From contig NZ_CAKAKB010000003.1 of the NCBI RefSeq assembly GCF_916618755.1, forward strand, positions 744,001 to 808,000: 64,000 bases of DNA. The letters are read 5' to 3'. This DNA is from Actinotalea sp. Marseille-Q4924 (GTDB lineage Bacteria; Actinomycetota; Actinomycetes; Actinomycetales; Cellulomonadaceae). Position 1 is the stretch's first letter; every line of letters begins with the position of its first letter. The notes under the pieces were generated by a model. It was given only the letters and a program-made list of their open reading frames with translations. It was not told where the DNA came from and did no database searches. Positions 1 through 64,000 of the stretch are shown here, one piece after another. Position numbers and translations under genes: made by a program.

Positions 1-864
1 ATGAGCGGAGCGGCGGCCGAGCTGGCCGCGCCCCGGCGCCGCGGGCTGTTCGCACGGCGGCCGTCTGCGCCGCCGGCGGTGTACCTGGACGGGGGCTTCG
101 GCGTCGGCAAGACCCACCTGCTCGCGGCGCTGGCTCGCGCCGTCGGCCCGGAGGCCGCCGCCTACGGCACGTTCGTGGAGTACACCCACCTCGTCGGGGC
201 GCTCGGCTTCGCCCCGACGGTGCGAGCCCTGTCCCACCGGCGGCTCGTGTGCATCGACGAGTTCGAGCTGGACGACCCGGGCGACACGGTCCTCATGTCG
301 CGGCTGCTGCGCGAGCTCGCCGACCACGGCGTCGCGCTCGCCGCAACGTCGAACACCCTTCCTGAGTCCCTCGGCGAGGGCCGGTTCGCCGCGGAGGACT
401 TCCTGCGCGAGATCCAGGCCCTGGCCGCCAGGTTCGAGGTGCTCCGGATCGACGGACCCGACTACCGGCACCGCGGGGCGCCGCGTCCGGAGTCCGGCCT
501 GCCCGACGACGCCGTCGTCGCCGCGGCACGGGCCGTGCCGGGCGCGACGTGCGACGGCTTCGCCGACCTCCTCGCCCACCTGCGGACCGTCCACCCCAGC
601 CGGTACGGCGCCCTCCTCGACGGCGTGACCCTCGCGGCCGTCACCGGGACCGGCCCGGTCGCGGACCAGGCCGACGCGCTGAGACTCGTCGTCCTCGTGG
701 ACCGGCTCTACGACCGCGACGTCCCGGTGCTGCTGGGCGGCACCGGGACGGCAGGGCTGTTCGACGAGGCGATGCTGCGCGGCGGGTACCGCAAGAAGTA
801 CCTTCGTGCGCTCTCCCGGCTCGGCGCCCTGGCCGAGCAGGGCAGGGCGGCCGCGAACGCCTGA
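1..864 (+). CDS. zapE: ZapE/AFG1-family ATPase, probably 5'-truncated by the window edge
   Basis: AFG1/ZapE P-loop ATPase, a family tied to cell division and, in mitochondria, to protein quality control. Walker A GGFGVGKT lies at about residues 31-38, Walker B CIDEFELDD at about 84-92, and a sensor-like SNTLP at about 116-120. The visible 287 residues are shorter than most family members (roughly 340-370), and the first Met is only 30 residues before Walker A, where relatives carry a longer N-terminal segment. The true start is therefore probably upstream of base 1. The gene converges on ppk2, with 42 bases between the stops. Family assignment is firm; a division role in this organism is inferred. 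Confidence 0.85.
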   Translation: MSGAAAELAAPRRRGLFARRPSAPPAVYLDGGFGVGKTHLLAALARAVGPEAAAYGTFVEYTHLVGALGFAPTVRALSHRRLVCIDEFELDDPGDTVLMSRLLRELADHGVALAATSNTLPESLGEGRFAAEDFLREIQALAARFEVLRIDGPDYRHRGAPRPESGLPDDAVVAAARAVPGATCDGFADLLAHLRTVHPSRYGALLDGVTLAAVTGTGPVADQADALRLVVLVDRLYDRDVPVLLGGTGTAGLFDEAMLRGGYRKKYLRALSRLGALAEQGRAAANA

Positions 865-906
865 CGGGGCGCCCGCCGCGCGGCAGGTCCGGCGAGGACC
901 AGCCCG

Positions 907-1809
907 TCACCGGGCGGTGGCGTCGAGGCGCGCCAGCTCGGTCTCCACGTCCAGGTGCACCTCCGGCCAGTCGAGCCCCAGGCCCTCGAGCGCCTCCACC
1001 AGCAGCTCGGTGACCGCCAGCCGGGCGAACCACTTCCGGTCCGCCGGCACGACGTACCAGGGCGCCTCGTCGGTCGACGTGCGGTCCAGGACGGCCTGGT
1101 ACGCCTCCTGGTAGTCGTCCCAGCGCAGACGGGCGTCGATGTCGCCCGGGTTGTACTTCCAGTGCTTCTCCGGGCGCTCGAGGCGTTCGCGCAGGCGCGC
1201 CGCCTGCTCCTCGTAGGAGACGGTCAGCATCACCTTGACCACCACCGTGCCGCGGGCGGCGACCTCCTCCTCGAAGGCGACGATCTCGTCGTAGCGGCCC
1301 TTCCACTCGCTGCGGGGCACGAGGTTCTCGACCCGGACCACCAGGACGTCCTCGTAGTGGGAACGGTCGAAGACGCCGATGCGTCCTGGGGCGGGCAGCG
1401 CCGCGCGGATCCGCTCGAGGTAGTGCTGGGCCGCCTCCTGCGGCGTCGGCGGCCCGAACGCGCGCAGCGACACGCCCTGCGGGTCGACCATGCCCAGCAC
1501 GTGCCGGACCACGCCGCCCTTGCCGGCGGTGTCCATGCCCTGCAGCACCAGGAGGACCGACCGGTCGCCCCCGGTGCGCCCGTGGGCGTAGAGCTTCTCC
1601 TGCAGCTCCGACAAGGTCTCCCCGCGGGCCGCCATCGCGGTCCGCCCCTGCGCCTTGTCCCCGTCGAACCCGGGTGTGCCCCGGCGGTCCATGCCCGCGA
1701 GGTCGAACCCCGGTCCGGCGCGCAGCGCCTCGTGCGCCGGGACGGACCAGCCGGGCGGGGTCGTCGTCCCCGCGCCGGTCCCCGCGCTGTCGTCGCCGCG
1801 CGGTGTCAC
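907..1809 (-). CDS. ppk2: PPK2-family polyphosphate kinase
   Basis: Polyphosphate:nucleotide phosphotransferase (PPK2) of 300 residues, which phosphorylates nucleotides from polyphosphate or the reverse. Walker A GMDTAGKGG is at about residues 91-99, the lid/Walker B motif FDRSHYEDVL at about 147-156, and KHWKYNPGD follows. Start: the GTG at 1809 overlaps the treZ stop by four bases (GTGA) and restores the usual N-terminal segment with a PGFDL motif; an open frame continues upstream but only antisense-phased inside treZ. Last gene of treX-treY-treZ-ppk2, so it is probably translationally coupled. The direction of catalysis and the AMP/ADP/GDP preference cannot be read from sequence alone. Confidence 0.92.
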   Translation of the reverse strand: MTPRGDDSAGTGAGTTTPPGWSVPAHEALRAGPGFDLAGMDRRGTPGFDGDKAQGRTAMAARGETLSELQEKLYAHGRTGGDRSVLLVLQGMDTAGKGGVVRHVLGMVDPQGVSLRAFGPPTPQEAAQHYLERIRAALPAPGRIGVFDRSHYEDVLVVRVENLVPRSEWKGRYDEIVAFEEEVAARGTVVVKVMLTVSYEEQAARLRERLERPEKHWKYNPGDIDARLRWDDYQEAYQAVLDRTSTDEAPWYVVPADRKWFARLAVTELLVEALEGLGLDWPEVHLDVETELARLDATAR

Positions 1810-3626
1810 GCGCCCGCTCCCGTCCGGACGACCGCGACGGACCGGCCGGGCACCGTGACCCTGCCGTCGTCCACCGTGGCGCCGTCCCAGGCCGCGAGCA
1901 CCTCGCGCGCGTCCAGGTCGAGCGTCACGTGGTCCTCGCCCAGGACCATGACGACGGCGACGCCGCCCCGGCGCAGGACGAACCAGGTGCCGTCGTCGTC
2001 GTGGCGGGTGCTCGTGGCCGCGAGGTCGCCGGACGCCAGGTCCGGCTCCGCACGCCGCAGCGCGACGAGGTCGGTGTACCAGCGGAGCATGCGGGCGTGC
2101 TCGGGCCGGTCGCGCTCGGAGCGGTCGAGCCGGCTCGCGGCCACCGTGGACGCCGCCTGCGGGTCGGGGACGTCGACCGGGCCGCCGTAGATCTCCTCCC
2201 AGCCGTGGCCGCCGAACTCCTCGGTGCGCCCGCGCCGGATCGACTCGGCGAGGTCGGGCTCGGCGTGGTCGGTGAAGAACTGCCAGCGGGTGCGCGCGCC
2301 CCACTCCTCGCCCATGAACAGCATCGGCGTGAAGGGCGAGAGGAGGACGAGCGCCGCGGAGACGGCCAGCCCGCCGGCGTCGACGTGCTCGGAGGGCCGG
2401 TCGCCCAGCGCGCGGTTGCCGACCTGGTCGTGGTCCTGGGAGAAGACGACGAACCGTCGTCCGTCCGTCCCGGGGGGCACCGGACGACCCCAGTCGCGGC
2501 CCCGGAACCGGGAGAAGCCGCCGTCGTGGCGGAACACCCGGGTGAGCACCGTGTCGAGCACCTCGAGGGACCCGAAGTCGACGTAGTAGCCGTGCCGCTC
2601 CCCGGTGACCGCCGCGTGGATCGCGTGGTGCACGTCGTCGGCCCACTGCGCCGTCATGCCCATCCCGCCCTCGGCGGTCGGCGTGACCATCGTCGCGTCG
2701 TTGAGGTCGGACTCGGCGACGAGCGACAGCGGCCGGCCGACCTGCGCGGCCAGCGCCTGCACGGCGTCGGCGAGCTCGGCCAGCAGGTGCGTGGGGGAGT
2801 CGTCCACGAGGGCGTGCACCGCGTCCAGCCGGAGCACGTCGACGTGGAAGTCCCGCAGCCACCGCAGGGCGTTGTCGACGACGAACGCGCGCACCTCCCC
2901 GGCGTCAGGCCCGTCGAGGTTGACCGCCTGCCCCCACGGCGTCTCGTGCCGGTCGGTGAAGTAGGGGCCGAACACGCCGAGGTAGTTGCCGGACGGTCCG
3001 AGGTGGTTGTGGACCACGTCGAGGCACACGGCCAGGCCCCGGGCGTGGGCCGCGTCGACGAAGCGCTGGAGGGCAGCCGGGCCGCCGTACGGGTCGTGCA
3101 CGGCGTACAGCGCGACGCCGTCGTACCCCCAGCCGTGCACGCCGGGGAAGGCGGCGACGGGCATGAGCTCGACGACGTCGACGCCGAGCGCGACGAGCTC
3201 GTCGAGGTGCTCGACCGCGGCGTCCAGGGTGCCGGCGTCCGTGAACGTGCCGACGTGGAGCTCGTAGACGACGGCGCCGCGGACGTCTCGGCCCGCCCAG
3301 TCGCGGTCGGTCCACGCAAACGCGCCCGGGTCGAACGTCCGGCTCGGGCCGTGCACGCCGTGCGGCTGCCACGGGCTGCGCGGGTCCGGGCGCGCGTCCC
3401 CGCCGTCGACGGCGAAGGCGTAGTCCGTGCCGTCGGGGATCTCGACGGGCGACTCCCACCAGCCCCCGTCCCGGCCGATCATCGGGTGGACGGCGACGCT
3501 GCCGCCGTCCACGCGGGGCAGGTGGAGGTCGACGGTGGCGGCGGCGGGCGCCCAGACGCGCGGGCGGCTGGGGGCGCCCTGGGCGGGTCGCAGTGCGGGG
3601 CTGTCGGTGGAGGTGCTGGTCGTCAC
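1806..3626 (-). CDS. treZ: malto-oligosyltrehalose trehalohydrolase TreZ
   Basis: Cytoplasmic GH13 hydrolase that releases trehalose from maltooligosyl-trehalose made by TreY. The 606 residues show an N-terminal carbohydrate-binding beta-sandwich (about 20-95), then the alpha-amylase barrel. Candidate nucleophile is D268 in DVLRLDAVHA, the acid/base E305 in LVAESDLND, and the third acid lies in SQDHDQVGNRALGDR. The start is GTG at 3626, four bases after the treY stop, so translation is probably coupled. Residue roles are by family analogy. Together with treX and treY this is the complete TreXYZ route from glycogen or maltodextrin to trehalose, typically an osmotic and desiccation protectant. 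Confidence 0.96.
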   Translation of the reverse strand: MTTSTSTDSPALRPAQGAPSRPRVWAPAAATVDLHLPRVDGGSVAVHPMIGRDGGWWESPVEIPDGTDYAFAVDGGDARPDPRSPWQPHGVHGPSRTFDPGAFAWTDRDWAGRDVRGAVVYELHVGTFTDAGTLDAAVEHLDELVALGVDVVELMPVAAFPGVHGWGYDGVALYAVHDPYGGPAALQRFVDAAHARGLAVCLDVVHNHLGPSGNYLGVFGPYFTDRHETPWGQAVNLDGPDAGEVRAFVVDNALRWLRDFHVDVLRLDAVHALVDDSPTHLLAELADAVQALAAQVGRPLSLVAESDLNDATMVTPTAEGGMGMTAQWADDVHHAIHAAVTGERHGYYVDFGSLEVLDTVLTRVFRHDGGFSRFRGRDWGRPVPPGTDGRRFVVFSQDHDQVGNRALGDRPSEHVDAGGLAVSAALVLLSPFTPMLFMGEEWGARTRWQFFTDHAEPDLAESIRRGRTEEFGGHGWEEIYGGPVDVPDPQAASTVAASRLDRSERDRPEHARMLRWYTDLVALRRAEPDLASGDLAATSTRHDDDGTWFVLRRGGVAVVMVLGEDHVTLDLDAREVLAAWDGATVDDGRVTVPGRSVAVVRTGAGA

Positions 3627-3630
3627 CCGG

Positions 3631-6144
3631 TCAAGACTGCCCGGGGCGGACCAGGAGAGCCACCGGGAGGGTGTCGAGGAGCTGGGTCAGGGGCACCAGG
3701 CCCCCCGGCACCTCGCGGCCGCTCAGGGTGTCCTGCCACGTCCCCTCCGGCAGGGCCACCGTGTGGTCCCCCCACCCGCCGAGGCGCTCGAGCGCGAGCG
3801 CGAGCCGCGTCGCGACCGTGACGACCCGCGGCTCGCCGTCGGCGGTCCGCGCGAAGGCCAGGGCGTTCCCCGACGACGACGGGAGGGGCTGGTAGCCCGC
3901 GGTCGCGTCGACGAAGGCCTCCGGGTGCGACCGACGCGCCCGCAGCGCGCGCGAGGTGACGAGCATCTTCTCGTCCGCCAGCGAGCGCGGCTGCTGCTCC
4001 TCGAGCCGGTCCAGCGCCTGGCTGAGGGCGCCGTAGTCGACCGGCCGCCGGTTGTCCGGGTCCACCAGCGCGACCGCGGGCACCTCGGTGCCCTGGTACA
4101 CGTCGGCGACCCCGGGCATCGTGAGCTGCACGAGCTTGGTGCCGAGGGTGGTCGCGCGCACGCCGGCGGCGGTGCGACGCACCCACCCGGCATACGCGTC
4201 ACGGACGGCGGGCAGGTCGAGCACCTGGCGCGCGTGGTCCAGGACCGCCTGCTCGTACGCCTCGTCCGGCGAGGTCCAGGACGTGTGCGACTTCGCCTCC
4301 CGCACCGCCTTGGTGAGGTACTGCGTGAGGCGGTCGGCGTCGATGGGGCCACCGTCGTCCCAGGTGCCCGCGAGCGTCTGCCACAGGATGTTCTCCGTGC
4401 GTCCGTCGAGGATCGACGGCCGCAGGTCCGCGGTCGCGGCCCGGAGGGTGTCGACGAGCTCGGACCACTCGACGGGCAGCTCGGACAGGACGGCGAGACG
4501 GGACCGCACGTCCTCGCTGCGCTTGGTGTCGTGCGTGGACAGCCCCGTCATGGCGACCGGTGAGTGCTGCTGCGCCCGCAGGGCGAAGGCGTGCAGCTCC
4601 TCCGGGCTGATCGCGAACCGCTCGGGAGCGCCCCCGACCTCCGCCAGGCTCAGCAGGTGCGTCCAGCGGTAGAACGCCGTGTCCTCCACGCCCTTGGCCA
4701 TGACGGCGCCGCAGACCTGCTGGAAGCGGACGATCAGCTCGTCCCGCCGGGCCTCGCGGGTGCGGCCGGCGGACCCGATCTCGTGGCCCAGCAGCATCTC
4801 GGCGAGCAGGTCCAGCGTCTCCAGGCGGTCACCCTCGAGGTGGGCACGGGCGCGCTGCACGCACTCGGCGAACGCGGCGGCGGAGTCCGGGTGGACGGGA
4901 CGGCCGGGGGCGACGTAGTAGCGGTAGCGGTCGGCCGCGACGAGGAGCTCCACGAGGCAGTCGTGCAGCGAGCGGCGCGTGTGGTCCCGCAGCCGCACGT
5001 CGTCGCGGCAGATGTCGGCCGCCAGGCCGGCGAGCCGGTCGACCTCGGCGTAGAGCGGACCGAGCACGATCTCGCGCTTCGCCTCGTCGATCATCGCGGG
5101 GAGGGCGTCGGTCGTGTCACCGGTGAGGCGGTGCATGACCGCGCCGAGCTCCCCGCCACCGCCGGGGTCGACGAAGGCGGCCTCGACGCGCCACATGGCG
5201 TCGTAGCCGGTGGTCCCCGCTGTCGCCCAGTCCTCGGGCAGCTCCTCGGTGGGCGCCAGGATCTTCTCCACGACGACCCACGCGTCGTCGGTCGCCTCGG
5301 CGAGCCGCTCGAGGTACCCCTGCGGGTCCGCGAGGCCGTCGGGGTGGTCGATGCGCAGACCCTCGACGGTCCCGTCGTGCACGAGCCCCACGAGCAGGCG
5401 GTGCGTGGCGTCGAACACGTCGGGGTCCTCGACGCGGATCGCGGCGAGCGTCCCGACGTCGAAGAACCGGCGGTAGTTGAGCTCCTCGTTGGCGACCCGC
5501 CAGTACGCGAGCCGGTAGTGCTGCCGGTCCACCAGCTCCGCCAGCGGCAGGCTCTCCGTCCCGGGCCGGATCGGGAACACGTGGTCCCAGTACCGCAGGA
5601 CCGGCTGCGGCTCGTCGCTGCCGGGCACGACCGCCTCGTCGAGGGAGAGCTCGTCGGCGGCCAGGACCGCGCCGAGGCGGCGGCCGAGGACCGGCATGAG
5701 CAGCGCGCCCTCGCCGGCGCTCCAGTCCACGTCGAACCACGCGGCGTACGGCGACTCGGGGCCGTGGGCGAGGACGGACCACAGCGCCCGGTTGTGCCAC
5801 ACGGGTGTCGGCACCGCGACGTGGTTGGGCACGACGTCGACGACCAGGCCGAGGCCCTGCTCCTGGGCGGCCGCGTGCAGCCGCCGCAGGCCCGCCTCAC
5901 CGCCGAGCACCGAGGAGATCTCGTCGTGGTCCACGACGTCGTACCCGTGCGTGCTGCCCGGTGCGGCGGTGAGGACCGGCGACAGGTACAGGTGCGTGGC
6001 GCCGAGGCGCGCCACGTACGGTACCTGCGCCACGGCGTCGTCGAACGTGAAGTCCGCGTTGAGCTGGAAGCGGTAGGTGGAGACGGGGATCGGCCGGCCC
6101 TGGGGCGGCCGACGTCGTGCGGGGCCCTGGCGCGCCTCCGTCAT
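3631..6144 (-). CDS. treY: malto-oligosyltrehalose synthase TreY
   Basis: Intramolecular transglucosylase (GH13) of 837 residues that converts the reducing-end alpha-1,4 bond of maltodextrin to the alpha,alpha-1,1 bond of trehalose. The N-terminus STYRFQLNADFTF is diagnostic, and the catalytic strands include GLRIDHPDGLADP and VVVEKILAPTEELPEDW. Length fits the family (about 750-850). The ATG at 6144 overlaps the treX stop by four bases (ATGA). The product is passed to TreZ, encoded immediately downstream. No signal peptide is present, so it is cytoplasmic. Confidence 0.97.
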   Translation of the reverse strand: MTEARQGPARRRPPQGRPIPVSTYRFQLNADFTFDDAVAQVPYVARLGATHLYLSPVLTAAPGSTHGYDVVDHDEISSVLGGEAGLRRLHAAAQEQGLGLVVDVVPNHVAVPTPVWHNRALWSVLAHGPESPYAAWFDVDWSAGEGALLMPVLGRRLGAVLAADELSLDEAVVPGSDEPQPVLRYWDHVFPIRPGTESLPLAELVDRQHYRLAYWRVANEELNYRRFFDVGTLAAIRVEDPDVFDATHRLLVGLVHDGTVEGLRIDHPDGLADPQGYLERLAEATDDAWVVVEKILAPTEELPEDWATAGTTGYDAMWRVEAAFVDPGGGGELGAVMHRLTGDTTDALPAMIDEAKREIVLGPLYAEVDRLAGLAADICRDDVRLRDHTRRSLHDCLVELLVAADRYRYYVAPGRPVHPDSAAAFAECVQRARAHLEGDRLETLDLLAEMLLGHEIGSAGRTREARRDELIVRFQQVCGAVMAKGVEDTAFYRWTHLLSLAEVGGAPERFAISPEELHAFALRAQQHSPVAMTGLSTHDTKRSEDVRSRLAVLSELPVEWSELVDTLRAATADLRPSILDGRTENILWQTLAGTWDDGGPIDADRLTQYLTKAVREAKSHTSWTSPDEAYEQAVLDHARQVLDLPAVRDAYAGWVRRTAAGVRATTLGTKLVQLTMPGVADVYQGTEVPAVALVDPDNRRPVDYGALSQALDRLEEQQPRSLADEKMLVTSRALRARRSHPEAFVDATAGYQPLPSSSGNALAFARTADGEPRVVTVATRLALALERLGGWGDHTVALPEGTWQDTLSGREVPGGLVPLTQLLDTLPVALLVRPGQS

Positions 6145-8264
6145 GCCGCTCCGCCGGTCGCCGGACGCTCGAGCACGACGACGGACCGTCCGGTGACGTC
6201 GATCGTGTCACCCGCCTTGACGTCGTCGCCGACCTCGAGGTTGTGGTCGGTGTCCAGCACGCAGGTCCAGGCCGTGCCGTACTTGCGCCGCGGGATGGTG
6301 AACCGCACCGTCTCCGGGGCGGCGTTGTAGAGCATGAGGAAGCTGTCGTCGGTGACGCGCTCGCCGCGGACGTCCGGCTCGTCGATGGCCTCCCCGTTGA
6401 GGAACACCATGAGTGCCTTCGCGTACCCGGCCTGCCAGTCCTCGTCGGACATCTTCGTGCCCGCCGTGGTGAACCAGACGATGTCCTTGAGCGCGGACTC
6501 GCCGCCGTGCTGGGCGTTGCCCGCGAAGAACCGGCGGCGCCGCAGCACGGGGTGGTCACGGCGGAGGTGCACGATGCGGCGCGTGAACTCGAGGTGCGCC
6601 GCCTCCTCCGTGCTGAGGTCCCAGTCCATCCACGTGATCTCGTTGTCCTGGCAGTACCCGTTGTTGTTGCCGTGCTGGGTGCGCCCGATCTCGTCGCCGT
6701 GGGCGAGCATCGGCACGCCCTGGGACGTGAGCAGGGTGGTGAGCAGGTTCCGCATCTGCCGCCAGCGCAGCGCCTCGACGGTCTCGTCGTCCGTGGGGCC
6801 CTCGACGCCGCAGTTCCAGGAGCGGTTGTGGCTCTCGCCGTCGGCGTTGCCCTCGCCGTTGGCCTCGTTGTGCTTCTCGTTGTAGGAGACGAGGTCGCGC
6901 ATCGTGAAGCCGTCGTGGGCCGTCACGAAGTTGATCGACGCGATCGGCTTGCGGCCCGTGTGCTCGTAGAGGTCGGAGGAGCCGGACAGTCGGCTCGCGA
7001 ACTCCGCCAGCGTGGCGGGCTCGCCCCGCCAGTAGTCGCGCACCGTGTCGCGGTACTTGCCGTTCCACTCGCTCCACAGCGGGGGGAAGCCACCGACCTG
7101 GTAGCCGCCCTCGCCGACGTCCCACGGCTCGGCGATGAGCTTGACCTGGCTGACGACCGGGTCCTGCTGGACGAGGTCGAAGAAGGCCGAGAGGCGGTCG
7201 ACCTCGTGGAACTGCCGGGCCAGCGTCGAGGCGAGGTCGAACCGGAAACCGTCCACGTGCATCTCGTTGACCCAGTACCGCAGCGAGTCCATGAGCAGCT
7301 GCAGGACGTGCGGGTGCCGCATGAGCAGCGAGTTCCCCGTCCCGGTCGTGTCGTAGTAGTGCCGCTTGTCCTCGTCGACGAGCCGGTAGTACGCCGCGTT
7401 GTCGATGCCCCGGAACGACAGGGTGGGGCCCAGGTGGTTGCCCTCGGCGGTGTGGTTGTAGACGACGTCGAGGATGACCTCGATGTCGGCCTCGTGCAGC
7501 GCCTTGACCATCTGCTTGAACTCCTGCACCTGCTGACCCGGCGTCGAGGACGAGCCGTAGCCGTTGTGCGGTGCGAAGAACCCGATGGTGTTGTAACCCC
7601 AGTAGTTCGACAGACCCTTCTCCTGCAGCGTCGGGTCGTTGACGAACTGGTGCACGGGCATGAGCTCGATGGCCGTGATCCCGAGGTCGCGCAGGTGGTC
7701 GATGATCGCGGGGTGCGCCATGCCGGCGTAGGTGCCGCGCAGCTCCTCCGGGATGCCGGGGTGCTGCATCGTCAGGCCCTTGACGTGCGCCTCGTAGACG
7801 ACGCTCTCGTGGTACTCGTGCATCGGGGGGCGGTCGTGGCCCCAGTCGAAGAAGGGGTTGATGACCACGGACGTCATGGTGTGGCCGAGGGAGTCGTCGG
7901 TGTTGAAGGACTCCGGGTCGCCGAAGTCGTAGGAGAAGAGCGACTGGTGGCCGTCGATCTGGCCGTCGATCGCCTTGGCGTACGGGTCGAGGAGCAGCTT
8001 GGCGGGGTTGCACCGGTGACCGGCCGCCGGGTCGTACGGGCCGTGCACGCGGAACCCGTAGCGCTGGCCGGGCTGCACGGAGGGGAAGTACCCGTGCCAC
8101 ACGAAGGCGTCCACCTCCGGCAGCTCGACGCGCGCCTCGGTCCCGTCGTCGGCGATGAGGCAGAGCTCCACGCGCTCTGCGACCTCGGAGAAGACTGCGA
8201 AGTTGGTACCCGTGCCGTCGAACGTCGCGCCGAGGGGATAGGGCCTGCCGGGCCAGATCTGCAT
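6141..8264 (-). CDS. glgX: glycogen debranching enzyme TreX/GlgX
   Basis: Isoamylase-type debranching enzyme of 707 residues. It hydrolyses alpha-1,6 branches of glycogen to give linear maltodextrins for TreY. The N-terminus PGRPYPLGATFDGTGTNFAV is a CBM48-type domain. The barrel carries VDGFRFDLASTLAR (nucleophile Asp), KLIAEPWDVGEGGYQVG (acid Glu) and NFVTAHDGFT (third Asp). First gene of the trehalose operon. The 146 bases upstream contain a strong hairpin that separates it from the sulfur cassette. Called treX in trehalose operons; GlgX is the equivalent general name. Confidence 0.96.
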   Translation of the reverse strand: MQIWPGRPYPLGATFDGTGTNFAVFSEVAERVELCLIADDGTEARVELPEVDAFVWHGYFPSVQPGQRYGFRVHGPYDPAAGHRCNPAKLLLDPYAKAIDGQIDGHQSLFSYDFGDPESFNTDDSLGHTMTSVVINPFFDWGHDRPPMHEYHESVVYEAHVKGLTMQHPGIPEELRGTYAGMAHPAIIDHLRDLGITAIELMPVHQFVNDPTLQEKGLSNYWGYNTIGFFAPHNGYGSSSTPGQQVQEFKQMVKALHEADIEVILDVVYNHTAEGNHLGPTLSFRGIDNAAYYRLVDEDKRHYYDTTGTGNSLLMRHPHVLQLLMDSLRYWVNEMHVDGFRFDLASTLARQFHEVDRLSAFFDLVQQDPVVSQVKLIAEPWDVGEGGYQVGGFPPLWSEWNGKYRDTVRDYWRGEPATLAEFASRLSGSSDLYEHTGRKPIASINFVTAHDGFTMRDLVSYNEKHNEANGEGNADGESHNRSWNCGVEGPTDDETVEALRWRQMRNLLTTLLTSQGVPMLAHGDEIGRTQHGNNNGYCQDNEITWMDWDLSTEEAAHLEFTRRIVHLRRDHPVLRRRRFFAGNAQHGGESALKDIVWFTTAGTKMSDEDWQAGYAKALMVFLNGEAIDEPDVRGERVTDDSFLMLYNAAPETVRFTIPRRKYGTAWTCVLDTDHNLEVGDDVKAGDTIDVTGRSVVVLERPATGGAA

Positions 8265-8357
8265 GGGCCAAGAGTGCCAGGCCCCGGGGGGGTCCGCTCA
8301 CCGTGCACAGCGATCCGGGGTGTGCGGGTGATCACGGTCATCCGGGGACGGCACCGA

Positions 8358-8394
8358 CCGGCCGGGCGGCGCCACGGGTGCGCCGGCCGGCCGG
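8358..8394 (-). terminator. hairpin after the sulfur-relay cassette
   Basis: Two 15-base arms (8358-8372 and 8380-8394) pair with one mismatch around a 7-base loop. It lies just past the DsrE-like stop and upstream of treX, so it probably ends the SQR-DsrC-DsrE transcript. There is no clear T-tract, which is common in high-GC actinobacteria. Confidence 0.55.
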
Positions 8395-8410
8395 GGCCTC
8401 TCTCCGGCGG

Positions 8411-8914
8411 TCAGATGAAGAGCAGCTGCGCCCCCTCGGTCAGCTCGATGAAGTCGCTCGCGCTGATGATCGCCTCGACCTCGTCGTAGAGGTCCGCCTC
8501 CGACAGCTTGTTCATGTCCGCGCTCATGCGGCACGCCCACAGGTGACCGCCCGCGGCCACGATCTGCTCGAGGAACTCGGGGACGTCCGGGACGCCCAGG
8601 TCGGCGATGGTCTTCTTCATCTGGCGCGTGGCCATCGTGGTCATGCCGGGCATCGGGGTGAGGCCCTGCGGCATGTGCGTCGCGGTGTTGCCGACGGGCG
8701 TGAACTTCAGGTCGTGCATCCGCGACTTCGTGATCATGTCGAAGCCCCAGAACGTGAAGAAGAGGTGCGTCTCCACGCCCTCGCCGAGCGCGGCGTTGGC
8801 CAGGATGAGCCCCGGGTACGCCATGTCGAGGTTGCCCTTGGAGCAGATGATCGCGAGCTTGCGACCCTCGGAGCCCTCGTCGTCGAACGACGGGACGATC
8901 GGTGCGTCGGTCAT
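8411..8914 (-). CDS. DsrE/DsrF-like (DsrE2-type) sulfur-relay protein
   Basis: A 167-residue DsrE-superfamily protein (COG2210-like), a family that carries sulfane sulfur on a cysteine. Two candidate cysteines sit in conserved contexts: LAIICSKGN near residue 24 and HLWACRMSADM near 128. It has no transmembrane helices, although DsrE2 proteins can associate with membranes. GAGAGGA precedes the ATG. It is the third gene of an apparent operon with an SQR-like flavoprotein and a DsrC/TusE protein, which suggests it accepts persulfide sulfur in the cytoplasm. The exact acceptor is unknown; TusA and rhodanese genes are not nearby. Confidence 0.85.
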   Translation of the reverse strand: MTDAPIVPSFDDEGSEGRKLAIICSKGNLDMAYPGLILANAALGEGVETHLFFTFWGFDMITKSRMHDLKFTPVGNTATHMPQGLTPMPGMTTMATRQMKKTIADLGVPDVPEFLEQIVAAGGHLWACRMSADMNKLSEADLYDEVEAIISASDFIELTEGAQLLFI

Positions 8915-8942
8915 GGTGCGTCCTCTCCGGTGGTGGCGGGCG

Positions 8943-9257
8943 TCAGACGCAGCCGCGCGGCTTGGGCAGTCCGGCGACGTAGGCCATCTTCTTCGCCGGC
9001 TTCTTGGGGAACAGCTCGAACTGCTGCTTCGTGGGGAAGCCTCCGACCGTCTGGACCCGTCGGGTCGTCGCGGTCTCGCCCTGGGCCGCGAAGTCCTCGC
9101 GCAGGAAGCGCACGAGCCGCCAGTGGTCCTCGGTCATGTCGATCCCGATCGCGGACGCCAGCGCCTTGCCCAGGCCCTCGTCCCACTCGGTCGGGTCGGT
9201 CAGGAAGCCCTCGGGGTCGACGTGCACCTCGCGGCCGTCGATGGTGGTGACAGGCAT
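8943..9257 (-). CDS. TusE/DsrC family sulfur-relay protein with a single C-terminal cysteine
   Basis: DsrC/TusE/DsvC family, 104 residues. The N-terminus VTTIDGREVHVDPEGFL and the C-terminal arm AGLPKPRGCV are diagnostic. The penultimate Cys (CysA of DsrC) is present. The second DsrC cysteine, expected about 11 residues earlier, is an alanine, so this is a one-cysteine, TusE-like member. It can carry a persulfide but cannot form the intramolecular trisulfide of dissimilatory DsrC. It starts six bases after the SQR-like stop with a good ribosome-binding site (GGAGAGGA) and sits between two other sulfur-handling genes. No dsrAB is visible, so a sulfur-carrier rather than sulfite-reduction role is inferred. 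Confidence 0.88.
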   Translation of the reverse strand: MPVTTIDGREVHVDPEGFLTDPTEWDEGLGKALASAIGIDMTEDHWRLVRFLREDFAAQGETATTRRVQTVGGFPTKQQFELFPKKPAKKMAYVAGLPKPRGCV

Positions 9258-9263
9258 GGTTGG

Positions 9264-10580
9264 TCAGTCCTCTCCGAAGCTGGGCACGATCGAGACCGGG
9301 GTGGGTGCGTCCGGGCGGTCGACGGCGGCCCCGCCGTCGCCGTCCGTGGCGGGCAGGCGCTTGCCCGCCATGGACATGTGGGCCGGCACGGGCATGCGCC
9401 TGCCGGGCAGGAGCACGTGCCAGTACAGGTGGCGGAACGCGAGCTTGCCGAGGTGGTTGATGCGGCTCTCCCGCAGCAGCTGCATCGGACCCACCCGGGG
9501 CAGCGGGTAGGTCCCCGGCAGCGGCTCGGTCTCGTAGTTGAAGTCGATGAGGAGCGCCTTCCCGCCTCCGGACTCGATGAAGCAGTTGGCGTGGCCGTCG
9601 AAGAGGTCGGTCATGGGCCGGCCATCGACGTGCGCGAGGAAGTTCTCGGTGAAGCCGTCCACCTGGAAGTGAGCGACGGAGCCCGCCTTGGACGCCGGCG
9701 TGTCCGCCGCGTCGCCGACCGCGAAGATCCGGTCGTCGTCGACGGACAGCAGCGTCTGCTTGTCGACCCGCACGTAGCTGAGCTCGTCGCCGAGCCCGCT
9801 GCGAGCCACGAAGTCGGCGCCCATGTTCACCGGGATGGTCACGAGGAGGTCGAAGGGGATCTCCCGCCCGTCGAAGGAGCGCAGGACGTGCGCGTCGCCG
9901 TCGATGCTCTCGACGACGACGTCCGGCTCCAGGGCGATCCGCCGCTCGGTGAGCATCGACCCGAGGAGCTCGGCGGACACGGGCTTCGTGAACGCGCCCG
10001 GCAGCGGCGTGGCGTAGGTGAGGTCCACGGCGTCCCGGATGCCGCGCTCGCGGAAGAAGGAGTCCGCGAGGAACGCCATCTCCAGCGGCGCGACGGGGCA
10101 CTTGATGGGCATCTCGGCGACGTGCACGACGAACCGCCCGCCGGGCCAGTCCGCGAGGCGGGCTGCGAGCCTCATGGCGCCGGCGTAGGTGAAGAACTCG
10201 TGGACGTCACCGCCGGCCAGGGCCTCCTCGAGGCCGGGCGTCTCGGCGGGCCGCGGTGACGTGCCCGTCGCGATGACGAGGTAGTCGTAGGGCAGCTCCC
10301 GCCCGTCCTGGAGGTGCACGGTGCGACCGTCCCGGTCGACCCGGTCGATCGTGCCGGTGACGAGGTCGACGTCGTGGCGCAGCGTCGCGCGGACGGGCTT
10401 GCGCACGTCCCGGGGCCGCATCGTCCCGAACGGCAGGAAGAGGTAGCCGGGCTGGTAGTAGTGCGTGTCGGACTGCTCCACGACGGTGATGTGCCAGGCG
10501 TGGTGGGGCAGGCGCGGGCGGAGCCGGTTGACGACCATGGTGCCGGCCGTCCCGGCACCGAGGACGACGAGCCTTCTCAT
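9264..10580 (-). CDS. sulfide:quinone oxidoreductase-like FAD flavoprotein
   Basis: 438-residue two-dinucleotide-binding-domain flavoprotein of the SQR/FCC group. FAD motif VVLGAGTAGT is at 5-14, ATGTSPRP at about 104-111, and the second FAD motif FAVGDAADTP at about 286-295. It has only two cysteines, C161 (PIKCPVAP) and C333 (HANCF), the spacing of the redox-active pair of sulfide:quinone reductases. A basic and aromatic C-terminal segment (about 395-412) could anchor it to the membrane. ATG is preceded by AGGAG. Heads the operon with DsrC/TusE and DsrE-like genes; likely reaction is oxidation of sulfide or persulfide with electron transfer to quinone and sulfur handed to the relay proteins. 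The reaction is inferred. Confidence 0.82.
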   Translation of the reverse strand: MRRLVVLGAGTAGTMVVNRLRPRLPHHAWHITVVEQSDTHYYQPGYLFLPFGTMRPRDVRKPVRATLRHDVDLVTGTIDRVDRDGRTVHLQDGRELPYDYLVIATGTSPRPAETPGLEEALAGGDVHEFFTYAGAMRLAARLADWPGGRFVVHVAEMPIKCPVAPLEMAFLADSFFRERGIRDAVDLTYATPLPGAFTKPVSAELLGSMLTERRIALEPDVVVESIDGDAHVLRSFDGREIPFDLLVTIPVNMGADFVARSGLGDELSYVRVDKQTLLSVDDDRIFAVGDAADTPASKAGSVAHFQVDGFTENFLAHVDGRPMTDLFDGHANCFIESGGGKALLIDFNYETEPLPGTYPLPRVGPMQLLRESRINHLGKLAFRHLYWHVLLPGRRMPVPAHMSMAGKRLPATDGDGGAAVDRPDAPTPVSIVPSFGED

Positions 10581-10775
10581 CGGGGCTCCTGGTGCTGGCT
10601 GGTCCGCCTGAGGGCGGGGGGCGGCGTCCGCCGTCCTACCGACGACGCTAGGAACCTGCCGGGCGGTGCGACAGGGACGAAGGTCCGATACCCCGGGGCG
10701 TATGGCCCGTCAGCGCCGGGAGCGGGTGCGCGGCGTGCGGATGCGGCACGGGGCGTCCGGTGCGACCGTGGCCCC

Positions 10776-10958
10776 ATGAGCGAGCAGACACCGTCCGAGA
10801 AGCCGTACGACCCCGCCGAGGACCCCGACGCGGACCCCGACAACCTGCAGCCGCGGACCGGTTCGCAGGCCGCCGGCGGCCCCTCCGAGGGAGACCCGGA
10901 CGCCGACCCCGACATGCTCAACCCGCGCACGGGCGACGCCGCCGGGGACGCCGGCTGA
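10776..10958 (+). CDS. small acidic repeat protein, unknown function
   Basis: 60-residue, strongly acidic, probably disordered protein with no hydrophobic segment. It contains two copies of a 14-residue unit, DPDADPDNLQPRTG (16-29) and DPDADPDMLNPRTG (40-53), with 12 of 14 residues identical. It starts at ATG 10776, divergent from the SQR-like gene, and its TGA overlaps the presumed CTG start of the epimerase gene (CTGA), so the two may be cotranslated. I do not recognise a characterised family. The DPDADPD stretches could bind divalent cations, but that is speculation. Confidence 0.7.
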   Translation: MSEQTPSEKPYDPAEDPDADPDNLQPRTGSQAAGGPSEGDPDADPDMLNPRTGDAAGDAG

Positions 10959-12043
10959 CCAGGCGGCGCGTCGTCGTCGTCGGCGGCAGCGGGAACCTCG
11001 GCACGGCCGTCCTGCGCGCGCTGCACGACGACCCCGAGCTGTGCGTCGTCGGGGCCGTCGCGCGCCGCGTCCCACCGGTCGGCGCGACGGACGACGTCCC
11101 GGAGCCGTACGACGTCACGTGGACGGGCTGCGACATCGGTGCCGTGGGCCCGGACCGGCCCGTGCTGGACCGCCTCGAGGCGGCGTTCCGGGGTGCCGAC
11201 GCCGTCGTCCACCTCGCGTGGCAGATCCAGCCGAGCCACGACCGCGACCGGCTGCGGCGGACCAACGTCGAGGGCACCCGGCGCGTCCTGGAGGCCGCCG
11301 ACGCCGCCGGTGTGCCCCATGTCGTCGCGGCGTCCTCCGTGGGCGCGTACCGCCCCGTCGAGGACGACGAGCCCCGGGACGAGTCGTGGCCCGTCGACGC
11401 GGAGCCTCGGCGCAGCGCGTACAGCGTCGACAAGGCCGCGACGGAGGAGCTCCTCGACGCCTGGTCGGACCGTCTGGCCGTCGCCCGGCTGCGCCCCGCG
11501 CTCGTGTTCCAGCGGGCGGCCGCCTCGGCGATCGAGCGCTACTTCCTCGGACCCGCCCTGCCCGCGCGGGTCCTGCGCCTGCCCCTGCCGGTGCTCCCGT
11601 GGCCGAGCGGTGTCCGTGTGCAGGCGGTGCACGCCGACGACGTCGCGGCGGCCGTCCGCGCCGTCCTCGCCCGGCGCGCCACGGGGCCGTTCAACCTCGC
11701 GGCCGACGACGTGCTGCGGCGCGACGACGTGGCCCGCGTCCTCTCCGCCCGCCGGACGGTCGACGTGCCGCTCCCCGTCGTGCGCGGTGCCCTCTCCGCG
11801 GCCTGGCGGCTCCGCGCGGCACACCTCAGCCCGGGCTGGCTCGACCTCGCCGCGGGCGTCCCGGTGCTCGACACCGCCCGTGCCCGGGAGGTGCTGGGCT
11901 GGGTGCCGGCACGATCCGCGGTGCAGAGCCTCGCCGAGCTGGTGGACGGGATGGTCGACGGAGCCGGCACCGCGAGCCCGGTGCTGCGCCCCCGGCGTCG
12001 CGCGCGCCCGTCCGTCGTCGGCGGGCAGGCATCGTCGAGCTGA
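10955..12043 (+). CDS. NAD-dependent epimerase/dehydratase family protein
   Basis: Extended short-chain dehydrogenase of about 362 residues. The N-terminal Rossmann motif GGSGNLG follows directly after RRRVVVV, and the active-site pattern has ASSVGAYRP and YSVDKAATE (Tyr and Lys). Substrate unknown; relatives act on nucleotide sugars or other small carbonyls. Start is uncertain: the frame has no ATG near the Rossmann fold. The best candidate is CTG at 10955, preceded by GGGGA and overlapping the small upstream gene by CTGA; an in-frame GTG at 10760 would overlap that gene completely and give an Arg-rich extension. The C-terminal part lacks membrane segments. Confidence 0.8.
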   Translation: MTRRRVVVVGGSGNLGTAVLRALHDDPELCVVGAVARRVPPVGATDDVPEPYDVTWTGCDIGAVGPDRPVLDRLEAAFRGADAVVHLAWQIQPSHDRDRLRRTNVEGTRRVLEAADAAGVPHVVAASSVGAYRPVEDDEPRDESWPVDAEPRRSAYSVDKAATEELLDAWSDRLAVARLRPALVFQRAAASAIERYFLGPALPARVLRLPLPVLPWPSGVRVQAVHADDVAAAVRAVLARRATGPFNLAADDVLRRDDVARVLSARRTVDVPLPVVRGALSAAWRLRAAHLSPGWLDLAAGVPVLDTARAREVLGWVPARSAVQSLAELVDGMVDGAGTASPVLRPRRRARPSVVGGQASSS

Positions 12044-12068
12044 GGGTCCCGCGCAGGGGCGACCGGCG

Positions 12069-13181
12069 TCAGCGCGCCAGGCGCTCCACGACCGCGCCGT
12101 ACACGCCCGGCAGCCGTGCCGCGGCCGGCACCACGGCGCGTCGCACCGGCGAGGTCGCGGCGCGGACCAGGCCCGACGTCAGGAGACGGTAGTCGCGCGT
12201 CGCGGCGCGCCACGCGCGCTCGTACTGCGCCGGGTCCTCCAGCGTGGCGACCGCGGCCCGGGCCTGCGCGAAGCCGACCCGCAGACCCTCGCCCGTGAGG
12301 GCGTCGACGTAGCCGGACGCGTCCCCGACCAGCCGCACGGGCCCGAGGCTGCGCCGCCGGCTGCGCTGCAGGAGCGGTCCGGCGCCGCGGACAGGACCGT
12401 CGGCCGCGGCCCCGGCGAGCCGCGCCGCGAGCTCCGGGAGCTCCGCCAGCGTGGCGTCCAGGTCCGTGCCGCGCGGCCCGAGCACGGCGACACCGACGAG
12501 GTCCTCGGCGACGGGGGTCACGTAGGCCTCTGCGCTCGGGGACCAGTGCACCTCCACGAGGTCGTCCCAGGGCGCCAGCCGGTAGTGCCGACGCAGGCCG
12601 AAGCGCCGGCGCGCGTCCGGGTGCCGCGGCGCCGCCTCGAGCCCGAGCAGCCGGCGGACGGGGGAGTGCAGGCCGTCGCACGCCAGCACCCAGCGCGCGG
12701 TGAGCTCGGCCGTGCCCGTGCCCGTCGCGGCGTCGTCGGCGGAGGGCTCGGGCGGGCCGGGTGCCCGTCCGCTCTGCACCATGGCGGCCGCCGTGCCGTC
12801 CGGCCGTGTGCGCAGCGCCGTGACGCGCCCGTGCAGCGCCGTCGCGCCGAGGTCCGCCGCGCGCTCGGCCAGCGCCGCGTGGAGGGTCGTGCGGCGGACG
12901 CCGCGCCCGACTGCCCCGCGGAAACGGTGGTCAGCGTGCCGCGGACCCTGCCGGTAGCTGATCCCCGCCAGCACGTGCCCGGGCGGGTCGACGTCCCAGG
13001 AGCGGAGGAGAGCGAGGGCACCGGGCATGAGGCCCTCGCCGCACGCCTTGTCCACGGCGCCCTCGCGGGGCTCCACGACGACGACGTCGAGCCCCGCTCG
13101 GCGACACTCCAGCGCGGCCGCCAGACCGACGGGCCCGCCACCGACGACGAGCACGTCCGTGTCCGTCCCGCGGACCGTCAT
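12069..13181 (-). CDS. FAD-dependent oxidoreductase, geranylgeranyl-reductase-like, of the type III PKS cluster
   Basis: 370-residue flavoprotein. FAD-binding VVGGGPVGLAAA is near the N-terminus, followed by VEPREGAVDKACGEGLMPGA, the CGEG motif of the geranylgeranyl reductase family, and the second FAD motif RLVGDASGYVDALTGEGL. The ATG at 13181 is preferred to a GTG at 13211, which would overlap the methyltransferase gene. Last gene of the PKS-methyltransferase-flavoprotein operon. Two roles are possible: ring hydroxylation of the alkylresorcinol product, or double-bond reduction in a prenyl chain added by the nearby UbiA protein. Sequence alone does not decide between them. Confidence 0.8.
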   Translation of the reverse strand: MTVRGTDTDVLVVGGGPVGLAAALECRRAGLDVVVVEPREGAVDKACGEGLMPGALALLRSWDVDPPGHVLAGISYRQGPRHADHRFRGAVGRGVRRTTLHAALAERAADLGATALHGRVTALRTRPDGTAAAMVQSGRAPGPPEPSADDAATGTGTAELTARWVLACDGLHSPVRRLLGLEAAPRHPDARRRFGLRRHYRLAPWDDLVEVHWSPSAEAYVTPVAEDLVGVAVLGPRGTDLDATLAELPELAARLAGAAADGPVRGAGPLLQRSRRRSLGPVRLVGDASGYVDALTGEGLRVGFAQARAAVATLEDPAQYERAWRAATRDYRLLTSGLVRAATSPVRRAVVPAAARLPGVYGAVVERLAR

Positions 13182-13191
13182 CCCGGGGCCG

Positions 13192-13716
13192 TCAGGCGGC
13201 CGCGAGGGCACGCCGCAGCGCGCGCTCCTCGGCGGGGATCCGGAAGCGCCACAGGAGGACCGCGTTGAGCACGGTGAACGCCAGGGCCGTGACCCAGGCC
13301 GTGTGGATGAGCGGCAGGGCGATGCCCTCCACGACGACGGCGACGTAGTTGGGGTGCCGGAACCAGCGGTAGGGACCGCGGTCGACCAGCGGGAGCCCCG
13401 GCACGACGATGACGCGGGTGTTCCAGCGCGGGCCGAGGGTCGCGATGCACCACCAGCGCAGCGCCTGGCCGAGCACGACCAGGGCCAGCATCGGCCAGCC
13501 GAGCCACGGCAGGAACGGCCGGTCCGCGACGAGCACCTCCACCACGCAGGCGAGCAGGAGCGCCGTGTGCAGCGCGACCATGGCGGGGAAGTGGCCGCGA
13601 CCGCTCTCGACCCCGCCGCGGGCGAAGGACCAGCGGGCGTTGCGCGCGGAGACGACGAGCTCGGCGAGCCGCTCGAGCGCCGTCGCCGCGACGACGGCGA
13701 GGTAGACGGTCAGCAC
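13192..13716 (-). CDS. isoprenylcysteine carboxyl methyltransferase (ICMT)-family protein
   Basis: 174-residue integral membrane methyltransferase-like protein with about four hydrophobic segments. The C-terminal family signature is present (GPYRWFRHPNYVAVVVEG, then a Glu in RIPAEERAL), which forms the SAM-binding pocket in this family. The GTG at 13716 overlaps the PKS stop by seven bases. In type III PKS clusters such proteins (SrsB/AgqB-like) O-methylate the phenolic lipid, and I infer that here. The enzyme would act at the inner face of the membrane on a lipophilic substrate. Confidence 0.85.
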   Translation of the reverse strand: MLTVYLAVVAATALERLAELVVSARNARWSFARGGVESGRGHFPAMVALHTALLLACVVEVLVADRPFLPWLGWPMLALVVLGQALRWWCIATLGPRWNTRVIVVPGLPLVDRGPYRWFRHPNYVAVVVEGIALPLIHTAWVTALAFTVLNAVLLWRFRIPAEERALRRALAAA

Positions 13717-14798
13717 GCAGCGGCCTCCGGCCACCGCAGCAGGACCAGCTCGGCGCTCACGCCGGGTCCGAACGCCACGACCATGCCGGGGGAGCCGGGC
13801 TCGGGGGCGACGGGACGCCGGAGGATGCGGTGCAGCACGTCCAGCACCGACGCGGAGGACAGGTTCCCGACGGAGGCGAGCGACGCGCGGCTCGCCTCCA
13901 GGGCGTCGTCGTCGAGGCCGAGCGCCACCTGGACCGCGTCGAGGATGCGCGGGCCGCCCGCGTGCACGACCCAGGTCGTCACGTCACCGGGCTTCAGGCC
14001 GTGCGCCGACAGCAGCGCCTCCGCGTCCTGCCCGAGGCTCTCCTCGATGAGCGCCGGGAGCGTGGGGGACAGGACGATCCGGAAGCCCTCGGCGCGCACG
14101 TCCCAGCCGAGGACGTCCTCGGTGCCGGGGTAGAGGCGGCTGCGGGTGGCGACGACCTCCGGCCCCTGCCCGGCGCGCGCGGTGGCAGGGTGCGCGTCAC
14201 CGACGACGACGGCGGCAGCGGCGCCGTCGCCGAAGAGACCGCTCGCCACCATGTTGGCGGGCGACCGGTCGCCGCGCTGGACGGTGAGGGAGCACAGCTC
14301 GAGACACACCAGCAGGGCGACGTCGCCGGGGTGGCCCGCCAGGTAGTCGTGGACCCGGGCGAGCCCGGCCGCGCCGGCGACGCAGCCGAGGCCGAAGGAG
14401 GGCAGGCGGCGGACGTCGGGCCGCAGGCCCAGCCTGCCCACGAGCAGCGCGTCGACCGACGGGGCGGAGATGCCCGTGACGGAGGTGAAGAGCACGAAGT
14501 CCACCTCGTCCGCGGCGATCCCCGCGGAGGCGAGGGCGTCGGCCGCGGCCCGCTCGGCGAGGTCGGTGCCGAGGGTGCGGAAGAGGTCGTTCGTCGCCCC
14601 GAAGTCCCCGAGGTCGGCGTAGGCCGCCGGCTCCAGCGCCAGGTGGCGGGTCGTCACGCCGCTGTTCCGGTGGACCTTCTCCAGCAGCGCGCGCGCCGTC
14701 GCGTCGGGGGCGAGCAGCGGGGCGATCGCAGCGGTGATCTCCGCCTGGGGCCGGGGCGGCCCCGGCAGGGCCGGTGCGACCGAGATCACGTGGGACAT
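13710..14798 (-). CDS. type III polyketide synthase
   Basis: Chalcone-synthase-fold ketosynthase of 362 residues with the full catalytic triad: C139 (GLGCVAGAAG), H279 (WVVHAGGP) and N312 (GNLSSASV). Members of this bacterial group extend acyl-CoA starters with malonyl-CoA to alkylresorcinols or alkylpyrones. It is the first gene of a minus-strand operon with ICMT-like and flavoprotein genes, and a UbiA prenyltransferase diverges 142 bases away. That set matches the logic of the agq cluster of Actinoplanes missouriensis (PKS, methyltransferase, monooxygenase, prenyltransferase). Starter length and product are inferred, not visible. Confidence 0.93.
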   Translation of the reverse strand: MSHVISVAPALPGPPRPQAEITAAIAPLLAPDATARALLEKVHRNSGVTTRHLALEPAAYADLGDFGATNDLFRTLGTDLAERAAADALASAGIAADEVDFVLFTSVTGISAPSVDALLVGRLGLRPDVRRLPSFGLGCVAGAAGLARVHDYLAGHPGDVALLVCLELCSLTVQRGDRSPANMVASGLFGDGAAAAVVVGDAHPATARAGQGPEVVATRSRLYPGTEDVLGWDVRAEGFRIVLSPTLPALIEESLGQDAEALLSAHGLKPGDVTTWVVHAGGPRILDAVQVALGLDDDALEASRASLASVGNLSSASVLDVLHRILRRPVAPEPGSPGMVVAFGPGVSAELVLLRWPEAAAC

Positions 14799-14940
14799 CT
14801 CGGCATCGTGTCACGCTGTCGGTCATCCGTCGCGGCCCGCGGGTGCGGCTGCCAGGGCGGTGCCAGGTGGTGGTCGGTGGTGGCCGGTCGTGCCACGTGG
14901 TGCGAGGACGAGGTCGGAGCACGAGGGGAGCAGCGAGCCG

Positions 14941-15819
14941 GTGAGCACGAGCACGCGGAGGGACGGGCGCCGTACGGGCCGGCGGGTCCGCCGGGTGGCG
15001 CTGGGGCTCGCGCTCGCCTGCCACACCGGTCCCACGGTCGTCGTCACGGCGCTGTCCGGAGCCGTCGCGATCGCCGTGGGTGCGCCCGCGGTGACGGTCG
15101 TCCTGGTGGTGCTGTCGGTCCTGCTCGGCCAGCTGTCGATCGGCTGGTCCAACGACTGGATCGACGCACCCCGCGACCTCGCCGTCGCCCGCCCGGACAA
15201 GCCCGTCGTCCGGGGCCTGGTCGGCGTGGGCACGCTGCGGATGTCCGCGGTCGTCGCGGGGCTGGCCGGAACGGCCCTCCCGTTCGCCCTCGGGCCGGCC
15301 GCCGGGATGGCGCATCTGGTGGTCGTCGCCTCCGGGTGGGCGTACAACGCCGGGTTGAAGTCGACGGTCTGGTCGTGGCTGCCCTACGCCGCCGCCTTCG
15401 GAGCACTCCCCGCGTTCGTGGTGCTCGCCCTGCCCGGCGACGGCCGGCCCGCGGCGTGGGTGGTGGGCGTGGGGGCGCTGCTCGGCGTCGGCGCTCACCT
15501 GGCGAACGTCCTGCCCGACCTCGACGACGACGCCGCGACGGGCGTCCGGGGGCTGCCGCACGTCCTGGGTCGTCGTCCCACCGGGGTCCTGGCTCCGGTG
15601 CTCCTCGCGACCGGCGCGGCCACGTCGGTCCTGGCTCCGGCGGGTGCGCCGGGTGCGGGCGTGGTCGTCGTGGGCGCCCTCGCGGCGGTGGTCGGTGCCG
15701 TCGCCGGGACCGTGGGTCTGGTCCGGCCGACCAGCCGGTTGCCCTTCACGCTCGCGATGGTGGTCGCGGGCCTGTGCGTCGTCGCGCTCGTCGCGTCGGT
15801 GGACGCCGCCGTCGTGTGA
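14941..15819 (+). CDS. UbiA-family prenyltransferase
   Basis: 292-residue polytopic membrane protein (about eight to nine helices). Both Asp-rich motifs of the UbiA family are present: NDWIDAPRD at about 77-85 and NVLPDLDDD near the middle, which bind the Mg2+-diphosphate of the prenyl donor. The GTG at 14941, preceded by GGGGAG, was chosen because the frame upstream of it is not protein-like. It is divergent from the type III PKS operon and likely prenylates its phenolic product; the alternative is menaquinone-type or another UbiA substrate. Ring specificity and prenyl length cannot be read. Confidence 0.88.
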   Translation: MSTSTRRDGRRTGRRVRRVALGLALACHTGPTVVVTALSGAVAIAVGAPAVTVVLVVLSVLLGQLSIGWSNDWIDAPRDLAVARPDKPVVRGLVGVGTLRMSAVVAGLAGTALPFALGPAAGMAHLVVVASGWAYNAGLKSTVWSWLPYAAAFGALPAFVVLALPGDGRPAAWVVGVGALLGVGAHLANVLPDLDDDAATGVRGLPHVLGRRPTGVLAPVLLATGAATSVLAPAGAPGAGVVVVGALAAVVGAVAGTVGLVRPTSRLPFTLAMVVAGLCVVALVASVDAAVV

Positions 15820-15922
15820 CGGCAGGGCGGCCGACGGCGGTCTCCGGCGTGTCCCGGCGCCGGCCGAGTCGCTCCGTCGCCGGACCGGCAGCCGTGTCGG
15901 TGGTGGGGGCGACCATGGGGCC

Positions 15923-16264
15923 ATGACCGTCCAGGTGACCGCGCGCCGCGACCCGGTGCCCCGGCCCGTGCTCCTGCCCGGATGGTCCGCGCGCTCCAGA
16001 TGGGGCTGGGACCCGGCGCTGGAGTGCTACTGGGCGCGCCTCGTCCCGCTCCGTCGGGACGGTGCCGTCCTCGAGGTCTCGCGCGAGCACCTCGTTCCCA
16101 CCCTGGCGTCCCTGGCGCGCACGGTCGCAGCGCGGGCGGCCCTCGACGACGGACTCGTGTTCGTCGCGCTGACCGGCGGCATCGTGCCGGGCACGCCTCC
16201 GGCGGCGCAGCCGCGCCCCGGGAGGCGGACCTCCGGCTCCCGGCCTAGTCTCGAAGGACGCTGA
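15923..16264 (+). CDS. hypothetical protein
   Basis: 113-residue frame beginning at ATG 15923. The first 85 residues look protein-like, with alternating hydrophobic segments and regular codon bias. The last 30 residues are Arg/Pro/Ser-rich and overlap the probable -10 element (TAGTCT at 16246) of the CsbD gene. I do not recognise a family and see no membrane helix. The gene could end in frame as read or be slightly decayed at the 3' end. Confidence 0.5.
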   Translation: MTVQVTARRDPVPRPVLLPGWSARSRWGWDPALECYWARLVPLRRDGAVLEVSREHLVPTLASLARTVAARAALDDGLVFVALTGGIVPGTPPAAQPRPGRRTSGSRPSLEGR

Positions 16265-16284
16265 GACGAGCAGAAGGAGGAGCC

Positions 16285-16458
16285 ATGGGCACCGACGACA
16301 AGCTGCGCAACAGCGCCCAGGAGATGGGCGGCAAGGCCAAGGAGGGCGCCGGGCGCGTCACGGGGGACCGGGACCTGGAGGCCGAGGGCAAGACCGACCA
16401 GTCCGCCGCGAGCCTCAAGCAGGCCGGCGAGAAGGTGAAGGACGCCTTCAAGCGCTGA
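16285..16458 (+). CDS. CsbD family stress protein
   Basis: 57-residue highly charged protein with the CsbD signature (KLRNSAQEMGGKAKEGAGRV, then DRDLEAEGKTDQ). CsbD proteins are small general-stress proteins of unknown mechanism, controlled by sigma-B in Bacillus. A very strong ribosome-binding site (AGAAGGAGG) precedes the ATG, and a TAGTCT -10-like element at 16246-16251 lies about 34 bases upstream. A perfect hairpin terminator follows. The gene is therefore a monocistronic, probably abundantly expressed unit. Confidence 0.92.
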   Translation: MGTDDKLRNSAQEMGGKAKEGAGRVTGDRDLEAEGKTDQSAASLKQAGEKVKDAFKR

Positions 16459-16509
16459 CCCCCGCCGTCGAGCCGCCGGCAACCCACGGGGGGCCGTCAC
16501 CGCCGGCAG

Positions 16510-16546
16510 AAGGACCGGAGCACCAGGGGGTGCTCCGGTCCTTTCT
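16510..16546. terminator. bidirectional intrinsic terminator
   Basis: 15-base perfect arms (16510-16524 and 16529-16543) with a 4-base loop, AAGG at the left edge and CCTTTCT at the right. It serves CsbD on the plus strand and, through the complementary A-rich edge, may also serve the convergent hydrolase gene. Confidence 0.85.
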
Positions 16547-16622
16547 CGTGCGGGGTCCTTCTGCGACTCCGGGGTCCCTCCGCGACCTCGGTGGGCCCCG
16601 ATCCCTGCCGACCGACCTGCCC

Positions 16623-17369
16623 TCAGTGCGCGCCGATCGCCCGGGCCTCCGTGACGGCCGCCACCACGCCCCCTGTCCACGGCTCGCCGTGACCGGGCAG
16701 GACGAGGTCCGCGCCCGTCTCCACGAGGCGGTCCAGGGAGTGCATGGCGAGCTCGGAGTCGGCGGTGGCGGCACCGGCGATGATCTGGGGACCGTCGAGC
16801 CCGGTGTACGGGTCGAGCGTCACGAGCGCGTCACCCGTGAGGACGGCGTCCCGTTCCGGCAGGTGCAGCGCGACGTGGCCGTAGGTGTGGCCGGGCGTGA
16901 ACACGATGCGCGGCCGACCGGGCAGCTCGAGCACCTCCCCGTCCTCGAGGGGGCGGAGGTCGCGGACACCCCGGACCTTGAGGGCGCCGGCCCTGGCCAT
17001 CGCGGCGAGGATGCGCAACGAGGCGGGGTGGCGGAACGGGTACGCGGCGCGCAGGTTCTCGTGGGCGTAGCGGTAAGGGTGCGCTGCGAGCCAGTGGTCC
17101 GCCTCGTGCGCCCAGACGTCGACGCCCACGCGCTCCTGCAGCCGCGCGGCGAACCCGACGTGGTCGAAGTGCGCGTGGGTCAGCACGAGGCCTGCCACGT
17201 CCTCGGGGCGGTGCCCGAGCTCGCGCAGGGCGAAGCCCATGAGCGGCCACATCCCGGGCAGGCCGGCGTCGACGAGGAGGACCCGCCCGTCGTCGTCGGC
17301 GACGACGTAGCAGTTGACGTACGCGCGCTCCAGACGGTGCACCCGGTCGGCCACCTCGGTCGTCAGCAT
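16623..17369 (-). CDS. metallo-beta-lactamase-fold hydrolase
   Basis: 248-residue MBL-fold hydrolase. Metal ligands are seen in LTHAHFDHVG (HxHxDH), FTPGHTYGHVALH, TGDALVTLD and LPGHGEPW. Substrate unknown; the arrangement resembles glyoxalase-II-like or lactonase-like members. The ATG at 17369 follows GGAGGACGG and removes an Arg-rich, non-conserved extension. It converges on CsbD and has no functional neighbours that point to a pathway. Confidence 0.88.
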   Translation of the reverse strand: MLTTEVADRVHRLERAYVNCYVVADDDGRVLLVDAGLPGMWPLMGFALRELGHRPEDVAGLVLTHAHFDHVGFAARLQERVGVDVWAHEADHWLAAHPYRYAHENLRAAYPFRHPASLRILAAMARAGALKVRGVRDLRPLEDGEVLELPGRPRIVFTPGHTYGHVALHLPERDAVLTGDALVTLDPYTGLDGPQIIAGAATADSELAMHSLDRLVETGADLVLPGHGEPWTGGVVAAVTEARAIGAH

Positions 17370-17445
17370 CCGTCCTCCAGGTCTCGTGCGGGCGCCGCAC
17401 CCCCACCGTAGGAGACCGTTCCCAGGGTCGCGCGCCCTCTGCGCG

Positions 17446-17544
17446 TCACGCCGTCTCCGGCAGGGTCCGCAGCACGCCGCTGTCGAGCGCGATGTCGACG
17501 TCGAGCGTGACGTCCCGGCTCGTGCCGGCGTAGCACCTGGTGCA
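17446..17544 (-). pseudogene. start-less coding remnant with a CxxC motif
   Basis: 32 consecutive codons on the minus strand end in TGA at 17446, and every third base is G or C, as in real genes here. The peptide begins CTRCYAGTSRDVTLDVD and ends VLRTLPETA. The frame closes about 14 less gene-like codons upstream without any ATG or GTG, so no complete gene can be read. It looks like the 3' end of a lost small zinc-ribbon-type gene. Low confidence because of its length. Confidence 0.3.
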
Positions 17545-17572
17545 CCGCGACGGGGCCGGTGCCCCGTGCGGC

Positions 17573-17782
17573 TCAGCTCCGCGAGGTCATCGGGATGGCG
17601 AACGCCAGCGAGCCGAGCACGAGCCCGGCGGCGAACAGCGCGCCCGACGCCTGGTCGAAGCCGAAGCCCATGAGCGCGAGCGCCCCGAGGAACAGGAGGA
17701 AGCACAGCGCGAACGTGAGGACGCCCGACGGCGCGGGACGCTCGGTCGTCGGCTCGGTCCAGGTGTGCTCGCGGTCGTCCAC
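17573..17782 (-). CDS. small membrane protein, unknown function
   Basis: 69 residues with a charged N-terminus (DDREHTWTEPTTERP) followed by two transmembrane helices (about 23-43 and 45-64). GTG 17782 is chosen because GAGGAG lies just upstream; an earlier GTG would add a segment without protein character. No recognised family. It is separated from the desaturase-like gene by about 80 bases and may be its own unit. Confidence 0.65.
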   Translation of the reverse strand: MDDREHTWTEPTTERPAPSGVLTFALCFLLFLGALALMGFGFDQASGALFAAGLVLGSLAFAIPMTSRS

Positions 17783-17860
17783 GGGGTCTCCTCGGGTGGG
17801 GTGCGGTGCGCTCACTGTCGCGGAGCGTCCCGCACGGTGCAACTGCGTCTCGTGGGTGCC

Positions 17861-19156
17861 TCAGGCGTGCGGTGGCGGCGGGACCCGCAGGTCCCGCGGG
17901 TCACCTCCCAGGCGAGCCAGGACGGCGTCCGCGGCACGGCGTCCGGAGACGAGCGCGCCCTGGATCGACGCGGTGTCGCGGTGGTCGCCGGCGACCAGCA
18001 CTCCGTCGACCAGGACGACCGGGCGGCGCCGCACGAGCGGTGGCAGCTGCGCCGGAAGTGCCTCCGCGACGCGGTGCACCGTCACGGTGGACCAGCGTGC
18101 GGTGGGGACGCCGTGGACGCGTCCCAGCTGCGACAGCACCGCTCTCTCCTCCTCGGCGTCTCCGCCGACGCCCAGCACCGTGCTGGCGACGAGCGTCCGG
18201 CCCGGGGGAGCCAGCTCGGGAGCGATGTCGGACACGACCGCGGTGTTCACCACGGGGCCCGTGCGGTCGCCGTCCAGGTGCAGCAGCGGGAGGGTCGCCG
18301 GAGAGCCGGCGTCGGTCGTGTGCCAGTAGGTGGTGAGGCCCCGCAGCGGTGGCACCCGGACGTCGGCGAGCGCTCCGGCGGTGGCCGGGTCCGTCGCGAC
18401 GACGACGGCGGCCGCTTCCTGCGCGCCGCCGTCCGCGGTCCGGACACGGTCGGCCCGGACCTCCGTCACCCGGGTCCCGAGCCGCACCGATCCGGCCGGC
18501 AGCCGTGCGGCGAGCTGGCGCGGCACCTGACCCATGCCGCGCGCGGGCACGCCCGGGAGCCCCCGTGCGAAGGAGCGCACGAGCAGGCGGGCGAAGGTGG
18601 TGGAGCTCTCCCCGGCGTCGTCCGCGAGCACGCCCGCGAGGAAGCCGTCGACCACGCCGCTGCGGAACGCGCCGCGTACCCCGGCGGCGTCCAGCGACTC
18701 CCGCAGCGGCCGGTCCTCCCCGGCGAGGAGTCGGTCGACGGGCCCGAGCGCCGGCAGCGCCCAGGCCAGGAACCCCAGCTTGCTGCGCAGGCCGCCGCCG
18801 GCGAGCAGGTCGCCCGGCAGCGACGCGGGCAGGCGCCGGGGGTCGCCGAGCACGTGCCGTCGTCCGCCTCGGGCGACGACGACGCCGGCCCCGAAGGAGC
18901 GCAGGTCCAGCGCGTCGAGGTCGAGCAGCCGCGGCACCTCGGGATACGCCGGGTTGAGGAGCTGGAAGCCGCGGTCGCACCGGAAGCCGTCCAGGACGTC
19001 GGTCCGCACGCGTCCTCCGACGTCGTCCGCGGCCTCCAGGACGACGACGTGGACGCCGGCGGCGTGGAGACGCACGGCGCACGCCAGACCCGCGAGGCCG
19101 GCGCCGACGACGACCACGGGTCCGTCGGGCCCGACCGGGGACGGCACGGTGCTCAT
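17861..19156 (-). CDS. FAD-dependent amine oxidase/phytoene-desaturase-like oxidoreductase
   Basis: 431-residue flavoprotein. The N-terminal FAD motif VVVVGAGLAGLACAVRL is followed by LEAADDVGGRVRTD (the GGR motif of amine oxidases and desaturases); the C-terminal FAD segment is VLVAGDHRDTASIQGALVSG. The fold resembles protoporphyrinogen oxidase and phytoene desaturase, but no carotenoid or heme genes are adjacent, so the substrate is unknown. ATG 19156 lacks a ribosome-binding site; instead TACGCT lies exactly 7-12 bases before it, which suggests a leaderless mRNA. Confidence 0.82.
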   Translation of the reverse strand: MSTVPSPVGPDGPVVVVGAGLAGLACAVRLHAAGVHVVVLEAADDVGGRVRTDVLDGFRCDRGFQLLNPAYPEVPRLLDLDALDLRSFGAGVVVARGGRRHVLGDPRRLPASLPGDLLAGGGLRSKLGFLAWALPALGPVDRLLAGEDRPLRESLDAAGVRGAFRSGVVDGFLAGVLADDAGESSTTFARLLVRSFARGLPGVPARGMGQVPRQLAARLPAGSVRLGTRVTEVRADRVRTADGGAQEAAAVVVATDPATAGALADVRVPPLRGLTTYWHTTDAGSPATLPLLHLDGDRTGPVVNTAVVSDIAPELAPPGRTLVASTVLGVGGDAEEERAVLSQLGRVHGVPTARWSTVTVHRVAEALPAQLPPLVRRRPVVLVDGVLVAGDHRDTASIQGALVSGRRAADAVLARLGGDPRDLRVPPPPHA

Positions 19157-19162
19157 GGAGTC

Positions 19163-19168
19163 AGCGTA
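19163..19168 (-). promoter_or_regulatory. -10 element of a leaderless promoter (TACGCT)
   Basis: TANNNT hexamer at -12 to -7 of the ATG at 19156 on the minus strand. With no Shine-Dalgarno sequence, this places the transcription start on or next to the start codon. Confidence 0.5.
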
Positions 19169-19345
19169 GGGCGGTGACCTGGCCCGTCGCCGTGGTGGTC
19201 GTCGCGGACGTGACGGCAACCCCTGTCGGCCGGGAGCGGGTGATGTTCCTCAAGGACCGGGCGGTGCTGCCGATGAGAAGGTCACAAGAGGTACGAAACT
19301 GCCCCACAGGGTGCCACGGCGCCCGCGAGAGCCGCCGAGGTGAGC

Positions 19346-21619
19346 ATGGACCGCGCCGATGTGCGGCTCGGCACGGGTGGTGTCCTCGCACGCGTGCTCG
19401 ACGGCGGACCGTGGGCCGCGATCGTCGCGGGGGTGCTGTCGAGCCTCGTGCTCACCGGCGAGGACGAGGCCGTCGGCCTCGTCATCACCCTGACCGCCGT
19501 CTTCGGGCTGCTGTTGACGCGGGTCGTGCTCACCGCCCACCGGGAGCCGCACCGCCGCCTGTCCCTGCTCCTGCTGGGCGGGGGCGTGGCCCTCTGGTCC
19601 GCCGGGTCGGCGTGGGTGAGCGTCGGCCGCACCCTCAGCGCGGTGACCTTCCCCGCACCGGGGGAGATCCTGTGCGTCCTGGCCTACCTCGCGCTGGCCG
19701 CCTTCCTGCAGGTCGACGCCCCGCGACGGGTCGCGACGTCGGCCGTCGCCTGGACCGAGGCGGGCATCGTGTGCGGTGCCGCGGTGTGCCTGGCGGGCTT
19801 CGCCGTGCTCGCGCCGCTATCCGGGACCGGCGTGCGCGGCGGGCTGGCGCTGCTGCTGGCCGTGCTCTTCCCCCTCATCAACCTCGTGCTCTCCACCATG
19901 GTCATCGCGCAGATGGTGCTCCGGCAGCGCGACCGGTCCGTCCGCACGCTGATGCTCGCGCTGGGCTTCCTCGGCATCGCGGTCGCGGACAGCAGCCTCA
20001 TCGGGAGCCTCTCGACGGAGACGTACACCGCGAGCGTCGCCCTGCAGGCGCTCTGGGGCGCCAGCTTCGCGGCGCTCGTCGCCGCCGGCTGCCGGGCACC
20101 CGGCGTGCCGGACGGTCGCCCCGACGCCCGCGAGAGCACCCCCGTCCTCGTCACGGCCTCCGGACTGGCGCTGGTCGTGCTGGTGCTGGACCCGTGGACC
20201 GCGGTCGGCTGGGTCGTCCGGGTGGTCGCCCTGCTCACTCTCCTCGCCGCCGGCGTCCGCATGACGCTGGCGCTGCGGGAGGCGCGAGGCGCCGCCGAGG
20301 CCATGCGCCTGTCGCTCACGGACGAGCTCACCGGGCTGCCGAACCGACGCTCGCTGCTCGCGGCCACCGACCGCGCGCTGGAGGCGGGCGGCGCCGTCGG
20401 TGTGCTCCTGCTGGACCTCGACGGGTTCAAGGACGTCAACGACAGCCTCGGGCACGCGGCGGGCGACGAGGTCCTCCTCACCCTCGCCCAGCGCCTGCGC
20501 CGGCTGCTCCCGCCGAGCGTGCTGGTCGCGCGGCTCGGCGGGGACGAGTTCGCGGTGCTCGCGCCGGGGGCCGACGCGATCCTGCTGCTGGAGACCGCGC
20601 AGCGGCTGCGGCAGGCGCTGGCTGCGCCGGTGCGGGTGGACACCATGGACCTGGCCATCGACGCGTCCGTCGGCATCGCGCTGCACGCCACCGGGCCGAC
20701 CGCGGCGAACGAGCTGCTGCGTCGGGCCGACATCGCCATGTACGAGGCGAAGCAGTCCCGCGTGGGCGCCCTGCTCTTCGACCCGTCCCTGGACGGCCTG
20801 GCCGGCGACCGGTTGCGTCGCGGCGAGGAGCTCCGGTACGCCCTGACCCACGACCAGCTGGTGCTGCAGTACCAGCCGCAGGTCGACGCCCGGACGCGGC
20901 AGGTCGTCGCGTTCGAGGCGCTGGTGCGGTGGCAGCACCCGCAGGAGGGCCTGCTCGGGCCCGCTGCGTTCCTGCCGGACGTCCGGCGCGTCGGCCTCAT
21001 GACTGCCCTGACCGAGAAGGTGCTGCTCACCGCCGTGGCCGACCTGCGCCGGTGGCTCGACGCGGGGCTGGACCTGCGGGTGGCGGTGAACTGGGCGCCC
21101 GAGGAGGTCGTCGCCGGCGCGCTCGTCCCGACCCTCGTCGCCGCGCTCACCAGCGCCGGCGTCCCCGCCGAGCGGCTCACCGTCGAGGTCACCGAGGACT
21201 CCTTCCTCGCGGAGCCGGACCGGGCGCGGCAGGTCCTGCTCCAGCTCCGCAGCCACGGGGTGCAGGTCTCGATCGACGACTACGGCAGCGGCTTCTCCTC
21301 CCTGGCCTACCTGCGCGACCTCCCGGTCCAGGAGCTGAAGATGGACCGCTCGTTCGTCGCCCGCGTCGACCAGGACGACCGCAGCCGGCTCATCGTCCAG
21401 ACGACGACGCAGATGGCGCGCGCGATGAACCTGCGGATGGTCGCAGAGGGCGTGGAGGACGCCGCGGTGGCCGCGGCGCTCCTGCCGCTCGGCGTGGACA
21501 TCCTGCAGGGCTATCACATCGCCCGCCCGATGCCTGCGGACGAGGTCGGTGCGTGGGTGGCACGGTGGCGCGCGCTCGTGGCGCTGCAGGGCATGCGGCC
21601 CGGCACGACCGAGCGCTGA
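19346..21619 (+). CDS. membrane GGDEF-EAL protein (diguanylate cyclase/phosphodiesterase)
   Basis: 757 residues. The N-terminal half (about 20-305) has eight to nine transmembrane helices and acts as a membrane sensor. A GGDEF domain follows (ARLGGDEF at about 395-402) and then an EAL domain (FEALVRW at about 523-529). The GGDEF motif is intact, but the RxxD inhibitory I-site is absent (PPSV at that position). EAL metal and catalytic residues are all recognisable: EAL, VNWAP, EVTED, IDDYGSG, LKMDRSF, AEGVE and QGY. Both activities may thus be intact, and which one dominates is unknown. ATG 19346 with AGG upstream is preferred to the GTG six bases earlier. No effector genes adjoin. Confidence 0.93.
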   Translation: MDRADVRLGTGGVLARVLDGGPWAAIVAGVLSSLVLTGEDEAVGLVITLTAVFGLLLTRVVLTAHREPHRRLSLLLLGGGVALWSAGSAWVSVGRTLSAVTFPAPGEILCVLAYLALAAFLQVDAPRRVATSAVAWTEAGIVCGAAVCLAGFAVLAPLSGTGVRGGLALLLAVLFPLINLVLSTMVIAQMVLRQRDRSVRTLMLALGFLGIAVADSSLIGSLSTETYTASVALQALWGASFAALVAAGCRAPGVPDGRPDARESTPVLVTASGLALVVLVLDPWTAVGWVVRVVALLTLLAAGVRMTLALREARGAAEAMRLSLTDELTGLPNRRSLLAATDRALEAGGAVGVLLLDLDGFKDVNDSLGHAAGDEVLLTLAQRLRRLLPPSVLVARLGGDEFAVLAPGADAILLLETAQRLRQALAAPVRVDTMDLAIDASVGIALHATGPTAANELLRRADIAMYEAKQSRVGALLFDPSLDGLAGDRLRRGEELRYALTHDQLVLQYQPQVDARTRQVVAFEALVRWQHPQEGLLGPAAFLPDVRRVGLMTALTEKVLLTAVADLRRWLDAGLDLRVAVNWAPEEVVAGALVPTLVAALTSAGVPAERLTVEVTEDSFLAEPDRARQVLLQLRSHGVQVSIDDYGSGFSSLAYLRDLPVQELKMDRSFVARVDQDDRSRLIVQTTTQMARAMNLRMVAEGVEDAAVAAALLPLGVDILQGYHIARPMPADEVGAWVARWRALVALQGMRPGTTER

Positions 21620-21662
21620 GGCGCGCTGGGCCCGCCGCCGCCCTGCCGCCGCCCTGCCGTCG

Positions 21663-22403
21663 TCAGACGGTCAGCGGCATGTCGGCGAACTCCTCCGCCC
21701 GCCAGCGCACGAGGTCCTCGTCCGTGAACCGGTGGTACCGGAAGTCCTCCAGGTCGGGCACGGCGATGCCGTCGAGCCCGTGCCCCAGCGTGATGAGCCG
21801 GTAGGCGTCCGGGAACTCCCGCCGCTGCTGGTCGAAGATCGCGGAGCGCAGCACGTAGACCGGCGTGCTCTGCGGCGACCCCAGGTAGGGGGCGGTGGAC
21901 GCCCCGGGGAGGGTGCGCGTCACGATGCCGACCGAGTCCAGGAGCCGGCGGACGCGCTCGTCCAGTACAGCCACGAACCCGCTCATGCCGTTGGCGCGGC
22001 AGACGTTGACGACGCCGTGGTACAGCGCGAGCGAGAGCCGCGCCGTGTCGTTGGACTGCCGGCGCACACCGATGGTGGCGACGTCCCACGTGGTGTCCAG
22101 CTCCGCACCCGCGGCGCGGGCGGACCGGGCGCCGTCGACGTACCAGGGCTCACGGCCGACGTCCGTCAGCGTCTTCAGGCCGGACGACCCGCCGGGCGCG
22201 AGGAGGCGGGCCGCCGCGAGCACGTCCCCGTGCTCGTCGGCGATGCACAGGAACGCCGAGCTGTCCTCGTAGGGCCCGTACTCGTCGGCGAGCTGCTCGC
22301 GGGTGTTGCCGTACCACCGCAGGAACACCTCGGCCTCGCAGTCGCGTGCCGCCTCGAGGAGGTCGCCGGTGACGTCGAAGTGCAGGGTCAGGGGCGCGGC
22401 CAT
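21663..22403 (-). CDS. N-acyltransferase of the GNAT/autoinducer-synthase-like type
   Basis: 246 residues. The N-terminal half recalls the LuxI/FeeM-type acyltransferase fold: an AEVFLRW segment (about 24-30), acidic EYGPYEDS (41-48), then ADEHGDVLAAARLL. A later block (WDVATIGVRRQSNDTARLSLALYHGV) resembles the acyl-CoA or acyl-ACP binding region of GNAT proteins. The ATG shares one base with the stop of the SpeD-like gene (TGATG), so the two proteins are cotranslated. A plausible job is acylation of an amine made or bound by the SpeD-like protein. This is inference; the acyl donor and acceptor are unknown, and a plain GNAT acetyltransferase is an alternative. Confidence 0.6.
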   Translation of the reverse strand: MAAPLTLHFDVTGDLLEAARDCEAEVFLRWYGNTREQLADEYGPYEDSSAFLCIADEHGDVLAAARLLAPGGSSGLKTLTDVGREPWYVDGARSARAAGAELDTTWDVATIGVRRQSNDTARLSLALYHGVVNVCRANGMSGFVAVLDERVRRLLDSVGIVTRTLPGASTAPYLGSPQSTPVYVLRSAIFDQQRREFPDAYRLITLGHGLDGIAVPDLEDFRYHRFTDEDLVRWRAEEFADMPLTV

Positions 22404-22744
22404 CAGAACTCCTTGTGGACGATCTCGGTCGCCCCGAACCACTCGCGGGTGAGGTCCACGACGGCGGCGGCGGAGAACGGCTTGCAGGCGTACACGTCGA
22501 CGCTGAAGAAGAGCCGCGGCACGTCCCACGCGTAGAAGTGGGCCCCCGACGTCTCCCAGTGGATCCACCCGGCCCAGCCGTACAGCGGGGACTGGTGGGT
22601 GACCGGCTCCAGGAGCGTGATCATGTCGATCGCCTTGGACAGCTCGGAGAGGTAGCCCTTGATGGACTGCTCACCGATGGGTTCGTTGCACAGCCCTTCC
22701 ACCACCACCCGCTGTCGGCAGATCTCCGGGGCCAGGTCTCGCAC
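22403..22744 (-). CDS. divergent S-adenosylmethionine decarboxylase (SpeD)-like protein
   Basis: 113 residues from the GTG at 22744, which has GGAG five bases upstream; an ATG at 22831 would add 29 residues without family resemblance. Core segments match the AdoMetDC fold: YLSELSKAIDMI, then WETSGAHFYAWD, then FSVDVYACKPF. Aligning the conserved Trp puts S66 at the pyruvoyl-forming serine and C87 at the catalytic cysteine. The processing histidine position is Y71, and the ESHIS/HTWPE context is changed. SpeD homologues with altered motifs have been shown to be pyruvoyl ornithine or arginine decarboxylases, so AdoMet need not be the substrate. Translationally coupled to an acyltransferase. Confidence 0.6.
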   Translation of the reverse strand: MRDLAPEICRQRVVVEGLCNEPIGEQSIKGYLSELSKAIDMITLLEPVTHQSPLYGWAGWIHWETSGAHFYAWDVPRLFFSVDVYACKPFSAAAVVDLTREWFGATEIVHKEF

Positions 22745-22870
22745 GGCGTCTCCGTCCGGTCGTGGGATCCGCGAATGGTCCCCTGACCGGTGAGTATGGC
22801 GTGGCCCCAGGACCGCCCGGGTGAAAGTCATCCGAACGGCTCACCGATGTCGCCCGTCTGCCGATGCGCC

Positions 22871-24424
22871 TCAACCCACCCGCTCGCCCTCCTCCTCGGC
22901 CACGGGCACCAGCCGCCGGCTGCGCAGGTCCGCGAGGTGGCCCCGGAGCTCGGCCCGGACCACGGGGAAGAGGAGGTACAGGCCCAGCACGTTGATGAAC
23001 GCGCAGAGGAACAGCATCGCGTCCGCCAGCCCGATGACGTCGCCCAGCGACAGGACCGTGCCGATCACGGTGAAGCTGACGAAGATGTACTGGAAGATCC
23101 GCTCGTTCCGCCGCGTGCGGCCGAAGATCGTCGTGAACGCCTTCTGCGAGTAGTACGCCCACGTGATGAGGGTGGAGAAGGCGAACAGCGCCACGGCCAC
23201 GGCGAGCACGACAGGGAACCACGGCAGCACGGTCGCGAACGCGTCGGACGTCAGCGTGACGCCGTCGCCGACGGCGGACTCCCCGGCCGCGACGGCCGCC
23301 CGGCTGTCGATCCACGACTGCGGCTGCGCGATGACGATGGTCAGGGCGGTCAGGGTGCAGATGACGACCGTGTCGATGAAGGGCTCGAGGAGGCCGACGA
23401 AGCCCTCCGTGACAGGGCGTCGCGTCTTGGCGGCGGAGTGGGCGATCGCGGCCGAGCCGATGCCTGCCTCGTTGGAGAAGGCGGCACGCTGGAAGCCGAC
23501 GATCATCACGCCGACGATGCCTCCGGCCACGCCCTCGGGGTCGAACGCGCCCTCGACGATCGAGCGCAGACCGGGCAGGACCTTCTCGAGGTTGCTGAGC
23601 ACGACCGTCAGGCAGGCGAGGACGTAGAGGATCGCCATCGCCGGGACGAGCTTGCTGGTGACCCGGGCGATCGACTGGATCCCGCCGATGATGACGAGGC
23701 CGGCGCCGACGGCGAGGGCGATGCCGAACAGCAGCGCGGCGCCGTCGTTGCCGAGCGGACCGTCCATGCCGCCCGTGACGTTGCGGGCCTGGGCGAACGT
23801 CTGGTTCGCCTGGAACATGTTCCCGCCCGTGAGGCCGAAGAAGAAGATGGCGAAGGCGAAGACGACGGTGAGGGCACGCGCCGGGATGCGCCCGAACCGC
23901 GCGAAGGCGATGGGCAGGTAGCGGAACGGGCCGCCCGTCACGGTGCCGTCCTCGTGCTCCTCCCGGTACTTCACACCGAGGGTGCACTCGACGAACTTGG
24001 TGGCCATGCTGAGCAGACCGGCGACGATCATCCAGAACGTCGCCCCCGCACCGCCGATCGTCACGGCGATGGCGACGCCGGCGATGTTGCCGAGGCCCAC
24101 GGTCCCGGAGACGGCGGAGGCGAGCGCCTGGAAGTGGGTCACCTCACCGGGGTCGCTGGCCCGCGAGTACTTGCCGCGGACCAGGGCGAGGGAGTGCCCG
24201 AAGCCGCGGACCTGGATGAGCCGGAGCGCGATCGTGAAGAACAGGGCGCCCGTGATGAGCCACGCGACGAGGACGGGAAAGGTCACGCCCAGGACGGTGA
24301 CCTCCGCGAAGATGACCGAGCCGAACGCCGACGCGATGGGCGCGAACGCCTCGTTGATGGCGGTCTCGACGTCGCGGACCCAGGAGGTGGACGGCTCGGC
24401 GGCCGCCGCGCTGATCATGACCAT
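22871..24424 (-). CDS. alanine/glycine:cation symporter (AgcS family)
   Basis: 517-residue sodium-coupled amino acid transporter with about eleven helices. Signature segments are ASAVSGTVGLGNIAGVA (about 108-124), GATFWMIVAGLLSMATKF, FQRAAFSNEAGIGSA and AYYSQKAFTTIFG. ATG 24424 is used; an ATG two codons later is equally possible. It imports alanine, glycine or similar small amino acids with Na+ or H+. It lies upstream of, and on the same strand as, the SpeD-like/acyltransferase pair (127 bases), so a shared transcript is possible but not shown. Confidence 0.93.
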   Translation of the reverse strand: MVMISAAAAEPSTSWVRDVETAINEAFAPIASAFGSVIFAEVTVLGVTFPVLVAWLITGALFFTIALRLIQVRGFGHSLALVRGKYSRASDPGEVTHFQALASAVSGTVGLGNIAGVAIAVTIGGAGATFWMIVAGLLSMATKFVECTLGVKYREEHEDGTVTGGPFRYLPIAFARFGRIPARALTVVFAFAIFFFGLTGGNMFQANQTFAQARNVTGGMDGPLGNDGAALLFGIALAVGAGLVIIGGIQSIARVTSKLVPAMAILYVLACLTVVLSNLEKVLPGLRSIVEGAFDPEGVAGGIVGVMIVGFQRAAFSNEAGIGSAAIAHSAAKTRRPVTEGFVGLLEPFIDTVVICTLTALTIVIAQPQSWIDSRAAVAAGESAVGDGVTLTSDAFATVLPWFPVVLAVAVALFAFSTLITWAYYSQKAFTTIFGRTRRNERIFQYIFVSFTVIGTVLSLGDVIGLADAMLFLCAFINVLGLYLLFPVVRAELRGHLADLRSRRLVPVAEEEGERVG

Positions 24425-24639
24425 TGGGGAATCCCATACCTACCGGTGGGGAACAGGCAACCTGGACGGCGACACGGCGGCGTGCTCCGGCATCCTCTCG
24501 GCGCGCCCACGGCCGGCGTCGTCGCAGGTCGCTCCCCGAAGAGCGTGGATGTTTGTGCTGTGGCGCCGGTCACAGTCAGGGTGTCCACATCGCGGGACGA
24601 AGGGAACCGACATCCGGCCGCGCCGCCAACCCGCCCACG

Positions 24640-25110
24640 TCGGTGACGTCGACAGGGGCGCCAGCTGACCGGCGGCGTCGTGGCGAGCAGGCCGATGCCG
24701 AGCGACCCGACGAGCGACCCGACCGCGAGCGCACGAGCGAGCGTCCGACGCCCGTGGCCGTTCGCCCAGCCGTCGAGCCCGGCGGCGAGCATCACCAGGA
24801 CGAACGCCGTCAGCTAGCCCGCGAGGAGGCGGCCGTAGCCGGGCTCCGCGAGCGAGGCGAGCGTCAACCCCTGGTGCCACGCGAGCGCGACCTCGGTGGC
24901 CACCTGTAGCGGCACGAGCGCGACGACGGTCACCCTTCCGAGCCGCAGGCCGAGCGAGCGCATCAGGTCTGCCCGGTCGGCGGGACGGAGGTGCCGTCGG
25001 ACCAGCGGCAGCTCGAAAGTGGAGACGGTCAGCTGACCTCTCAGCCACGCCACGGCGCCGAGCACATGAAGGAACCGCACGAAGGCCCAGGGACCCAGCT
25101 CTCCGCCCAC
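24640..25110 (-). pseudogene. membrane protein (CopD/DUF4149-like) interrupted by an in-frame TAG
   Basis: Reading from GTG 25110, 98 residues (FVRFLHVLGAVAWLRGQLTV, then EPGYGRLLAG) run into TAG at 24814-24816. The same frame continues immediately with LTAFVLVMLAAGLDGWANG and ARALAVGSLVGSLGIGLL. The helices before and after the stop form one four-helix membrane protein, so a single base change (AAG or CAG to TAG) broke the gene. Its 5' end abuts the insertion-sequence-like border at 25113, so its promoter or N-terminus may also be lost. Homology ends near 24650; the exact 3' end is uncertain. Confidence 0.7.
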
Positions 25111-25112
25111 TA

Positions 25113-25250
25113 GGGCTCTGTTGCGGCGATGTCGCGTGCGATCGGATTGAACGCCTGGTTGAGCGTTGCGAGCTCGGAGCCGAAAGCGGGCTCCTGCTGC
25201 GGACTGCGTCGTTCCCCTCCGGGACGCACGAGAGGCTCAGCTGAAGCCGG
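25113..25250 (-). mobile_element. insertion-sequence remnant: terminus plus transposase-like C-terminus
   Basis: Plus-strand GGCTCTGTTGC at 25114-25124 matches the outer 11 bases of IS6-type inverted repeats such as IS6100. On the minus strand a frame of about 45 codons (ending ATLNQAFNPIARDIAATEP then TAG at 25110) runs into that terminus, as a transposase gene end would. No second inverted repeat or intact transposase is present. Family assignment is tentative. Confidence 0.4.
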
Positions 25251-25276
25251 GGCGGCTCAGAGCGTCGAGCGATAGC

Positions 25277-25801
25277 ATGAGCGCCTCAGCACCGCCGACG
25301 GGTCGCGAGGCCACGATGGTCAGCCGGACTTCAAACCACACGATGGCGGCCTCGCGGCGGGACATCGCATTCGCCGCCTCGACGTCGGCCGTGGCGACCG
25401 TGCTCGTGTTCGCGCCGGAGTTCTTCCGTGACCCGTCCGCTACGCAGAGCGCCCCTGCGGTGACCCTGATCTGGCTCCTCGCCGTGCTGACGGCAGCGCC
25501 CGTGGTCGCACACGTTGTCGCTCGGCGCAGACCTGCGGTCGGCGCCGGTGGGGCCGTGCTCGTGGGCCTCCCGCAACTACCGCTCGTGGTCGCGCTCGTG
25601 ATGCTGGACGTCTGGTTCGACGTCCGTAGCGGGTACCTACTCGCTGGCTCGGGTGAAGAGGCGATGTCCTACGGGATCGGCGCGACGGTCGCAACGGTCG
25701 TCGGAACCGTGCTGGCCGGGCTCGTCGCGTTGTCGAGCTGGTGGGGTGCCGGACGCGAGTCACCGCCCCGCAGCAGGGATCTCTCCACACCGTCCCTTTG
25801 A
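25277..25801 (+). CDS. four-helix membrane protein, unknown function
   Basis: 174 residues from ATG 25277 (an ATG at 25315 is a second choice). Four hydrophobic helices lie at about 28-46, 60-79, 82-104 and 126-150, with a short polar C-terminus. No conserved motif that I recognise. It starts 27 bases after the insertion-sequence-like remnant and lies in a decay zone, so it may be a recent arrival or a strain-specific gene. Confidence 0.55.
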   Translation: MSASAPPTGREATMVSRTSNHTMAASRRDIAFAASTSAVATVLVFAPEFFRDPSATQSAPAVTLIWLLAVLTAAPVVAHVVARRRPAVGAGGAVLVGLPQLPLVVALVMLDVWFDVRSGYLLAGSGEEAMSYGIGATVATVVGTVLAGLVALSSWWGAGRESPPRSRDLSTPSL

Positions 25802-25894
25802 CATTGCCTAAGGCCACCCCGGATCAGGCCCAGGGCCCGGGGGCGGACCTCGTCGCCCGGTCGTTGATCACTCTCGAGGCGCTGACCTACGACC

Positions 25895-26030
25895 GACCGT
25901 CAACCACGTGGGTCTCCTGGCGGAGGGTTACGACCCGGTCGCGGGGGAGATGCTCGGGAACGTTCCGCAGGCCCCTCCCAATCGGGCTGGTGAACGCAGC
26001 GCGGCTGCTCGACGGGTACGAAGTCGGCTC
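25895..26030 (+). pseudogene. frameshifted fragment of a GH15 glucoamylase-like gene
   Basis: From 25902 the plus strand reads NHVGLLAEGYDPVAGEMLGN then VPQA, the conserved C-terminal block of glycoside hydrolase family 15 (usually LLAEEYDP...GNFPQAFSH). From 25984, in another frame, GLVNAARLLDG continues the same block. About two bases are missing at 25974-25983, where FSHI would be expected. Nothing recognisable precedes or follows. It is a small relic of a deleted gene; the rest of 25802-26037 shows no other feature. Confidence 0.65.
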
Positions 26031-26037
26031 GCGGCCT

Positions 26038-26487
26038 TCACCTCGGGTCAGGCCCCTCGAGGATCTTCTTGAGCAGGACGAGGTCCTTCGCGTTCGCCCG
26101 GCGCATCGCCGCGGCCACGAGCGGTGCACTGAGCCGGGCGAAGCCGGCCGGCTCGCCGCGGTTCCGCAACGTCATACGGGTCCGCTGCTCGTCAAGGGCC
26201 TCCCACTCGTACGTGGTCTCCATCGGGAAGGGGCCCTCCGCCGTGCTAATGACCAGCCTGCGCCGACGCACCAGCTCGACGACCTCGTACGTGTACAGGA
26301 GGTCGCGGCCGAGGAACGACGCACGGAAGGTCAGGAGCGATCCGACGGCGACCGGGGGCGAGGTCTGCCACTCGACGGAGGAGATGTTGGCGTACCACGC
26401 GGGGGCGTTCGTCGGGTCACCCGCGTAGTCCGCGACAACCGCGACGGGCCGCCCGATCGTCATGGTGCTGGAGACGTCGACGCTCAT
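26038..26487 (-). CDS. SRPBCC family protein (polyketide cyclase/START-like)
   Basis: 149-residue SRPBCC (Bet v 1-like) fold protein, a hydrophobic-ligand-binding family. N-terminal TMTIGRPVAVVADYAGDPTN, the central turn WQTSPPVAVGSLLTFRASFLG, and the C-terminal helix PLVAAAMRRANAKDLVLLKKILE are typical. No catalytic residues are defined for this family. Start ATG 26487. It is isolated in the decay zone between the GH15 relic and the tRNA operon. Confidence 0.8.
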   Translation of the reverse strand: MSVDVSSTMTIGRPVAVVADYAGDPTNAPAWYANISSVEWQTSPPVAVGSLLTFRASFLGRDLLYTYEVVELVRRRRLVISTAEGPFPMETTYEWEALDEQRTRMTLRNRGEPAGFARLSAPLVAAAMRRANAKDLVLLKKILEGPDPR

Positions 26488-26751
26488 GCGTGCTCCTCGT
26501 CCTGGGGGTGCTGGCGCTCAGGACCCACTCTCCCCGTCCTGCGGCCATCACAGTACGAGGAACTGGTCAGGGCAGGGCGGCGCAGACGCGTGGGCGCGGC
26601 AGCTCGAAAGCCATGCCGTCCACTCCTTCATGACGCCGCCGCCGAGGCGACGGCGACCGCCATCCTGGGTGGGGAGCGTGGTGTGGGCCATCACACACGC
26701 GTCAAGGTTGGGTATGGCTGCACGTTTGGCTACATCTCGGGGCCCAGAGAC
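26488..26751. other. non-coding stretch upstream of the SRPBCC gene
   Basis: No frame here shows the GC3 bias or composition of a real gene. I see no tRNA, repeat or recognisable protein fragment. Confidence 0.4.
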
Positions 26752-26785
26752 CAGAAGGGCCGCCCCGGATCGCTCCGGAACGGCC
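26752..26785 (-). terminator. terminator of the tRNA-Gly/Cys/Val operon
   Basis: On the minus strand GGCCG...CGGCC forms an outer stem and CCGGA-GCGA-TCCGG an inner one, followed by CTTCT. It lies 22 bases after the tRNA-Val gene. Confidence 0.65.
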
Positions 26786-26806
26786 TCTGAACTGCCTTGT
26801 TGCTGG

Positions 26807-26878
26807 TGGGCGATACTGGGATCGAACCAGTGACCTCTTCCGTGTCAGGGAAGCGCGCTACCGCTGCGCCAATCGCCC
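26807..26878 (-). tRNA. tRNA-Val (anticodon GAC)
   Basis: 72-nt cloverleaf. Acceptor GGGCGAT pairs with ATCGCCC, the anticodon stem CTTCC/GGAAG holds loop CTGACAC with anticodon GAC, and the T-arm is GGTTCGATCC. A is the discriminator, and CCA appears to be encoded (26804-26806). Third gene of the operon. Confidence 0.95.
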
Positions 26879-26903
26879 GTGGGCTCGCGCCCGGTCTGCT
26901 GCG

Positions 26904-26974
26904 AGGTGGAGACGGGATTCGAACCCGTGTATACGGCTTTGCAGGCCGCTGCCTCGCCTCTCGGCCACTCCACC
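26904..26974 (-). tRNA. tRNA-Cys (anticodon GCA)
   Basis: 71-nt cloverleaf. Acceptor GGTGGAG/CTCCACC, anticodon stem GCGGC/GCCGT with loop CTGCAAA (GCA), T-arm GGGTTCGAATCCC, and U73 as expected for tRNA-Cys. CCA is not encoded. Confidence 0.95.
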
Positions 26975-27027
26975 GTAGGTTCAATGCCTCGGCCGGGCTG
27001 TACCCCGACACGGGAATGTCGCCTCCG

Positions 27028-27100
27028 AGCGGACGACGGGATTCGAACCCGCGACCCTCACCTTGGCAAGGTGATGCTCTACCAACTGAGCCACGTCCGC
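27028..27100 (-). tRNA. tRNA-Gly (anticodon GCC)
   Basis: 73-nt cloverleaf. Acceptor GCGGACG/CGTCCGC, anticodon stem TCACC/GGTGA with loop TTGCCAA (GCC), T-arm GGGTTCGAATCCC. First gene of the minus-strand tRNA operon. Confidence 0.95.
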
Positions 27101-27142
27101 GCTGCACCGGCCGGGTCTCCCCGGCGCTGTGCGGCGTTGAGG

Positions 27143-27173
27143 ACTCTAACCGAACGCCGCCGGGAACGTCCAA
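27143..27173 (-). promoter_or_regulatory. promoter of the tRNA operon
   Basis: Minus-strand TTGGAC (27168-27173) and TAGAGT (27143-27148) are separated by 19 bases and end 42 bases before tRNA-Gly. This is a reasonable sigma-70-type pair with a slightly long spacer. Confidence 0.5.
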
Positions 27174-27272
27174 CTCGGCCCGACCCGTCGGCGCGGCTCC
27201 GAGCCCGTCACGAGCCGCCGCGTCGGCCGCGCGACAGCCCCATGACCAGCGACGCGTCCCTCGACCCGCCGC

Positions 27273-27278
27273 TACCGT
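27273..27278 (+). promoter_or_regulatory. -10 element of a leaderless promoter (TACCGT) for pabB
   Basis: TANNNT at -12 to -7 of the GTG at 27285. No Shine-Dalgarno sequence lies between, so a leaderless transcript is likely. Confidence 0.5.
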
Positions 27279-27284
27279 GGCCGG

Positions 27285-28367
27285 GTGCGGCGGACGGGTG
27301 CGGCGGGCGGCAGGGCGTGGTTCGCCGGCGTCGAGGCGATCGGGGCGGTCGAGAGCACCGACCTCGCCGTCGACGACGCGCCGCTGCGCCGTGGGGGCTT
27401 CTGGGCGGTCGTCGGGGAGTTCGAGGGCCCGGTGCGGGCCTGGCGGTTCGAGGACGTGCGGCACCGCGACGGTCGGTCGGACCCCCCGGAGCATCCGGGG
27501 CGGACGACCGGGGCGTGGACCGGACCGCCGGCGTCGGCCTGGACCTCGTCCCTCGACCGCGCGGAGTACTGCCGGCGCGTCGACGTCGTGCGGGAGGCGA
27601 TCCGCGAGGGCGACGTCTACCAGGTCAACCTCTGCCGGGTCCTCACCGCGCCGCTGCCACCGGTCGACGGACGCGAGCCCGACGCGCACGCACTGGCGGG
27701 CGTCCTCGACCGCGGCAACCCCGCGCCGTTCGCGGGCGGCATCCACGTGCCCGCGGGCGGCCCCCTCCCACCGGCGTGGGTGGTCTCGGCATCGCCCGAG
27801 CTGTTCCTCCGCGTCGGGGACGGCCGGGTCGCCTCCGGACCCATCAAGGGGACCGCCGTGACGCGGGACGGGCTCACCGACAAGGACCGCGCCGAGAACG
27901 TCATGATCGCCGACATGGTCCGCAACGATCTCCAGCGCGTCGGGCTGCCAGGCACCGTCGAGGTGACGGACCTCCTGGCGGTCGAGGACCACCCCGGCCT
28001 CGTACACCTCGTCACGACGGTCGAGGCGCGGCTGCGGCCGGGCACCGGCTGGCAGGACCTGCTCGCCGCGACGTACCCCCCGGCGTCGGTCTCCGGCGCA
28101 CCGAAGCACAGCGCGCTGGAGCACATCCGGCGTGTCGAACCCGTCCGGCGGGGGCCGTACTGCGGCACGATCGGCTGGATCGACGCCGACCGTGGGACCG
28201 CTCTGCTGGCCGTCGGCATCCGCGGCTTCTGGTGGCGGCCCGACGACGGCGGCCGGCTCGCCTTCGGCACCGGGGCCGGGATCACGTGGGAGAGCGACCC
28301 GGAGAAGGAGTGGCACGAGACGGAGCTCAAGGCCCAGCGGCTGGTGGGGCTGGCGTCGCAGGGGTGA
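27285..28367 (+). CDS. pabB: aminodeoxychorismate synthase component I
   Basis: Chorismate-utilising enzyme of 360 residues. The sequence EGDVYQVNLCR (about 108-118), GPIKGTAV (the Lys typical of PabB, where TrpE has Ala), KDRAENVMIADMVRNDL and YPPASVSGAPK cover the active site. PIKGT points to 4-amino-4-deoxychorismate synthesis for folate, not anthranilate. No pabA glutaminase adjoins; the pabC-like lyase follows 44 bases downstream. The N-terminal part is shorter than in E. coli PabB. The GTG start matches a leaderless promoter. Confidence 0.93.
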   Translation: MRRTGAAGGRAWFAGVEAIGAVESTDLAVDDAPLRRGGFWAVVGEFEGPVRAWRFEDVRHRDGRSDPPEHPGRTTGAWTGPPASAWTSSLDRAEYCRRVDVVREAIREGDVYQVNLCRVLTAPLPPVDGREPDAHALAGVLDRGNPAPFAGGIHVPAGGPLPPAWVVSASPELFLRVGDGRVASGPIKGTAVTRDGLTDKDRAENVMIADMVRNDLQRVGLPGTVEVTDLLAVEDHPGLVHLVTTVEARLRPGTGWQDLLAATYPPASVSGAPKHSALEHIRRVEPVRRGPYCGTIGWIDADRGTALLAVGIRGFWWRPDDGGRLAFGTGAGITWESDPEKEWHETELKAQRLVGLASQG

Positions 28368-28411
28368 GCCAGGGGCGGGTGAGCAGGAACGCACAGAACG
28401 GGAGGCGCGTG

Positions 28412-29308
28412 GTGGCCGAGAAGGGCAGCGGGACACAGCAGGGGGACGGGCTCGTCGTCTGGGCCGACGGGCGACTCCTGGCGCCGGGGGAGCGGGTGCT
28501 CAGCCCGGTCGACCACGGCGTCACGGTCGGCGACGGGGTCTTCGAGACGTGCGGCGTCGTGGACGGTCACGCCTTCGCGCTGACGCGCCACCTGCACCGG
28601 CTGCGGGTCTCGGCTCGGGGCCTCGGGCTCGAGGACCCCGACGAGGACCTCGTGCGCACCGCCGTCTCGGCCGTGCTCGAGCGCGCCCCTGGCGCCGGTC
28701 GCCTCCGGATCACGGTGACGGCGGGGCTGGGACCGCTGGGATCGGGACGGACGCCCGGCGAGCCGCAGACCGTCGTCGTCGTCGCCGGACCCGGGGGCGC
28801 GACGGCCCAGCCCACGCCCGCCCGTGCCGTCCGCGCCCCGTGGGTGCGCAACGAGCGGTCCGCGGTCGCCGGCCTCAAGACGACGTCCTACGCGGAGAAC
28901 GTCGTCGCACTGGCCCGCGCGACCGCCCAGGGCGCCGACGAGGCGCTCCTGGCGAACACCGTCGGCGGGCTGTGCGAGGGCACCGGCAGCAACGTCTTCG
29001 TCGAGGTCGGCGACGAGATGCTCACCCCAGCGCTGTCGTCGGGGTGCCTCGCCGGGATCACGCGCGCCCTCGTGCTCGAGTGGGCGGCCGACGCCGACCT
29101 CCCCGTGCGGGAGGCGGCACCTGGCGAGCTGCCGTGGTCGGTGCTCGAGGACGTCGTGGCGAGGGGGAGCGGCCTCGCGCTCACCGGCTCGGTGCGCACC
29201 GCCGTCCCCGTCGTGGCGCTCGACGGCGTCGCGCTCGAGGTCTCGCCGCTCACCCAGCAGGTCGTCGACCTCTACGCCGCCCGCGCGGCGGACGACGTCG
29301 ACCCCTGA
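28412..29308 (+). CDS. pabC: aminodeoxychorismate lyase (class IV aminotransferase fold)
   Basis: 298-residue fold-type IV PLP enzyme that splits aminodeoxychorismate to p-aminobenzoate and pyruvate. The PLP lysine lies in GLKTTSYAENVVAL; other class IV motifs are DHGVTVGDGVFET, ANTVGGLCEGTGSNVF and GCLAGITRALVLE. GTG 28412 is chosen because GGAGG lies six bases upstream. It follows pabB, so folate synthesis is the natural role; D-amino acid or branched-chain transaminase activity is the family alternative. Confidence 0.88.
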   Translation: MAEKGSGTQQGDGLVVWADGRLLAPGERVLSPVDHGVTVGDGVFETCGVVDGHAFALTRHLHRLRVSARGLGLEDPDEDLVRTAVSAVLERAPGAGRLRITVTAGLGPLGSGRTPGEPQTVVVVAGPGGATAQPTPARAVRAPWVRNERSAVAGLKTTSYAENVVALARATAQGADEALLANTVGGLCEGTGSNVFVEVGDEMLTPALSSGCLAGITRALVLEWAADADLPVREAAPGELPWSVLEDVVARGSGLALTGSVRTAVPVVALDGVALEVSPLTQQVVDLYAARAADDVDP

Positions 29309-29315
29309 CGCCCGC

Positions 29316-29744
29316 TCAGGCGTCGAGGAGGGTGACGATGAGGCGCGAGATCTCGTCCTCCATGACCGGACCCTCGGAGCCGAACGGCACCAGCGCGACC
29401 GTGGCCGCGACGAACCGCACGAACGGCTCGGCCGGCCCGGCGAGGAGCGCGTCGCCCTCGACACCGCTGAGCCCGACGAGCAGGTAGGCCGGGTCCTCGT
29501 CGCGCCAGATCCGCACGTCGCCGGTCCCCGCCGGCGCCGCCGCGTCAGCGAGGAGGCCGTGCGCGATGAGCTCGCGCCCGATGAGCCACGTGGACGTCGA
29601 GCTGGTGCCGCGGAACACGATGCGCACCGTGTACGGGTCGGCGGGCGCGAAGTGCAGCTCAGCGCTCACCGGCAGGACGCTGGCGTCCGGAAGCACCAGG
29701 TGCATCGGGACGACCTCGCAGACGTCTCGTGCGTGCTCGGCCAT
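29316..29744 (-). CDS. SsgA-like (SALP) sporulation/cell division regulator
   Basis: 142-residue SsgA-like protein. Typical features are a PYTVRIVFRG strand, TWLIGRELIAHGLL, GDVRIWR, a LVGLSG strand and the C-terminal helix DEISRLIVTLL. In streptomycetes these proteins localise division or peptidoglycan-remodelling machinery; non-sporulating Micrococcales keep one or two copies. ATG 29744, with GGAGG upstream, is preferred to the GTG at 29753. It converges on pabC with only seven bases between the stops. Confidence 0.85.
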   Translation of the reverse strand: MAEHARDVCEVVPMHLVLPDASVLPVSAELHFAPADPYTVRIVFRGTSSTSTWLIGRELIAHGLLADAAAPAGTGDVRIWRDEDPAYLLVGLSGVEGDALLAGPAEPFVRFVAATVALVPFGSEGPVMEDEISRLIVTLLDA

Positions 29745-29884
29745 CCTCACCACCCCTCCCCGCTCCTCGTGGGCCCGTCCGTCGCCCTCGTGGTCTCATC
29801 GGCAGGCATGTCCGCCGTGTTCGGCAAACCGCCGTCGATTCGCTACGATCGTCGACGCGTCCCCGGGTGACCGGCCGGGCGTGA

Positions 29885-29956
29885 GGGCGATTGGCTCAGT
29901 GGTAGAGCGCCTCGTTCACACCGAGGAGGTCACTGGTTCGAACCCAGTATCGCCCA
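29885..29956 (+). tRNA. tRNA-Val (anticodon CAC)
   Basis: 72-nt cloverleaf. GGGCGAT/ATCGCCC acceptor, anticodon stem CCTCG/CGAGG with loop TTCACAC (CAC), T-arm GGTTCGAACC, discriminator A. A TACGAT -10-like element at 29844-29849 lies about 36 bases upstream. The acceptor and T-arm resemble the tRNA-Val(GAC) gene 3 kb away on the other strand. Confidence 0.95.
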
Positions 29957-30210
29957 CCTGATCTTCACACCGGGATCCCCCGAACGGACCCAACCCTTCC
30001 CGCCCCGGTCGCGACCACCGTCTGCGCAGGTCACAGGCACGCGCGGGGCTGAGTCTCACCCGCGAGCGGAGCAACCGCGCGCCGCGGTGTCACTCGACTG
30101 GCTCAGTGCCCTCCACGGCGACCACCGGGTCGGGGCGGCGGCGCGTGCGCGCCCGGCGCGGGTGCCCCGCGTCGGTACGATCGTCGGGCCGTCCAGACCG
30201 AGGAGAGCAC

Positions 30211-32208
30211 GTGCCACAGATCACCCTGACCGCCGATGGTGTCGAACGGACGCTGGAGGACGGCACCTCGGGGACGGACCTCTACCGCGACCGCCGCGAC
30301 GTCGTCGTCATGCGCGTCGACGGCGAGCTCGTCGACCTCGGGACCCCGCTGGCGGCGGGTGCGGACGTCGAGGCCGTGACCATCGACTCCCCGGACGGTC
30401 TCGCGGTGCTGCGGCACTCCACGGCCCACGTCCTCGCCCAGGCGGTCCAGCAGCTGCACCCGCAGGCACGCCTCGGCATCGGCCCGCCCGTGACGGACGG
30501 CTTCTACTACGACTTCGACGTCGACACGCCCTTCACCCCCGAGGACCTCAAGGCTCTCGAGAAGGTCATGCAGCGCATCGTCAAGGAGGGCCAGACCTTC
30601 CGACGCTGGGAGCTGTCCGACGACGAGGCGCGCGCCGAGCTCTCTGACGAGCCGTACAAGCTCGAGCTCATCGGCATCAAGGGGTCGGCCGCGTCGACCG
30701 AGGGCGCGGCCGTCGAGGTCGGCCAGGGCGGTCTGAGCATCTACCAGAACCTGCGCCGTGACGGCTCCGTGGCGTGGCAGGACCTGTGCCGCGGGCCGCA
30801 CCTGCCCAGCACCCGGCTCATCGCCAACGGGTTCCAGCTGACGCGCACCGCCGCGGCCTACTGGCGCGGCTCGGAGAAGAACCCGCAGCTGCAGCGCGTC
30901 TACGGCACCGCGTGGCCCACGAAGGACGAGCTCAAGGCCTACCTCGAGCGCGTCGCGGAGGCCGAGCGGCGCGACCACCGCCGGCTCGGCACCGAGCTCG
31001 ACCTGTTCTCCTTCCCGGAGGAGCTCGGCTCGGGCCTGTCGGTGTTCCACCCGCGAGGCGGCATCGTGCGGATGGAGATGGAGGACTACTCGCGGCGCAA
31101 GCACGTCGCGGCCGGGTACTCCTTCGTCAACACCCCGCACATCACGAAGTCGCGGCTGTACGAGGTGTCCGGTCACCTGGACTGGTACGCGGACGGCATG
31201 TTCCCGCCGATGCACGTCGACGCGGAGCTCGCTGAGGACGGCACGGTCCGCAAGCCGGGGCAGGACTACTACCTCAAGCCGATGAACTGCCCCATGCACA
31301 ACCTGATCTTCGCCTCGCGCGGCCGCTCGTACCGCGAGCTCCCGCTGCGCCTGTTCGAGTTCGGCAGCGTGTACCGGTACGAGAAGTCCGGCGTGGTGCA
31401 CGGCCTCACCCGGGTCCGCGGCATGACCCAGGACGACGCCCACATCTACTGCACGCGCGACCAGATGCATGACGAGCTCACGCGGACGCTCCGGTTCGTG
31501 CTCGAGCTCCTCAAGGACTACGGCCTGGACGACTTCTACCTCGAGCTGTCCACGCGCAACCCCGAGAAGTCGGTCGGCTCCGAGGAGATCTGGGAGGAGG
31601 CGACGGCGACCCTCCGCGAGGTCGCGCGCGCCTCGGACCTCGAGCTCGTCGACGACCCGGGCGGTGCCGCGTTCTACGGCCCGAAGATCTCCGTCCAGGC
31701 CAAGGACGCGATCGGGCGGACGTGGCAGATGTCGACGATCCAGCTGGACTTCAACCTGCCGGAGCGGTTCGAGCTCGAGTACACCGCGCCGGACGGCAGC
31801 CGGCAGCGCCCGGTGATGATCCACCGGGCCCTGTTCGGCTCGATCGAGCGGTTCTTCGGCGTGCTTCTGGAGCACTACGCGGGGGCCTTCCCCGCCTGGC
31901 TGGCACCGGTCCAGGTCGTCGCCGTCCCGGTGGCGGAGCCGTTCAACGACTACCTCGCCGACGTCGTCGCCCGGCTGCGCGCCGAGGGCATCCGCGCGGA
32001 GGTCGACCTGTCCGACGACCGGTTCGGCAAGAAGATCCGCACCGCGAGCACGCAGAAGGTGCCGTTCGTCCTCATCGCCGGAGGCGAGGACGTGGCCGCC
32101 GGTGCCGTCTCCTTCCGGTACCGCGACGGCCGCCAGGACAACGGCGTGCCGGTCGACGAGGCGGTCCGCCGGGTGGTCGACGCCGTCCGCACGCGCGCGC
32201 AGGTCTGA
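30211..32208 (+). CDS. thrS: threonyl-tRNA synthetase
   Basis: 665 residues in the usual order. TGS domain (about 1-62), N2 editing domain with HSTAHVLAQ and the DLCRGPH cysteine/histidine pair, then the class II core with the Zn ligands in MNCPMHN and motif 3 near the end, and the anticodon-binding domain from about 560. Charges tRNA-Thr in the cytoplasm and edits Ser-tRNA. GTG 30211 with GAGGAG upstream; TACGAT at 30176-30181 is the likely -10. First gene of the conserved actinobacterial run thrS-HIT-pgsA-patA-pimA. No T-box-like leader is visible. Confidence 0.97.
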
Positions 32209-32210
32209 CC

Positions 32211-32798
32211 GTGGCGGACCGGGGGAGCGACGGGGGCGGCGCGGACCTCCAGGACGCCGGTGACCTCGCGGGGGAGCCGGACGGCTTCGGGCGGCTGTGG
32301 ACGCCGCACCGCATGGTCTACATCGGCGGCCAGGACAAGCCGAGCGACGCCGGTGAGGCGACCTGCCCGTTCTGCCGTGCCGCCGCGACGGACGACGACG
32401 CCGCGGCGCTCGTGGTGGCCCGCGGGCGCACGTGCTTCGCGGTGCTCAACCTGTACCCGTACAACTCCGGGCACCTCATGCTCGTCCCGTACCGCCACGT
32501 CGCGGACTACACGGAGCTCACCGAGGCGGAGGTGTCGGAGGTGTCGGCCCTGACCCGCACCGCGATGGGGGTCCTGCGGGAGGTGATGGCGCCGCACGGG
32601 TTCAACCTGGGGATGAACCAGGGCGCTGTCGCGGGGGCGGGCATCGCGGCCCACCTGCACCAGCACGTCGTCCCGCGGTGGGCGGGGGACAGCAACTTCC
32701 TCCCCATCGTCGCGCGCACCAAGGCCATGCCGGAGCTGCTCGGGGACACGCGTGAGCGGCTCGCGGCGGCCTGGCCCACCGACGGGACGGACGCCTGA
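32211..32798 (+). CDS. HIT-domain protein (Ap4A phosphorylase-like)
   Basis: 195 residues. The HIT motif is AAHLHQHVVPRW (HxHxH), and a zinc-type CPFCRAA pair lies about 50 residues in. Position between thrS and the phosphatidylinositol phosphate synthase gene, and the sequence, match Rv2613c of M. tuberculosis, described as an Ap4A phosphorylase. Starts two bases after the thrS stop, and its TGA overlaps the next ATG (TGATG). It probably degrades diadenosine polyphosphates formed by aminoacyl-tRNA synthetases. Confidence 0.92.
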   Translation: MADRGSDGGGADLQDAGDLAGEPDGFGRLWTPHRMVYIGGQDKPSDAGEATCPFCRAAATDDDAAALVVARGRTCFAVLNLYPYNSGHLMLVPYRHVADYTELTEAEVSEVSALTRTAMGVLREVMAPHGFNLGMNQGAVAGAGIAAHLHQHVVPRWAGDSNFLPIVARTKAMPELLGDTRERLAAAWPTDGTDA

Positions 32799-33421
32799 TG
32801 CGCCGGCTCCGCAGGGTCGTCGCGCGCGTGGTCGACCCCGTCGCGGACGCGCTGCTGCGCGCCGGCGTCTCGCCCGACGCCGTGACGGTGCTCGGGACCA
32901 TCGGCGTCGTCGTCGCCGCGCTGAGCCTCTACCCGCTCGGCCACCTCTTCGTCGGCACGCTGGTCATCACCGTGTTCGTCCTGTCGGACCTGCTCGACGG
33001 GACGATGGCGCGCCGGTCCGGCCGGACCAGCAGCTGGGGCGCCTTCCTCGACTCGACCCTCGACCGCTTCGGCGACGGCGCGATCTTCGCCGGACTGGTG
33101 CTGTACCTGGCCGAGCGCGGGGACGACCCGGTCGGCGCCGTGCTGGCCCTCGCCTGCCTGGTGCTCGGCTCGATCGTGCCCTACGCCCGGGCGCGCGCCG
33201 AGGGGCTCGGGATGCGCGCGGACGTCGGGATCGCCGAGCGCGCGGACCGGCTCGTCGTCGTGCTGACGACGACGGCGTTCGTCGGCCTCGGCCTGCCCTC
33301 GGCCGTCCTCACCGTCGTCCTCGGCGTGCTGGCGCTGGCCAGCCTCGTCACGGTCGTGCAGCGCGTCGTGCACGTGCGGCGCCAGTTCCTCGCCGCCGGC
33401 GGATCGGCGACCACGCCGTGA
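32798..33421 (+). CDS. pgsA: phosphatidylinositol phosphate synthase
   Basis: 207-residue CDP-alcohol phosphatidyltransferase with six helices. The family signature is LLDGTMARRSG...GAFLDSTLDR at about 66-95, with all the Asp residues of DxxDGxxAR(x)nGxxxDxxxD. In actinobacteria this locus makes archaetidyl/phosphatidyl-inositol phosphate from CDP-diacylglycerol and inositol phosphate. It is followed by an acyltransferase and PimA, which confirms the phosphatidylinositol mannoside context. Start overlaps the HIT stop (TGATG). Confidence 0.92.
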   Translation: MRRLRRVVARVVDPVADALLRAGVSPDAVTVLGTIGVVVAALSLYPLGHLFVGTLVITVFVLSDLLDGTMARRSGRTSSWGAFLDSTLDRFGDGAIFAGLVLYLAERGDDPVGAVLALACLVLGSIVPYARARAEGLGMRADVGIAERADRLVVVLTTTAFVGLGLPSAVLTVVLGVLALASLVTVVQRVVHVRRQFLAAGGSATTP

Positions 33422-34383
33422 GCCGCGGGATCGACACGGCGCGCCTGCTGCCGGCCGGCTGGCACCTCGCGTCGCGCCTGCCGGAGCCGGTCGTGCGCGG
33501 CGCGATGCACGTCGCGGCGGACGTCGCGTGGCTCCGGCACGGCGCGGGGGTCCGGCGCCTCGAGGCCAACGTCCGGCGCGCCCGGCCCGGCGCGTCCCCG
33601 CGTGAGCTGCGCCGCCTGAGCCGCGCCGGCATGCGCTCCTACCTGCGCTACTACGCCGAGACCTTCACCCTCGCGCGGCTGCCCTGGGAGACGATGCAGG
33701 CCCGGGTGCGCGCCGAGGGCCTGGAGAACCTGCGACCGCTGCTGGAGGACGGGACGAGCCTGGTGCTCGCGCTGTCCCACCAGGGGAACTGGGACCTGGC
33801 GGGCGCGTGGGCGACCCGTGCCCTCGCTCCCGTCCTCACGGTCGCCGAGCGGCTCGAGCCCGCCGAGGTGTTCGAGGAGTTCGTCCGCCTGCGGGAGGGG
33901 ATCGGCCTGCGGATCCTGCCGCTGGACGACGGCGGCCAGGTGTTCCGGGAGCTGGTCCGGGCGGTGCGCGGCGGCGGGCTGCTCGTCCCGCTGCTCGCGG
34001 ACCGGGACCTCACCGCGCGCGGGGTCGAGGTGGACCTGTTCGGCGAGCGCGCCCGGGTCGCGGCCGGACCGGCGGCGCTGGCCGTCACCACCGGCGCGCC
34101 GCTCCTGCCCGTCACGGTCCAGCACGAGCGGCTGCGCGGGGCGCGACGCCGGGCGGCCGGCTCGCGGTGGGGCGTCGTCATCCGTTTCCACGCTCCTGTC
34201 TCCGTGCCCGAGGGGACCGACCGGACGGCCCGTGTCGCGGCGCTGACCCAGGCGTGGGTGGACGTGCTGGCGGCCGACATCGCCGCGGACCCCACGCAGT
34301 GGCACATGCTGCAGCGCGTGTTCGTGGCCGACCTGGACCCGAGCCGCTACGCGGCGCTCACGCAACCGGGGGCCGACACGTGA
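33418..34383 (+). CDS. patA: phosphatidylinositol mannoside acyltransferase
   Basis: 321-residue LpxL/HtrB-type acyltransferase. The HX4D motif is SHQGNWDLAG; PLLADRDLTARGVEVDLFG is the second conserved block. Acylates the mannose of PIM1/PIM2 with an acyl-CoA on the cytoplasmic face of the membrane. GTG 33418 overlaps the pgsA stop by four bases (GTGA). Position between pgsA and pimA matches Rv2611c. Confidence 0.92.
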   Translation: MSRGIDTARLLPAGWHLASRLPEPVVRGAMHVAADVAWLRHGAGVRRLEANVRRARPGASPRELRRLSRAGMRSYLRYYAETFTLARLPWETMQARVRAEGLENLRPLLEDGTSLVLALSHQGNWDLAGAWATRALAPVLTVAERLEPAEVFEEFVRLREGIGLRILPLDDGGQVFRELVRAVRGGGLLVPLLADRDLTARGVEVDLFGERARVAAGPAALAVTTGAPLLPVTVQHERLRGARRRAAGSRWGVVIRFHAPVSVPEGTDRTARVAALTQAWVDVLAADIAADPTQWHMLQRVFVADLDPSRYAALTQPGADT

Positions 34384-35582
34384 TCGACCGGTCCCTGAGG
34401 ATCGGGATCGTGTGCCCGTACTCGTTCGACGTGCCCGGGGGTGTCCAGTTCCACGTCCGGGACCTCGCGCACGCGCTCGAGGCGCGGGGGCACACCGTCT
34501 CGATCCTCGCGCCCGCCGACGACGACACCCCCGTCCCGGTGCAGATGACGACCGCGGGCAGGTCCGTCCCGGTCCGCTACAACGGGGCCGTCGCGCGGAT
34601 GACGTTCGGTCCGCTCAGCGCGGCCCGTGTCCGTCGCTGGCTGGCGGCCGGCGACTTCGACGTGCTGCACCTGCACGAGCCGGTGACGCCGAGCCTGGGG
34701 ATGCTGGCGCTGTGGATCGCGGAGGGACCGATCGTCGCGACGTTCCACACCGCGCTCATCCGGTCCCGTGCCCTGCAGATGGCCTACCCCGTGGTCCGGC
34801 CCAGCCTGGAGAAGATCTCGGCGCGCATCGCGGTCTCGGAGGACGCCCGGCGGACGCTCGTGGAGCACCTCGGCGGCGACGCCGTCGTCATCCCCAACGG
34901 GGTGTTCGTCGACCCGTTCGAGCGGGCGCAGCCGGACCCCCGCTGGACCGGCACCCCGCAGGCGCCGACGATCGCGTTCCTGGGCCGGCTCGACGAGCCC
35001 CGCAAGGGGCTGCCCGTCCTCACCTCCGCGGTCCCGCAGGTGCTGGCCGCGCACCCGGGCGCACGGTTCCTCGTCGCCGGGCGGGGCGACACGGGGGCTG
35101 CGGAGGCCCGGGAGGCGCTCGGGGAGCACGCCGGGTCCGTCGAGTTCCTCGGCGGGATCACCGACGAGGAGAAGGCCGCGCTGCTGCGGTCGGTCGACGT
35201 GTACGTCGCGCCCCAGACCGGCGGCGAGAGCTTCGGCATCGTCCTGGTCGAGGCGATGAGCGCCGGGACCGCGGTCGTGGCGAGCGACCTGGGGGCGTTC
35301 CGGCGCGTCCTGGACGACGGCAACGCCGGCGTGCTCTTCCGGACCGGGGACGGCGACGACCTCGCGCGGACCCTGGTCCGCGTCGTCGAGGACCCGGCGC
35401 TGCGCGAGCGCGTGGTCGGGCGTGGCTCGCAGGTCGTGCGCCGGTACGACTGGTCGACCGTCACCGAGCAGGTGCTCACGGTGTACGAGACGGTCCTGTC
35501 GGGCGTCGGACCCCGGGTCCGCGTGGGCGAGGACCCGCGTTCCCGGCGGACCCGCTGGGCCGGCCTGCGGGGTGACCGATGA
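34380..35582 (+). CDS. pimA: phosphatidyl-myo-inositol mannosyltransferase PimA
   Basis: 400-residue GT4 glycosyltransferase that adds the first mannose from GDP-Man to phosphatidylinositol. The N-terminal PYSFDVPGGVQFHVRDLA holds the GGVQ motif; HLHEPVTPSLG and the C-terminal ESFGIVLVEAMSAG (EX7E) are diagnostic. A Lys/Arg-rich region near residue 77 could contact the membrane. GTG 34380 overlaps the patA stop (GTGA). Relatives of about 375-400 residues are of this size. Confidence 0.94.
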   Translation: MIDRSLRIGIVCPYSFDVPGGVQFHVRDLAHALEARGHTVSILAPADDDTPVPVQMTTAGRSVPVRYNGAVARMTFGPLSAARVRRWLAAGDFDVLHLHEPVTPSLGMLALWIAEGPIVATFHTALIRSRALQMAYPVVRPSLEKISARIAVSEDARRTLVEHLGGDAVVIPNGVFVDPFERAQPDPRWTGTPQAPTIAFLGRLDEPRKGLPVLTSAVPQVLAAHPGARFLVAGRGDTGAAEAREALGEHAGSVEFLGGITDEEKAALLRSVDVYVAPQTGGESFGIVLVEAMSAGTAVVASDLGAFRRVLDDGNAGVLFRTGDGDDLARTLVRVVEDPALRERVVGRGSQVVRRYDWSTVTEQVLTVYETVLSGVGPRVRVGEDPRSRRTRWAGLRGDR

Positions 35583-36205
35583 CGTGGTCCGAGGTCGCGG
35601 TGGTCGTCGTCGCCGCGCTGCTGCTGCTGGTGTGGTTCGTGTGGCTCGCCGCCAACCGGCTGGACCGCCTGCACCGCAAGGTGGCCTCGTCCCGCCAGGC
35701 GCTGGACCACCAGCTCGTCCGGCGGGCGTCGGCCGCGGCCGAGATCGCCGCCGCGGGCGTCCTGGACCCGGCGAGCAGCGTCCTGCTCGCCGATGCCGCC
35801 TGGTCGGCGCTGGCGGTCGGCGGTCGCGGTGACGGCGAGCTGCTCGGGGTGACCCCGCACCCGCCGGGTGACCCGTGCGAACGACTTCCCGGCGCGCGCG
35901 AGCGGGAGGTCGCGGAGAGCGACCTGTCCCTCACGCTGCGGACGGCCCTCGCGGACCCGGACGAGGTGCGCGCGCTCGACGCCGACGAGCTCGTCGGTGA
36001 GCTCCTCACCTCCCTGGCGGCGTCCTGGTACCGCGTCCAGCTCGCGCGCCGCTTCCACAACGAGGCGGTCGCCCAGACGCAGCGGGTCCGTCGCAAGGCG
36101 CTCGTGCGGGTGCTGCGGCTGCACGGCCGCGCGGCCATGCCGCGGACGGTGGAGATCGACGACGACTGGCCGGACGGGCTGCCCCGCCCGGGGCACGTCG
36201 GATGA
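35579..36205 (+). CDS. LemA-like membrane-anchored protein
   Basis: 208 residues: one N-terminal helix (about 5-26) followed by a long helical region. The segments NRLDRLHRKVASSRQALDHQ and LARRFHNEAVAQTQRV recall LemA (N..R..V..a....d.qL and Y/F-N-aV). The function of LemA is unknown. Start overlaps the pimA stop (ATGA) and its own TGA overlaps the next start, so it belongs to the PIM operon. The role in this operon is unclear. Confidence 0.65.
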   Translation: MTWSEVAVVVVAALLLLVWFVWLAANRLDRLHRKVASSRQALDHQLVRRASAAAEIAAAGVLDPASSVLLADAAWSALAVGGRGDGELLGVTPHPPGDPCERLPGAREREVAESDLSLTLRTALADPDEVRALDADELVGELLTSLAASWYRVQLARRFHNEAVAQTQRVRRKALVRVLRLHGRAAMPRTVEIDDDWPDGLPRPGHVG

Positions 36206-37380
36206 GCGGAGCCGGCCCGACGGCGCCGTGGCTCCCGCCGCCCGTCCCGGTGGACGCGCGGCGCTCCCGTCCCGGCGTCGGCACCGTCCTGGCCGCCGTC
36301 GTCCTCGGTGTGCTGACGCTCGTGGCGGTCGGTCTCGTCGGCTTCATGGTGGGGCCGCCCGCGTTCCCTGTCGCGACCGTCCTGGCCCTCGTCCCGCTCG
36401 CCGCGGTGCTCGGCACCGTGCTGTGGGTGGACCGGTGGGAGCCCGAGCCGTGGCCGGCTCTGGCGGTCGCCTTCGGCTGGGGCGCGTCGGTGTCCGTGCT
36501 CGTCGCGCTGGTGATCAACTCCGGGGCGCAGACGGCGCTGCTCGTCGTCGGCCTGGACGACCTGCGCGCCGGTGCGCTGACGGCGACCGTCGTCGCGCCC
36601 GTCGTCGAGGAGGGCATCAAGGCCCTCGGCGTGCTGCTCCTCTTCCTCGTGTGGCGGCGCTGGTTCGACGGACCGGTGGACGGCGTCGTGTACGCCGCGA
36701 CCGTCGCGGCGGGCTTCGCATTCGTGGAGAACATCCTCTACTTCGGGCAGGCCGTCTCGGAGTCGGCGGCGGTCGCCGACGGCGGCGAGGCCGTCGCCGT
36801 CGTCTTCGTCCTGCGTGCCGTGATGTCCCCGTTCGCCCACGTCGTCTTCACGGCCGCGGTCGGGCTGGCGCTCGGCTGGGCCGCGCGCCGGTCGGCCGGG
36901 GCGTGGATCGGCGCGTTCGTCGGGGGACTGGTCGTCGCCGTGGCCCTGCACGCGCTGTGGAACGGCTCGGCGACCCTCGGTACCGATGCCTCGTTCGTCT
37001 CGGTGTACGTCACGGTCCAGGTGCCGCTCTTCCTCGCCGCCGTCGGACTCGTGGTGTGGCTGCGGCGGGCCGAGGCGCGCCTCGTGCGCGAGGAGCTCGC
37101 CCGGTACGCGGCGGCCGGCTGGCTCGCCCCGCAGGAGCTCCGCATGCTCACCTCGCTGCCGGCGCGGCGCGCCGCTCGCCGGTGGGCGCGCGACCGCGGC
37201 GGGGTGCGGGCGGTCGCCGCGATGCGGATGTTCCAGGGGACCGCGTCGAGGCTGGCCCACCACCGCCACCGCGTGGCGACGGACCGGGCCCGGTGGTGGG
37301 CCGGACGCGACGACGAGGCGGCGCTGCTGGCTGAGCTGGACCTGCTGAGGCAGGAGCTCCGCCGACGGCTCGCCGTCTAG
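36202..37380 (+). CDS. PrsW family intramembrane metalloprotease
   Basis: 392 residues with about eight helices. Key motifs are [25 protein letters not shown] (EExxK), AFVENILYF (FxxxEN), [15 protein letters not shown] and [12 protein letters not shown], all typical of PrsW. PrsW of Bacillus cleaves an anti-sigma factor; no sigma/anti-sigma pair is nearby here. A charged cytoplasmic tail of about 110 residues follows the last helix. Last gene of the PIM operon; its TAG coincides with a probable -10 for pdxS. Confidence 0.88.
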
Positions 37381-37383
37381 GAT
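37378..37383 (+). promoter_or_regulatory. -10-like TAGGAT upstream of pdxS
   Basis: Overlaps the PrsW stop codon and predicts a transcription start near 37390, about 60 bases before pdxS. pdxT has the same hexamer at its start. Confidence 0.4.
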
Positions 37384-37451
37384 GGGAGGGCCGCGGCGGA
37401 CGCCGCGACCACCCCCTGCGCACGATGCGCACGCGACGAGCAAGGACTGAC

Positions 37452-38363
37452 GTGCCGACCGAGAACACCGAGAGCACCCCGAACGTCATCGGCACCGCGA
37501 AGGTGAAGCGCGGCATGGCCGAGATGCTCAAGGGTGGCGTGATCATGGACGTGGTCACCGCCGAGCAGGCGCGCATCGCCGAGGACGCAGGCGCCGTCGC
37601 CGTCATGGCGCTGGAGCGCGTGCCGGCGGACATCCGCGCCCAGGGCGGCGTCGCGCGGATGAGCGACCCGGACCTCATCGACCAGATCATCGGGACCGTG
37701 TCGATCCCGGTCATGGCGAAGGCGCGGATCGGGCACTTCGTCGAGGCGCAGGTGCTGCAGTCGCTCGGCGTCGACTACGTCGACGAGTCCGAGGTGCTGA
37801 CCCCGGCGGACTACGCCCACCACATCGACAAGTGGCAGTTCACCGTGCCGTTCGTGTGCGGTGCGACGAACCTGGGGGAGGCGCTGCGCCGCATCACCGA
37901 GGGCGCGGCGATGATCCGCTCCAAGGGCGAGGCCGGTACCGGCGACGTGTCGAACGCGACGACCCACATGCGCACGTTGCGGCAGCAGATCAAGGCCCTC
38001 ACGGCGCTTCCGGAGGACGAGCTGTTCGTCGCCGCGAAGGAGCTGCAGGCGCCGTACGAGCTCGTCAAGGAGGTCGCGGCGACGGGCAAGCTCCCCGTGG
38101 TGCTCTTCACCGCGGGCGGGATCGCGACCCCCGCCGACGCCGCGATGATGATGCAGCTCGGCGCCGAGGGCGTGTTCGTCGGCTCCGGCATCTTCAAGTC
38201 CGGCAACCCCGCCGAGCGCGCGGCCGCGATCGTCAAGGCGACCACCTTCTACGACGACCCCGACGTCATCGCGAAGGTCTCCCGCGGTCTGGGCGAGGCC
38301 ATGGTCGGGATCAACGTCGAGGAGGTCCCGGCCCCGCACCGCCTCGCCGAGCGCGGCTGGTGA
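37452..38363 (+). CDS. pdxS: pyridoxal 5'-phosphate synthase lyase subunit PdxS
   Basis: 303-residue barrel enzyme that condenses ribose 5-phosphate, glyceraldehyde 3-phosphate and ammonia to PLP. Conserved segments [38 protein letters not shown] and [10 protein letters not shown] are intact, with the lysines used in catalysis in VMAKARIG and [17 protein letters not shown] 37452 follows AAGGA by six bases; an upstream ATG would only add nine residues. Works with PdxT (40261-40893), which supplies ammonia. Confidence 0.97.
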
Positions 38364-38938
38364 GGCCGGAGGCCTGGCCACAGGGCCCGGCCGGCGACGG
38401 CTCGCCCGGACCCACCCAGCTCGGGCCCGACTGGGTCGTGGGTGAGGACGGCGTGCCGTTCCGCCGTGGCGCCCGCGTCATCCTGCTCGACGAGCACGAC
38501 CGGGTGCTGCTCGTGCGCGGTCACGACGTCGACCAGCCGGAGCGGACGTGGTGGTTCACCGTCGGCGGTGGCATCGACGCGGGGGAGTCGGCGCACGACG
38601 CCGCCGCTCGGGAGCTGTTCGAGGAGACGGGGCTGCGGGTCGCCGCGAGCGACCTCGTCGGCCCCGTCCTCCGGCGACGCGCCGTCTTCGACTTCTGGCG
38701 CCGCACGGTCCGTCAGGACGAGGAGTTCTTCCTCGCCCGGGTCACGCGCCCCGAGGCCGTCACGACGGCCGGGTGGACCGACGTGGAGCGCGGGTTCATG
38801 GACGAGGTGCGCTGGTGGCACCTCGACGAGCTGGATCAGGTGCGTGAGGAGATCTTCCCCGCGCCGCTCGTCTCGGTCGTCAGGGCTCTGCTCGGCGGCT
38901 GGGACGGCGTGACGAGGGTGCTGCCCGACCAGGCGTGA
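38360..38938 (+). CDS. NUDIX hydrolase
   Basis: 192 residues. The Nudix box [23 protein letters not shown] (GX5EX7REUXEEXGU) is complete at about 66-88. Substrate is unknown; the N-terminal Pro/Gly-rich part may be a linker. GTG 38360 overlaps the pdxS stop (GTGA), so it is cotranslated with pdxS. Position between pdxS and pdxT suggests a housekeeping or B6-linked role, but this is only context. Confidence 0.9.
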
Positions 38939-38968
38939 CGCCCGCGGTCGTCGCGTGCGCCGGCGCGG

Positions 38969-40219
38969 TCAGGTGACCGTCGCCCGGTCGCGGTGCGCAC
39001 TCTCCTCGCCACGGTCGAGCACCGCCCGCGCCTCCAGTGCCGCCCGGAGCATCTGGGCGTGGGACAGGTAGGGCGCCGCCACGCCGAGGCGGGCGAGCCC
39101 GGGCTCCCGGTAGTCGCCGACGACGCCGCGGGCGATGAGCGCCTGGACGAGGCCGTACGCCCGCGGGTGAGCGACGCTGACGTGGGAGCCGCGGCGCGCG
39201 TCGTCGCGCGGCGTCACGAGCTCGGCCTCGGGCACGAGGGCGCCGAGCGCGTCGGCGAGGAAGCCGGTGAGCGAGAGGGACCTGGCGCGGACGGCCTCGA
39301 TCGGCAGGTCGTCGAAGAGGTCCAGGGCGGCGTCGAGCGCGAGCAGCGACAGCATCGGCGGCGTGCCGATCCGGGCGCGCGCGACGCCGTCGGCGAAGCG
39401 GTGCTCCGCCGCCATCGCGAACGGCTCGGCGTGGCCGTTCCAGCCCTGCACCGGCGGGCGGTAGTCGTCCTGGTGGCGGCGGGCCACGTACGTGAACGCC
39501 GGCGCGCCCGGCCCGCCGCACAGGTACTTGTACCCGCAGCCGACGGCGAGGTCGACGCCGTGCTCGTCCAGACCGACGGGCACCGCCCCGGCGGTGTGGC
39601 TGAGGTCCCACAGCGCGAGGGCACCGGCGACGTGCGCGGCACCGGTGATGCCGGGCAGGTCCCACAGCTCGCCCGTGCGGAAGTCGACGTGCGACAGGAC
39701 GACGACGGCGACGTCGTCCCCGCGCCGGCGCAGCAGGTCCGGCACGTCCGGCGGCGAGGCATGCAGCACCTCCAGGCCGTGCTCGGCGGCGAGCCCCGCG
39801 ACGACGTAGAGGTCGGTCGGGAAGGACGCCGGGTCCGTCACGACGGCACGGCGGCCCGGACGCAGGCGCAGGGCGGCGCCGAGCGTCTGGTGCAGGGCGA
39901 CGGTCGTGGAGTCGCCGACGACGACCTGGCCCGGCGCCGCACCCACGAGCGGGGCGATCCGGTCGCCCACGCGGGTCGGCGCGTCCCACCACCCGTGGAC
40001 GTTCCAGGACGTGACGAGGTCGGCACCCCACTGGCGGCGGACGACGTCGGCGAGCACCGCGGGGACGTGCCGCTGCAGCGCGCCGAGGGAGTTGCCGTCG
40101 AGGTACACGACGCCCTCGGGGAGGGTGAAGCGGTCGCGGCGGTCCGTCGAGGCGTGCGCGTCGTCGAGCTCGGCGGCGCGCACGGCCAGGGCGTCGACGA
40201 CGTCGTCGTGGGCGGTCAT
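38969..40219 (-). CDS. kynU: kynureninase
   Basis: 416-residue fold-type I PLP enzyme. The PLP lysine is in GCGYKYLCGGPG (about residue 233); VVVGDSTTVALHQTLGAAL and LSHVDFRTGELWDLPGIT fit kynureninase. It cleaves kynurenine to anthranilate and alanine. It is alone, without kynurenine-pathway partners, and inverted inside the pdx locus. PLP dependence would make the neighbourhood meaningful, but it may be coincidence. It is divergent from pdxT with 41 bases between start codons. Confidence 0.9.
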   Translation of the reverse strand: MTAHDDVVDALAVRAAELDDAHASTDRRDRFTLPEGVVYLDGNSLGALQRHVPAVLADVVRRQWGADLVTSWNVHGWWDAPTRVGDRIAPLVGAAPGQVVVGDSTTVALHQTLGAALRLRPGRRAVVTDPASFPTDLYVVAGLAAEHGLEVLHASPPDVPDLLRRRGDDVAVVVLSHVDFRTGELWDLPGITGAAHVAGALALWDLSHTAGAVPVGLDEHGVDLAVGCGYKYLCGGPGAPAFTYVARRHQDDYRPPVQGWNGHAEPFAMAAEHRFADGVARARIGTPPMLSLLALDAALDLFDDLPIEAVRARSLSLTGFLADALGALVPEAELVTPRDDARRGSHVSVAHPRAYGLVQALIARGVVGDYREPGLARLGVAAPYLSHAQMLRAALEARAVLDRGEESAHRDRATVT

Positions 40220-40246
40220 GACCGGAGGATAGGAGACGGCGGGCCG

Positions 40247-40252
40247 TAGGAT
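40247..40252 (+). promoter_or_regulatory. -10 element (TAGGAT) of pdxT, near-leaderless
   Basis: Lies 9-14 bases before the GTG of pdxT in the 41-base gap to kynU. The expected transcription start is one or two bases from the start codon. Confidence 0.45.
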
Positions 40253-40260
40253 CGTCGGCC

Positions 40261-40893
40261 GTGACCCCGGCCGACTCCTCCCGTCCCCCCACGCTCGGCG
40301 TCCTCGCGCTGCAGGGCGACGTGCGCGAGCACCGAGCGGCGCTGGAGGCGTCCGGCGCGCGCACCGTCGCCGTGCGACGCGAGAGCGAGCTGGCCGAGGT
40401 GGACGGGATCGTCGTGCCCGGCGGGGAGTCGACCACCATCGAGAAGCTCCTGCGGACGTTCGGGCTCTTCCAGCCGCTGCAGGACGCGGTGCGCGGCGGG
40501 CTGCCGGCGTACGGGTCGTGCGCCGGGATGATCCTCCTCGCGGACCGCCTGGCCGGCGGTGCGCCGGGGCAGGCCACGATCGGCGGCCTGGACGTCACGG
40601 TCCGCCGGAACGCGTTCGGCCGCCAGGTCGACTCCTTCGAGACGGACCTCGTCGTCGACGGCGTCGAGGACAGCGTCGAGCGGCCCGTGCACGCGGTGTT
40701 CATCCGGGCGCCCTGGGTCGAGGAGGTGGGGCCGGGCGTGCAGGTCCTCGCCCGCGTGGGCAGCGGGGAGGCCGCCGGTAGGATCGTGGCGGTGCGCGAG
40801 CGCGACGTCATGGCGACCTCCTTCCACCCGGAGATCACGGGGGACCTGCGTCTGCATCGCCTGTTCGTCCAGATCGTCTCCGAGCGTGGTTGA
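40261..40893 (+). CDS. pdxT: pyridoxal 5'-phosphate synthase glutaminase subunit PdxT
   Basis: 210-residue class I glutamine amidotransferase. [13 protein letters not shown] starts the fold, [12 protein letters not shown] precedes the catalytic Cys in [10 protein letters not shown], and HPE in SFHPEITGD completes the triad. It generates ammonia for PdxS. Separated from pdxS by a NUDIX gene and the reverse-oriented kynU. It is followed at 12 bases by yebC, with which it may form an operon. Confidence 0.96.
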
Positions 40894-40904
40894 GGGGTAC
40901 GGGT

Positions 40905-41666
40905 ATGTCGGGTCACTCCAAGTGGGCCACCACGAAGCACAAGAAGGCCGTCGTCGACGCGCGGCGCAGCAAGCTCTTCGCGAAGCTCATCAAGAACGTC
41001 GAGGTGGCGGCCCGCGTCGGCGGCGGTGACCCGGCCGGCAACCCGACCCTCTTCGACGCGATCCAGAAGGCCAAGAAGTCCTCGGTCCCGAACGACAACA
41101 TCGACCGCGCGGTCAAGCGGGGATCCGGCCAGGAGGCCGGCGGCGCCGACTACCAGACGATCATGTACGAGGGCTACGGCCCCGGCGGCGTCGCCGTCCT
41201 CGTCGAGTGCCTCACAGACAACCGCAACCGCGCCGCCTCCGACGTCCGCGTCGCCTTCACGCGCAACGGCGGCACCATGGCGGACCCCGGCTCGGTGTCC
41301 TACCTCTTCTCCCGCCGCGGCGTCGTCGTCGTGCCGAAGTCGGACGGCCTCACGGAGGACGACGTGCTGGCGGCCGTCCTGGATGCGGGCGCCGAGGAGG
41401 TCAACGACCTCGGCGAGGCCTTCGAGGTGATGAGCGAGGCGACCGACGTCGTCGCGGTCCGCACGGCGCTGCAGGAGGCCGGGATCGACTACGACTCCGC
41501 CGAGGCGCAGTTCGTCCCCGCGACGCAGGTCGAGGTCGACGTCGAGGGCGCCCGCAAGATCCTGCGGCTCATCGACGCGCTCGAGGACAGCGACGACGTC
41601 CAGGAGGTCTTCGCGAACTTCGACGCCTCCGACGAGGTCATGGCGCAGCTGGACGACGAGGACTGA
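40905..41666 (+). CDS. yebC: YebC/PmpR-family transcriptional regulator
   Basis: 253 residues of the YebC family: [22 protein letters not shown] at the N-terminus, then [21 protein letters not shown] and [20 protein letters not shown] are diagnostic. Family members bind DNA; recent work also connects some with ribosomes stalled at polyproline. It is placed between pdxT and ruvC, as in mycobacteria. Confidence 0.95.
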
Positions 41667-41733
41667 CACCCCGTCCGCCGCCGGCGGGCGCGTCGGTGCC
41701 GCCCGGCGCGCGCGAGGCTGGGAGACTGGCCCG

Positions 41734-42327
41734 GTGCGCGTGCTGGGAGTGGACCCCGGGCTGACCCGGTGCGGACTCGGCGTCGTCGAGTCGGCACCCG
41801 GACGCCGGGTGCACCTCGTCGAGGTCGGCGTGGCCCGCTCGGACGCGGACGCGGACCCCGCCGAGCGCCTGCTCACCATCGGGGCCGAGGTGGAGCGGTG
41901 GCTGGACCGGCACCGTCCGGACGGCGTCGCCGTCGAGCGCGTGTTCGCCCAGCACAACGTCCGGACCGTCATGGGCACGGCGCAGGTCTCCGGGGTCGTC
42001 ATGGTCGCGGCCGCGCGGCGAGGGCTGCCGGTCGTCCTCCACACGCCGAGCGAGGTCAAGGCGGCGGTCACCGGCAACGGTCGCGCACCCAAGGCACAGG
42101 TCCAGCTCATGGTGGCGCGCATCCTCGGGCTCGACGCCTTGCCGTCCCCGGCGGACGCGGCGGACGCCCTGGCCCTCGGCATCTGTCACCTCTGGCGCCC
42201 GGTCGCGGCGCGGACGTCGGGCACGGCCGCCGGGGAGGTGGCCGCGCCGACGCGGACCACCGCCTCCGCGACCCCCGCGCAGCGCGCGTGGGCGGTCGCC
42301 GAGGCAGCGGCGCGGCGCGGACGCTAG
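41734..42327 (+). CDS. ruvC: Holliday junction resolvase RuvC
   Basis: 197-residue endonuclease. The RNase-H-type acidic residues are seen in [12 protein letters not shown] (Asp7), [10 protein letters not shown] (Glu) and [13 protein letters not shown] (Asp pair). It cuts Holliday junctions during recombinational repair, with RuvAB. The extra C-terminal tail after residue 165 is poorly conserved. GTG start. No SOS box is visible directly upstream; the one found precedes ruvA. Confidence 0.95.
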
Positions 42328-42389
42328 GACCCGGCCGGGTGCCGGTGCGCCGTCCGCCCGGACCGTCGGCCGCCTGCTACGGTGACCGC

Positions 42390-42405
42390 TCGTACAGGTG
42401 TTCGG
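42390..42405 (+). promoter_or_regulatory. probable LexA (SOS) box upstream of ruvA
   Basis: TCGTACAGGTGTTCGG matches the actinobacterial LexA consensus TCGAACRNRYGTTCGA at 14 of 16 positions. It sits 55 bases before the ruvA start in the ruvC-ruvA gap, and TACGGT at 42378-42383 could be its -10. DNA damage should thus induce ruvAB separately from ruvC. Confidence 0.65.
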
Positions 42406-42460
42406 GTCCTGGTGCGCTCGCGTCGCGACGGGCACCGGCCCGTCGAGGGCAGGAGGCGCA

Positions 42461-43072
42461 GTGATCGCGAGCATCCGGGGACGCGTCCTCGCCGTACGGC
42501 TGGACGCCGCCGTGGTCGACGTGGGCGGCGTCGGGATGCTCGCGTACGCGACACCGACGACGCTCGCCGGCCTGCGCGTGGGCGAGGAGGCTCGGCTCGC
42601 CTCGACGCTCGTCGTGCGCGAGGACTCGCTGACCCTCTTCGGGTTCGCCGACGACGACGAGCGCGACGTCTTCGAGACGCTCCAGACGGTCAGCGGCGTC
42701 GGCCCGCGGCTCGCCCTGGCGATGCTGGCCGTCCACACGCCGGACGCGCTGCGCCGCGCGGTCGCGGGCGAGGACCTCACCGCCCTGCAGCGGGTGCCCG
42801 GCATCGGCCGCAAGGGCGCACAGCGCATCGTGCTCGAGCTCACCGACCGGCTCGGCGCGCCGGGCACCACCGACGGCGGGGTGGCCGTCCCGGCCGGTGC
42901 GGGCGACCAGCGTGCGCAGGTCGTCGACGCGCTCGTCGGGCTGGGCTGGAACGTCAAGGCCGCCGACGACGCCGTCGCCGCCGTGGTCCCGACGGACCAG
43001 ACCGTCCACGCGGAGGACGTCTCGGCCGTCCTCCGCGGCGCGCTGCGCGTGCTGGGGGGCGGTCGTGGCTGA
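42461..43072 (+). CDS. ruvA: Holliday junction DNA helicase subunit RuvA
   Basis: 203 residues: domain I (IASIRGRVL), two helix-hairpin-helix motifs ([13 protein letters not shown] and [16 protein letters not shown]) that bind the junction, and the C-terminal RuvB-contacting domain. GTG 42461 follows AGGAGG. Its stop overlaps ruvB by eight bases. Confidence 0.96.
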
Positions 43073-44093
43073 GGGGCTCGAGCGCCTGGTGTCGGCCGGT
43101 GCCGAGGACGTCGAGCGCGCCGCGGAGGCCGCGCTGCGACCGAAGCGGCTCGACGAGTTCGTCGGCCAGCGCGTCGTCCGCGACCAGCTCGGCCTGGTGC
43201 TCGAGGCGGCCCTCGCGCGGGGCCGCGCGCCCGACCACGTGCTGCTGTCGGGCCCTCCCGGCCTGGGCAAGACCACGCTCGCCATGATCATCGCGGCGGA
43301 GCTCGGCACCTCGGTCCGGATCACCTCCGGACCCGCCATCCAGCACGCGGGTGACCTCGCGGCCGTCCTCTCCTCGCTGGAGGAAGGGGAGGTGCTCTTC
43401 CTCGACGAGATCCACCGCATCGCGCGACCGGCCGAGGAGCTGCTGTACGTCGCGATGGAGGACTTCCGCGTCGACGTCGTCGTCGGCAAGGGCGCGGGCG
43501 CCAACGCGATCGGCCTCACCCTGCCGCCGTTCACGGTCGTCGGTGCGACGACGCGGGCCGGTCTGCTCCCGGCCCCGTTGCGGGACCGCTTCGGCTTCAC
43601 CGGCCACCTGGAGTTCTACGACGACGACGAGCTCGTCCAGGTGCTCGTGCGGTCCGCCGGCCTGCTCGGGGTGGACCTGCACCGCGCGGCGGCGAACGAG
43701 ATCGCGCGGCGCTCCCGCGGCACGCCGCGTATCGCCAACCGCCTGCTGCGCCGCGTGCGGGACTGGGCGCAGGTCCGCGGCGACGGCACGCTGGACCGGG
43801 CGGCGGCGCGTGCCGCCCTGGAGGTCTACGAGGTCGACGAGATCGGCCTGGACCGGCTGGACCGGGCGGTGCTGCACGCCCTCTGCGTCCGCTTCGGCGG
43901 GGGACCGGTGGGCCTGACGACGCTCGCTGTCGCCGTCGGGGAGGAGCCGGAGACGGTCGAGACCGTGGCGGAGCCGTTCCTCGTGCGCGAGGGGCTCATG
44001 GGCCGGACGCCGCGCGGCCGGGTGGCCACGACCCGGACGTGGCAGCACCTGCACCTGCGCCCGCCGCCCACGGCACCGACGCTCTTCGCCTGA
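43065..44093 (+). CDS. ruvB: Holliday junction branch-migration ATPase RuvB
   Basis: 342-residue AAA+ motor. Walker [13 protein letters not shown] at about 62-73, Walker [12 protein letters not shown], sensor [19 protein letters not shown] and the winged helix near the end are intact. GTG 43065 overlaps ruvA. Works with RuvA and RuvC; probably SOS-regulated through the LexA box before ruvA. Confidence 0.97.
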
Positions 44094-44102
44094 GGCCCGG
44101 GG

Positions 44103-44132
44103 CCCGGGCACCCCGTGTCGAGGGTGCCCCGG
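44103..44132 (+). terminator. hairpin after ruvB
   Basis: 11-base arms (44103-44113 and 44122-44132) with one mismatch and an 8-base loop, nine bases after the ruvB stop. No T-tract follows, so its strength is uncertain. Confidence 0.4.
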
Positions 44133-44232
44133 TGGGTCCGGCCGCGCCGCTCGGCGCGCGTGACACGGGCGAACGATCGCCGCACCTCCGTCGTTAGACT
44201 CGCCGAGGTCACCCCCGGACGAAAGAGACACC

Positions 44233-44607
44233 ATGGAACTGGTCCTGCCCCTCCTGCTCGCCTTCGGCTTCCTCTGGCTCATGACGAGGCGCACGCGGAA
44301 GATGCAGAAGGAGGCCGCCTCGTTCCGGGAGAACCTGGCGCCGGGTCAGGAGGTCATGACCGGCTCCGGGCTGTTCGGCACCGTCGTGGCGGTCGAGGCC
44401 GACGTCATCACCCTCGAGACGTCCCCGGGCGTGACGAGCCGGTGGCTGCGCGCGGCCATCGCCAAGGTGGTCGAGCCGCCCGTGGTCGACGACGAGCTCG
44501 AGGACGACCACGACGACGAGACCGACCGCCCCGTCGGCACCGTTCCGGACGACGCGTCCAGCCTCACCGCGGAGCCGCGCGACCCCGACGACGTCGACCG
44601 TCGCTGA
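44233..44607 (+). CDS. yajC: preprotein translocase subunit YajC
   Basis: 124 residues: one N-terminal helix (MELVLPLLLAFGFLWLM), the MTRRTRKMQKE anchor and the beta-domain GQEVMTGSGLFGTVVAVE. A TAGACT -10-like element lies at 44195-44200. In most actinobacteria yajC is followed by secD and secF, but here the next gene, 34 bases on, is apt. YajC normally binds SecDF, so its partner must be encoded elsewhere or be absent. The C-terminus is an acidic tail. Confidence 0.93.
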   Translation: MELVLPLLLAFGFLWLMTRRTRKMQKEAASFRENLAPGQEVMTGSGLFGTVVAVEADVITLETSPGVTSRWLRAAIAKVVEPPVVDDELEDDHDDETDRPVGTVPDDASSLTAEPRDPDDVDRR

Positions 44608-44641
44608 CGCGCACCACCGGCCCGCCACCAGGAGACCAGCC

Positions 44642-45172
44642 ATGACCGAGGACCAGCTCGTCGAGCGCGTCCGTGAGCTCATCCACGACGTGCCCGACTA
44701 CCCCGAGCCGGGGGTGGTCTTCAAGGACATCACCCCGCTCCTGGCCGACGGCCCGGTGTTCCGGGCGGTCGTGGACCACATGGCCGGGACGGCCCCGGGT
44801 CGGGTGGACCTGGTGGTCGGCATGGAGGCCCGCGGCTTCATCCTCGGTGCGCCCGTCGCCGCAGCGCTCGGCGCGGGCTTCATCCCGGCCCGCAAGGCGG
44901 GCAAGCTCCCGCGGGAGACGGTCACGGGCGCCTACGACCTCGAGTACGGCAGCGCCGTGCTGGAGGTCCACGCGGACACCATCGGGCACGGCGCGCGGGT
45001 GCTCGTCGTCGACGACGTGCTGGCGACCGGCGGGACCGCCGCCGCGACCGTCGAGCTCATCGGCCGCACCGGCGGGGAGGTCGTGGGGCTGAGCTTCCTC
45101 ATGGAGCTGACCTTCCTGCACGGGCGGGAGAAGCTGGACGGGCAGCGGCTCGACGTCCTCGTCGGCTTCTGA
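44642..45172 (+). CDS. apt: adenine phosphoribosyltransferase
   Basis: 176 residues. The PRPP-binding motif VLVVDDVLATGGTAAATVEL is near 120, with EPGVVFKDITPLL and GMEARGFILGAPVA as adenine/PRPP loop segments. Salvages adenine to AMP. Sits between yajC and relA, as in the standard actinobacterial order minus secDF. Confidence 0.96.
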   Translation: MTEDQLVERVRELIHDVPDYPEPGVVFKDITPLLADGPVFRAVVDHMAGTAPGRVDLVVGMEARGFILGAPVAAALGAGFIPARKAGKLPRETVTGAYDLEYGSAVLEVHADTIGHGARVLVVDDVLATGGTAAATVELIGRTGGEVVGLSFLMELTFLHGREKLDGQRLDVLVGF

Positions 45173-45244
45173 GCCCCGACCGGCGCGGCGCCGGTCCATG
45201 CAGCGCGACTAGAATCGACCGTCTGACCACGGCGGGGAGGTGAG

Positions 45245-47581
45245 ATGGCGACGCACGACGAGACGACCCCGGACGCGACGACCGAGGCCGCGACCGCGAC
45301 GGTCAAGCGCGGGTCGGACTTCGGCGGCGTCCGGTCCCGCCTCGCGCGCCTCGGGACGCGTACCTCGACGGCCTCGCCGGCCCTGGACCCGCTGCTGCTG
45401 GCCGTGCGCGCCAACGACCCGCGCGCCGACCTGTCGGTCCTCGAGCGTGCCTACGAGGTGGCGGAGCGGGCGCACCGGGGCCAGCTGCGGAAGTCCGGCG
45501 ACCCGTACATCACCCATCCGGTGGCCGTGGCGACGATCCTCGCGGACCTCGGCATGACGCCCCCGACGCTCGCGGCCGCCCTCCTGCACGACACGGTGGA
45601 GGACACCGAGTACTCGCTCACCGACCTGCGGCGGGACTTCGGTGACGAGGTGGCGATGCTCGTCGACGGCGTCACGAAGCTCGACAAGGTCACGTACGGC
45701 GCGTCGGCGGAGGCAGAGACGGTCCGCAAGATGGTCGTGGCCATGTCCCGCGACATCCGCGTGCTGGTCATCAAGCTGGCGGACCGCCTCCACAACGCCC
45801 GGACATGGAAGTTCGTCCCCGTGGCGTCTGCGGAGCGCAAGGCCCGCGAGACCCTCGAGATCTACGCACCGCTGGCCCACCGTCTCGGCATGAACACGAT
45901 CAAGTGGGAGCTCGAGGACCTCAGCTTCGCGACCCTGTACCCCAAGGTGTACGAGGAGATCGTGCACCTCGTCGCCGAGCGTGCGCCTGCCCGCGACGAG
46001 TACCTGTCGGTGGTGCGCGACCAGGTGACCGCCGACCTGCGGGGCGCGAAGATCAAGGCGACCGTCACGGGCCGGCCCAAGCACTACTACTCGATCTACC
46101 AGAAGATGATCGTGCGCGGTCGCGACTTCGCCGACATCTACGACCTCGTGGGCGTCCGCGTCCTGGTCGACTCGGTCCGGGACTGCTACGGCGCGCTCGG
46201 GGCGCTGCACGCGCGGTGGAACCCGGTGCCGGGCCGGTTCAAGGACTACATCGCGATGCCGAAGTTCAACATGTACCAGTCGCTGCACACGACGGTCATC
46301 GGGCCGGGCGGCAAGCCCGTCGAGATCCAGATCCGCACGCACGACATGCACCGCCGTGCCGAGTACGGCGTCGCCGCGCACTGGAAGTACAAGGAGCACC
46401 CCAAGCAGCAGGCCGCCGCGGCCGTCGACGGCGCCGCGGACATGGCCTGGCTGCGCCAGCTCGTCGACTGGCAGCGGGAGACGGCCGACCCCGCGGAGTT
46501 CCTCGAGTCGCTCCGGTTCGAGATCGGTGGGGCCGAGGTCTTCGTCTTCACCCCGAAGGGCGAGGCGATCGCCCTCCCGGCCGGGTCGACGCCGGTCGAC
46601 TTCGCCTACGCGGTGCACACCGAGGTGGGTCACCGCACCATGGGCGCGCGCGTCAACGGCCGGCTCGTCCCGCTGGACAGCGCGCTCGACAACGGCGACG
46701 TCGTCGAGGTCCTCACGTCCAAGTCGGAGACCGCGGGTCCCAGCCGGGACTGGATGACCTTCGTCAAGAGCCCCCGCGCCCGCAACAAGATCCGCCAGTG
46801 GTTCTCCAAGGAGCGCCGCGAGGAGGCGATCGAGCACGGCAAGGACGCCATCGCCAAGGCGCTGCGCAAGCAGAACCTGCCGATCCAGCGCCTGCTCACG
46901 CACGACGCGCTCGTCGTCCTCGCGAACGAGATGCGCTACGCCGACGTCTCGGCGCTCTACGCCGCCGTCGGCGAGGGGCAGGTGTCCGCCGCGACCGTCG
47001 TGCAGCGGCTCGTGCACTCGATGGGCGGGGAGCAGGGCAACGAGGAGGACGCCGCCGAGGTCGCCCGGCCGGGCGCGAAGACGTCGCGGCGGCTGCGGGC
47101 GGGTGACGCGGGCGTCGTCGTCAAGGGCGTCAGCGACGTCTGGGCCAAGCTCGCGAAGTGCTGCACGCCGGTCCCCGGCGACGAGATCATCGGGTTCGTC
47201 ACGCGCGGCTTCGGTGTGTCCGTCCACCGCAGCGACTGCGACAACGTGCGCGCGCTGCGCGACCAGCCCGAGCGCATCGTCGACGTGGAGTGGGACGTCG
47301 GCGCGAGCTCGCTCTTCCTCGTGCAGATCCAGGTGGAGGCGCTGGACCGCAGCCGTCTGCTGTCCGACGTGACGCGGGTCCTGTCGGACCACCACGTCAA
47401 CATCCTCTCGGCGAGCGTCTCCACGTCGCGGGACCGCGTGGCGCTGTCCCGTTTCGTGTTCGAGATGGCCGAGCCGGCGCACCTCAGCTCGGTCCTGTCC
47501 GCTGTCCGCAAGGTCGACGGCGTCTTCGACGTCTACCGGATCACGGGGACCAAGGCCGCCGAGGCCCCCAGCTTCCACTGA
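45245..47581 (+). CDS. relA: bifunctional (p)ppGpp synthetase/hydrolase RelA/SpoT
   Basis: 778 residues in the Rel order: HD hydrolase ([25 protein letters not shown]), synthetase ([49 protein letters not shown]), TGS, zinc-finger-like ([11 protein letters not shown]) and ACT domains. The HD domain keeps HD...ED, so hydrolase activity should be present. It makes and degrades the starvation alarmone. TAGAAT at 45210-45215 is a good -10, with about 23 bases of leader. Converges on the DUF349 gene. Confidence 0.97.
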
Positions 47582-47599
47582 GCCGGGGGCCGCGCCGCG

Positions 47600-49654
47600 T
47601 CAGCCGCGGGCCTCCTGGGCGGCGCGCTCGATCTGCTCCAGCCAGGCGCGGCGCGCGTCGAGCGCCGCCTGCGCCTCGGCGACCTTCCGCGCGTCGCCCG
47701 TGCCCTTGGCGGTCTCGAGGTCCGCCTCCAGGCCCGCGATGGCGGCGTAGAGCTGCGCGGCGGCGCCCTCGGCGCGTGCCCGGGTCTCCGGGTTCGTGCG
47801 GCGCCACTGGGCCTGGTCGGCGTCGCGGACGGCCTGCTCGACCGCCCGGAGCCGCCCCTCGACGCGCTGGACGTCGTTGCGGGGGACCTTGCCGGCGCGC
47901 TCCCACCGGTCCTGGAGGTCACGGAGCGCGGCCTTCGCCGCACCGAGGTCCGTCACCGGAACGAGCCGCTCGGCCTCCTCGAGGAGACGCAGCTTCACCT
48001 CGAGGTTGGCGGCGTACTCCTCGTCCGTCTGGCGCTGGCTGGCGTCGCGGGCCGCGAAGAAGACGTCCTGCGCGCCGCGGAAGCGCGCCCACAGGGCGTC
48101 GTCGTCCTTCCGGCTGGCGCGCCCCGCGGACTTCCACTTCGTCATGAGGTCGCGGTACGCGGCCGAGGTGGCGCCCCAGTCCGTGCTGGAGGAGAGGCGC
48201 TCGGCCTCGGCGACGAGCGCCTCCTTCTCGGCCTTGGCGCCGGCGTTGCGCTTCTCCAGCTCGGAGAACCACCGGCGCCGCTCGCGGTCGAACGCCGAGC
48301 GTGCGTGGCTGAACCGCTTCCACAGCGCGTCCTCGGTGCCCCGGTCCAGTCGCGGCCCGTGACGCTGCGCGTCCTTCCAGCGGTCCAGGAGCGTGCGCAG
48401 CTGCTCACCGGCCGGACGCCACTGCATGCGGTCGGGGTCGGTCGCGGCGATCTTCTCCGCGGCCTCGACGATCGCGGTGCGCTCGGCGACCGCCGTCTCC
48501 CGTGCGGCCGCGCGCTCGGCCTCGGCGGCGGCGCGACGCTCCGCAGCCACGGACCGCAGCGCGTCCAGCCGCGCACGCAGGGCGGCGAGGTCGCCGACCG
48601 CCGCGGGCTCCGCCAGCTCCTCACCGAGGTGGGTGAGCGTCGTGTCGATCTCCTTGACGGCCAGGTCGGTCGCCGCGAGGCGAGCCTCGAAGAGCACGAC
48701 CTTCGCGTGGAGGTCGGCGTACCGGCGGACGTAGAAGGCGAGCGCCTCGGTCGGGTCGGCGTCGGGGTACTGCCCCACGACGCGCTCACCGGTCTCCTCA
48801 CGCACCCACACGGTGCCGTCGTCGTCGACCCGGCCCCAGCGGGCCGCCTCGGCCGTCTCGGCCGGGGTCAGTGCCGGGGGCAGGGGCGCGGCCGGGGCGG
48901 AGACCGCGGGCGCGACGGCAGCAGGGGTGGGAGCCGCCGGCCGCGGGAGCGGGCGGGGGACCGGACGGGGTCCGGGCGGGGACGCGGGCTCCGCGGGCTC
49001 CTCGGCGGTGGGCGCGGGCGTGGCCTCTGCCTCCTCGTCCGAGGTGGCCGCGGGGGCGGCCTCGGGCTGCTCCGTCGGCTCGGGAGCCGTGGGCGCGGCG
49101 GCCTCGGGCTGCTCCGTCGACTCGTCAGTGGTGGGCGCGGGGGCGGTCTCCGGCTGCTCCGCCGGCTCCTCCGCGGTGGCCGCCTCCGGCTGCTCCGTCG
49201 GCTCATCGGACACGACCGTTGCGTCCTCGGTCGCATCGCTCTCGGAGGCAGGCTCTCCGGCGGGCTCGTCGACGCTGCCGGCGGCCACGTGCGGGTCGGT
49301 CTCCTCAGGGGCCGGCGCCTCCTCGGCAGGCACGTCGGTCTCGAGGGCACGCTCGTCGGCAGGCTCCTCGGCCGTCGGCACAGCGGCGGGCGTCTCCGCG
49401 GTGTCCGGGACCGCGGTGTCCTGGACCGAGGTGGGCTCGGTCGCGGCGGCGGGCTCCTCGTCGGTCGCCGCAGGCTGCGACACCGGCGACTCGTCGTCCA
49501 CGGGGGCGTCGACCTCGCCGGACTCGTCGTCCACGGACGCCGCGTCGGCACCCGGCTGGGCGGGCTCCTCGGGGGTCGTCGGGCTCAGCGGCGCGGTCTG
49601 CTCCTGCGCGGGTGCGGCGTCGACCGGCTCGGCCGTGTGCTCGTCGTGGCTCAC
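47600..49654 (-). CDS. DUF349 domain-containing protein with long acidic N-terminus
   Basis: 684 residues. The first about 255 are disordered, rich in Glu, Pro, Ala and Thr, with four EQPEAA/EQPETA-like units near residues 150-210 and a Pro-rich linker. The C-terminal half is helical and contains tandem DUF349 repeats (pattern WKSAGRASRKDDDALWARFR and relatives, each about 70 residues). DUF349 function is unknown. GTG 49654 with AAGGAG ten bases upstream overlaps a possible small gene by GTGA. Predicted highly charged coiled helices; no membrane segment. Confidence 0.85.
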   Translation of the reverse strand: MSHDEHTAEPVDAAPAQEQTAPLSPTTPEEPAQPGADAASVDDESGEVDAPVDDESPVSQPAATDEEPAAATEPTSVQDTAVPDTAETPAAVPTAEEPADERALETDVPAEEAPAPEETDPHVAAGSVDEPAGEPASESDATEDATVVSDEPTEQPEAATAEEPAEQPETAPAPTTDESTEQPEAAAPTAPEPTEQPEAAPAATSDEEAEATPAPTAEEPAEPASPPGPRPVPRPLPRPAAPTPAAVAPAVSAPAAPLPPALTPAETAEAARWGRVDDDGTVWVREETGERVVGQYPDADPTEALAFYVRRYADLHAKVVLFEARLAATDLAVKEIDTTLTHLGEELAEPAAVGDLAALRARLDALRSVAAERRAAAEAERAAARETAVAERTAIVEAAEKIAATDPDRMQWRPAGEQLRTLLDRWKDAQRHGPRLDRGTEDALWKRFSHARSAFDRERRRWFSELEKRNAGAKAEKEALVAEAERLSSSTDWGATSAAYRDLMTKWKSAGRASRKDDDALWARFRGAQDVFFAARDASQRQTDEEYAANLEVKLRLLEEAERLVPVTDLGAAKAALRDLQDRWERAGKVPRNDVQRVEGRLRAVEQAVRDADQAQWRRTNPETRARAEGAAAQLYAAIAGLEADLETAKGTGDARKVAEAQAALDARRAWLEQIERAAQEARG

Positions 49655-49896
49655 TGGGTCTGCACTCCTTCGATGGCGGTGCCGCAGGGCACCTGACGGC
49701 CCGCGGGAGCAACGGCGACCGGGACGTCCGGAGCCACTGCCCACGCGAGGGTCACGATCGCGGTCGGCCGGTTGCCGGACGCGATACGACGACGGCGACG
49801 ACGCTCCTGGGGGGATCGGTGGGTGCCCGGCCGCTGCCGGCCGCGTCCGTGGTCGCACACGCGCGCACGCGGGCGGCCGACCGTGGTCGAGGTCAC
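49651..49896 (-). CDS. possible small upstream gene, unknown
   Basis: An 81-codon frame starts at GTG 49896 after GGAAGGGGAACG and its TGA overlaps the DUF349 GTG by GTGA, the usual coupling arrangement here. The product is Arg-rich in the first half, and codon bias is only moderate, so it may be a chance frame or leader. The remainder of the 49655-50046 gap shows no other gene; a TACCCT -10 for the next gene is at its right edge. Confidence 0.25.
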   Translation of the reverse strand: MTSTTVGRPRARVCDHGRGRQRPGTHRSPQERRRRRRIASGNRPTAIVTLAWAVAPDVPVAVAPAGRQVPCGTAIEGVQTQ

Positions 49897-50033
49897 CGTT
49901 CCCCTTCCGGCTCGACGTTCACCACCCGGACGCTCCAGCGCGCACCGGGACCGGCCCAGTCTAGGCAAGCGGTCCCGAGGACGGCGTCCGCGCTGGTCCG
50001 GACGAAGTCACGGTCTGGTCTCGGTCCCCGGAC

Positions 50034-50039
50034 TACCCT
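50034..50039 (+). promoter_or_regulatory. -10 element (TACCCT) just before a hydrolase gene
   Basis: Lies 8-13 bases before the GTG at 50047. Transcription should begin at or next to the start codon. Confidence 0.4.
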
Positions 50040-50046
50040 CCGAGAC

Positions 50047-50730
50047 GTGATCGTGCGCACCGTGGTCTCGCCGTTCCTCGGCACGAACTGCTACGTCGTC
50101 TCCGCCGACGACGGCTCGACCGTGGTCGTCGACCCCGGGGCGGGCGTCGTCGGCGACCTGCTCGCACTCGTCCACGACCACGCGCTGGCGCCCGTGGCCC
50201 TCCTGGCCACGCACGGGCACGTCGACCACACGTGGTCGGCGGGGGCGCTGGCGAGCGCGTGGGGCGTGCCGCTCGTGCTCCACGAGGACGACGCCTACCG
50301 GCTCGGCGACCCCTTCGGGACGCTGGGCCCGCTGGGGTCGCAGCTCGCGCCTCTCGCCGGCACCCTGGGCGACCCGTATCGAGAGCCCGGCGACGTGCGG
50401 ACGTTCCGCGAGGACGGCGGCGTCCCGCTCACCGAGGCCGTGGGGCTGCGCTCCCTGCACAGCCCGGGGCACACCGAGGGCTCCACCGTCTACCTGCTCG
50501 GCGACGCGGACGGCCCGGAGGACGCACGGGACGGCGCGGCCTTCACGGGGGACGTCCTCTTCGCCGGCACCGTGGGCCGCACGGATCTCCCGGGCGGTGA
50601 CGCGGAGGCGATGCGGGTCTCGCTCGCGCGGCTCGCCGGCCTGGCGCCGCGGACGCAGGTGCTGCCCGGCCACGGGGAGACGTCGACGATCGGTACCGAG
50701 CGCAGGTCCAACCCGTACCTGCGCGGCTGA
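50047..50730 (+). CDS. MBL-fold hydrolase (glyoxalase II-like)
   Basis: 227 residues with the glyoxalase-II-like metal ligands: ATHGHVDHTWSAG (HxHxDH), LHSPGHTEGSTVY, FTGDVLFAGTVGRTDL and LPGHGETSTIG, and a C-terminal NPYLRG. The YHxDLPGG segment is typical of this subgroup. In other actinobacteria the equivalent gene lies near relA and hisS (as Rv2581c); hisS is absent here. Substrate unknown, probably a thioester or persulfide-type molecule. Confidence 0.88.
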   Translation: MIVRTVVSPFLGTNCYVVSADDGSTVVVDPGAGVVGDLLALVHDHALAPVALLATHGHVDHTWSAGALASAWGVPLVLHEDDAYRLGDPFGTLGPLGSQLAPLAGTLGDPYREPGDVRTFREDGGVPLTEAVGLRSLHSPGHTEGSTVYLLGDADGPEDARDGAAFTGDVLFAGTVGRTDLPGGDAEAMRVSLARLAGLAPRTQVLPGHGETSTIGTERRSNPYLRG

Positions 50731-50795
50731 CGCGCCCCCGCCGGCGGAGGCGCGCGGTCCGCTGCGCACATCCGGCCTGGCGCCTTGACCGGGTG

Positions 50796-50811
50796 TCGAA
50801 CGCATGTTCGA
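50796..50811 (+). promoter_or_regulatory. perfect LexA (SOS) palindrome
   Basis: TCGAACGCATGTTCGA, a perfect 16-base palindrome that fits every position of the actinobacterial LexA consensus. It ends eight bases before the radical SAM start codon, with TTGACC at 50785-50790 as a -35. LexA would occlude the promoter and release it on DNA damage. Confidence 0.9.
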
Positions 50812-50819
50812 CTGACGTG

Positions 50820-51863
50820 ATGAGATGGGACGGGCAGCGCATCGGGGGTGCGAGCGGCGACGACGCCACCCGGGCGGCCGCCGACGACGCGCTGCCGGGC
50901 CTGGCGCTGTCGGGGCTCGTCCGCAGCGTCCGCACCCCGGAGTTCCAGGGCGTGACCTTCCACGAGGTCGCAGCGCGGTCGGCGCTGAACCGGGTCCCCG
51001 AGGCGTCGCGCGTCCCCTTCCGGTGGACCGTGAACCCCATGCGCGGGTGCCTGCACGCGTGCACGTACTGCTTCGCGCGGCCCACGCACGAGTACCTCGA
51101 CCTCGGGGCCGGGCGGGACTTCGAGACGCAGATCGTCGTCAAGACGAACGTCGTGGAGGTGCTCCGGGCGGAGGTCGCGCGCCGCGGGTGGCGCCGGGAG
51201 CACGTCGCCCTGGGCACCAACACGGACCCGTACCAGCGCGCGGAGGGTCGGTACCGGCTCATGCCGGGGATCATCGGCGCGCTGGCCGGCTCGGGGACGC
51301 CCCTGTCGGTCCTGACGAAGGGCCCCCTCCTGCGCCGCGACCTCCCGCTGCTCGTGGAGGCCTCCGCGACCGTGCCGGTCAGCGTCGCGGTCTCCCTGGC
51401 GGTCGGTGACACGGCCCTGCAGCAGTCCCTGGAGCCGGGCACACCGGACCCGCGGGCCCGCCTCGAGCTGGTGCGGGCGATCACGGACGCGGGGCTGCCG
51501 TGCACCGTGCTCGTCGCGCCCGTGCTGCCATGGCTCACCGACGGCGTCGAGCACCTGGACGACCTGCTGCGTCGCCTCGCCGACGCGGGCGCGGCGGACG
51601 TCACCGTCATGCCGCTGCACCTGCGAGGCGCCGTCAAGCCGCTGTTCCTGCAGTGGCTCGCGCGCGAGCGCCCGAGGCTCGTCGCGCCCTACCGGCGCCT
51701 GTACGGCAGCGGTGCGTACGTGCCCGCCGAGTACACCCGCTGGCTGTCGGACCGGGTCCAGCCCCTGCGTCGCCGGCACGGGTTCACGTCCCGCGCACCG
51801 TGGCGCCCGACGCACGACGCCCCCGAGCCGGCCCTGGTCGGCGCCCAGCCGACCTTGTTCTGA
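50820..51863 (+). CDS. Rv2578c-family radical SAM protein
   Basis: 347 residues. The Fe-S motif is GCLHACTYCFARPTHEYL (CxxxCxxC) at about residues 73-90. It resembles SplB/MoaA-like radical SAM proteins and matches the Rv2578c family in size and order of motifs (NPMRGC, GTNTDPYQRAEG, VLTKGPLLRRD). Function is unknown. A perfect LexA box overlaps its promoter, so it is damage-inducible and perhaps acts in DNA repair. ATG 50820 is preceded directly by an in-frame GTG. Confidence 0.9.
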   Translation: MRWDGQRIGGASGDDATRAAADDALPGLALSGLVRSVRTPEFQGVTFHEVAARSALNRVPEASRVPFRWTVNPMRGCLHACTYCFARPTHEYLDLGAGRDFETQIVVKTNVVEVLRAEVARRGWRREHVALGTNTDPYQRAEGRYRLMPGIIGALAGSGTPLSVLTKGPLLRRDLPLLVEASATVPVSVAVSLAVGDTALQQSLEPGTPDPRARLELVRAITDAGLPCTVLVAPVLPWLTDGVEHLDDLLRRLADAGAADVTVMPLHLRGAVKPLFLQWLARERPRLVAPYRRLYGSGAYVPAEYTRWLSDRVQPLRRRHGFTSRAPWRPTHDAPEPALVGAQPTLF

Positions 51864-51870
51864 TCCGGCC

Positions 51871-51876
51871 TACAGT
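51871..51876 (+). promoter_or_regulatory. -10 element of a leaderless promoter (TACAGT)
   Basis: TANNNT at -12 to -7 of the ATG at 51883, immediately after the radical SAM stop. No ribosome-binding site follows. Confidence 0.5.
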
Positions 51877-51882
51877 TCCGCC

Positions 51883-53640
51883 ATGGGCGACGAGCGCGAG
51901 GCGGACGTCGTAGTCGTCGGCAGCGGTTTCGGGGGGAGCGTCGCAGCGCTGCGGCTGTCCGAGAAGGGCTACCGCGTCGTCGTGCTCGAGGCCGGCAGGC
52001 GGTTCGCCGACGAGGACTTCGCCCGCACGTCCTGGGACCTGCGGCGGTTCCTGTGGGCGCCGCGCCTCGGCTGCTACGGCATCCAACGGATCCACCGCGT
52101 CTCGGACTCGCTCGTCCTCGCCGGCGCCGGGGTCGGCGGCGGGTCGCTCGTCTACGGCAACACGCTGTACCGGCCGCTCCCGGAGTTCTTCGCCGACCCG
52201 CAGTGGTCGAGGATCACCGACTGGGCCGCCGAGCTCGCGCCCTGGTACGACCAGGCGTCACGGATGCTCGGGGTGACCGACAACCCGACGACGACGGCCG
52301 CCGACGTGCTCTTCCGCCGCGTCGCCGAGCGCATGGGCGTGGCGGGGACGTTCCGGACCACGCCGGTCGGGGTGCACCTGGGCATCCCGGGCGTCACGGT
52401 GCCGGACCCCTACTTCGGCGGTGCGGGGCCGGCGCGTCCGGGGTGCACGGAGTGCGGCGCGTGCATGACCGGGTGCCGCGTGGGCGCTAAGAACACGCTG
52501 CCGAAGAACTACCTGCACCTCGCCGAGCGTGCGGGCGCACGTGTCGTGCCGATGACGACGGTCGAGCGGTTCCGCCCGGACGACGGCGGCTGGCGGGTCG
52601 ACGTCCGCGCCACGGCAGGGCGGCAGCGGGCGGTCTGGCGGGCGCGACACGTCGTGCTGGCCGCCGGGACGTACAACACGCAGCTGCTGCTGCACCGCGC
52701 ACGACGGCGGGGCGACCTGTCCGGTCTGTCGCCGCGGCTCGGCCACCTCACCCGGACCAACTCCGAGGCCCTGGTCGGCGGCACGGCGCCGTCGGTCGAC
52801 CCCGGTCGGGCGCTGCACCGGGGAATGGCGATCACGTCGTCCTTCTTCCCCGAGCCGCACACGCACGTCGAGCCCGTCCGGTACGCCGCGGGGAGCAACG
52901 CGATGGCGCTGCTCCAGACGGTGCTGACCACGGGCGGCCCGCGCTCCACGCGGTGGCTGAAGATCCTCGGCGGCTACGCCCGGGAGCTCGCCCGCAACCC
53001 CCTACGGGCCGTGCGGACGCTCACCCCCTACCGGTGGAGCGAGCGCACGGCGATCGCCCTGGTGATGCAGTCGCTGGACAACTCGCTCGTCGTGCGGCTG
53101 CGGCGCGGACCGCTGGGCACGCGCCTCGTGAGCAGGCAGGGCCCGGGGGAGCCGAACCCGACGTGGATCCCGTCGGCGCACCGCACGGCCACGCTGCTGG
53201 CAGAGGAGCTCGGCGGTATCGCGGGCGGGTCGTGGGGCGACGTGGCGAACATGCCGCTGACCGCCCACTTCCTCGGCGGCTGCCCCATCGGGGCCTCCGC
53301 GGCCGAGGGCGTCGTCGATCCCTACCAGCGCGTGCACGGCCACCCGACGCTGCACGTCGTGGACGGCGCTGCCGTCACCGCCAACCTCGGGGTCAACCCG
53401 TCGCTCACCATCACCGCCCAGGCGGAGAGGGCGTTCGGGATGTGGCCCAACGTGGGGGAGGACGACCCGCGCCCCGCGGACCAGACCGTCTACCGGCGCG
53501 TCGCCCCGGTCCCACCGGTGCAGCCCGTCGTGCCCGACCACGCGCCGGGTGCGCTGTGGACGGCGGCGGTCAGTCGGCCAGCCGTGGCGGGAAGCCGCCC
53601 GTCGCCACCGGCCCCCACGCGTCGATCGTCACGCGGATGA
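51883..53640 (+). CDS. GMC-type FAD oxidoreductase with a ferredoxin-like cysteine cluster
   Basis: 585 residues. FAD-binding VVVGSGFGGSVAALRL is at 10-25; GAGVGGGSLVYGNTL and the C-terminal GANPSLTITA/VVDGAAVTANLGVNPS segments follow the cholesterol-oxidase/GMC pattern. A cluster C188-x2-C191-x2-C194-x3-C198 (CTECGACMTGC) precedes RVGAKNTLPKNYLHLA, the spacing of a [4Fe-4S] ferredoxin motif. The substrate is unknown; alcohol or sterol oxidation is usual for the fold. It ends inside the converging PPOX gene, so the last 24 residues are antisense to that gene and lack family resemblance. Leaderless promoter. Confidence 0.85.
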   Translation: MGDEREADVVVVGSGFGGSVAALRLSEKGYRVVVLEAGRRFADEDFARTSWDLRRFLWAPRLGCYGIQRIHRVSDSLVLAGAGVGGGSLVYGNTLYRPLPEFFADPQWSRITDWAAELAPWYDQASRMLGVTDNPTTTAADVLFRRVAERMGVAGTFRTTPVGVHLGIPGVTVPDPYFGGAGPARPGCTECGACMTGCRVGAKNTLPKNYLHLAERAGARVVPMTTVERFRPDDGGWRVDVRATAGRQRAVWRARHVVLAAGTYNTQLLLHRARRRGDLSGLSPRLGHLTRTNSEALVGGTAPSVDPGRALHRGMAITSSFFPEPHTHVEPVRYAAGSNAMALLQTVLTTGGPRSTRWLKILGGYARELARNPLRAVRTLTPYRWSERTAIALVMQSLDNSLVVRLRRGPLGTRLVSRQGPGEPNPTWIPSAHRTATLLAEELGGIAGGSWGDVANMPLTAHFLGGCPIGASAAEGVVDPYQRVHGHPTLHVVDGAAVTANLGVNPSLTITAQAERAFGMWPNVGEDDPRPADQTVYRRVAPVPPVQPVVPDHAPGALWTAAVSRPAVAGSRPSPPAPTRRSSRG

Positions 53641-54031
53641 GGGACTTGCCCTGCTCGACCATGGCACGCCGGTACTCGTCCCAGTCGGGGTGCTCCCCGG
53701 CGATGCACCGGTAGTACTCCACGAGCGGCTCGACCGAGTCCGGCAGGTCCAGCACCTCCGCCGTGCCGTCCACCTGGACCCACGGGTCCCACTCGTCCGA
53801 GACGACGCAGAGGCTCACCGCGGGGTCCCGACGGGCGTTCGTGGCCTTCGCGCGGTCCGGGTAGGTGGAGATCACGATGCGCCCCGCCTCGTCGACGCCG
53901 CACGTGACGGGAGACATCTGCGGTGCGCCGGACCGCCGTCGGGTGAGCAGGACGGCGTGGTGACGCGGCCGCAGGAACTCCAGGAGCTCCTCCCGGCTGA
54001 CACGGTCGGCGGTGGCGATCTTCCGGGCCAT
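53570..54031 (-). CDS. PPOX-class (F420/flavin-dependent) pyridoxamine oxidase-like protein
   Basis: 153 residues of the split-beta-barrel flavin/F420 fold. EELLEFLRPRHHAVLLTRRR, then GAPQMSPVTCGVDEAGRIVISTYPDRAKATNARRDPAVSL and GEHPDWDEYRRAMVEQGKSLIRV fit the Rv1155-like F420-dependent group. Many actinobacteria use such proteins as F420-dependent reductases. Cofactor preference (F420 or FMN) cannot be settled here. It overlaps the 3' end of the GMC oxidoreductase gene by 71 bases, tail to tail. Confidence 0.85.
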   Translation of the reverse strand: MARKIATADRVSREELLEFLRPRHHAVLLTRRRSGAPQMSPVTCGVDEAGRIVISTYPDRAKATNARRDPAVSLCVVSDEWDPWVQVDGTAEVLDLPDSVEPLVEYYRCIAGEHPDWDEYRRAMVEQGKSLIRVTIDAWGPVATGGFPPRLAD

Positions 54032-54188
54032 GGGGCCTCCTCCTCGGGCGGGTGCTGGTCCATCCTGCCCGCTCCAGGGCGGTGACTAGACTCGTCCGGG
54101 CGTCCCGACGGCGACGCCGTGGCGCGTCGGGCGCCCCGCTCACCGTCCGCCGACCAGCACCCCGCTCGACCCATCCGGAAGGACCCTC

Positions 54189-55994
54189 GTGCTCCGCACC
54201 CACACCGCCGGCTCGCTGCGAGCCGACCACATCGGCCAGACCGTCACCCTCACGGGGTGGGTGGACCGGCGGCGCGACCACGGCGGCGTGGCCTTCATCG
54301 ACCTGCGCGACGCGTCGGGCATCGCCCAGGTCGTCGTCCGGGACGAGACCGTCGCCCACGGGCTCCGCAACGAGTACGTCCTGCAGGTCACCGGGACCGT
54401 CGGCGCCCGCCCCGAGGGCAACGAGAACCCCAACCTGGCGACGGGACAGGTCGAGGTGACCGCGAGCGACGTCGTCGTCCTCAACGAGGCCGCGGCCCTG
54501 CCGTTCCAGGTGTCCTCGGCGCTCGACGAGCACATCGGCGAGGAGGCGCGCCTGCAGCGCCGCTACCTCGACCTGCGCCGCCCGCGGCCGGCCGCGGCCC
54601 TGCGCCTGCGCGCCCGGGTGAACGCGGCGGCACGGCGCGTGCTGGACGGCCAGGACTTCGTGGAGGTGGAGACGCCGACGCTGACGCGCTCGACACCCGA
54701 GGGCGCCCGGGACTTCGTCGTGCCCGCGCGGCTGTCCCCGGGCTCCTGGTACGCGCTGCCGCAGTCCCCGCAGCTGTTCAAGCAGCTCCTCATGGTGGCC
54801 GGGATGGAGCGGTACTACCAGATCGCCCGCTGCTACCGGGACGAGGACTTCCGCGCCGACCGGCAGCCGGAGTTCACCCAGCTCGACGTCGAGATGAGCT
54901 TCGTCGAGCAGGACGACGTCATCGCCGTCGCCGAGCAGGTGCTGGTCGCGCTGTGGGACCTCATCGGCTACACGGTCCCGACGCCCCTCCCGCGGATGAC
55001 CTACGCCGAGGCGATGGCCCGGTACGGCACCGACAAGCCGGACCTGCGCTTCGGGCTCGAGCTCGTCGAGCTGACGGAGTACTTCCGCGACACGCCCTTC
55101 CGGGTGTTCCAGGCGCCCTACGTTGGCGCGGTCGTGCAGCCCGGCGGTGCCGCCACCCCGCGCCGCGGGTTCGACGCCTGGCAGGAGTGGGCGAAGCAGC
55201 GCGGAGCCAAGGGGCTCGCGTACGTGACGGTCGCTGACGACGGCGAGCTCGGCGGCCCGGTCGCGAAGAACCTGTCCGACGACGAGCGGGCCGGGCTGGC
55301 CGCGGCCGTCGGCGCAGAGCCCGGCGACGCCGTGTTCTTCGCCGCCGGCAAGGCGTCGGAGGCACGGGCGCTCCTCGGGGCGGCCCGCCTGGAGATCGGC
55401 CGTCGCGCGGACCTCATCGACGAGGACGCGTGGTCGTTCCTGTGGGTGGTCGACGCGCCGTTGTTCAAGTCCGCCGACGAGGACGACGACGTCGCCCTGG
55501 GTACCGGTTCCTGGAACGCGGTGCACCACGCGTTCACCTCGCCGACGCCGGAGTGGATCGACCGCTTCGAGGAGGACCCGGGCAACGCGCTCGCCTACGC
55601 GTACGACATCGTCTGCAACGGCAACGAGATCGGCGGCGGGTCCATCCGTATCCACCGTCGCGACGTGCAGGAGCGCGTGTTCGCGGTCATGGGGATCGGT
55701 CAGGAGGAGGCGCAGGAGAAGTTCGGCTTCCTGCTCGACGCCTTCCAGTTCGGCGCGCCCCCGCACGGCGGCATCGCGTTCGGCTGGGACCGCATCGTGG
55801 CGCTGCTGACCCGGTCGGAGTCCATCCGCGAGGTCATCGCGTTCCCCAAGTCCGGTGGTGGCTACGACCCGCTCACCGGTGCGCCGGCGCCGATCACGCC
55901 GGAGCAGCGCAAGGAGGCGGGCGTCGACGCCACGCCGGAGCCGCGGGGCGGCAGCGAGCCCGTGCCCGCCGCCGAGGCGGTCGCGGGGGCCTGA
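54189..55994 (+). CDS. aspS: aspartyl-tRNA synthetase
   Basis: 601 residues, bacterial-type with the OB anticodon-binding domain ([19 protein letters not shown]), class II motif 2 ([34 protein letters not shown]), an inserted GAD domain and motif 3 ([20 protein letters not shown]). May be non-discriminating, charging tRNA-Asn as well, if gatCAB is present. GTG 54189 with AAGGA upstream. TAGACT at 54087-54092 is a likely -10. Confidence 0.97.
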
Positions 55995-56036
55995 CCGACG
56001 CGCCGCCGCGACGCGGGCGCGTGACGGTGGCACGGT

Positions 56037-56867
56037 GTGCCGGTGACTCCTGAGGTGCTCGGGCCGGTGTGGGCCTCGGACCGGATGCTGCTGGGGGACC
56101 GGGCACGCTGGGCGGGTGCGACGGTCTCACGCACGGGGGACGAGCGGAGCCTGCTCGTCGCCGCCGAGCGGGGTGATCGGCTCGTCCTGTTCGGCCGCGG
56201 TGAACCCGGCGGCGTCGTCGAGCTGCTGCGCGACCGCGTGGCCGCGCTGCGGTCGTCGGCGGGCCTCGGTGTCGCCGGCATGCGGGGCGCCGCAGGCACG
56301 CCCGGCCTTGCCGGGTGGATGAGCGTGCCGCGGGGCGCCGTCGTCCCGGAGGACGTCCTGCGGCCGCTGCACCTGGAGCCGTTCTCGACGTGGGACTGGC
56401 TCCTCGCGGAGGCCCCACCCGGCACGGTTGCCGGTGAGGACGTCGTCGTCCCGCTCGACCCGATCGCGGAGGCGTCGGCGATCGCGGACTGCCTCGCCGA
56501 GGCGAACCCCGGCACGACGGCGGACCCGACCGGCCCGCACGAGGCGGCGTGGGTCGGCGTGCGCGACGAGGACGGCGGCCTGCTGGGCGTCTTCGGCGCC
56601 CAGACCCGCGGAGGAGCGGAGGAGGGCGGGTTCTCGTGGCACCTGCACGGGCTCGGCGTGCGCCCGGCCCTGCGCGGGCGTGGTCTGGGCGCGGCGCTCA
56701 CCGCGGCGCTGAGCCGCGCCGGCTTCGCCGCAGGAGCGCAGTGGGTGTCCCTGGGCATGTACGCGGACAACGAGGTCGCGCGGCGGATCTACCACCGTCT
56801 GGGGTTCGCGACGCTGGCCGAGTTCTCGTCGTTCGGGCCGGCGGGGAGCACGCGCCCGCCGACGTGA
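56037..56867 (+). CDS. GNAT family N-acetyltransferase
   Basis: 276 residues; the C-terminal half is a GNAT domain with LHGLGVRPALRGRGLGAALTAAL (acetyl-CoA loop R-x-x-G-x-G/A) and YADNEVARRIYHRLGF. The N-terminal half is a second, degenerate acetyltransferase-like domain, as in many actinobacterial tandem GNATs. Substrate unknown. Runs convergent with the MMPL gene, stops three bases apart. Confidence 0.88.
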   Translation: MPVTPEVLGPVWASDRMLLGDRARWAGATVSRTGDERSLLVAAERGDRLVLFGRGEPGGVVELLRDRVAALRSSAGLGVAGMRGAAGTPGLAGWMSVPRGAVVPEDVLRPLHLEPFSTWDWLLAEAPPGTVAGEDVVVPLDPIAEASAIADCLAEANPGTTADPTGPHEAAWVGVRDEDGGLLGVFGAQTRGGAEEGGFSWHLHGLGVRPALRGRGLGAALTAALSRAGFAAGAQWVSLGMYADNEVARRIYHRLGFATLAEFSSFGPAGSTRPPT

Positions 56868-56870
56868 GGG

Positions 56871-59105
56871 TCAGTGCTCGATCGCGAAGCGACGGTGGAC
56901 GCGCTGCAGGAACCGCGGCGCCCACCAGTTGTACCGGCCGAGGAGCGTCATCGTGGACGGCACGAGCAGCATCCGGACGAGCGTGGCGTCGACGAGCACG
57001 GCCACGGCGAGGGCGAAGCCGACCGCCTTGATGACGAGCAGCTCGCCGAACACGAAGCCGGTGAACACGACGATGATGATGAGCGCCGCGGACGTGATGA
57101 TCCGGCCGGAGCGCTGCAGCCCCACCCGCACCGCCTCGTCGTTGGGTCGCCCGGCGTCGTACGCCTCCTTGATCCGCGAGAGCAGGAACACCTCGTAGTC
57201 CATGGCGAGCCCGAAGCCGAACGCGATGATCAGTGCCACCACGTACGTCTCGATGCCTCCGGTCGAGGTGAAGCGCAGCAGCCCCTCGAGGTTGCCGTCC
57301 TGGAACGCCCACACCATGACACCCAGCGACGCCGCGAGGGAGACCGTGTTCGTCAGCAGGGCCTTCACGGGGATGACGACCGAGCCGGTCATGAGGAAGA
57401 GCAGCACGAAGGTCGCGGCCACCACGATGCCGATGGCGAGCGGCGCGCGGTCCACGAGGGCCTGTGTGAAGTCGATCTGGTTCGCGGCCTGGCCGGTCAC
57501 CCACGTGTCGAAGGCCGGGTCGAGGTCACGGACGGCCTGGACGGCGTCGCGGGCGACGGGGCCGCCGCCGTCGTCGGTGTCCGCCCGGACGCCCAGGAGC
57601 ACGTACTCGCCGAGCTGCGCGGGCGGGTCGACCGAGGCGACCTCGGGGATGCCGGTGAGCTCCTCCGCCCAGGCGGCGGCCTCCTCCGCCGTGGTGCGCG
57701 CGACGACCTGGATCGCGGGCGCCTCGGACGCCGGGTAGTCCTCCGCGATCGTCTCGACGAAGGTGCGCTGCTCCGACCCGACCGGCAGCAGCTCGATGTC
57801 GGAGTTGCGCAGCTCCATGTGGAAGACGGGCACGGACAGCAGCCCGAGGACGGCGAGGGACCCGAGCATGACGAGGAGCGGGCGCCGCTGCACGCGCGCG
57901 GCGAGGCGGGAGAACGCGCCCTCCTCCGAGGACACGTCGCCCGTGCGGTCCAGCACCCAGGACAGCCCGGGGACGCGGCTGACGAGACCCGGACGGACGA
58001 GCCGTCGGCCGGTGAGGCTCAGGAGCGCCGGCACGAGCGTCATGGCGGTCGCCACCGCGATGAGGACGACGACGACGCCCGCGGCACCGAACCCGCGGAG
58101 GATGTCGGGCCGGAACGCGAGCAGCCCGGCGATGGAGATGGCGACCGTCACCGCGGAGTAGAAGACCGTGCGGCCCGCCGTCCCCATGGTGCGGCGCAGC
58201 GCGGTCTCGACGACCGGGTCGTGGCGGCGGCGACGGTGCGGGACGTCGACGGCCCCGTCCAGGAGCACGTGCAGCTCCTCGCGGTAGCGGGACACGATGA
58301 GCAGCCCGTAGTCGATCGACAGGCCGATGCTCAGCAGGGTCACCACGTTGACGACGGAGGCGTCGAGGTCCAGCAGGTAGCTGAGGCCGTAGACGGTGCC
58401 CAGGCCCGTCCCGATGGACGCGATCGCGCCGACCATCGGCATCGAGGCGGCGAGGAAGCCCCCGAACACCATGACCATGACCAGCAGCGCGACGGGGAGC
58501 GCGATGGCCTCCCCGGTCTGCAGGTCCTCCTCGACCTGCTCCGTGATGGCCTCGATGATGAGCGTCGTCCCGCCGACCTGGCCGGTCGCGCCCGGCGCGG
58601 CCTCCTGGAGGCGCTCGGGCGCCTCCCGCAGCAGCGCGACGACCTCCTCGAGCGCCGCGTCCTCCTCGGCCTCCGTCAGGTCCGCGTCGAGGTCGACGAC
58701 GACGAGGAAGCCGTCCTGGTCGTCCGCGAGCAGCGGGGCGGCGGCGGGGTTGGCCGGGCCCTCGGGCAGGGCGAAGGGGTCGATGACCACCGTGACGCCG
58801 TCGACCGCGGTGAGGTCCTCGCGCAGTGCGCCGACGGGCTCCGCCAGACCCTCCGTGGTCGGCGGGGCACCCTCCACGACGAGGCTGACGCTCTCCCCGG
58901 CGGTCGCGTTCTCCCGGATGATCTCGTCGGCCCGGGTGCTCTCGGAGCCGGGGATCGCCGGGGCTCCCGTGGACAGGCGCTCGAAGAGCGTCTGACCGCC
59001 GAGACCGAGCAGGGCGAGGGCGACGGAGCCGGCGGTGAGGACGGCCCAGAGGGCGATCGCCGTCCGGGGGGCGCGGGCGATGAGCCTGCCGAGGGAGTCG
59101 AACAC
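56871..59105 (-). CDS. MMPL family transporter
   Basis: 744 residues with 12 helices in two repeats, each with a large extracellular domain. Diagnostic motifs SIGLSIDYGLLIVSRYREEL and FGFGLAMDYEVFLLSRIKEAYDAG carry the proton-relay Asp/Tyr pairs. The family exports lipids or hydrophobic drugs (MmpL in mycobacteria). No lipid biosynthesis genes are adjacent. GTG start at 59105. Confidence 0.93.
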   Translation of the reverse strand: MFDSLGRLIARAPRTAIALWAVLTAGSVALALLGLGGQTLFERLSTGAPAIPGSESTRADEIIRENATAGESVSLVVEGAPPTTEGLAEPVGALREDLTAVDGVTVVIDPFALPEGPANPAAAPLLADDQDGFLVVVDLDADLTEAEEDAALEEVVALLREAPERLQEAAPGATGQVGGTTLIIEAITEQVEEDLQTGEAIALPVALLVMVMVFGGFLAASMPMVGAIASIGTGLGTVYGLSYLLDLDASVVNVVTLLSIGLSIDYGLLIVSRYREELHVLLDGAVDVPHRRRRHDPVVETALRRTMGTAGRTVFYSAVTVAISIAGLLAFRPDILRGFGAAGVVVVLIAVATAMTLVPALLSLTGRRLVRPGLVSRVPGLSWVLDRTGDVSSEEGAFSRLAARVQRRPLLVMLGSLAVLGLLSVPVFHMELRNSDIELLPVGSEQRTFVETIAEDYPASEAPAIQVVARTTAEEAAAWAEELTGIPEVASVDPPAQLGEYVLLGVRADTDDGGGPVARDAVQAVRDLDPAFDTWVTGQAANQIDFTQALVDRAPLAIGIVVAATFVLLFLMTGSVVIPVKALLTNTVSLAASLGVMVWAFQDGNLEGLLRFTSTGGIETYVVALIIAFGFGLAMDYEVFLLSRIKEAYDAGRPNDEAVRVGLQRSGRIITSAALIIIVVFTGFVFGELLVIKAVGFALAVAVLVDATLVRMLLVPSTMTLLGRYNWWAPRFLQRVHRRFAIEH

Positions 59106-59170
59106 GCCCTGATCCTCGCAGGTCGTGGCACCGTCGAGCAGTCGTGGCGTCGCGCGTCGGTGGTGCTGCG

Positions 59171-59176
59171 TAGGCT
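59171..59176 (+). promoter_or_regulatory. -10 element of a leaderless promoter (TAGGCT) for rarA
   Basis: TANNNT at exactly -12 to -7 of the ATG at 59183. There is no Shine-Dalgarno sequence. Confidence 0.5.
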
Positions 59177-59182
59177 CGCGAC

Positions 59183-60577
59183 ATGGACCTCTTCGACGCC
59201 ACGACGTCGACGACCGAGGGGCTGCCGGAGGTCGACGCCGGCGCGCCCCTCGCGGTCCGCATGCGGCCGCGCTCCCTCGCCGAGGTCGCCGGCCAGCAGC
59301 ACCTGCTCGCCCCCGGGTCGCCGCTGCGGCGGCTCGTGGAGCCCGCGGAGGAGGGCTCGCGCCGGGCGGCGCCGTCGTCGGTCGTCCTGTGGGGACCCCC
59401 GGGGACCGGCAAGACGACGCTGGCGTACCTCATCGCGCTGACGTCCGGGCGCCGGTTCGTCGAGCTGTCCGGTGTGACGTCGGGCGTCAAGGACGTCCGG
59501 GCGGTCGTCGCCGACGCCCGACGGCGCCTCGCGACCGGGGGCCCGGAGACCGTCCTTTTCATCGACGAGGTCCATCGCTTCTCCACGACGCAGCAGGACG
59601 CGCTGCTGCCGAGCGTCGAGAACCGCTGGGTGACCCTGGTCGCCGCGACGACGGAGAACCCGAGCTTCTCGGTCAACTCGCCGCTCCTGTCCCGGTCGCT
59701 GCTGCTCACGCTGCAGCCGCTGGCGACCGACGACGTCCGCGGTCTCGTGCACCGGGCGTTGGAGGACCCGCGCGGTCTGGGCGGTGCCGTCCGGCTCGCG
59801 GGGGAGGCGGAGGAGCACCTGCTCCGCCTGGCCGGCGGGGACGCGCGGAAGGCGCTCACCATCCTCGAGGCTGCCGCCGGAGCGGCGCTGGAGGCGGAGG
59901 ACGGCGTCGATGCTCCGGGGGACCTCGACGCCGACGGTGTGCCGGTCATCGACCTGACGACGGTCGAGCGCGCCGTCGACGTGGCCGCGGTGCGCTACGA
60001 CCGCGCCGGTGACCAGCACTACGACGTCACGAGCGCCTTCATCAAGTCGATGCGGGGCTCGGACGTCGACGCCGCACTGCACTACCTGGCGCGGATGGTC
60101 GTCGCGGGGGAGGACCCGCGGTTCATCGCCCGCCGCATCGTCATCGCCGCCGCCGAGGAGGTCGGCATGGCGGACCCGTCTGCGCTGCAGACCGCCGTCG
60201 CGGCCGCGCAGGCCGTCGCCCTCATCGGCATGCCGGAGGCGCGGATCATCCTCGCGGAGGCGGTCGTGCACGTCGCGACGGCGCCGAAGTCCAACGCCGC
60301 GTACAAGGCCATCGACGCCGCCATCGCCGATGTCCGCGCCGGCAAGGCCGGGTCCGTCCCGGCCCACCTGCGCGACGCCCACTACGCCGGCGCGCAGAAG
60401 ATCGGCCACGGTCAGGGCTACAAGTACGCGCACGACGCGCCGCACGCCGTCGTCGGGCAGCAGTACGCGCCGGACGAGGTGGACGGCACGCAGTACTACG
60501 AGCCGAGCGACCGCGGCTACGAGCGCGCCGTCGCGGAACGTCTCGCGCGCATCCGCGACACCCTCCGCCACCGCTGA
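59183..60577 (+). CDS. rarA: replication-associated recombination ATPase RarA (MgsA/WRNIP1)
   Basis: 464 residues. AAA+ core: Walker [16 protein letters not shown], Walker [28 protein letters not shown] (sensor), then the C-terminal RarA tetramerisation part with [20 protein letters not shown] and the [20 protein letters not shown] segment. It acts at stalled replication forks. Likely leaderless mRNA. The stop at 60577 is followed by a 397-base non-coding region. Confidence 0.95.
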
Positions 60578-60687
60578 CCTCGCCGCCCCGCCCGGCCCCG
60601 CCCGGCCCGCCTCCGCCACGCTCCGCCCAGCCTCCGCTGCCCCGCTCCGCCCCCGCCCGCACCGGTTCCGTCGTCGCCATGTGCAGC
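60578..60687. other. C-rich non-coding tract
   Basis: Plus-strand pyrimidine-rich stretch with CCGCCC, CCCGG and CTCCGC-like units between the rarA stop and the first palindromic repeat. No gene or terminator is obvious. Its mirror image is the G-rich tract at 61925-62100, so both lie outside the repeat-flanked gene. Confidence 0.5.
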
Positions 60688-60752
60688 CGCACATCTGGAC
60701 GTTTCGGCTATCCCTGACGCTGAAACGTCGAACTCGGCCACCAGGACCGCGC
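60688..60752 (+). repeat. palindromic repeat, copy 1
   Basis: 65-base unit, identical in length to copy 2 (57 of 65 bases identical). It contains an imperfect inverted repeat, GACGTTTC and GAAACGTC, around a short loop. This is the most degenerate copy (11-12 of 15 stem pairs). Starts CGCACATCT and ends CCAGGACCGCGC. Confidence 0.85.
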
Positions 60753-60785
60753 CGTTCGGCGAACCCCGTCGCGGCGGTTCCCGCT

Positions 60786-60850
60786 CGCACATCTCGACGT
60801 TTCAGCGATCCCCGTCGCCGAGACGTCGAACTCGGTCACCAGGACCGCGC
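60786..60850 (+). repeat. palindromic repeat, copy 2
   Basis: 65-base unit, 98 bases after the start of copy 1. Stem arms 60794-60808 and 60815-60829 pair in 14 of 15 positions, counting one G-T, with a six-base loop. Direct orientation, ends 124 bases before the nuclease-like gene. Confidence 0.9.
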
Positions 60851-60974
60851 GGCGGATCATCGAGGGCGGGACGCCGGGACGGGGCGTCGTCCACGGCGAG
60901 TCTCCGGACCGGCGATCCACAGCCCGCGCCGTCCGTCGAGCGCGCGCCTGCGGCCGGCCGACAGCCTCGCCGTC

Positions 60975-61871
60975 GTGGCGAGCCGACTTCCTCCGCACTG
61001 GGTGCCCGACGTCGCCCATCGCCAGGACGGCGTGTTCACCGCGGCGCAGGCGATCCGGGCGGGCGCCACGCCGGCCCAGGTGCGCCACCGGCGCGAGCGG
61101 GGTGTCTGGCGGAGGGTCCTCGGCTCGGGTCTCGCCCGGTCCACGCTCGACGACACGCCTCGCAGGAGGGTCCAGGCGGCCGGTCTGACCTGGCCGGGCT
61201 GCGTCGCGGCGTTCTTTACGGCGGCTGCCTTCCACGGCTTGCCTGTCCCCGACGACGGGCTCGTCCACGCGTTCGTCGTCCGGGCGCCGCGCCCGCGGGC
61301 GGGCATGGTTCCGCACGAGTACCTCGTGACCTCCGAGGACGTCGTCACGGTCGGCGCCGGAGCCGTGACCACGGTGAGCCGCACGGTGCTGGACTGCCTA
61401 GGTCGACTCGGCGCCGAGGACGCTGACAGGCTCGCCACGTGGGCGGTCACCCGCGAGCTGCTCACGGCCGACTCCCTCGAGGCCGCGATCTCCGCACGGG
61501 CTGGGAAGCGCGGCACCCGTGCGCTCCGCCGCGCGCTCGCCGACATCGGTGACGGCGCCTTGAGCGCCGCGGAGCGCAGGATGCACCGGCTCCTCTCCCA
61601 GGCACGCGTGACTGGCTGGGAGGCAGACGTGCGGGTCTTCGACGCCGGCGGACTGATCGGGCGGGTGGACGTGCTGTTCCCCGCCGCGAAGGTGGTCGTC
61701 GAGGTCGACGGGTACGCGTACCACTCCCGCGCGGCCTTCCAGACGGACCGCACGAAGCAGAACCGACTCGTCGCCGCCGGCTACACCGTGCTGAGGTTCA
61801 CCTGGGCCGACCTTCACGACCGCCCGCGCGAGGTCGTCGCGACGATCCGCCGCGCGACTGCGGCGCGCTGA
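60975..61871 (+). CDS. AbiEi-like/DUF559 (Vsr-type) nuclease-like protein
   Basis: 298 residues. The N-terminal about 90 residues are a winged-helix region of the AbiEi/HTH type (DGVFTAAQAIRAGATPAQVRHRRERGVWRRV). The C-terminal domain is DUF559, related to very-short-patch-repair endonuclease: GRVDVLFPAAKVVVEVDGYAYHS and DRTKQNRLVAAGYTVLRFTW. The Asp of VDVLF, Glu and Asp of VEVDG fit a PD-(D/E)XK-like site. GTG 60975 was chosen; its neighbourhood has no ribosome-binding site. Function unknown; such genes are often called antitoxin-like in databases without evidence. It is bracketed by palindromic repeats, two before and one inverted at its stop. Confidence 0.8.
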   Translation: MASRLPPHWVPDVAHRQDGVFTAAQAIRAGATPAQVRHRRERGVWRRVLGSGLARSTLDDTPRRRVQAAGLTWPGCVAAFFTAAAFHGLPVPDDGLVHAFVVRAPRPRAGMVPHEYLVTSEDVVTVGAGAVTTVSRTVLDCLGRLGAEDADRLATWAVTRELLTADSLEAAISARAGKRGTRALRRALADIGDGALSAAERRMHRLLSQARVTGWEADVRVFDAGGLIGRVDVLFPAAKVVVEVDGYAYHSRAAFQTDRTKQNRLVAAGYTVLRFTWADLHDRPREVVATIRRATAAR

Positions 61872-61924
61872 TGACCGAGCTCGACGTCTCGGCGACCTGG
61901 TTCACCGAGACGTCGAAATGTGCG
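61871..61924 (-). repeat. palindromic repeat, copy 3, inverted
   Basis: 54 bases matching the reverse complement of copy 2 at about 45 of 54 positions. Stem arms 61881-61895 and 61902-61916 pair in 14 of 15 positions with a six-base loop. It begins on the last base of the nuclease stop codon. Mismatches relative to copy 2 are compensated in the stem, so the hairpin rather than the sequence is kept. Confidence 0.88.
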
Positions 61925-62100
61925 AAGCGGCGGGGATGGCTGCGGGGAGCGGCGGTGGGGGATGGCTGCGGGGAGGGCGGCGGGGATGGTTGCGGGGAGG
62001 ACGGCGGAGCGGACGGCGCGGGACGACTGCGGGCGGGGACGGCGGGCCGGCGGGGACGGCGGGCGGCGGGGACGGCGGGCGGTTGGGGGGTGGGGCTGGG
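61925..62100. repeat. G-rich low-complexity tract before rpsD
   Basis: Plus-strand G-rich stretch containing three near-copies of GGGGATGGCTGCGGGGAG-like units, then GGGGACGGCGGGC-like units. Many runs of three to six G could form G-quadruplexes. It lies between copy 3 and the rpsD promoter, and mirrors the C-rich tract outside copy 1. Confidence 0.6.
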
Positions 62101-62101
62101 G

Positions 62102-62107
62102 TAGAGT
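62102..62107 (+). promoter_or_regulatory. -10 element of rpsD and its 120-base leader
   Basis: TAGAGT predicts a start near 62114 and a leader of about 117 bases. The leader begins with a hairpin (GGTTGCCCG and CGGGCGACC, 62114-62136) that could bind S4 for autoregulation, though no match to a known leader was established. Confidence 0.4.
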
Positions 62108-62230
62108 TGTCGGGTTGCCCGCTCGCCGGGCGACCCTGGGGACCTCAGCCGCATCACGAAGGTTGGTCCCACACCCGCCGGGAACACACCCGCCGCGGGT
62201 CGTGCCACGACAACGACAGGAAGTATCTCT

Positions 62231-62857
62231 GTGTCCTCTGTGACTCGTTCGCGCCGCCAGGTGCGTCTGTCCCGGGCCCTCGGCCTGGCCCTGACGCCCA
62301 AGGCCGTCAAGCACTTCGAGAAGCGCCCCTACCCGCCCGGTGAGCACGGCCGTGCCCGTCGCCGCACCGAGTCGGACTACGCGGTCCGTCTGCGGGAGAA
62401 GCAGCGTCTGCGCGCCCAGTACGGCCTGCGCGAGAAGCAGATGGCCCGGGCGTTCGACGAGGCTCGCAAGACCCCCGGCCTGACCGGTGAGGTCATGGTC
62501 GAGAACCTCGAGACCCGCCTGGACGCCTTGGTCCTGCGCGCCGGCTTCGCCCGTACGATCCTCCAGGCCCGCCAGGTCGTCGTCCACCGTCACGTGCTGG
62601 TGGACGGCAAGATCGTCGACCGTCCGTCCTTCCGCGTGAAGCCGGGCCAGACCCTGCAGATCAAGCCGCGCAGCCAGGCGAGCGACCAGTTCCTCGTCGC
62701 CGCCGCCGGCGCCCACCGCGACGTCCTGCCGGCCGTGCCGGGCTACCTCGACGTCCAGCTCGAGAAGCTCAGCGCCGTGCTCACGCGCCGCCCGAAGCGC
62801 GCCGAGGTCCCCGTGACCTGCGAGGTCCAGCTGGTCGTCGAGTACTACTCGCGCTGA
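62231..62857 (+). CDS. rpsD: 30S ribosomal protein S4
   Basis: 208 residues of the cysteine-free (C-minus) S4 type. ALTPKAVKHFEKRPYPPGEHG and LEKLSAVLTRRPKRAEVPV are conserved; the central S4 RNA-binding domain is FARTILQARQVVVHRHVLVDG. Nucleates 30S assembly on 16S rRNA. GTG 62231, with AGGAAG upstream. Located apart from the main ribosomal operon, as in other actinobacteria, between rarA and alaS. Confidence 0.96.
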   Translation: MSSVTRSRRQVRLSRALGLALTPKAVKHFEKRPYPPGEHGRARRRTESDYAVRLREKQRLRAQYGLREKQMARAFDEARKTPGLTGEVMVENLETRLDALVLRAGFARTILQARQVVVHRHVLVDGKIVDRPSFRVKPGQTLQIKPRSQASDQFLVAAAGAHRDVLPAVPGYLDVQLEKLSAVLTRRPKRAEVPVTCEVQLVVEYYSR

Positions 62858-62867
62858 CCCACCCGGG

Positions 62868-62912
62868 ACGCCCCGCAGCCACGACCTCGGTCGGACGGCT
62901 GCGGGGCGTTCT
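62868..62912 (+). terminator. rpsD intrinsic terminator
   Basis: Perfect 13-base arms (62868-62880 and 62897-62909) with a 16-base loop and TTCTCGT after the stem. It starts 11 bases past the rpsD stop. Confidence 0.85.
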
Positions 62913-63063
62913 CGTACCCGGGCGCGGCTGGCCGGCGCCGTGGGGCTCCGGCTCTCGCATCGCCGGCGGAGGGCGCACGGCACCCCGATCCCGTCGACCA
63001 TGACGTCCACGCTCGCCCGGTAGGGTCGGACCCGCCGTCCACCCCCGCAGAAAGGCCCCACAG

Positions 63064-63426
63064 ATGTCCCTCGGAGACGTCGCAGGTCTCATCGCGGCGA
63101 TCGCGTTCGTCGCGCTCGTCGGCTTCCTGGCGCTGCCGCTCATCAAGCTGGGCAAGGTCTTCGACGCCGCCACGCAGTCGGTCAAGGACATCACCGACCA
63201 CGCCGTGCCGGTGCTGGACGAGACCGTCACGACGGTCGCGACCACCAACGCGCAGCTGCTGAAGGTCGACACGATGACGACGTCGGCCGCCGAGATCAGC
63301 CAGAACGTCTCCGCCCTCACGGCCCTGGTCTCCGCGACCATCGGTGGTCCGCTCATCAAGGTCGCCGCCTTCAGCTACGGCGTGCGCCAGGCCATGTCCG
63401 GGCTCGCCGAGAAGGTCCGTCGCTGA
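63064..63426 (+). CDS. DUF948 domain-containing protein
   Basis: 120 residues: one N-terminal helix (about 6-29) followed by an amphipathic, Thr/Val-rich coiled segment (SVKDITDHAVPVLDETVTTVATT). Family role unknown; genes like it sit beside alaS in many actinobacteria. A TAGGGT -10-like element is at 63021-63026. Its stop overlaps the next start (TGATG). Confidence 0.88.
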   Translation: MSLGDVAGLIAAIAFVALVGFLALPLIKLGKVFDAATQSVKDITDHAVPVLDETVTTVATTNAQLLKVDTMTTSAAEISQNVSALTALVSATIGGPLIKVAAFSYGVRQAMSGLAEKVRR

Positions 63427-63833
63427 TGCGGCGCCTGTTCTGGGTGACCGTCGGCGCTGCGGGCGCCGTCGTCGTCGCCCGGCGGCTCGAGCAGACCGCC
63501 CGGCGCTACACCCCCGCGGGCGTGGCCGAGCGCGTCGAGGTGGCGGGGGAGCGGACCACCGAGGCCGTCGGCAGCGCCCTCCAGCGCTTCCGCACGGCCC
63601 GCGCCGAGCGGGAGCAGGAGCTGCTGACGACGCTCCTGGTCACGCCCGAGGACGGCGACCCGTATGCGGTGCTCGGCCGGGGCCGTCGCGAGCGCGACGC
63701 GTGGGACGCCGCGACGCCGCCGTCGGGGGGCACCGGACGGCGCGCCGCGGCCGGACGCGGCGACGACGGCGCGGCAGCTCCGGCCCGCCCGTCCGGCCGC
63801 GTGGACGAGGCCGAGCCCCTGTACGACTTCTGA
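63426..63833 (+). CDS. hypothetical protein (DUF6167-like)
   Basis: 135 residues: an N-terminal hydrophobic segment (VTVGAAGAVVVARRLEQ) followed by a charged coiled part and a low-complexity tail. Translationally coupled to the DUF948 gene and followed after 108 bases by alaS. Membrane-associated, function unknown. The family name is from gene context and is tentative. Confidence 0.75.
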   Translation: MRRLFWVTVGAAGAVVVARRLEQTARRYTPAGVAERVEVAGERTTEAVGSALQRFRTARAEREQELLTTLLVTPEDGDPYAVLGRGRRERDAWDAATPPSGGTGRRAAAGRGDDGAAAPARPSGRVDEAEPLYDF

Positions 63834-63941
63834 CGCACTGCGCAGCACGACGCACACCGCACGACGCACACCGTGAAGCGGGGCCCCGACGGCCCCCATC
63901 GACCACCGGGCCCCCGGGCCGCGGACAGACGTGAGGACACC

Positions 63942-64000
63942 ATGCGGACCGCCGAGATCCGACGCCGTTGGCTCAGCTACTTCGAGGGGCGCGGGCACGC
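63942..64000 (+). CDS. alaS: alanyl-tRNA synthetase, 5' end only
   Basis: The first 19 codons read MRTAEIRRRWLSYFEGRGHA-like sequence, the invariant AlaRS N-terminus (class II catalytic core follows). The gene continues past the window. GTGAGGACACC precedes the ATG. Order rarA-rpsD-DUF948-small gene-alaS supports it. Confidence 0.92.
   Translation, partial: MRTAEIRRRWLSYFEGRGH

Follow-up and report, generated by a model that had tools for sequence, protein, structure and literature searches.

The window analysed here is a stretch of 64,000 nucleotides from Actinotalea sp. Marseille-Q4924 (genome G000 in our sample). The spacer between rarA/mgsA and rpsD (window positions 60578-62230) holds a gene on the + strand, at 60975..61871, that has these two as its immediate neighbours and encodes a 298-residue protein with an AbiEi-like part and a DUF559 nuclease domain; its GTG start was picked by alignment of homologues. 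Three copies of one repeat surround this gene. Copies 1 (60688..60752, + strand) and 2 (60786..60850, + strand) precede it in direct order, are 65 nt long each and agree at 57/65 positions (88%), and copy 3 (61868..61925, - strand; 58 nt) follows in inverted orientation, is 84% complementary to copy 2 and overlaps the stop codon (61869-61871). The earlier note had described this layout of two direct copies and one inverted copy on the stop codon, and the coordinates and the 57/65 identity confirm it. Each copy contains a palindrome core, at 60696-60731 (the least perfect of the three), 60794-60829 and 61881-61916, respectively. Outside the repeats lie a C-rich tract on the left (60580..60665) and a G-rich tract on the right (61930..62100), neither of them assigned to a strand; both had also been reported before and are present in the sequence, where they form inverted repeat I2 (75% over 32 nt), the right tract also carrying repeat family D1.

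The palindrome pattern gave 5 matches in the window, at the three copy sites, and 0 in 100 dinucleotide shuffles. In the single-stranded form, folding is more stable for the copies than for most of their shuffles (z −2.5, −2.7 and −3.1). It had been proposed that a 15-pair stem is kept in copies 2 and 3 through compensating changes. The arms pair at 14/15 positions in copy 3 and at 13/15 in copy 2 (the latter read from the sequence), and the differences between the two copies are confined to one side of the stem; compensating changes are therefore absent. A GTAG end mark, read for by eye, is absent from all three copies. Strong C/G tracts mirrored on both sides were found at 12/77 loci versus 3/175 control ORFs, with the opposite pattern at 0 versus 8 (p 7e-5), and neither side taken by itself reached significance in a sign test (45/77, p 0.17; 47/77, p 0.07), which makes the tracts a weak candidate for a defining part of the unit.

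The encoded protein is taken to be DNA-binding and is probably DNA-cutting. A Pfam scan at E≤0.1 returned DUF559 (34.2 bits, cut-off 20.6), AbiEi_4 (26.9 bits, cut-off 25) and MTES_1575 only, with no HUH (Y1) tyrosine transposase domain, and the PADLOC AbiEi models cover residues 12-183; the AbiEi-like and DUF559 assignment of the earlier note thus holds, both Pfam domains lying above their cut-offs. Among 23 aligned proteins the invariant residues include E200, D232, E243, H250 and D258, and D245 is nearly so; we take E200, D232, E243 and D258 to be the acidic catalytic residues of a PD-(D/E)XK-type nuclease. An AlphaFold model of the window protein (mean pLDDT 88.6) was read for secondary structure. 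In a profile comparison with solved structures, the matches included 3hrl at 1.8e-8 and, for the nuclease half, 3r3p, a 'Mobile intron protein', at E 0.0018. At four homologous loci a frame break or stop apparently disrupts the nuclease gene while the palindromes are retained (L104 in G003, L114 in G004, L102 in G489 and L110 in G508), assembly errors being possible.

The same spacer was compared across 19 genomes of the genus, of which 18 were usable, the contig of G013 ending at the spacer. A DUF559 gene lies upstream of rpsD in 7/18 genomes (G000, G003, G004, G007, G009, G012 and G016; the G004 contig stops short of rarA). Ten of the 18 have a spacer of 143-346 bases without the gene, and no palindromes of these kinds were seen in the sequence of these ten short spacers, which are too diverged to fix the ends of the element. 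The remaining spacer, in G015, has 933 bases with a different insert and no DUF559 match. In G000 and G004 the gene has the same orientation as rpsD, and in the remaining five residents the opposite one. As for an invertible switch acting through the inverted repeats, no inversion was seen inside one genome, and the palindromes differ between genomes of opposite orientation. The five intact residents group together on the tree, with 2 label changes, a value as low in 1/500 shuffles, which is compatible with one or two arrivals. The palindromes vary among the spacer residents, those of G009, G012 and G016 being alike. A hypervariable recognition segment that might account for the differing palindromes of G000 and G004 was not seen, the differences between the two proteins being spread along their length. 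In the window's genome no near-identical copy of the whole gene unit was found, a query of 1701 bases matching only itself in full.

Homologues of the gene are widespread: 91/121 genomes sampled within the taxonomic family have one at E≤0.001, and 245/394 sampled genomes of the class have a profile match at E≤1e-15, with the best 6 candidates per genome scored. To find two-sided repeats, the 450-base flanks were compared across each gene. A match at E<1e-3 was obtained at 16/25 close loci (the window and 24 loci with proteins 35-53% identical) and at 16/19 distant loci, which include the three other homologues listed for the window's genome, versus 11/108 control ORFs; judged by their coordinates, three of these 11 controls are DUF559 genes or lie antisense to such a gene. 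With the threshold set at E<1e-6, a reading of the match listing gave 27/44 same-family loci versus 0/107 control ORFs (p 1e-18), one control having been dropped for being a DUF559 gene. Other families of the class gave a match at 17/29 loci, a figure obtained with 600-base flanks (450 bases in the controls) and including several short or single-orientation matches; of two loci from named records, one matched. At most of the loci with a match, the flanks match in both orientations, which is expected of palindromes. Three further DUF559-like genes of the window's genome, L122 (G000:C6:~212552), L123 (C6:~192443) and L124 (C1:~191431), have different two-sided repeats of their own, matching at E 1e-5, 3e-7 and 3e-8, respectively. 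Genes without detectable repeats, which the earlier note had listed as an observation that would speak against it, do occur at part of the loci: 9/25 close and 3/19 distant loci (12/44, about a third) and 12/29 loci of other families are without a match at E<1e-3. Bracketing of AbiEi-DUF559 genes by gene-specific palindromes is thus often found in Actinomycetia.

The palindrome sequence changes from gene to gene, except among orthologues of close relatives. Protein and palindrome similarity are correlated (Mantel r 0.58, p 1e-4, n=21), also without the close orthologues (r 0.24, p 0.008, n=18), a correlation that linkage alone could explain.

In the genome of the window the palindrome family has few members. 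Within the genus the window palindrome was found in 1/19 genomes, G000 itself, with one extra intact copy, and in the class sample of 394 genomes it matched in G000 and in one genome with an unrelated sequence. The extra copy (G000:C4:228201-228236; L032:6201-6236) lies between an ORF for an Lrp/AsnC-type-like regulator and an aminotransferase-like ORF, and no DUF559 gene was seen near it. With one mismatch allowed, the half-site occurs 16 times in G000 and 0-5 times in each of the 18 other genus genomes (controls 0-1). Five of the 16 are at the locus, two in the extra copy, four in an array, one in a degenerate palindrome on G000 C2 near 318285, and four are lone half-sites; three of these last four were scanned for a palindrome and none was found. 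The array (G000:C1:424590-424752; L311:~1590-1755) is apparently non-coding and consists of four half-sites in direct orientation, with two pairs 30 bp apart.

In four relatives the palindrome of the gene forms a dispersed, REP-like family. Half-sites of the G461 type, with up to one mismatch, number 42+49 (91) in G461 and 49+45 (94) in G442, which are close relatives and hence not independent, and 0 in four congeners and in the control; this family is thus found in 2/6 genomes of its genus, both carrying the gene. The G007 type, counted in the same way, has 10+8 (18) half-sites in G007, 1 in G009 and 0 in 17 others. The G508 type, counted with up to two mismatches, reaches 41+51 (92) in G508 versus 1+1 in the control, and 8-27 in each of five congeners versus 0-4 in controls; five such congener places that were fetched are real palindromes, with copies in G489 and G442. 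The palindromes within the fetched stretches, to which these counts refer, numbered 63 in G461, 70 in G442 and 52 in G508 (reversed-pattern control, 0 each); G007 has 17, one of them a shifted duplicate. No DUF559-like gene was present in 60 fetched dispersed stretches. Of the three families tested, two are therefore missing or almost missing from the other congeners searched, and the G508 type is not exclusive. The possibility, raised in the earlier note, of a common element unlinked to DUF559 genes fits neither the G461 type, seen in gene carriers only, nor the nearly exclusive G007 type and was not borne out, but G508-type copies also occur in the congeners G489 and G442. The G508 palindromes found lie within one half of contig C1 (2.89 Mb), from about 0.80 to 2.21 Mb, and GC skew hints only weakly that this is the terminus half. 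Two tandem arrays of near-identical units occur in this genome, one with seven copies of a 72-bp unit (L260:3014-3486) and one with four copies of a 62-bp unit (L263:3008-3234).

All site clusters (82/82, including six at cognate genes) are intergenic, 40 of them between convergent genes, 36 between codirectional and 5 between divergent ones, with 1 undetermined. All gaps of the stretches comprise 73 convergent, 224 codirectional and 70 divergent ones, so that the clusters are biased towards convergent gaps (p 2e-7) and away from divergent ones (p 0.005); intergenic placement and orientations rest on gene calls by a custom codon-usage script, which missed the broken gene of L110 and so makes the gap orientations there unreliable. 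Neighbouring palindromes are mostly spaced by 62, 72, 82 or 92 bp, that is, in steps of ~10 bp. With each spacing counted once per stretch, the phase statistic R was 0.84 (n=25), 0.91 (n=12) and 0.89 (n=32) in three genomes, and 0/5000 random draws were as high (p 2e-4 each). Orthologous arrays in G461 and G442 keep their position and vary in copy number. Over 14 clusters, five of them poorly aligned, the identity between these two genomes is 84% in the cores (90% without gaps), 43% (55%) in the spacers and 52% (63%) in the near flanks, the core columns being defined from the site consensus, which favours the cores.

Pairing between the arms barely exceeds that of shuffled arms in G461 (0.684 versus 0.672) and G442 (0.675 versus 0.667); in G508 it is higher than in shuffled arms (0.784 versus 0.760), and the excess comes mainly from positions 9-11. 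Covariation of the arms is absent in G461 and G442 and limited to positions 9-11 in G508, where a hairpin would explain it. Selection on hairpin structure, as the earlier note had proposed, therefore finds no support in the window copies, whose differences are one-sided, or in the arms of two of the three families. Intergenic placement, phasing, core conservation and little covariation together fit double-stranded palindromic binding sites in arrays better than hairpins. The published AbiEi is described as binding two inverted repeats of 23 bp with 3 bp between them and as repressing its own promoter; for a mycobacterial relative, two pairs of 23-bp repeats are given (PMC7319586). Among the close homologues, the palindromes share the two-half layout of these published sites, across about 36-55 bp. 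Given the same layout and the similar size, the simplest reading is that the fusion protein binds its own palindrome, and we infer such binding for the AbiEi-DUF559 protein.

The known systems that come closest are the REP/REPIN-RAYT pairs (REPtrons), RAYTs being the enzymes known to be paired with palindromic repeats in bacteria. As in those, the repeat is palindromic and lies around a gene of its own, additional copies are found in intergenic DNA, alone or in arrays (in relatives, and weakly in the window's genome), and repeat and gene are mutually specific. The enzyme, however, is an AbiEi-DUF559 fusion here and an HUH tyrosine transposase there; the palindromes have 36-55 bp, whereas REPs are given as 20-40 bp and as ending in GTAG (PMC3733652), which the window copies lack; and the sites behave like double-stranded binding sites. 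With an unrelated enzyme, no GTAG in the window copies and sites that behave differently, the system works like REP-RAYT without being a member. The idea of the earlier note, a REP-like element that has a nuclease of its own from a different enzyme class, fares well in that homologues are often self-bracketed and the palindromes dispersed in four relatives, and less well in the window's genome, with its few copies. AbiE type IV toxin-antitoxin loci share the AbiEi-like part, which makes up the N-terminal two thirds here, and have inverted repeats of comparable size close to the gene. Unlike in AbiE, a nuclease domain is fused to it, and sites also lie downstream of the gene and dispersed. An AbiEii nucleotidyltransferase toxin gene is absent among the immediate neighbours, rarA/mgsA and rpsD, and we therefore do not regard the locus as an AbiE toxin-antitoxin locus. 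The C-terminal nuclease domain is that of Vsr-like/DUF559 endonucleases, among them Caulobacter VsrA and the mobile-intron nuclease 3r3p, but here it is joined to an AbiEi-like, DNA-binding part, and its gene has palindromes on both sides. We noticed no intron or intein, and the likeness to homing endonucleases is confined to the domain relationship. Insertion sequences differ in having near-identical full copies, of which the gene unit has none in the window's genome. No description of a pairing of AbiEi-DUF559 with palindromes was found in the open-access literature, a scope outside which most subscription journals lie. As the locus is neither a REP-RAYT pair nor an AbiE locus, and as this literature gave no description, we judge the pairing to be new; it looks like an enzyme class previously unlinked to such repeats.

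We lean towards the view that the three copies in the window are binding sites of the protein of the enclosed gene, and that gene and sites together make up a single unit of a repeat system of the REP-like kind. In this view the AbiEi-like N-terminal part would bind the ~36-50 bp palindrome as double-stranded DNA, probably as a dimer with one monomer per palindrome half. Adjoining palindromes would be occupied in helical phase, and the upstream copies would probably serve as an autoregulatory operator too. The C-terminal DUF559 nuclease would nick or cut at or near such sites, repair would copy the sites, and rarely the whole gene unit, into other intergenic places, and site and protein would diverge together. 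What was directly observed is the bracketing, the dispersal in four relatives, the phased spacing, the conservation of the cores and a partial tracking of the site by the gene. That the nuclease drives the spread is speculative and in our judgement rather doubtful; nuclease-assisted spread is the role that we prefer for the nuclease, by analogy with RAYTs and for the domain relation to a mobile-intron nuclease. Any spread would be slow, since palindromes persist beside the apparently broken genes (in G508, G489, G003 and G004) and arrays are fixed between sister genomes.

The main rival gives the arrays a role in the chromosome or in transcription. The system would then serve the host, the protein being a dedicated chromosomal or transcription-insulating binder of phased arrays, the nuclease having another job or being a relic, and the sites duplicating slowly with no spread driven by the nuclease. 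The conservation of cores at fixed places in sister genomes, the bias of clusters towards convergent gaps, the helical phasing and the tandemly duplicated units of L260 and L263 all favour such a role, but a site sequence that varies by gene lineage, whole families missing from congeners, 10/18 genomes with a rarA-rpsD spacer without the gene unit and the retained catalytic residues do not, and we think it unlikely.

We consider it improbable that a different enzyme, a RAYT or another transposase encoded elsewhere in the genome, moves the palindromes and that the DUF559 gene is a passenger among them. RAYTs are known as movers of palindromic repeats, as reported in PMC3116915 and PMC3733652; the window palindromes, however, lack the GTAG end mark of REPs, and the many genomes in which DUF559 genes have two-sided palindromes of their own would have to be a coincidence. 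Purely local elements, an upstream operator and a downstream terminator-like hairpin of an autoregulated gene, would account for the copy on the stop codon and would be in keeping with AbiEi proteins that repress their own promoters through inverted repeats, as described in PMC7319586. This reading is contradicted already in the relatives, where tens of copies lie far from the gene (G461, G442 and G508), and it has to face the extra copies in the window's own genome and the use of the same sequence on both sides of the gene; we hold it to be very improbable.

With the candidate binding sites as the preferred reading, AbiEi-DUF559 may be a second, independently evolved REP-like system in Actinomycetia, marked by a nuclease whose operator-type DNA-binding domain recognises double-stranded palindromes, self-bracketing, dozens of helically phased arrays at gene ends and a recognition sequence that changes between lineages, a proposal that we regard as evenly balanced. 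Because the sites change between lineages, the family offers a ready set of protein/DNA pairs for deducing a recognition code. Questions of binding, cutting, site movement and chromosome organisation are directly testable in it. If the proposal is true, a second, unrelated protein would have its own repeats, which would mean that such systems arose more than once, and a very common gene family, matched by the profile in 245/394 sampled genomes of the class, would have gained a function.
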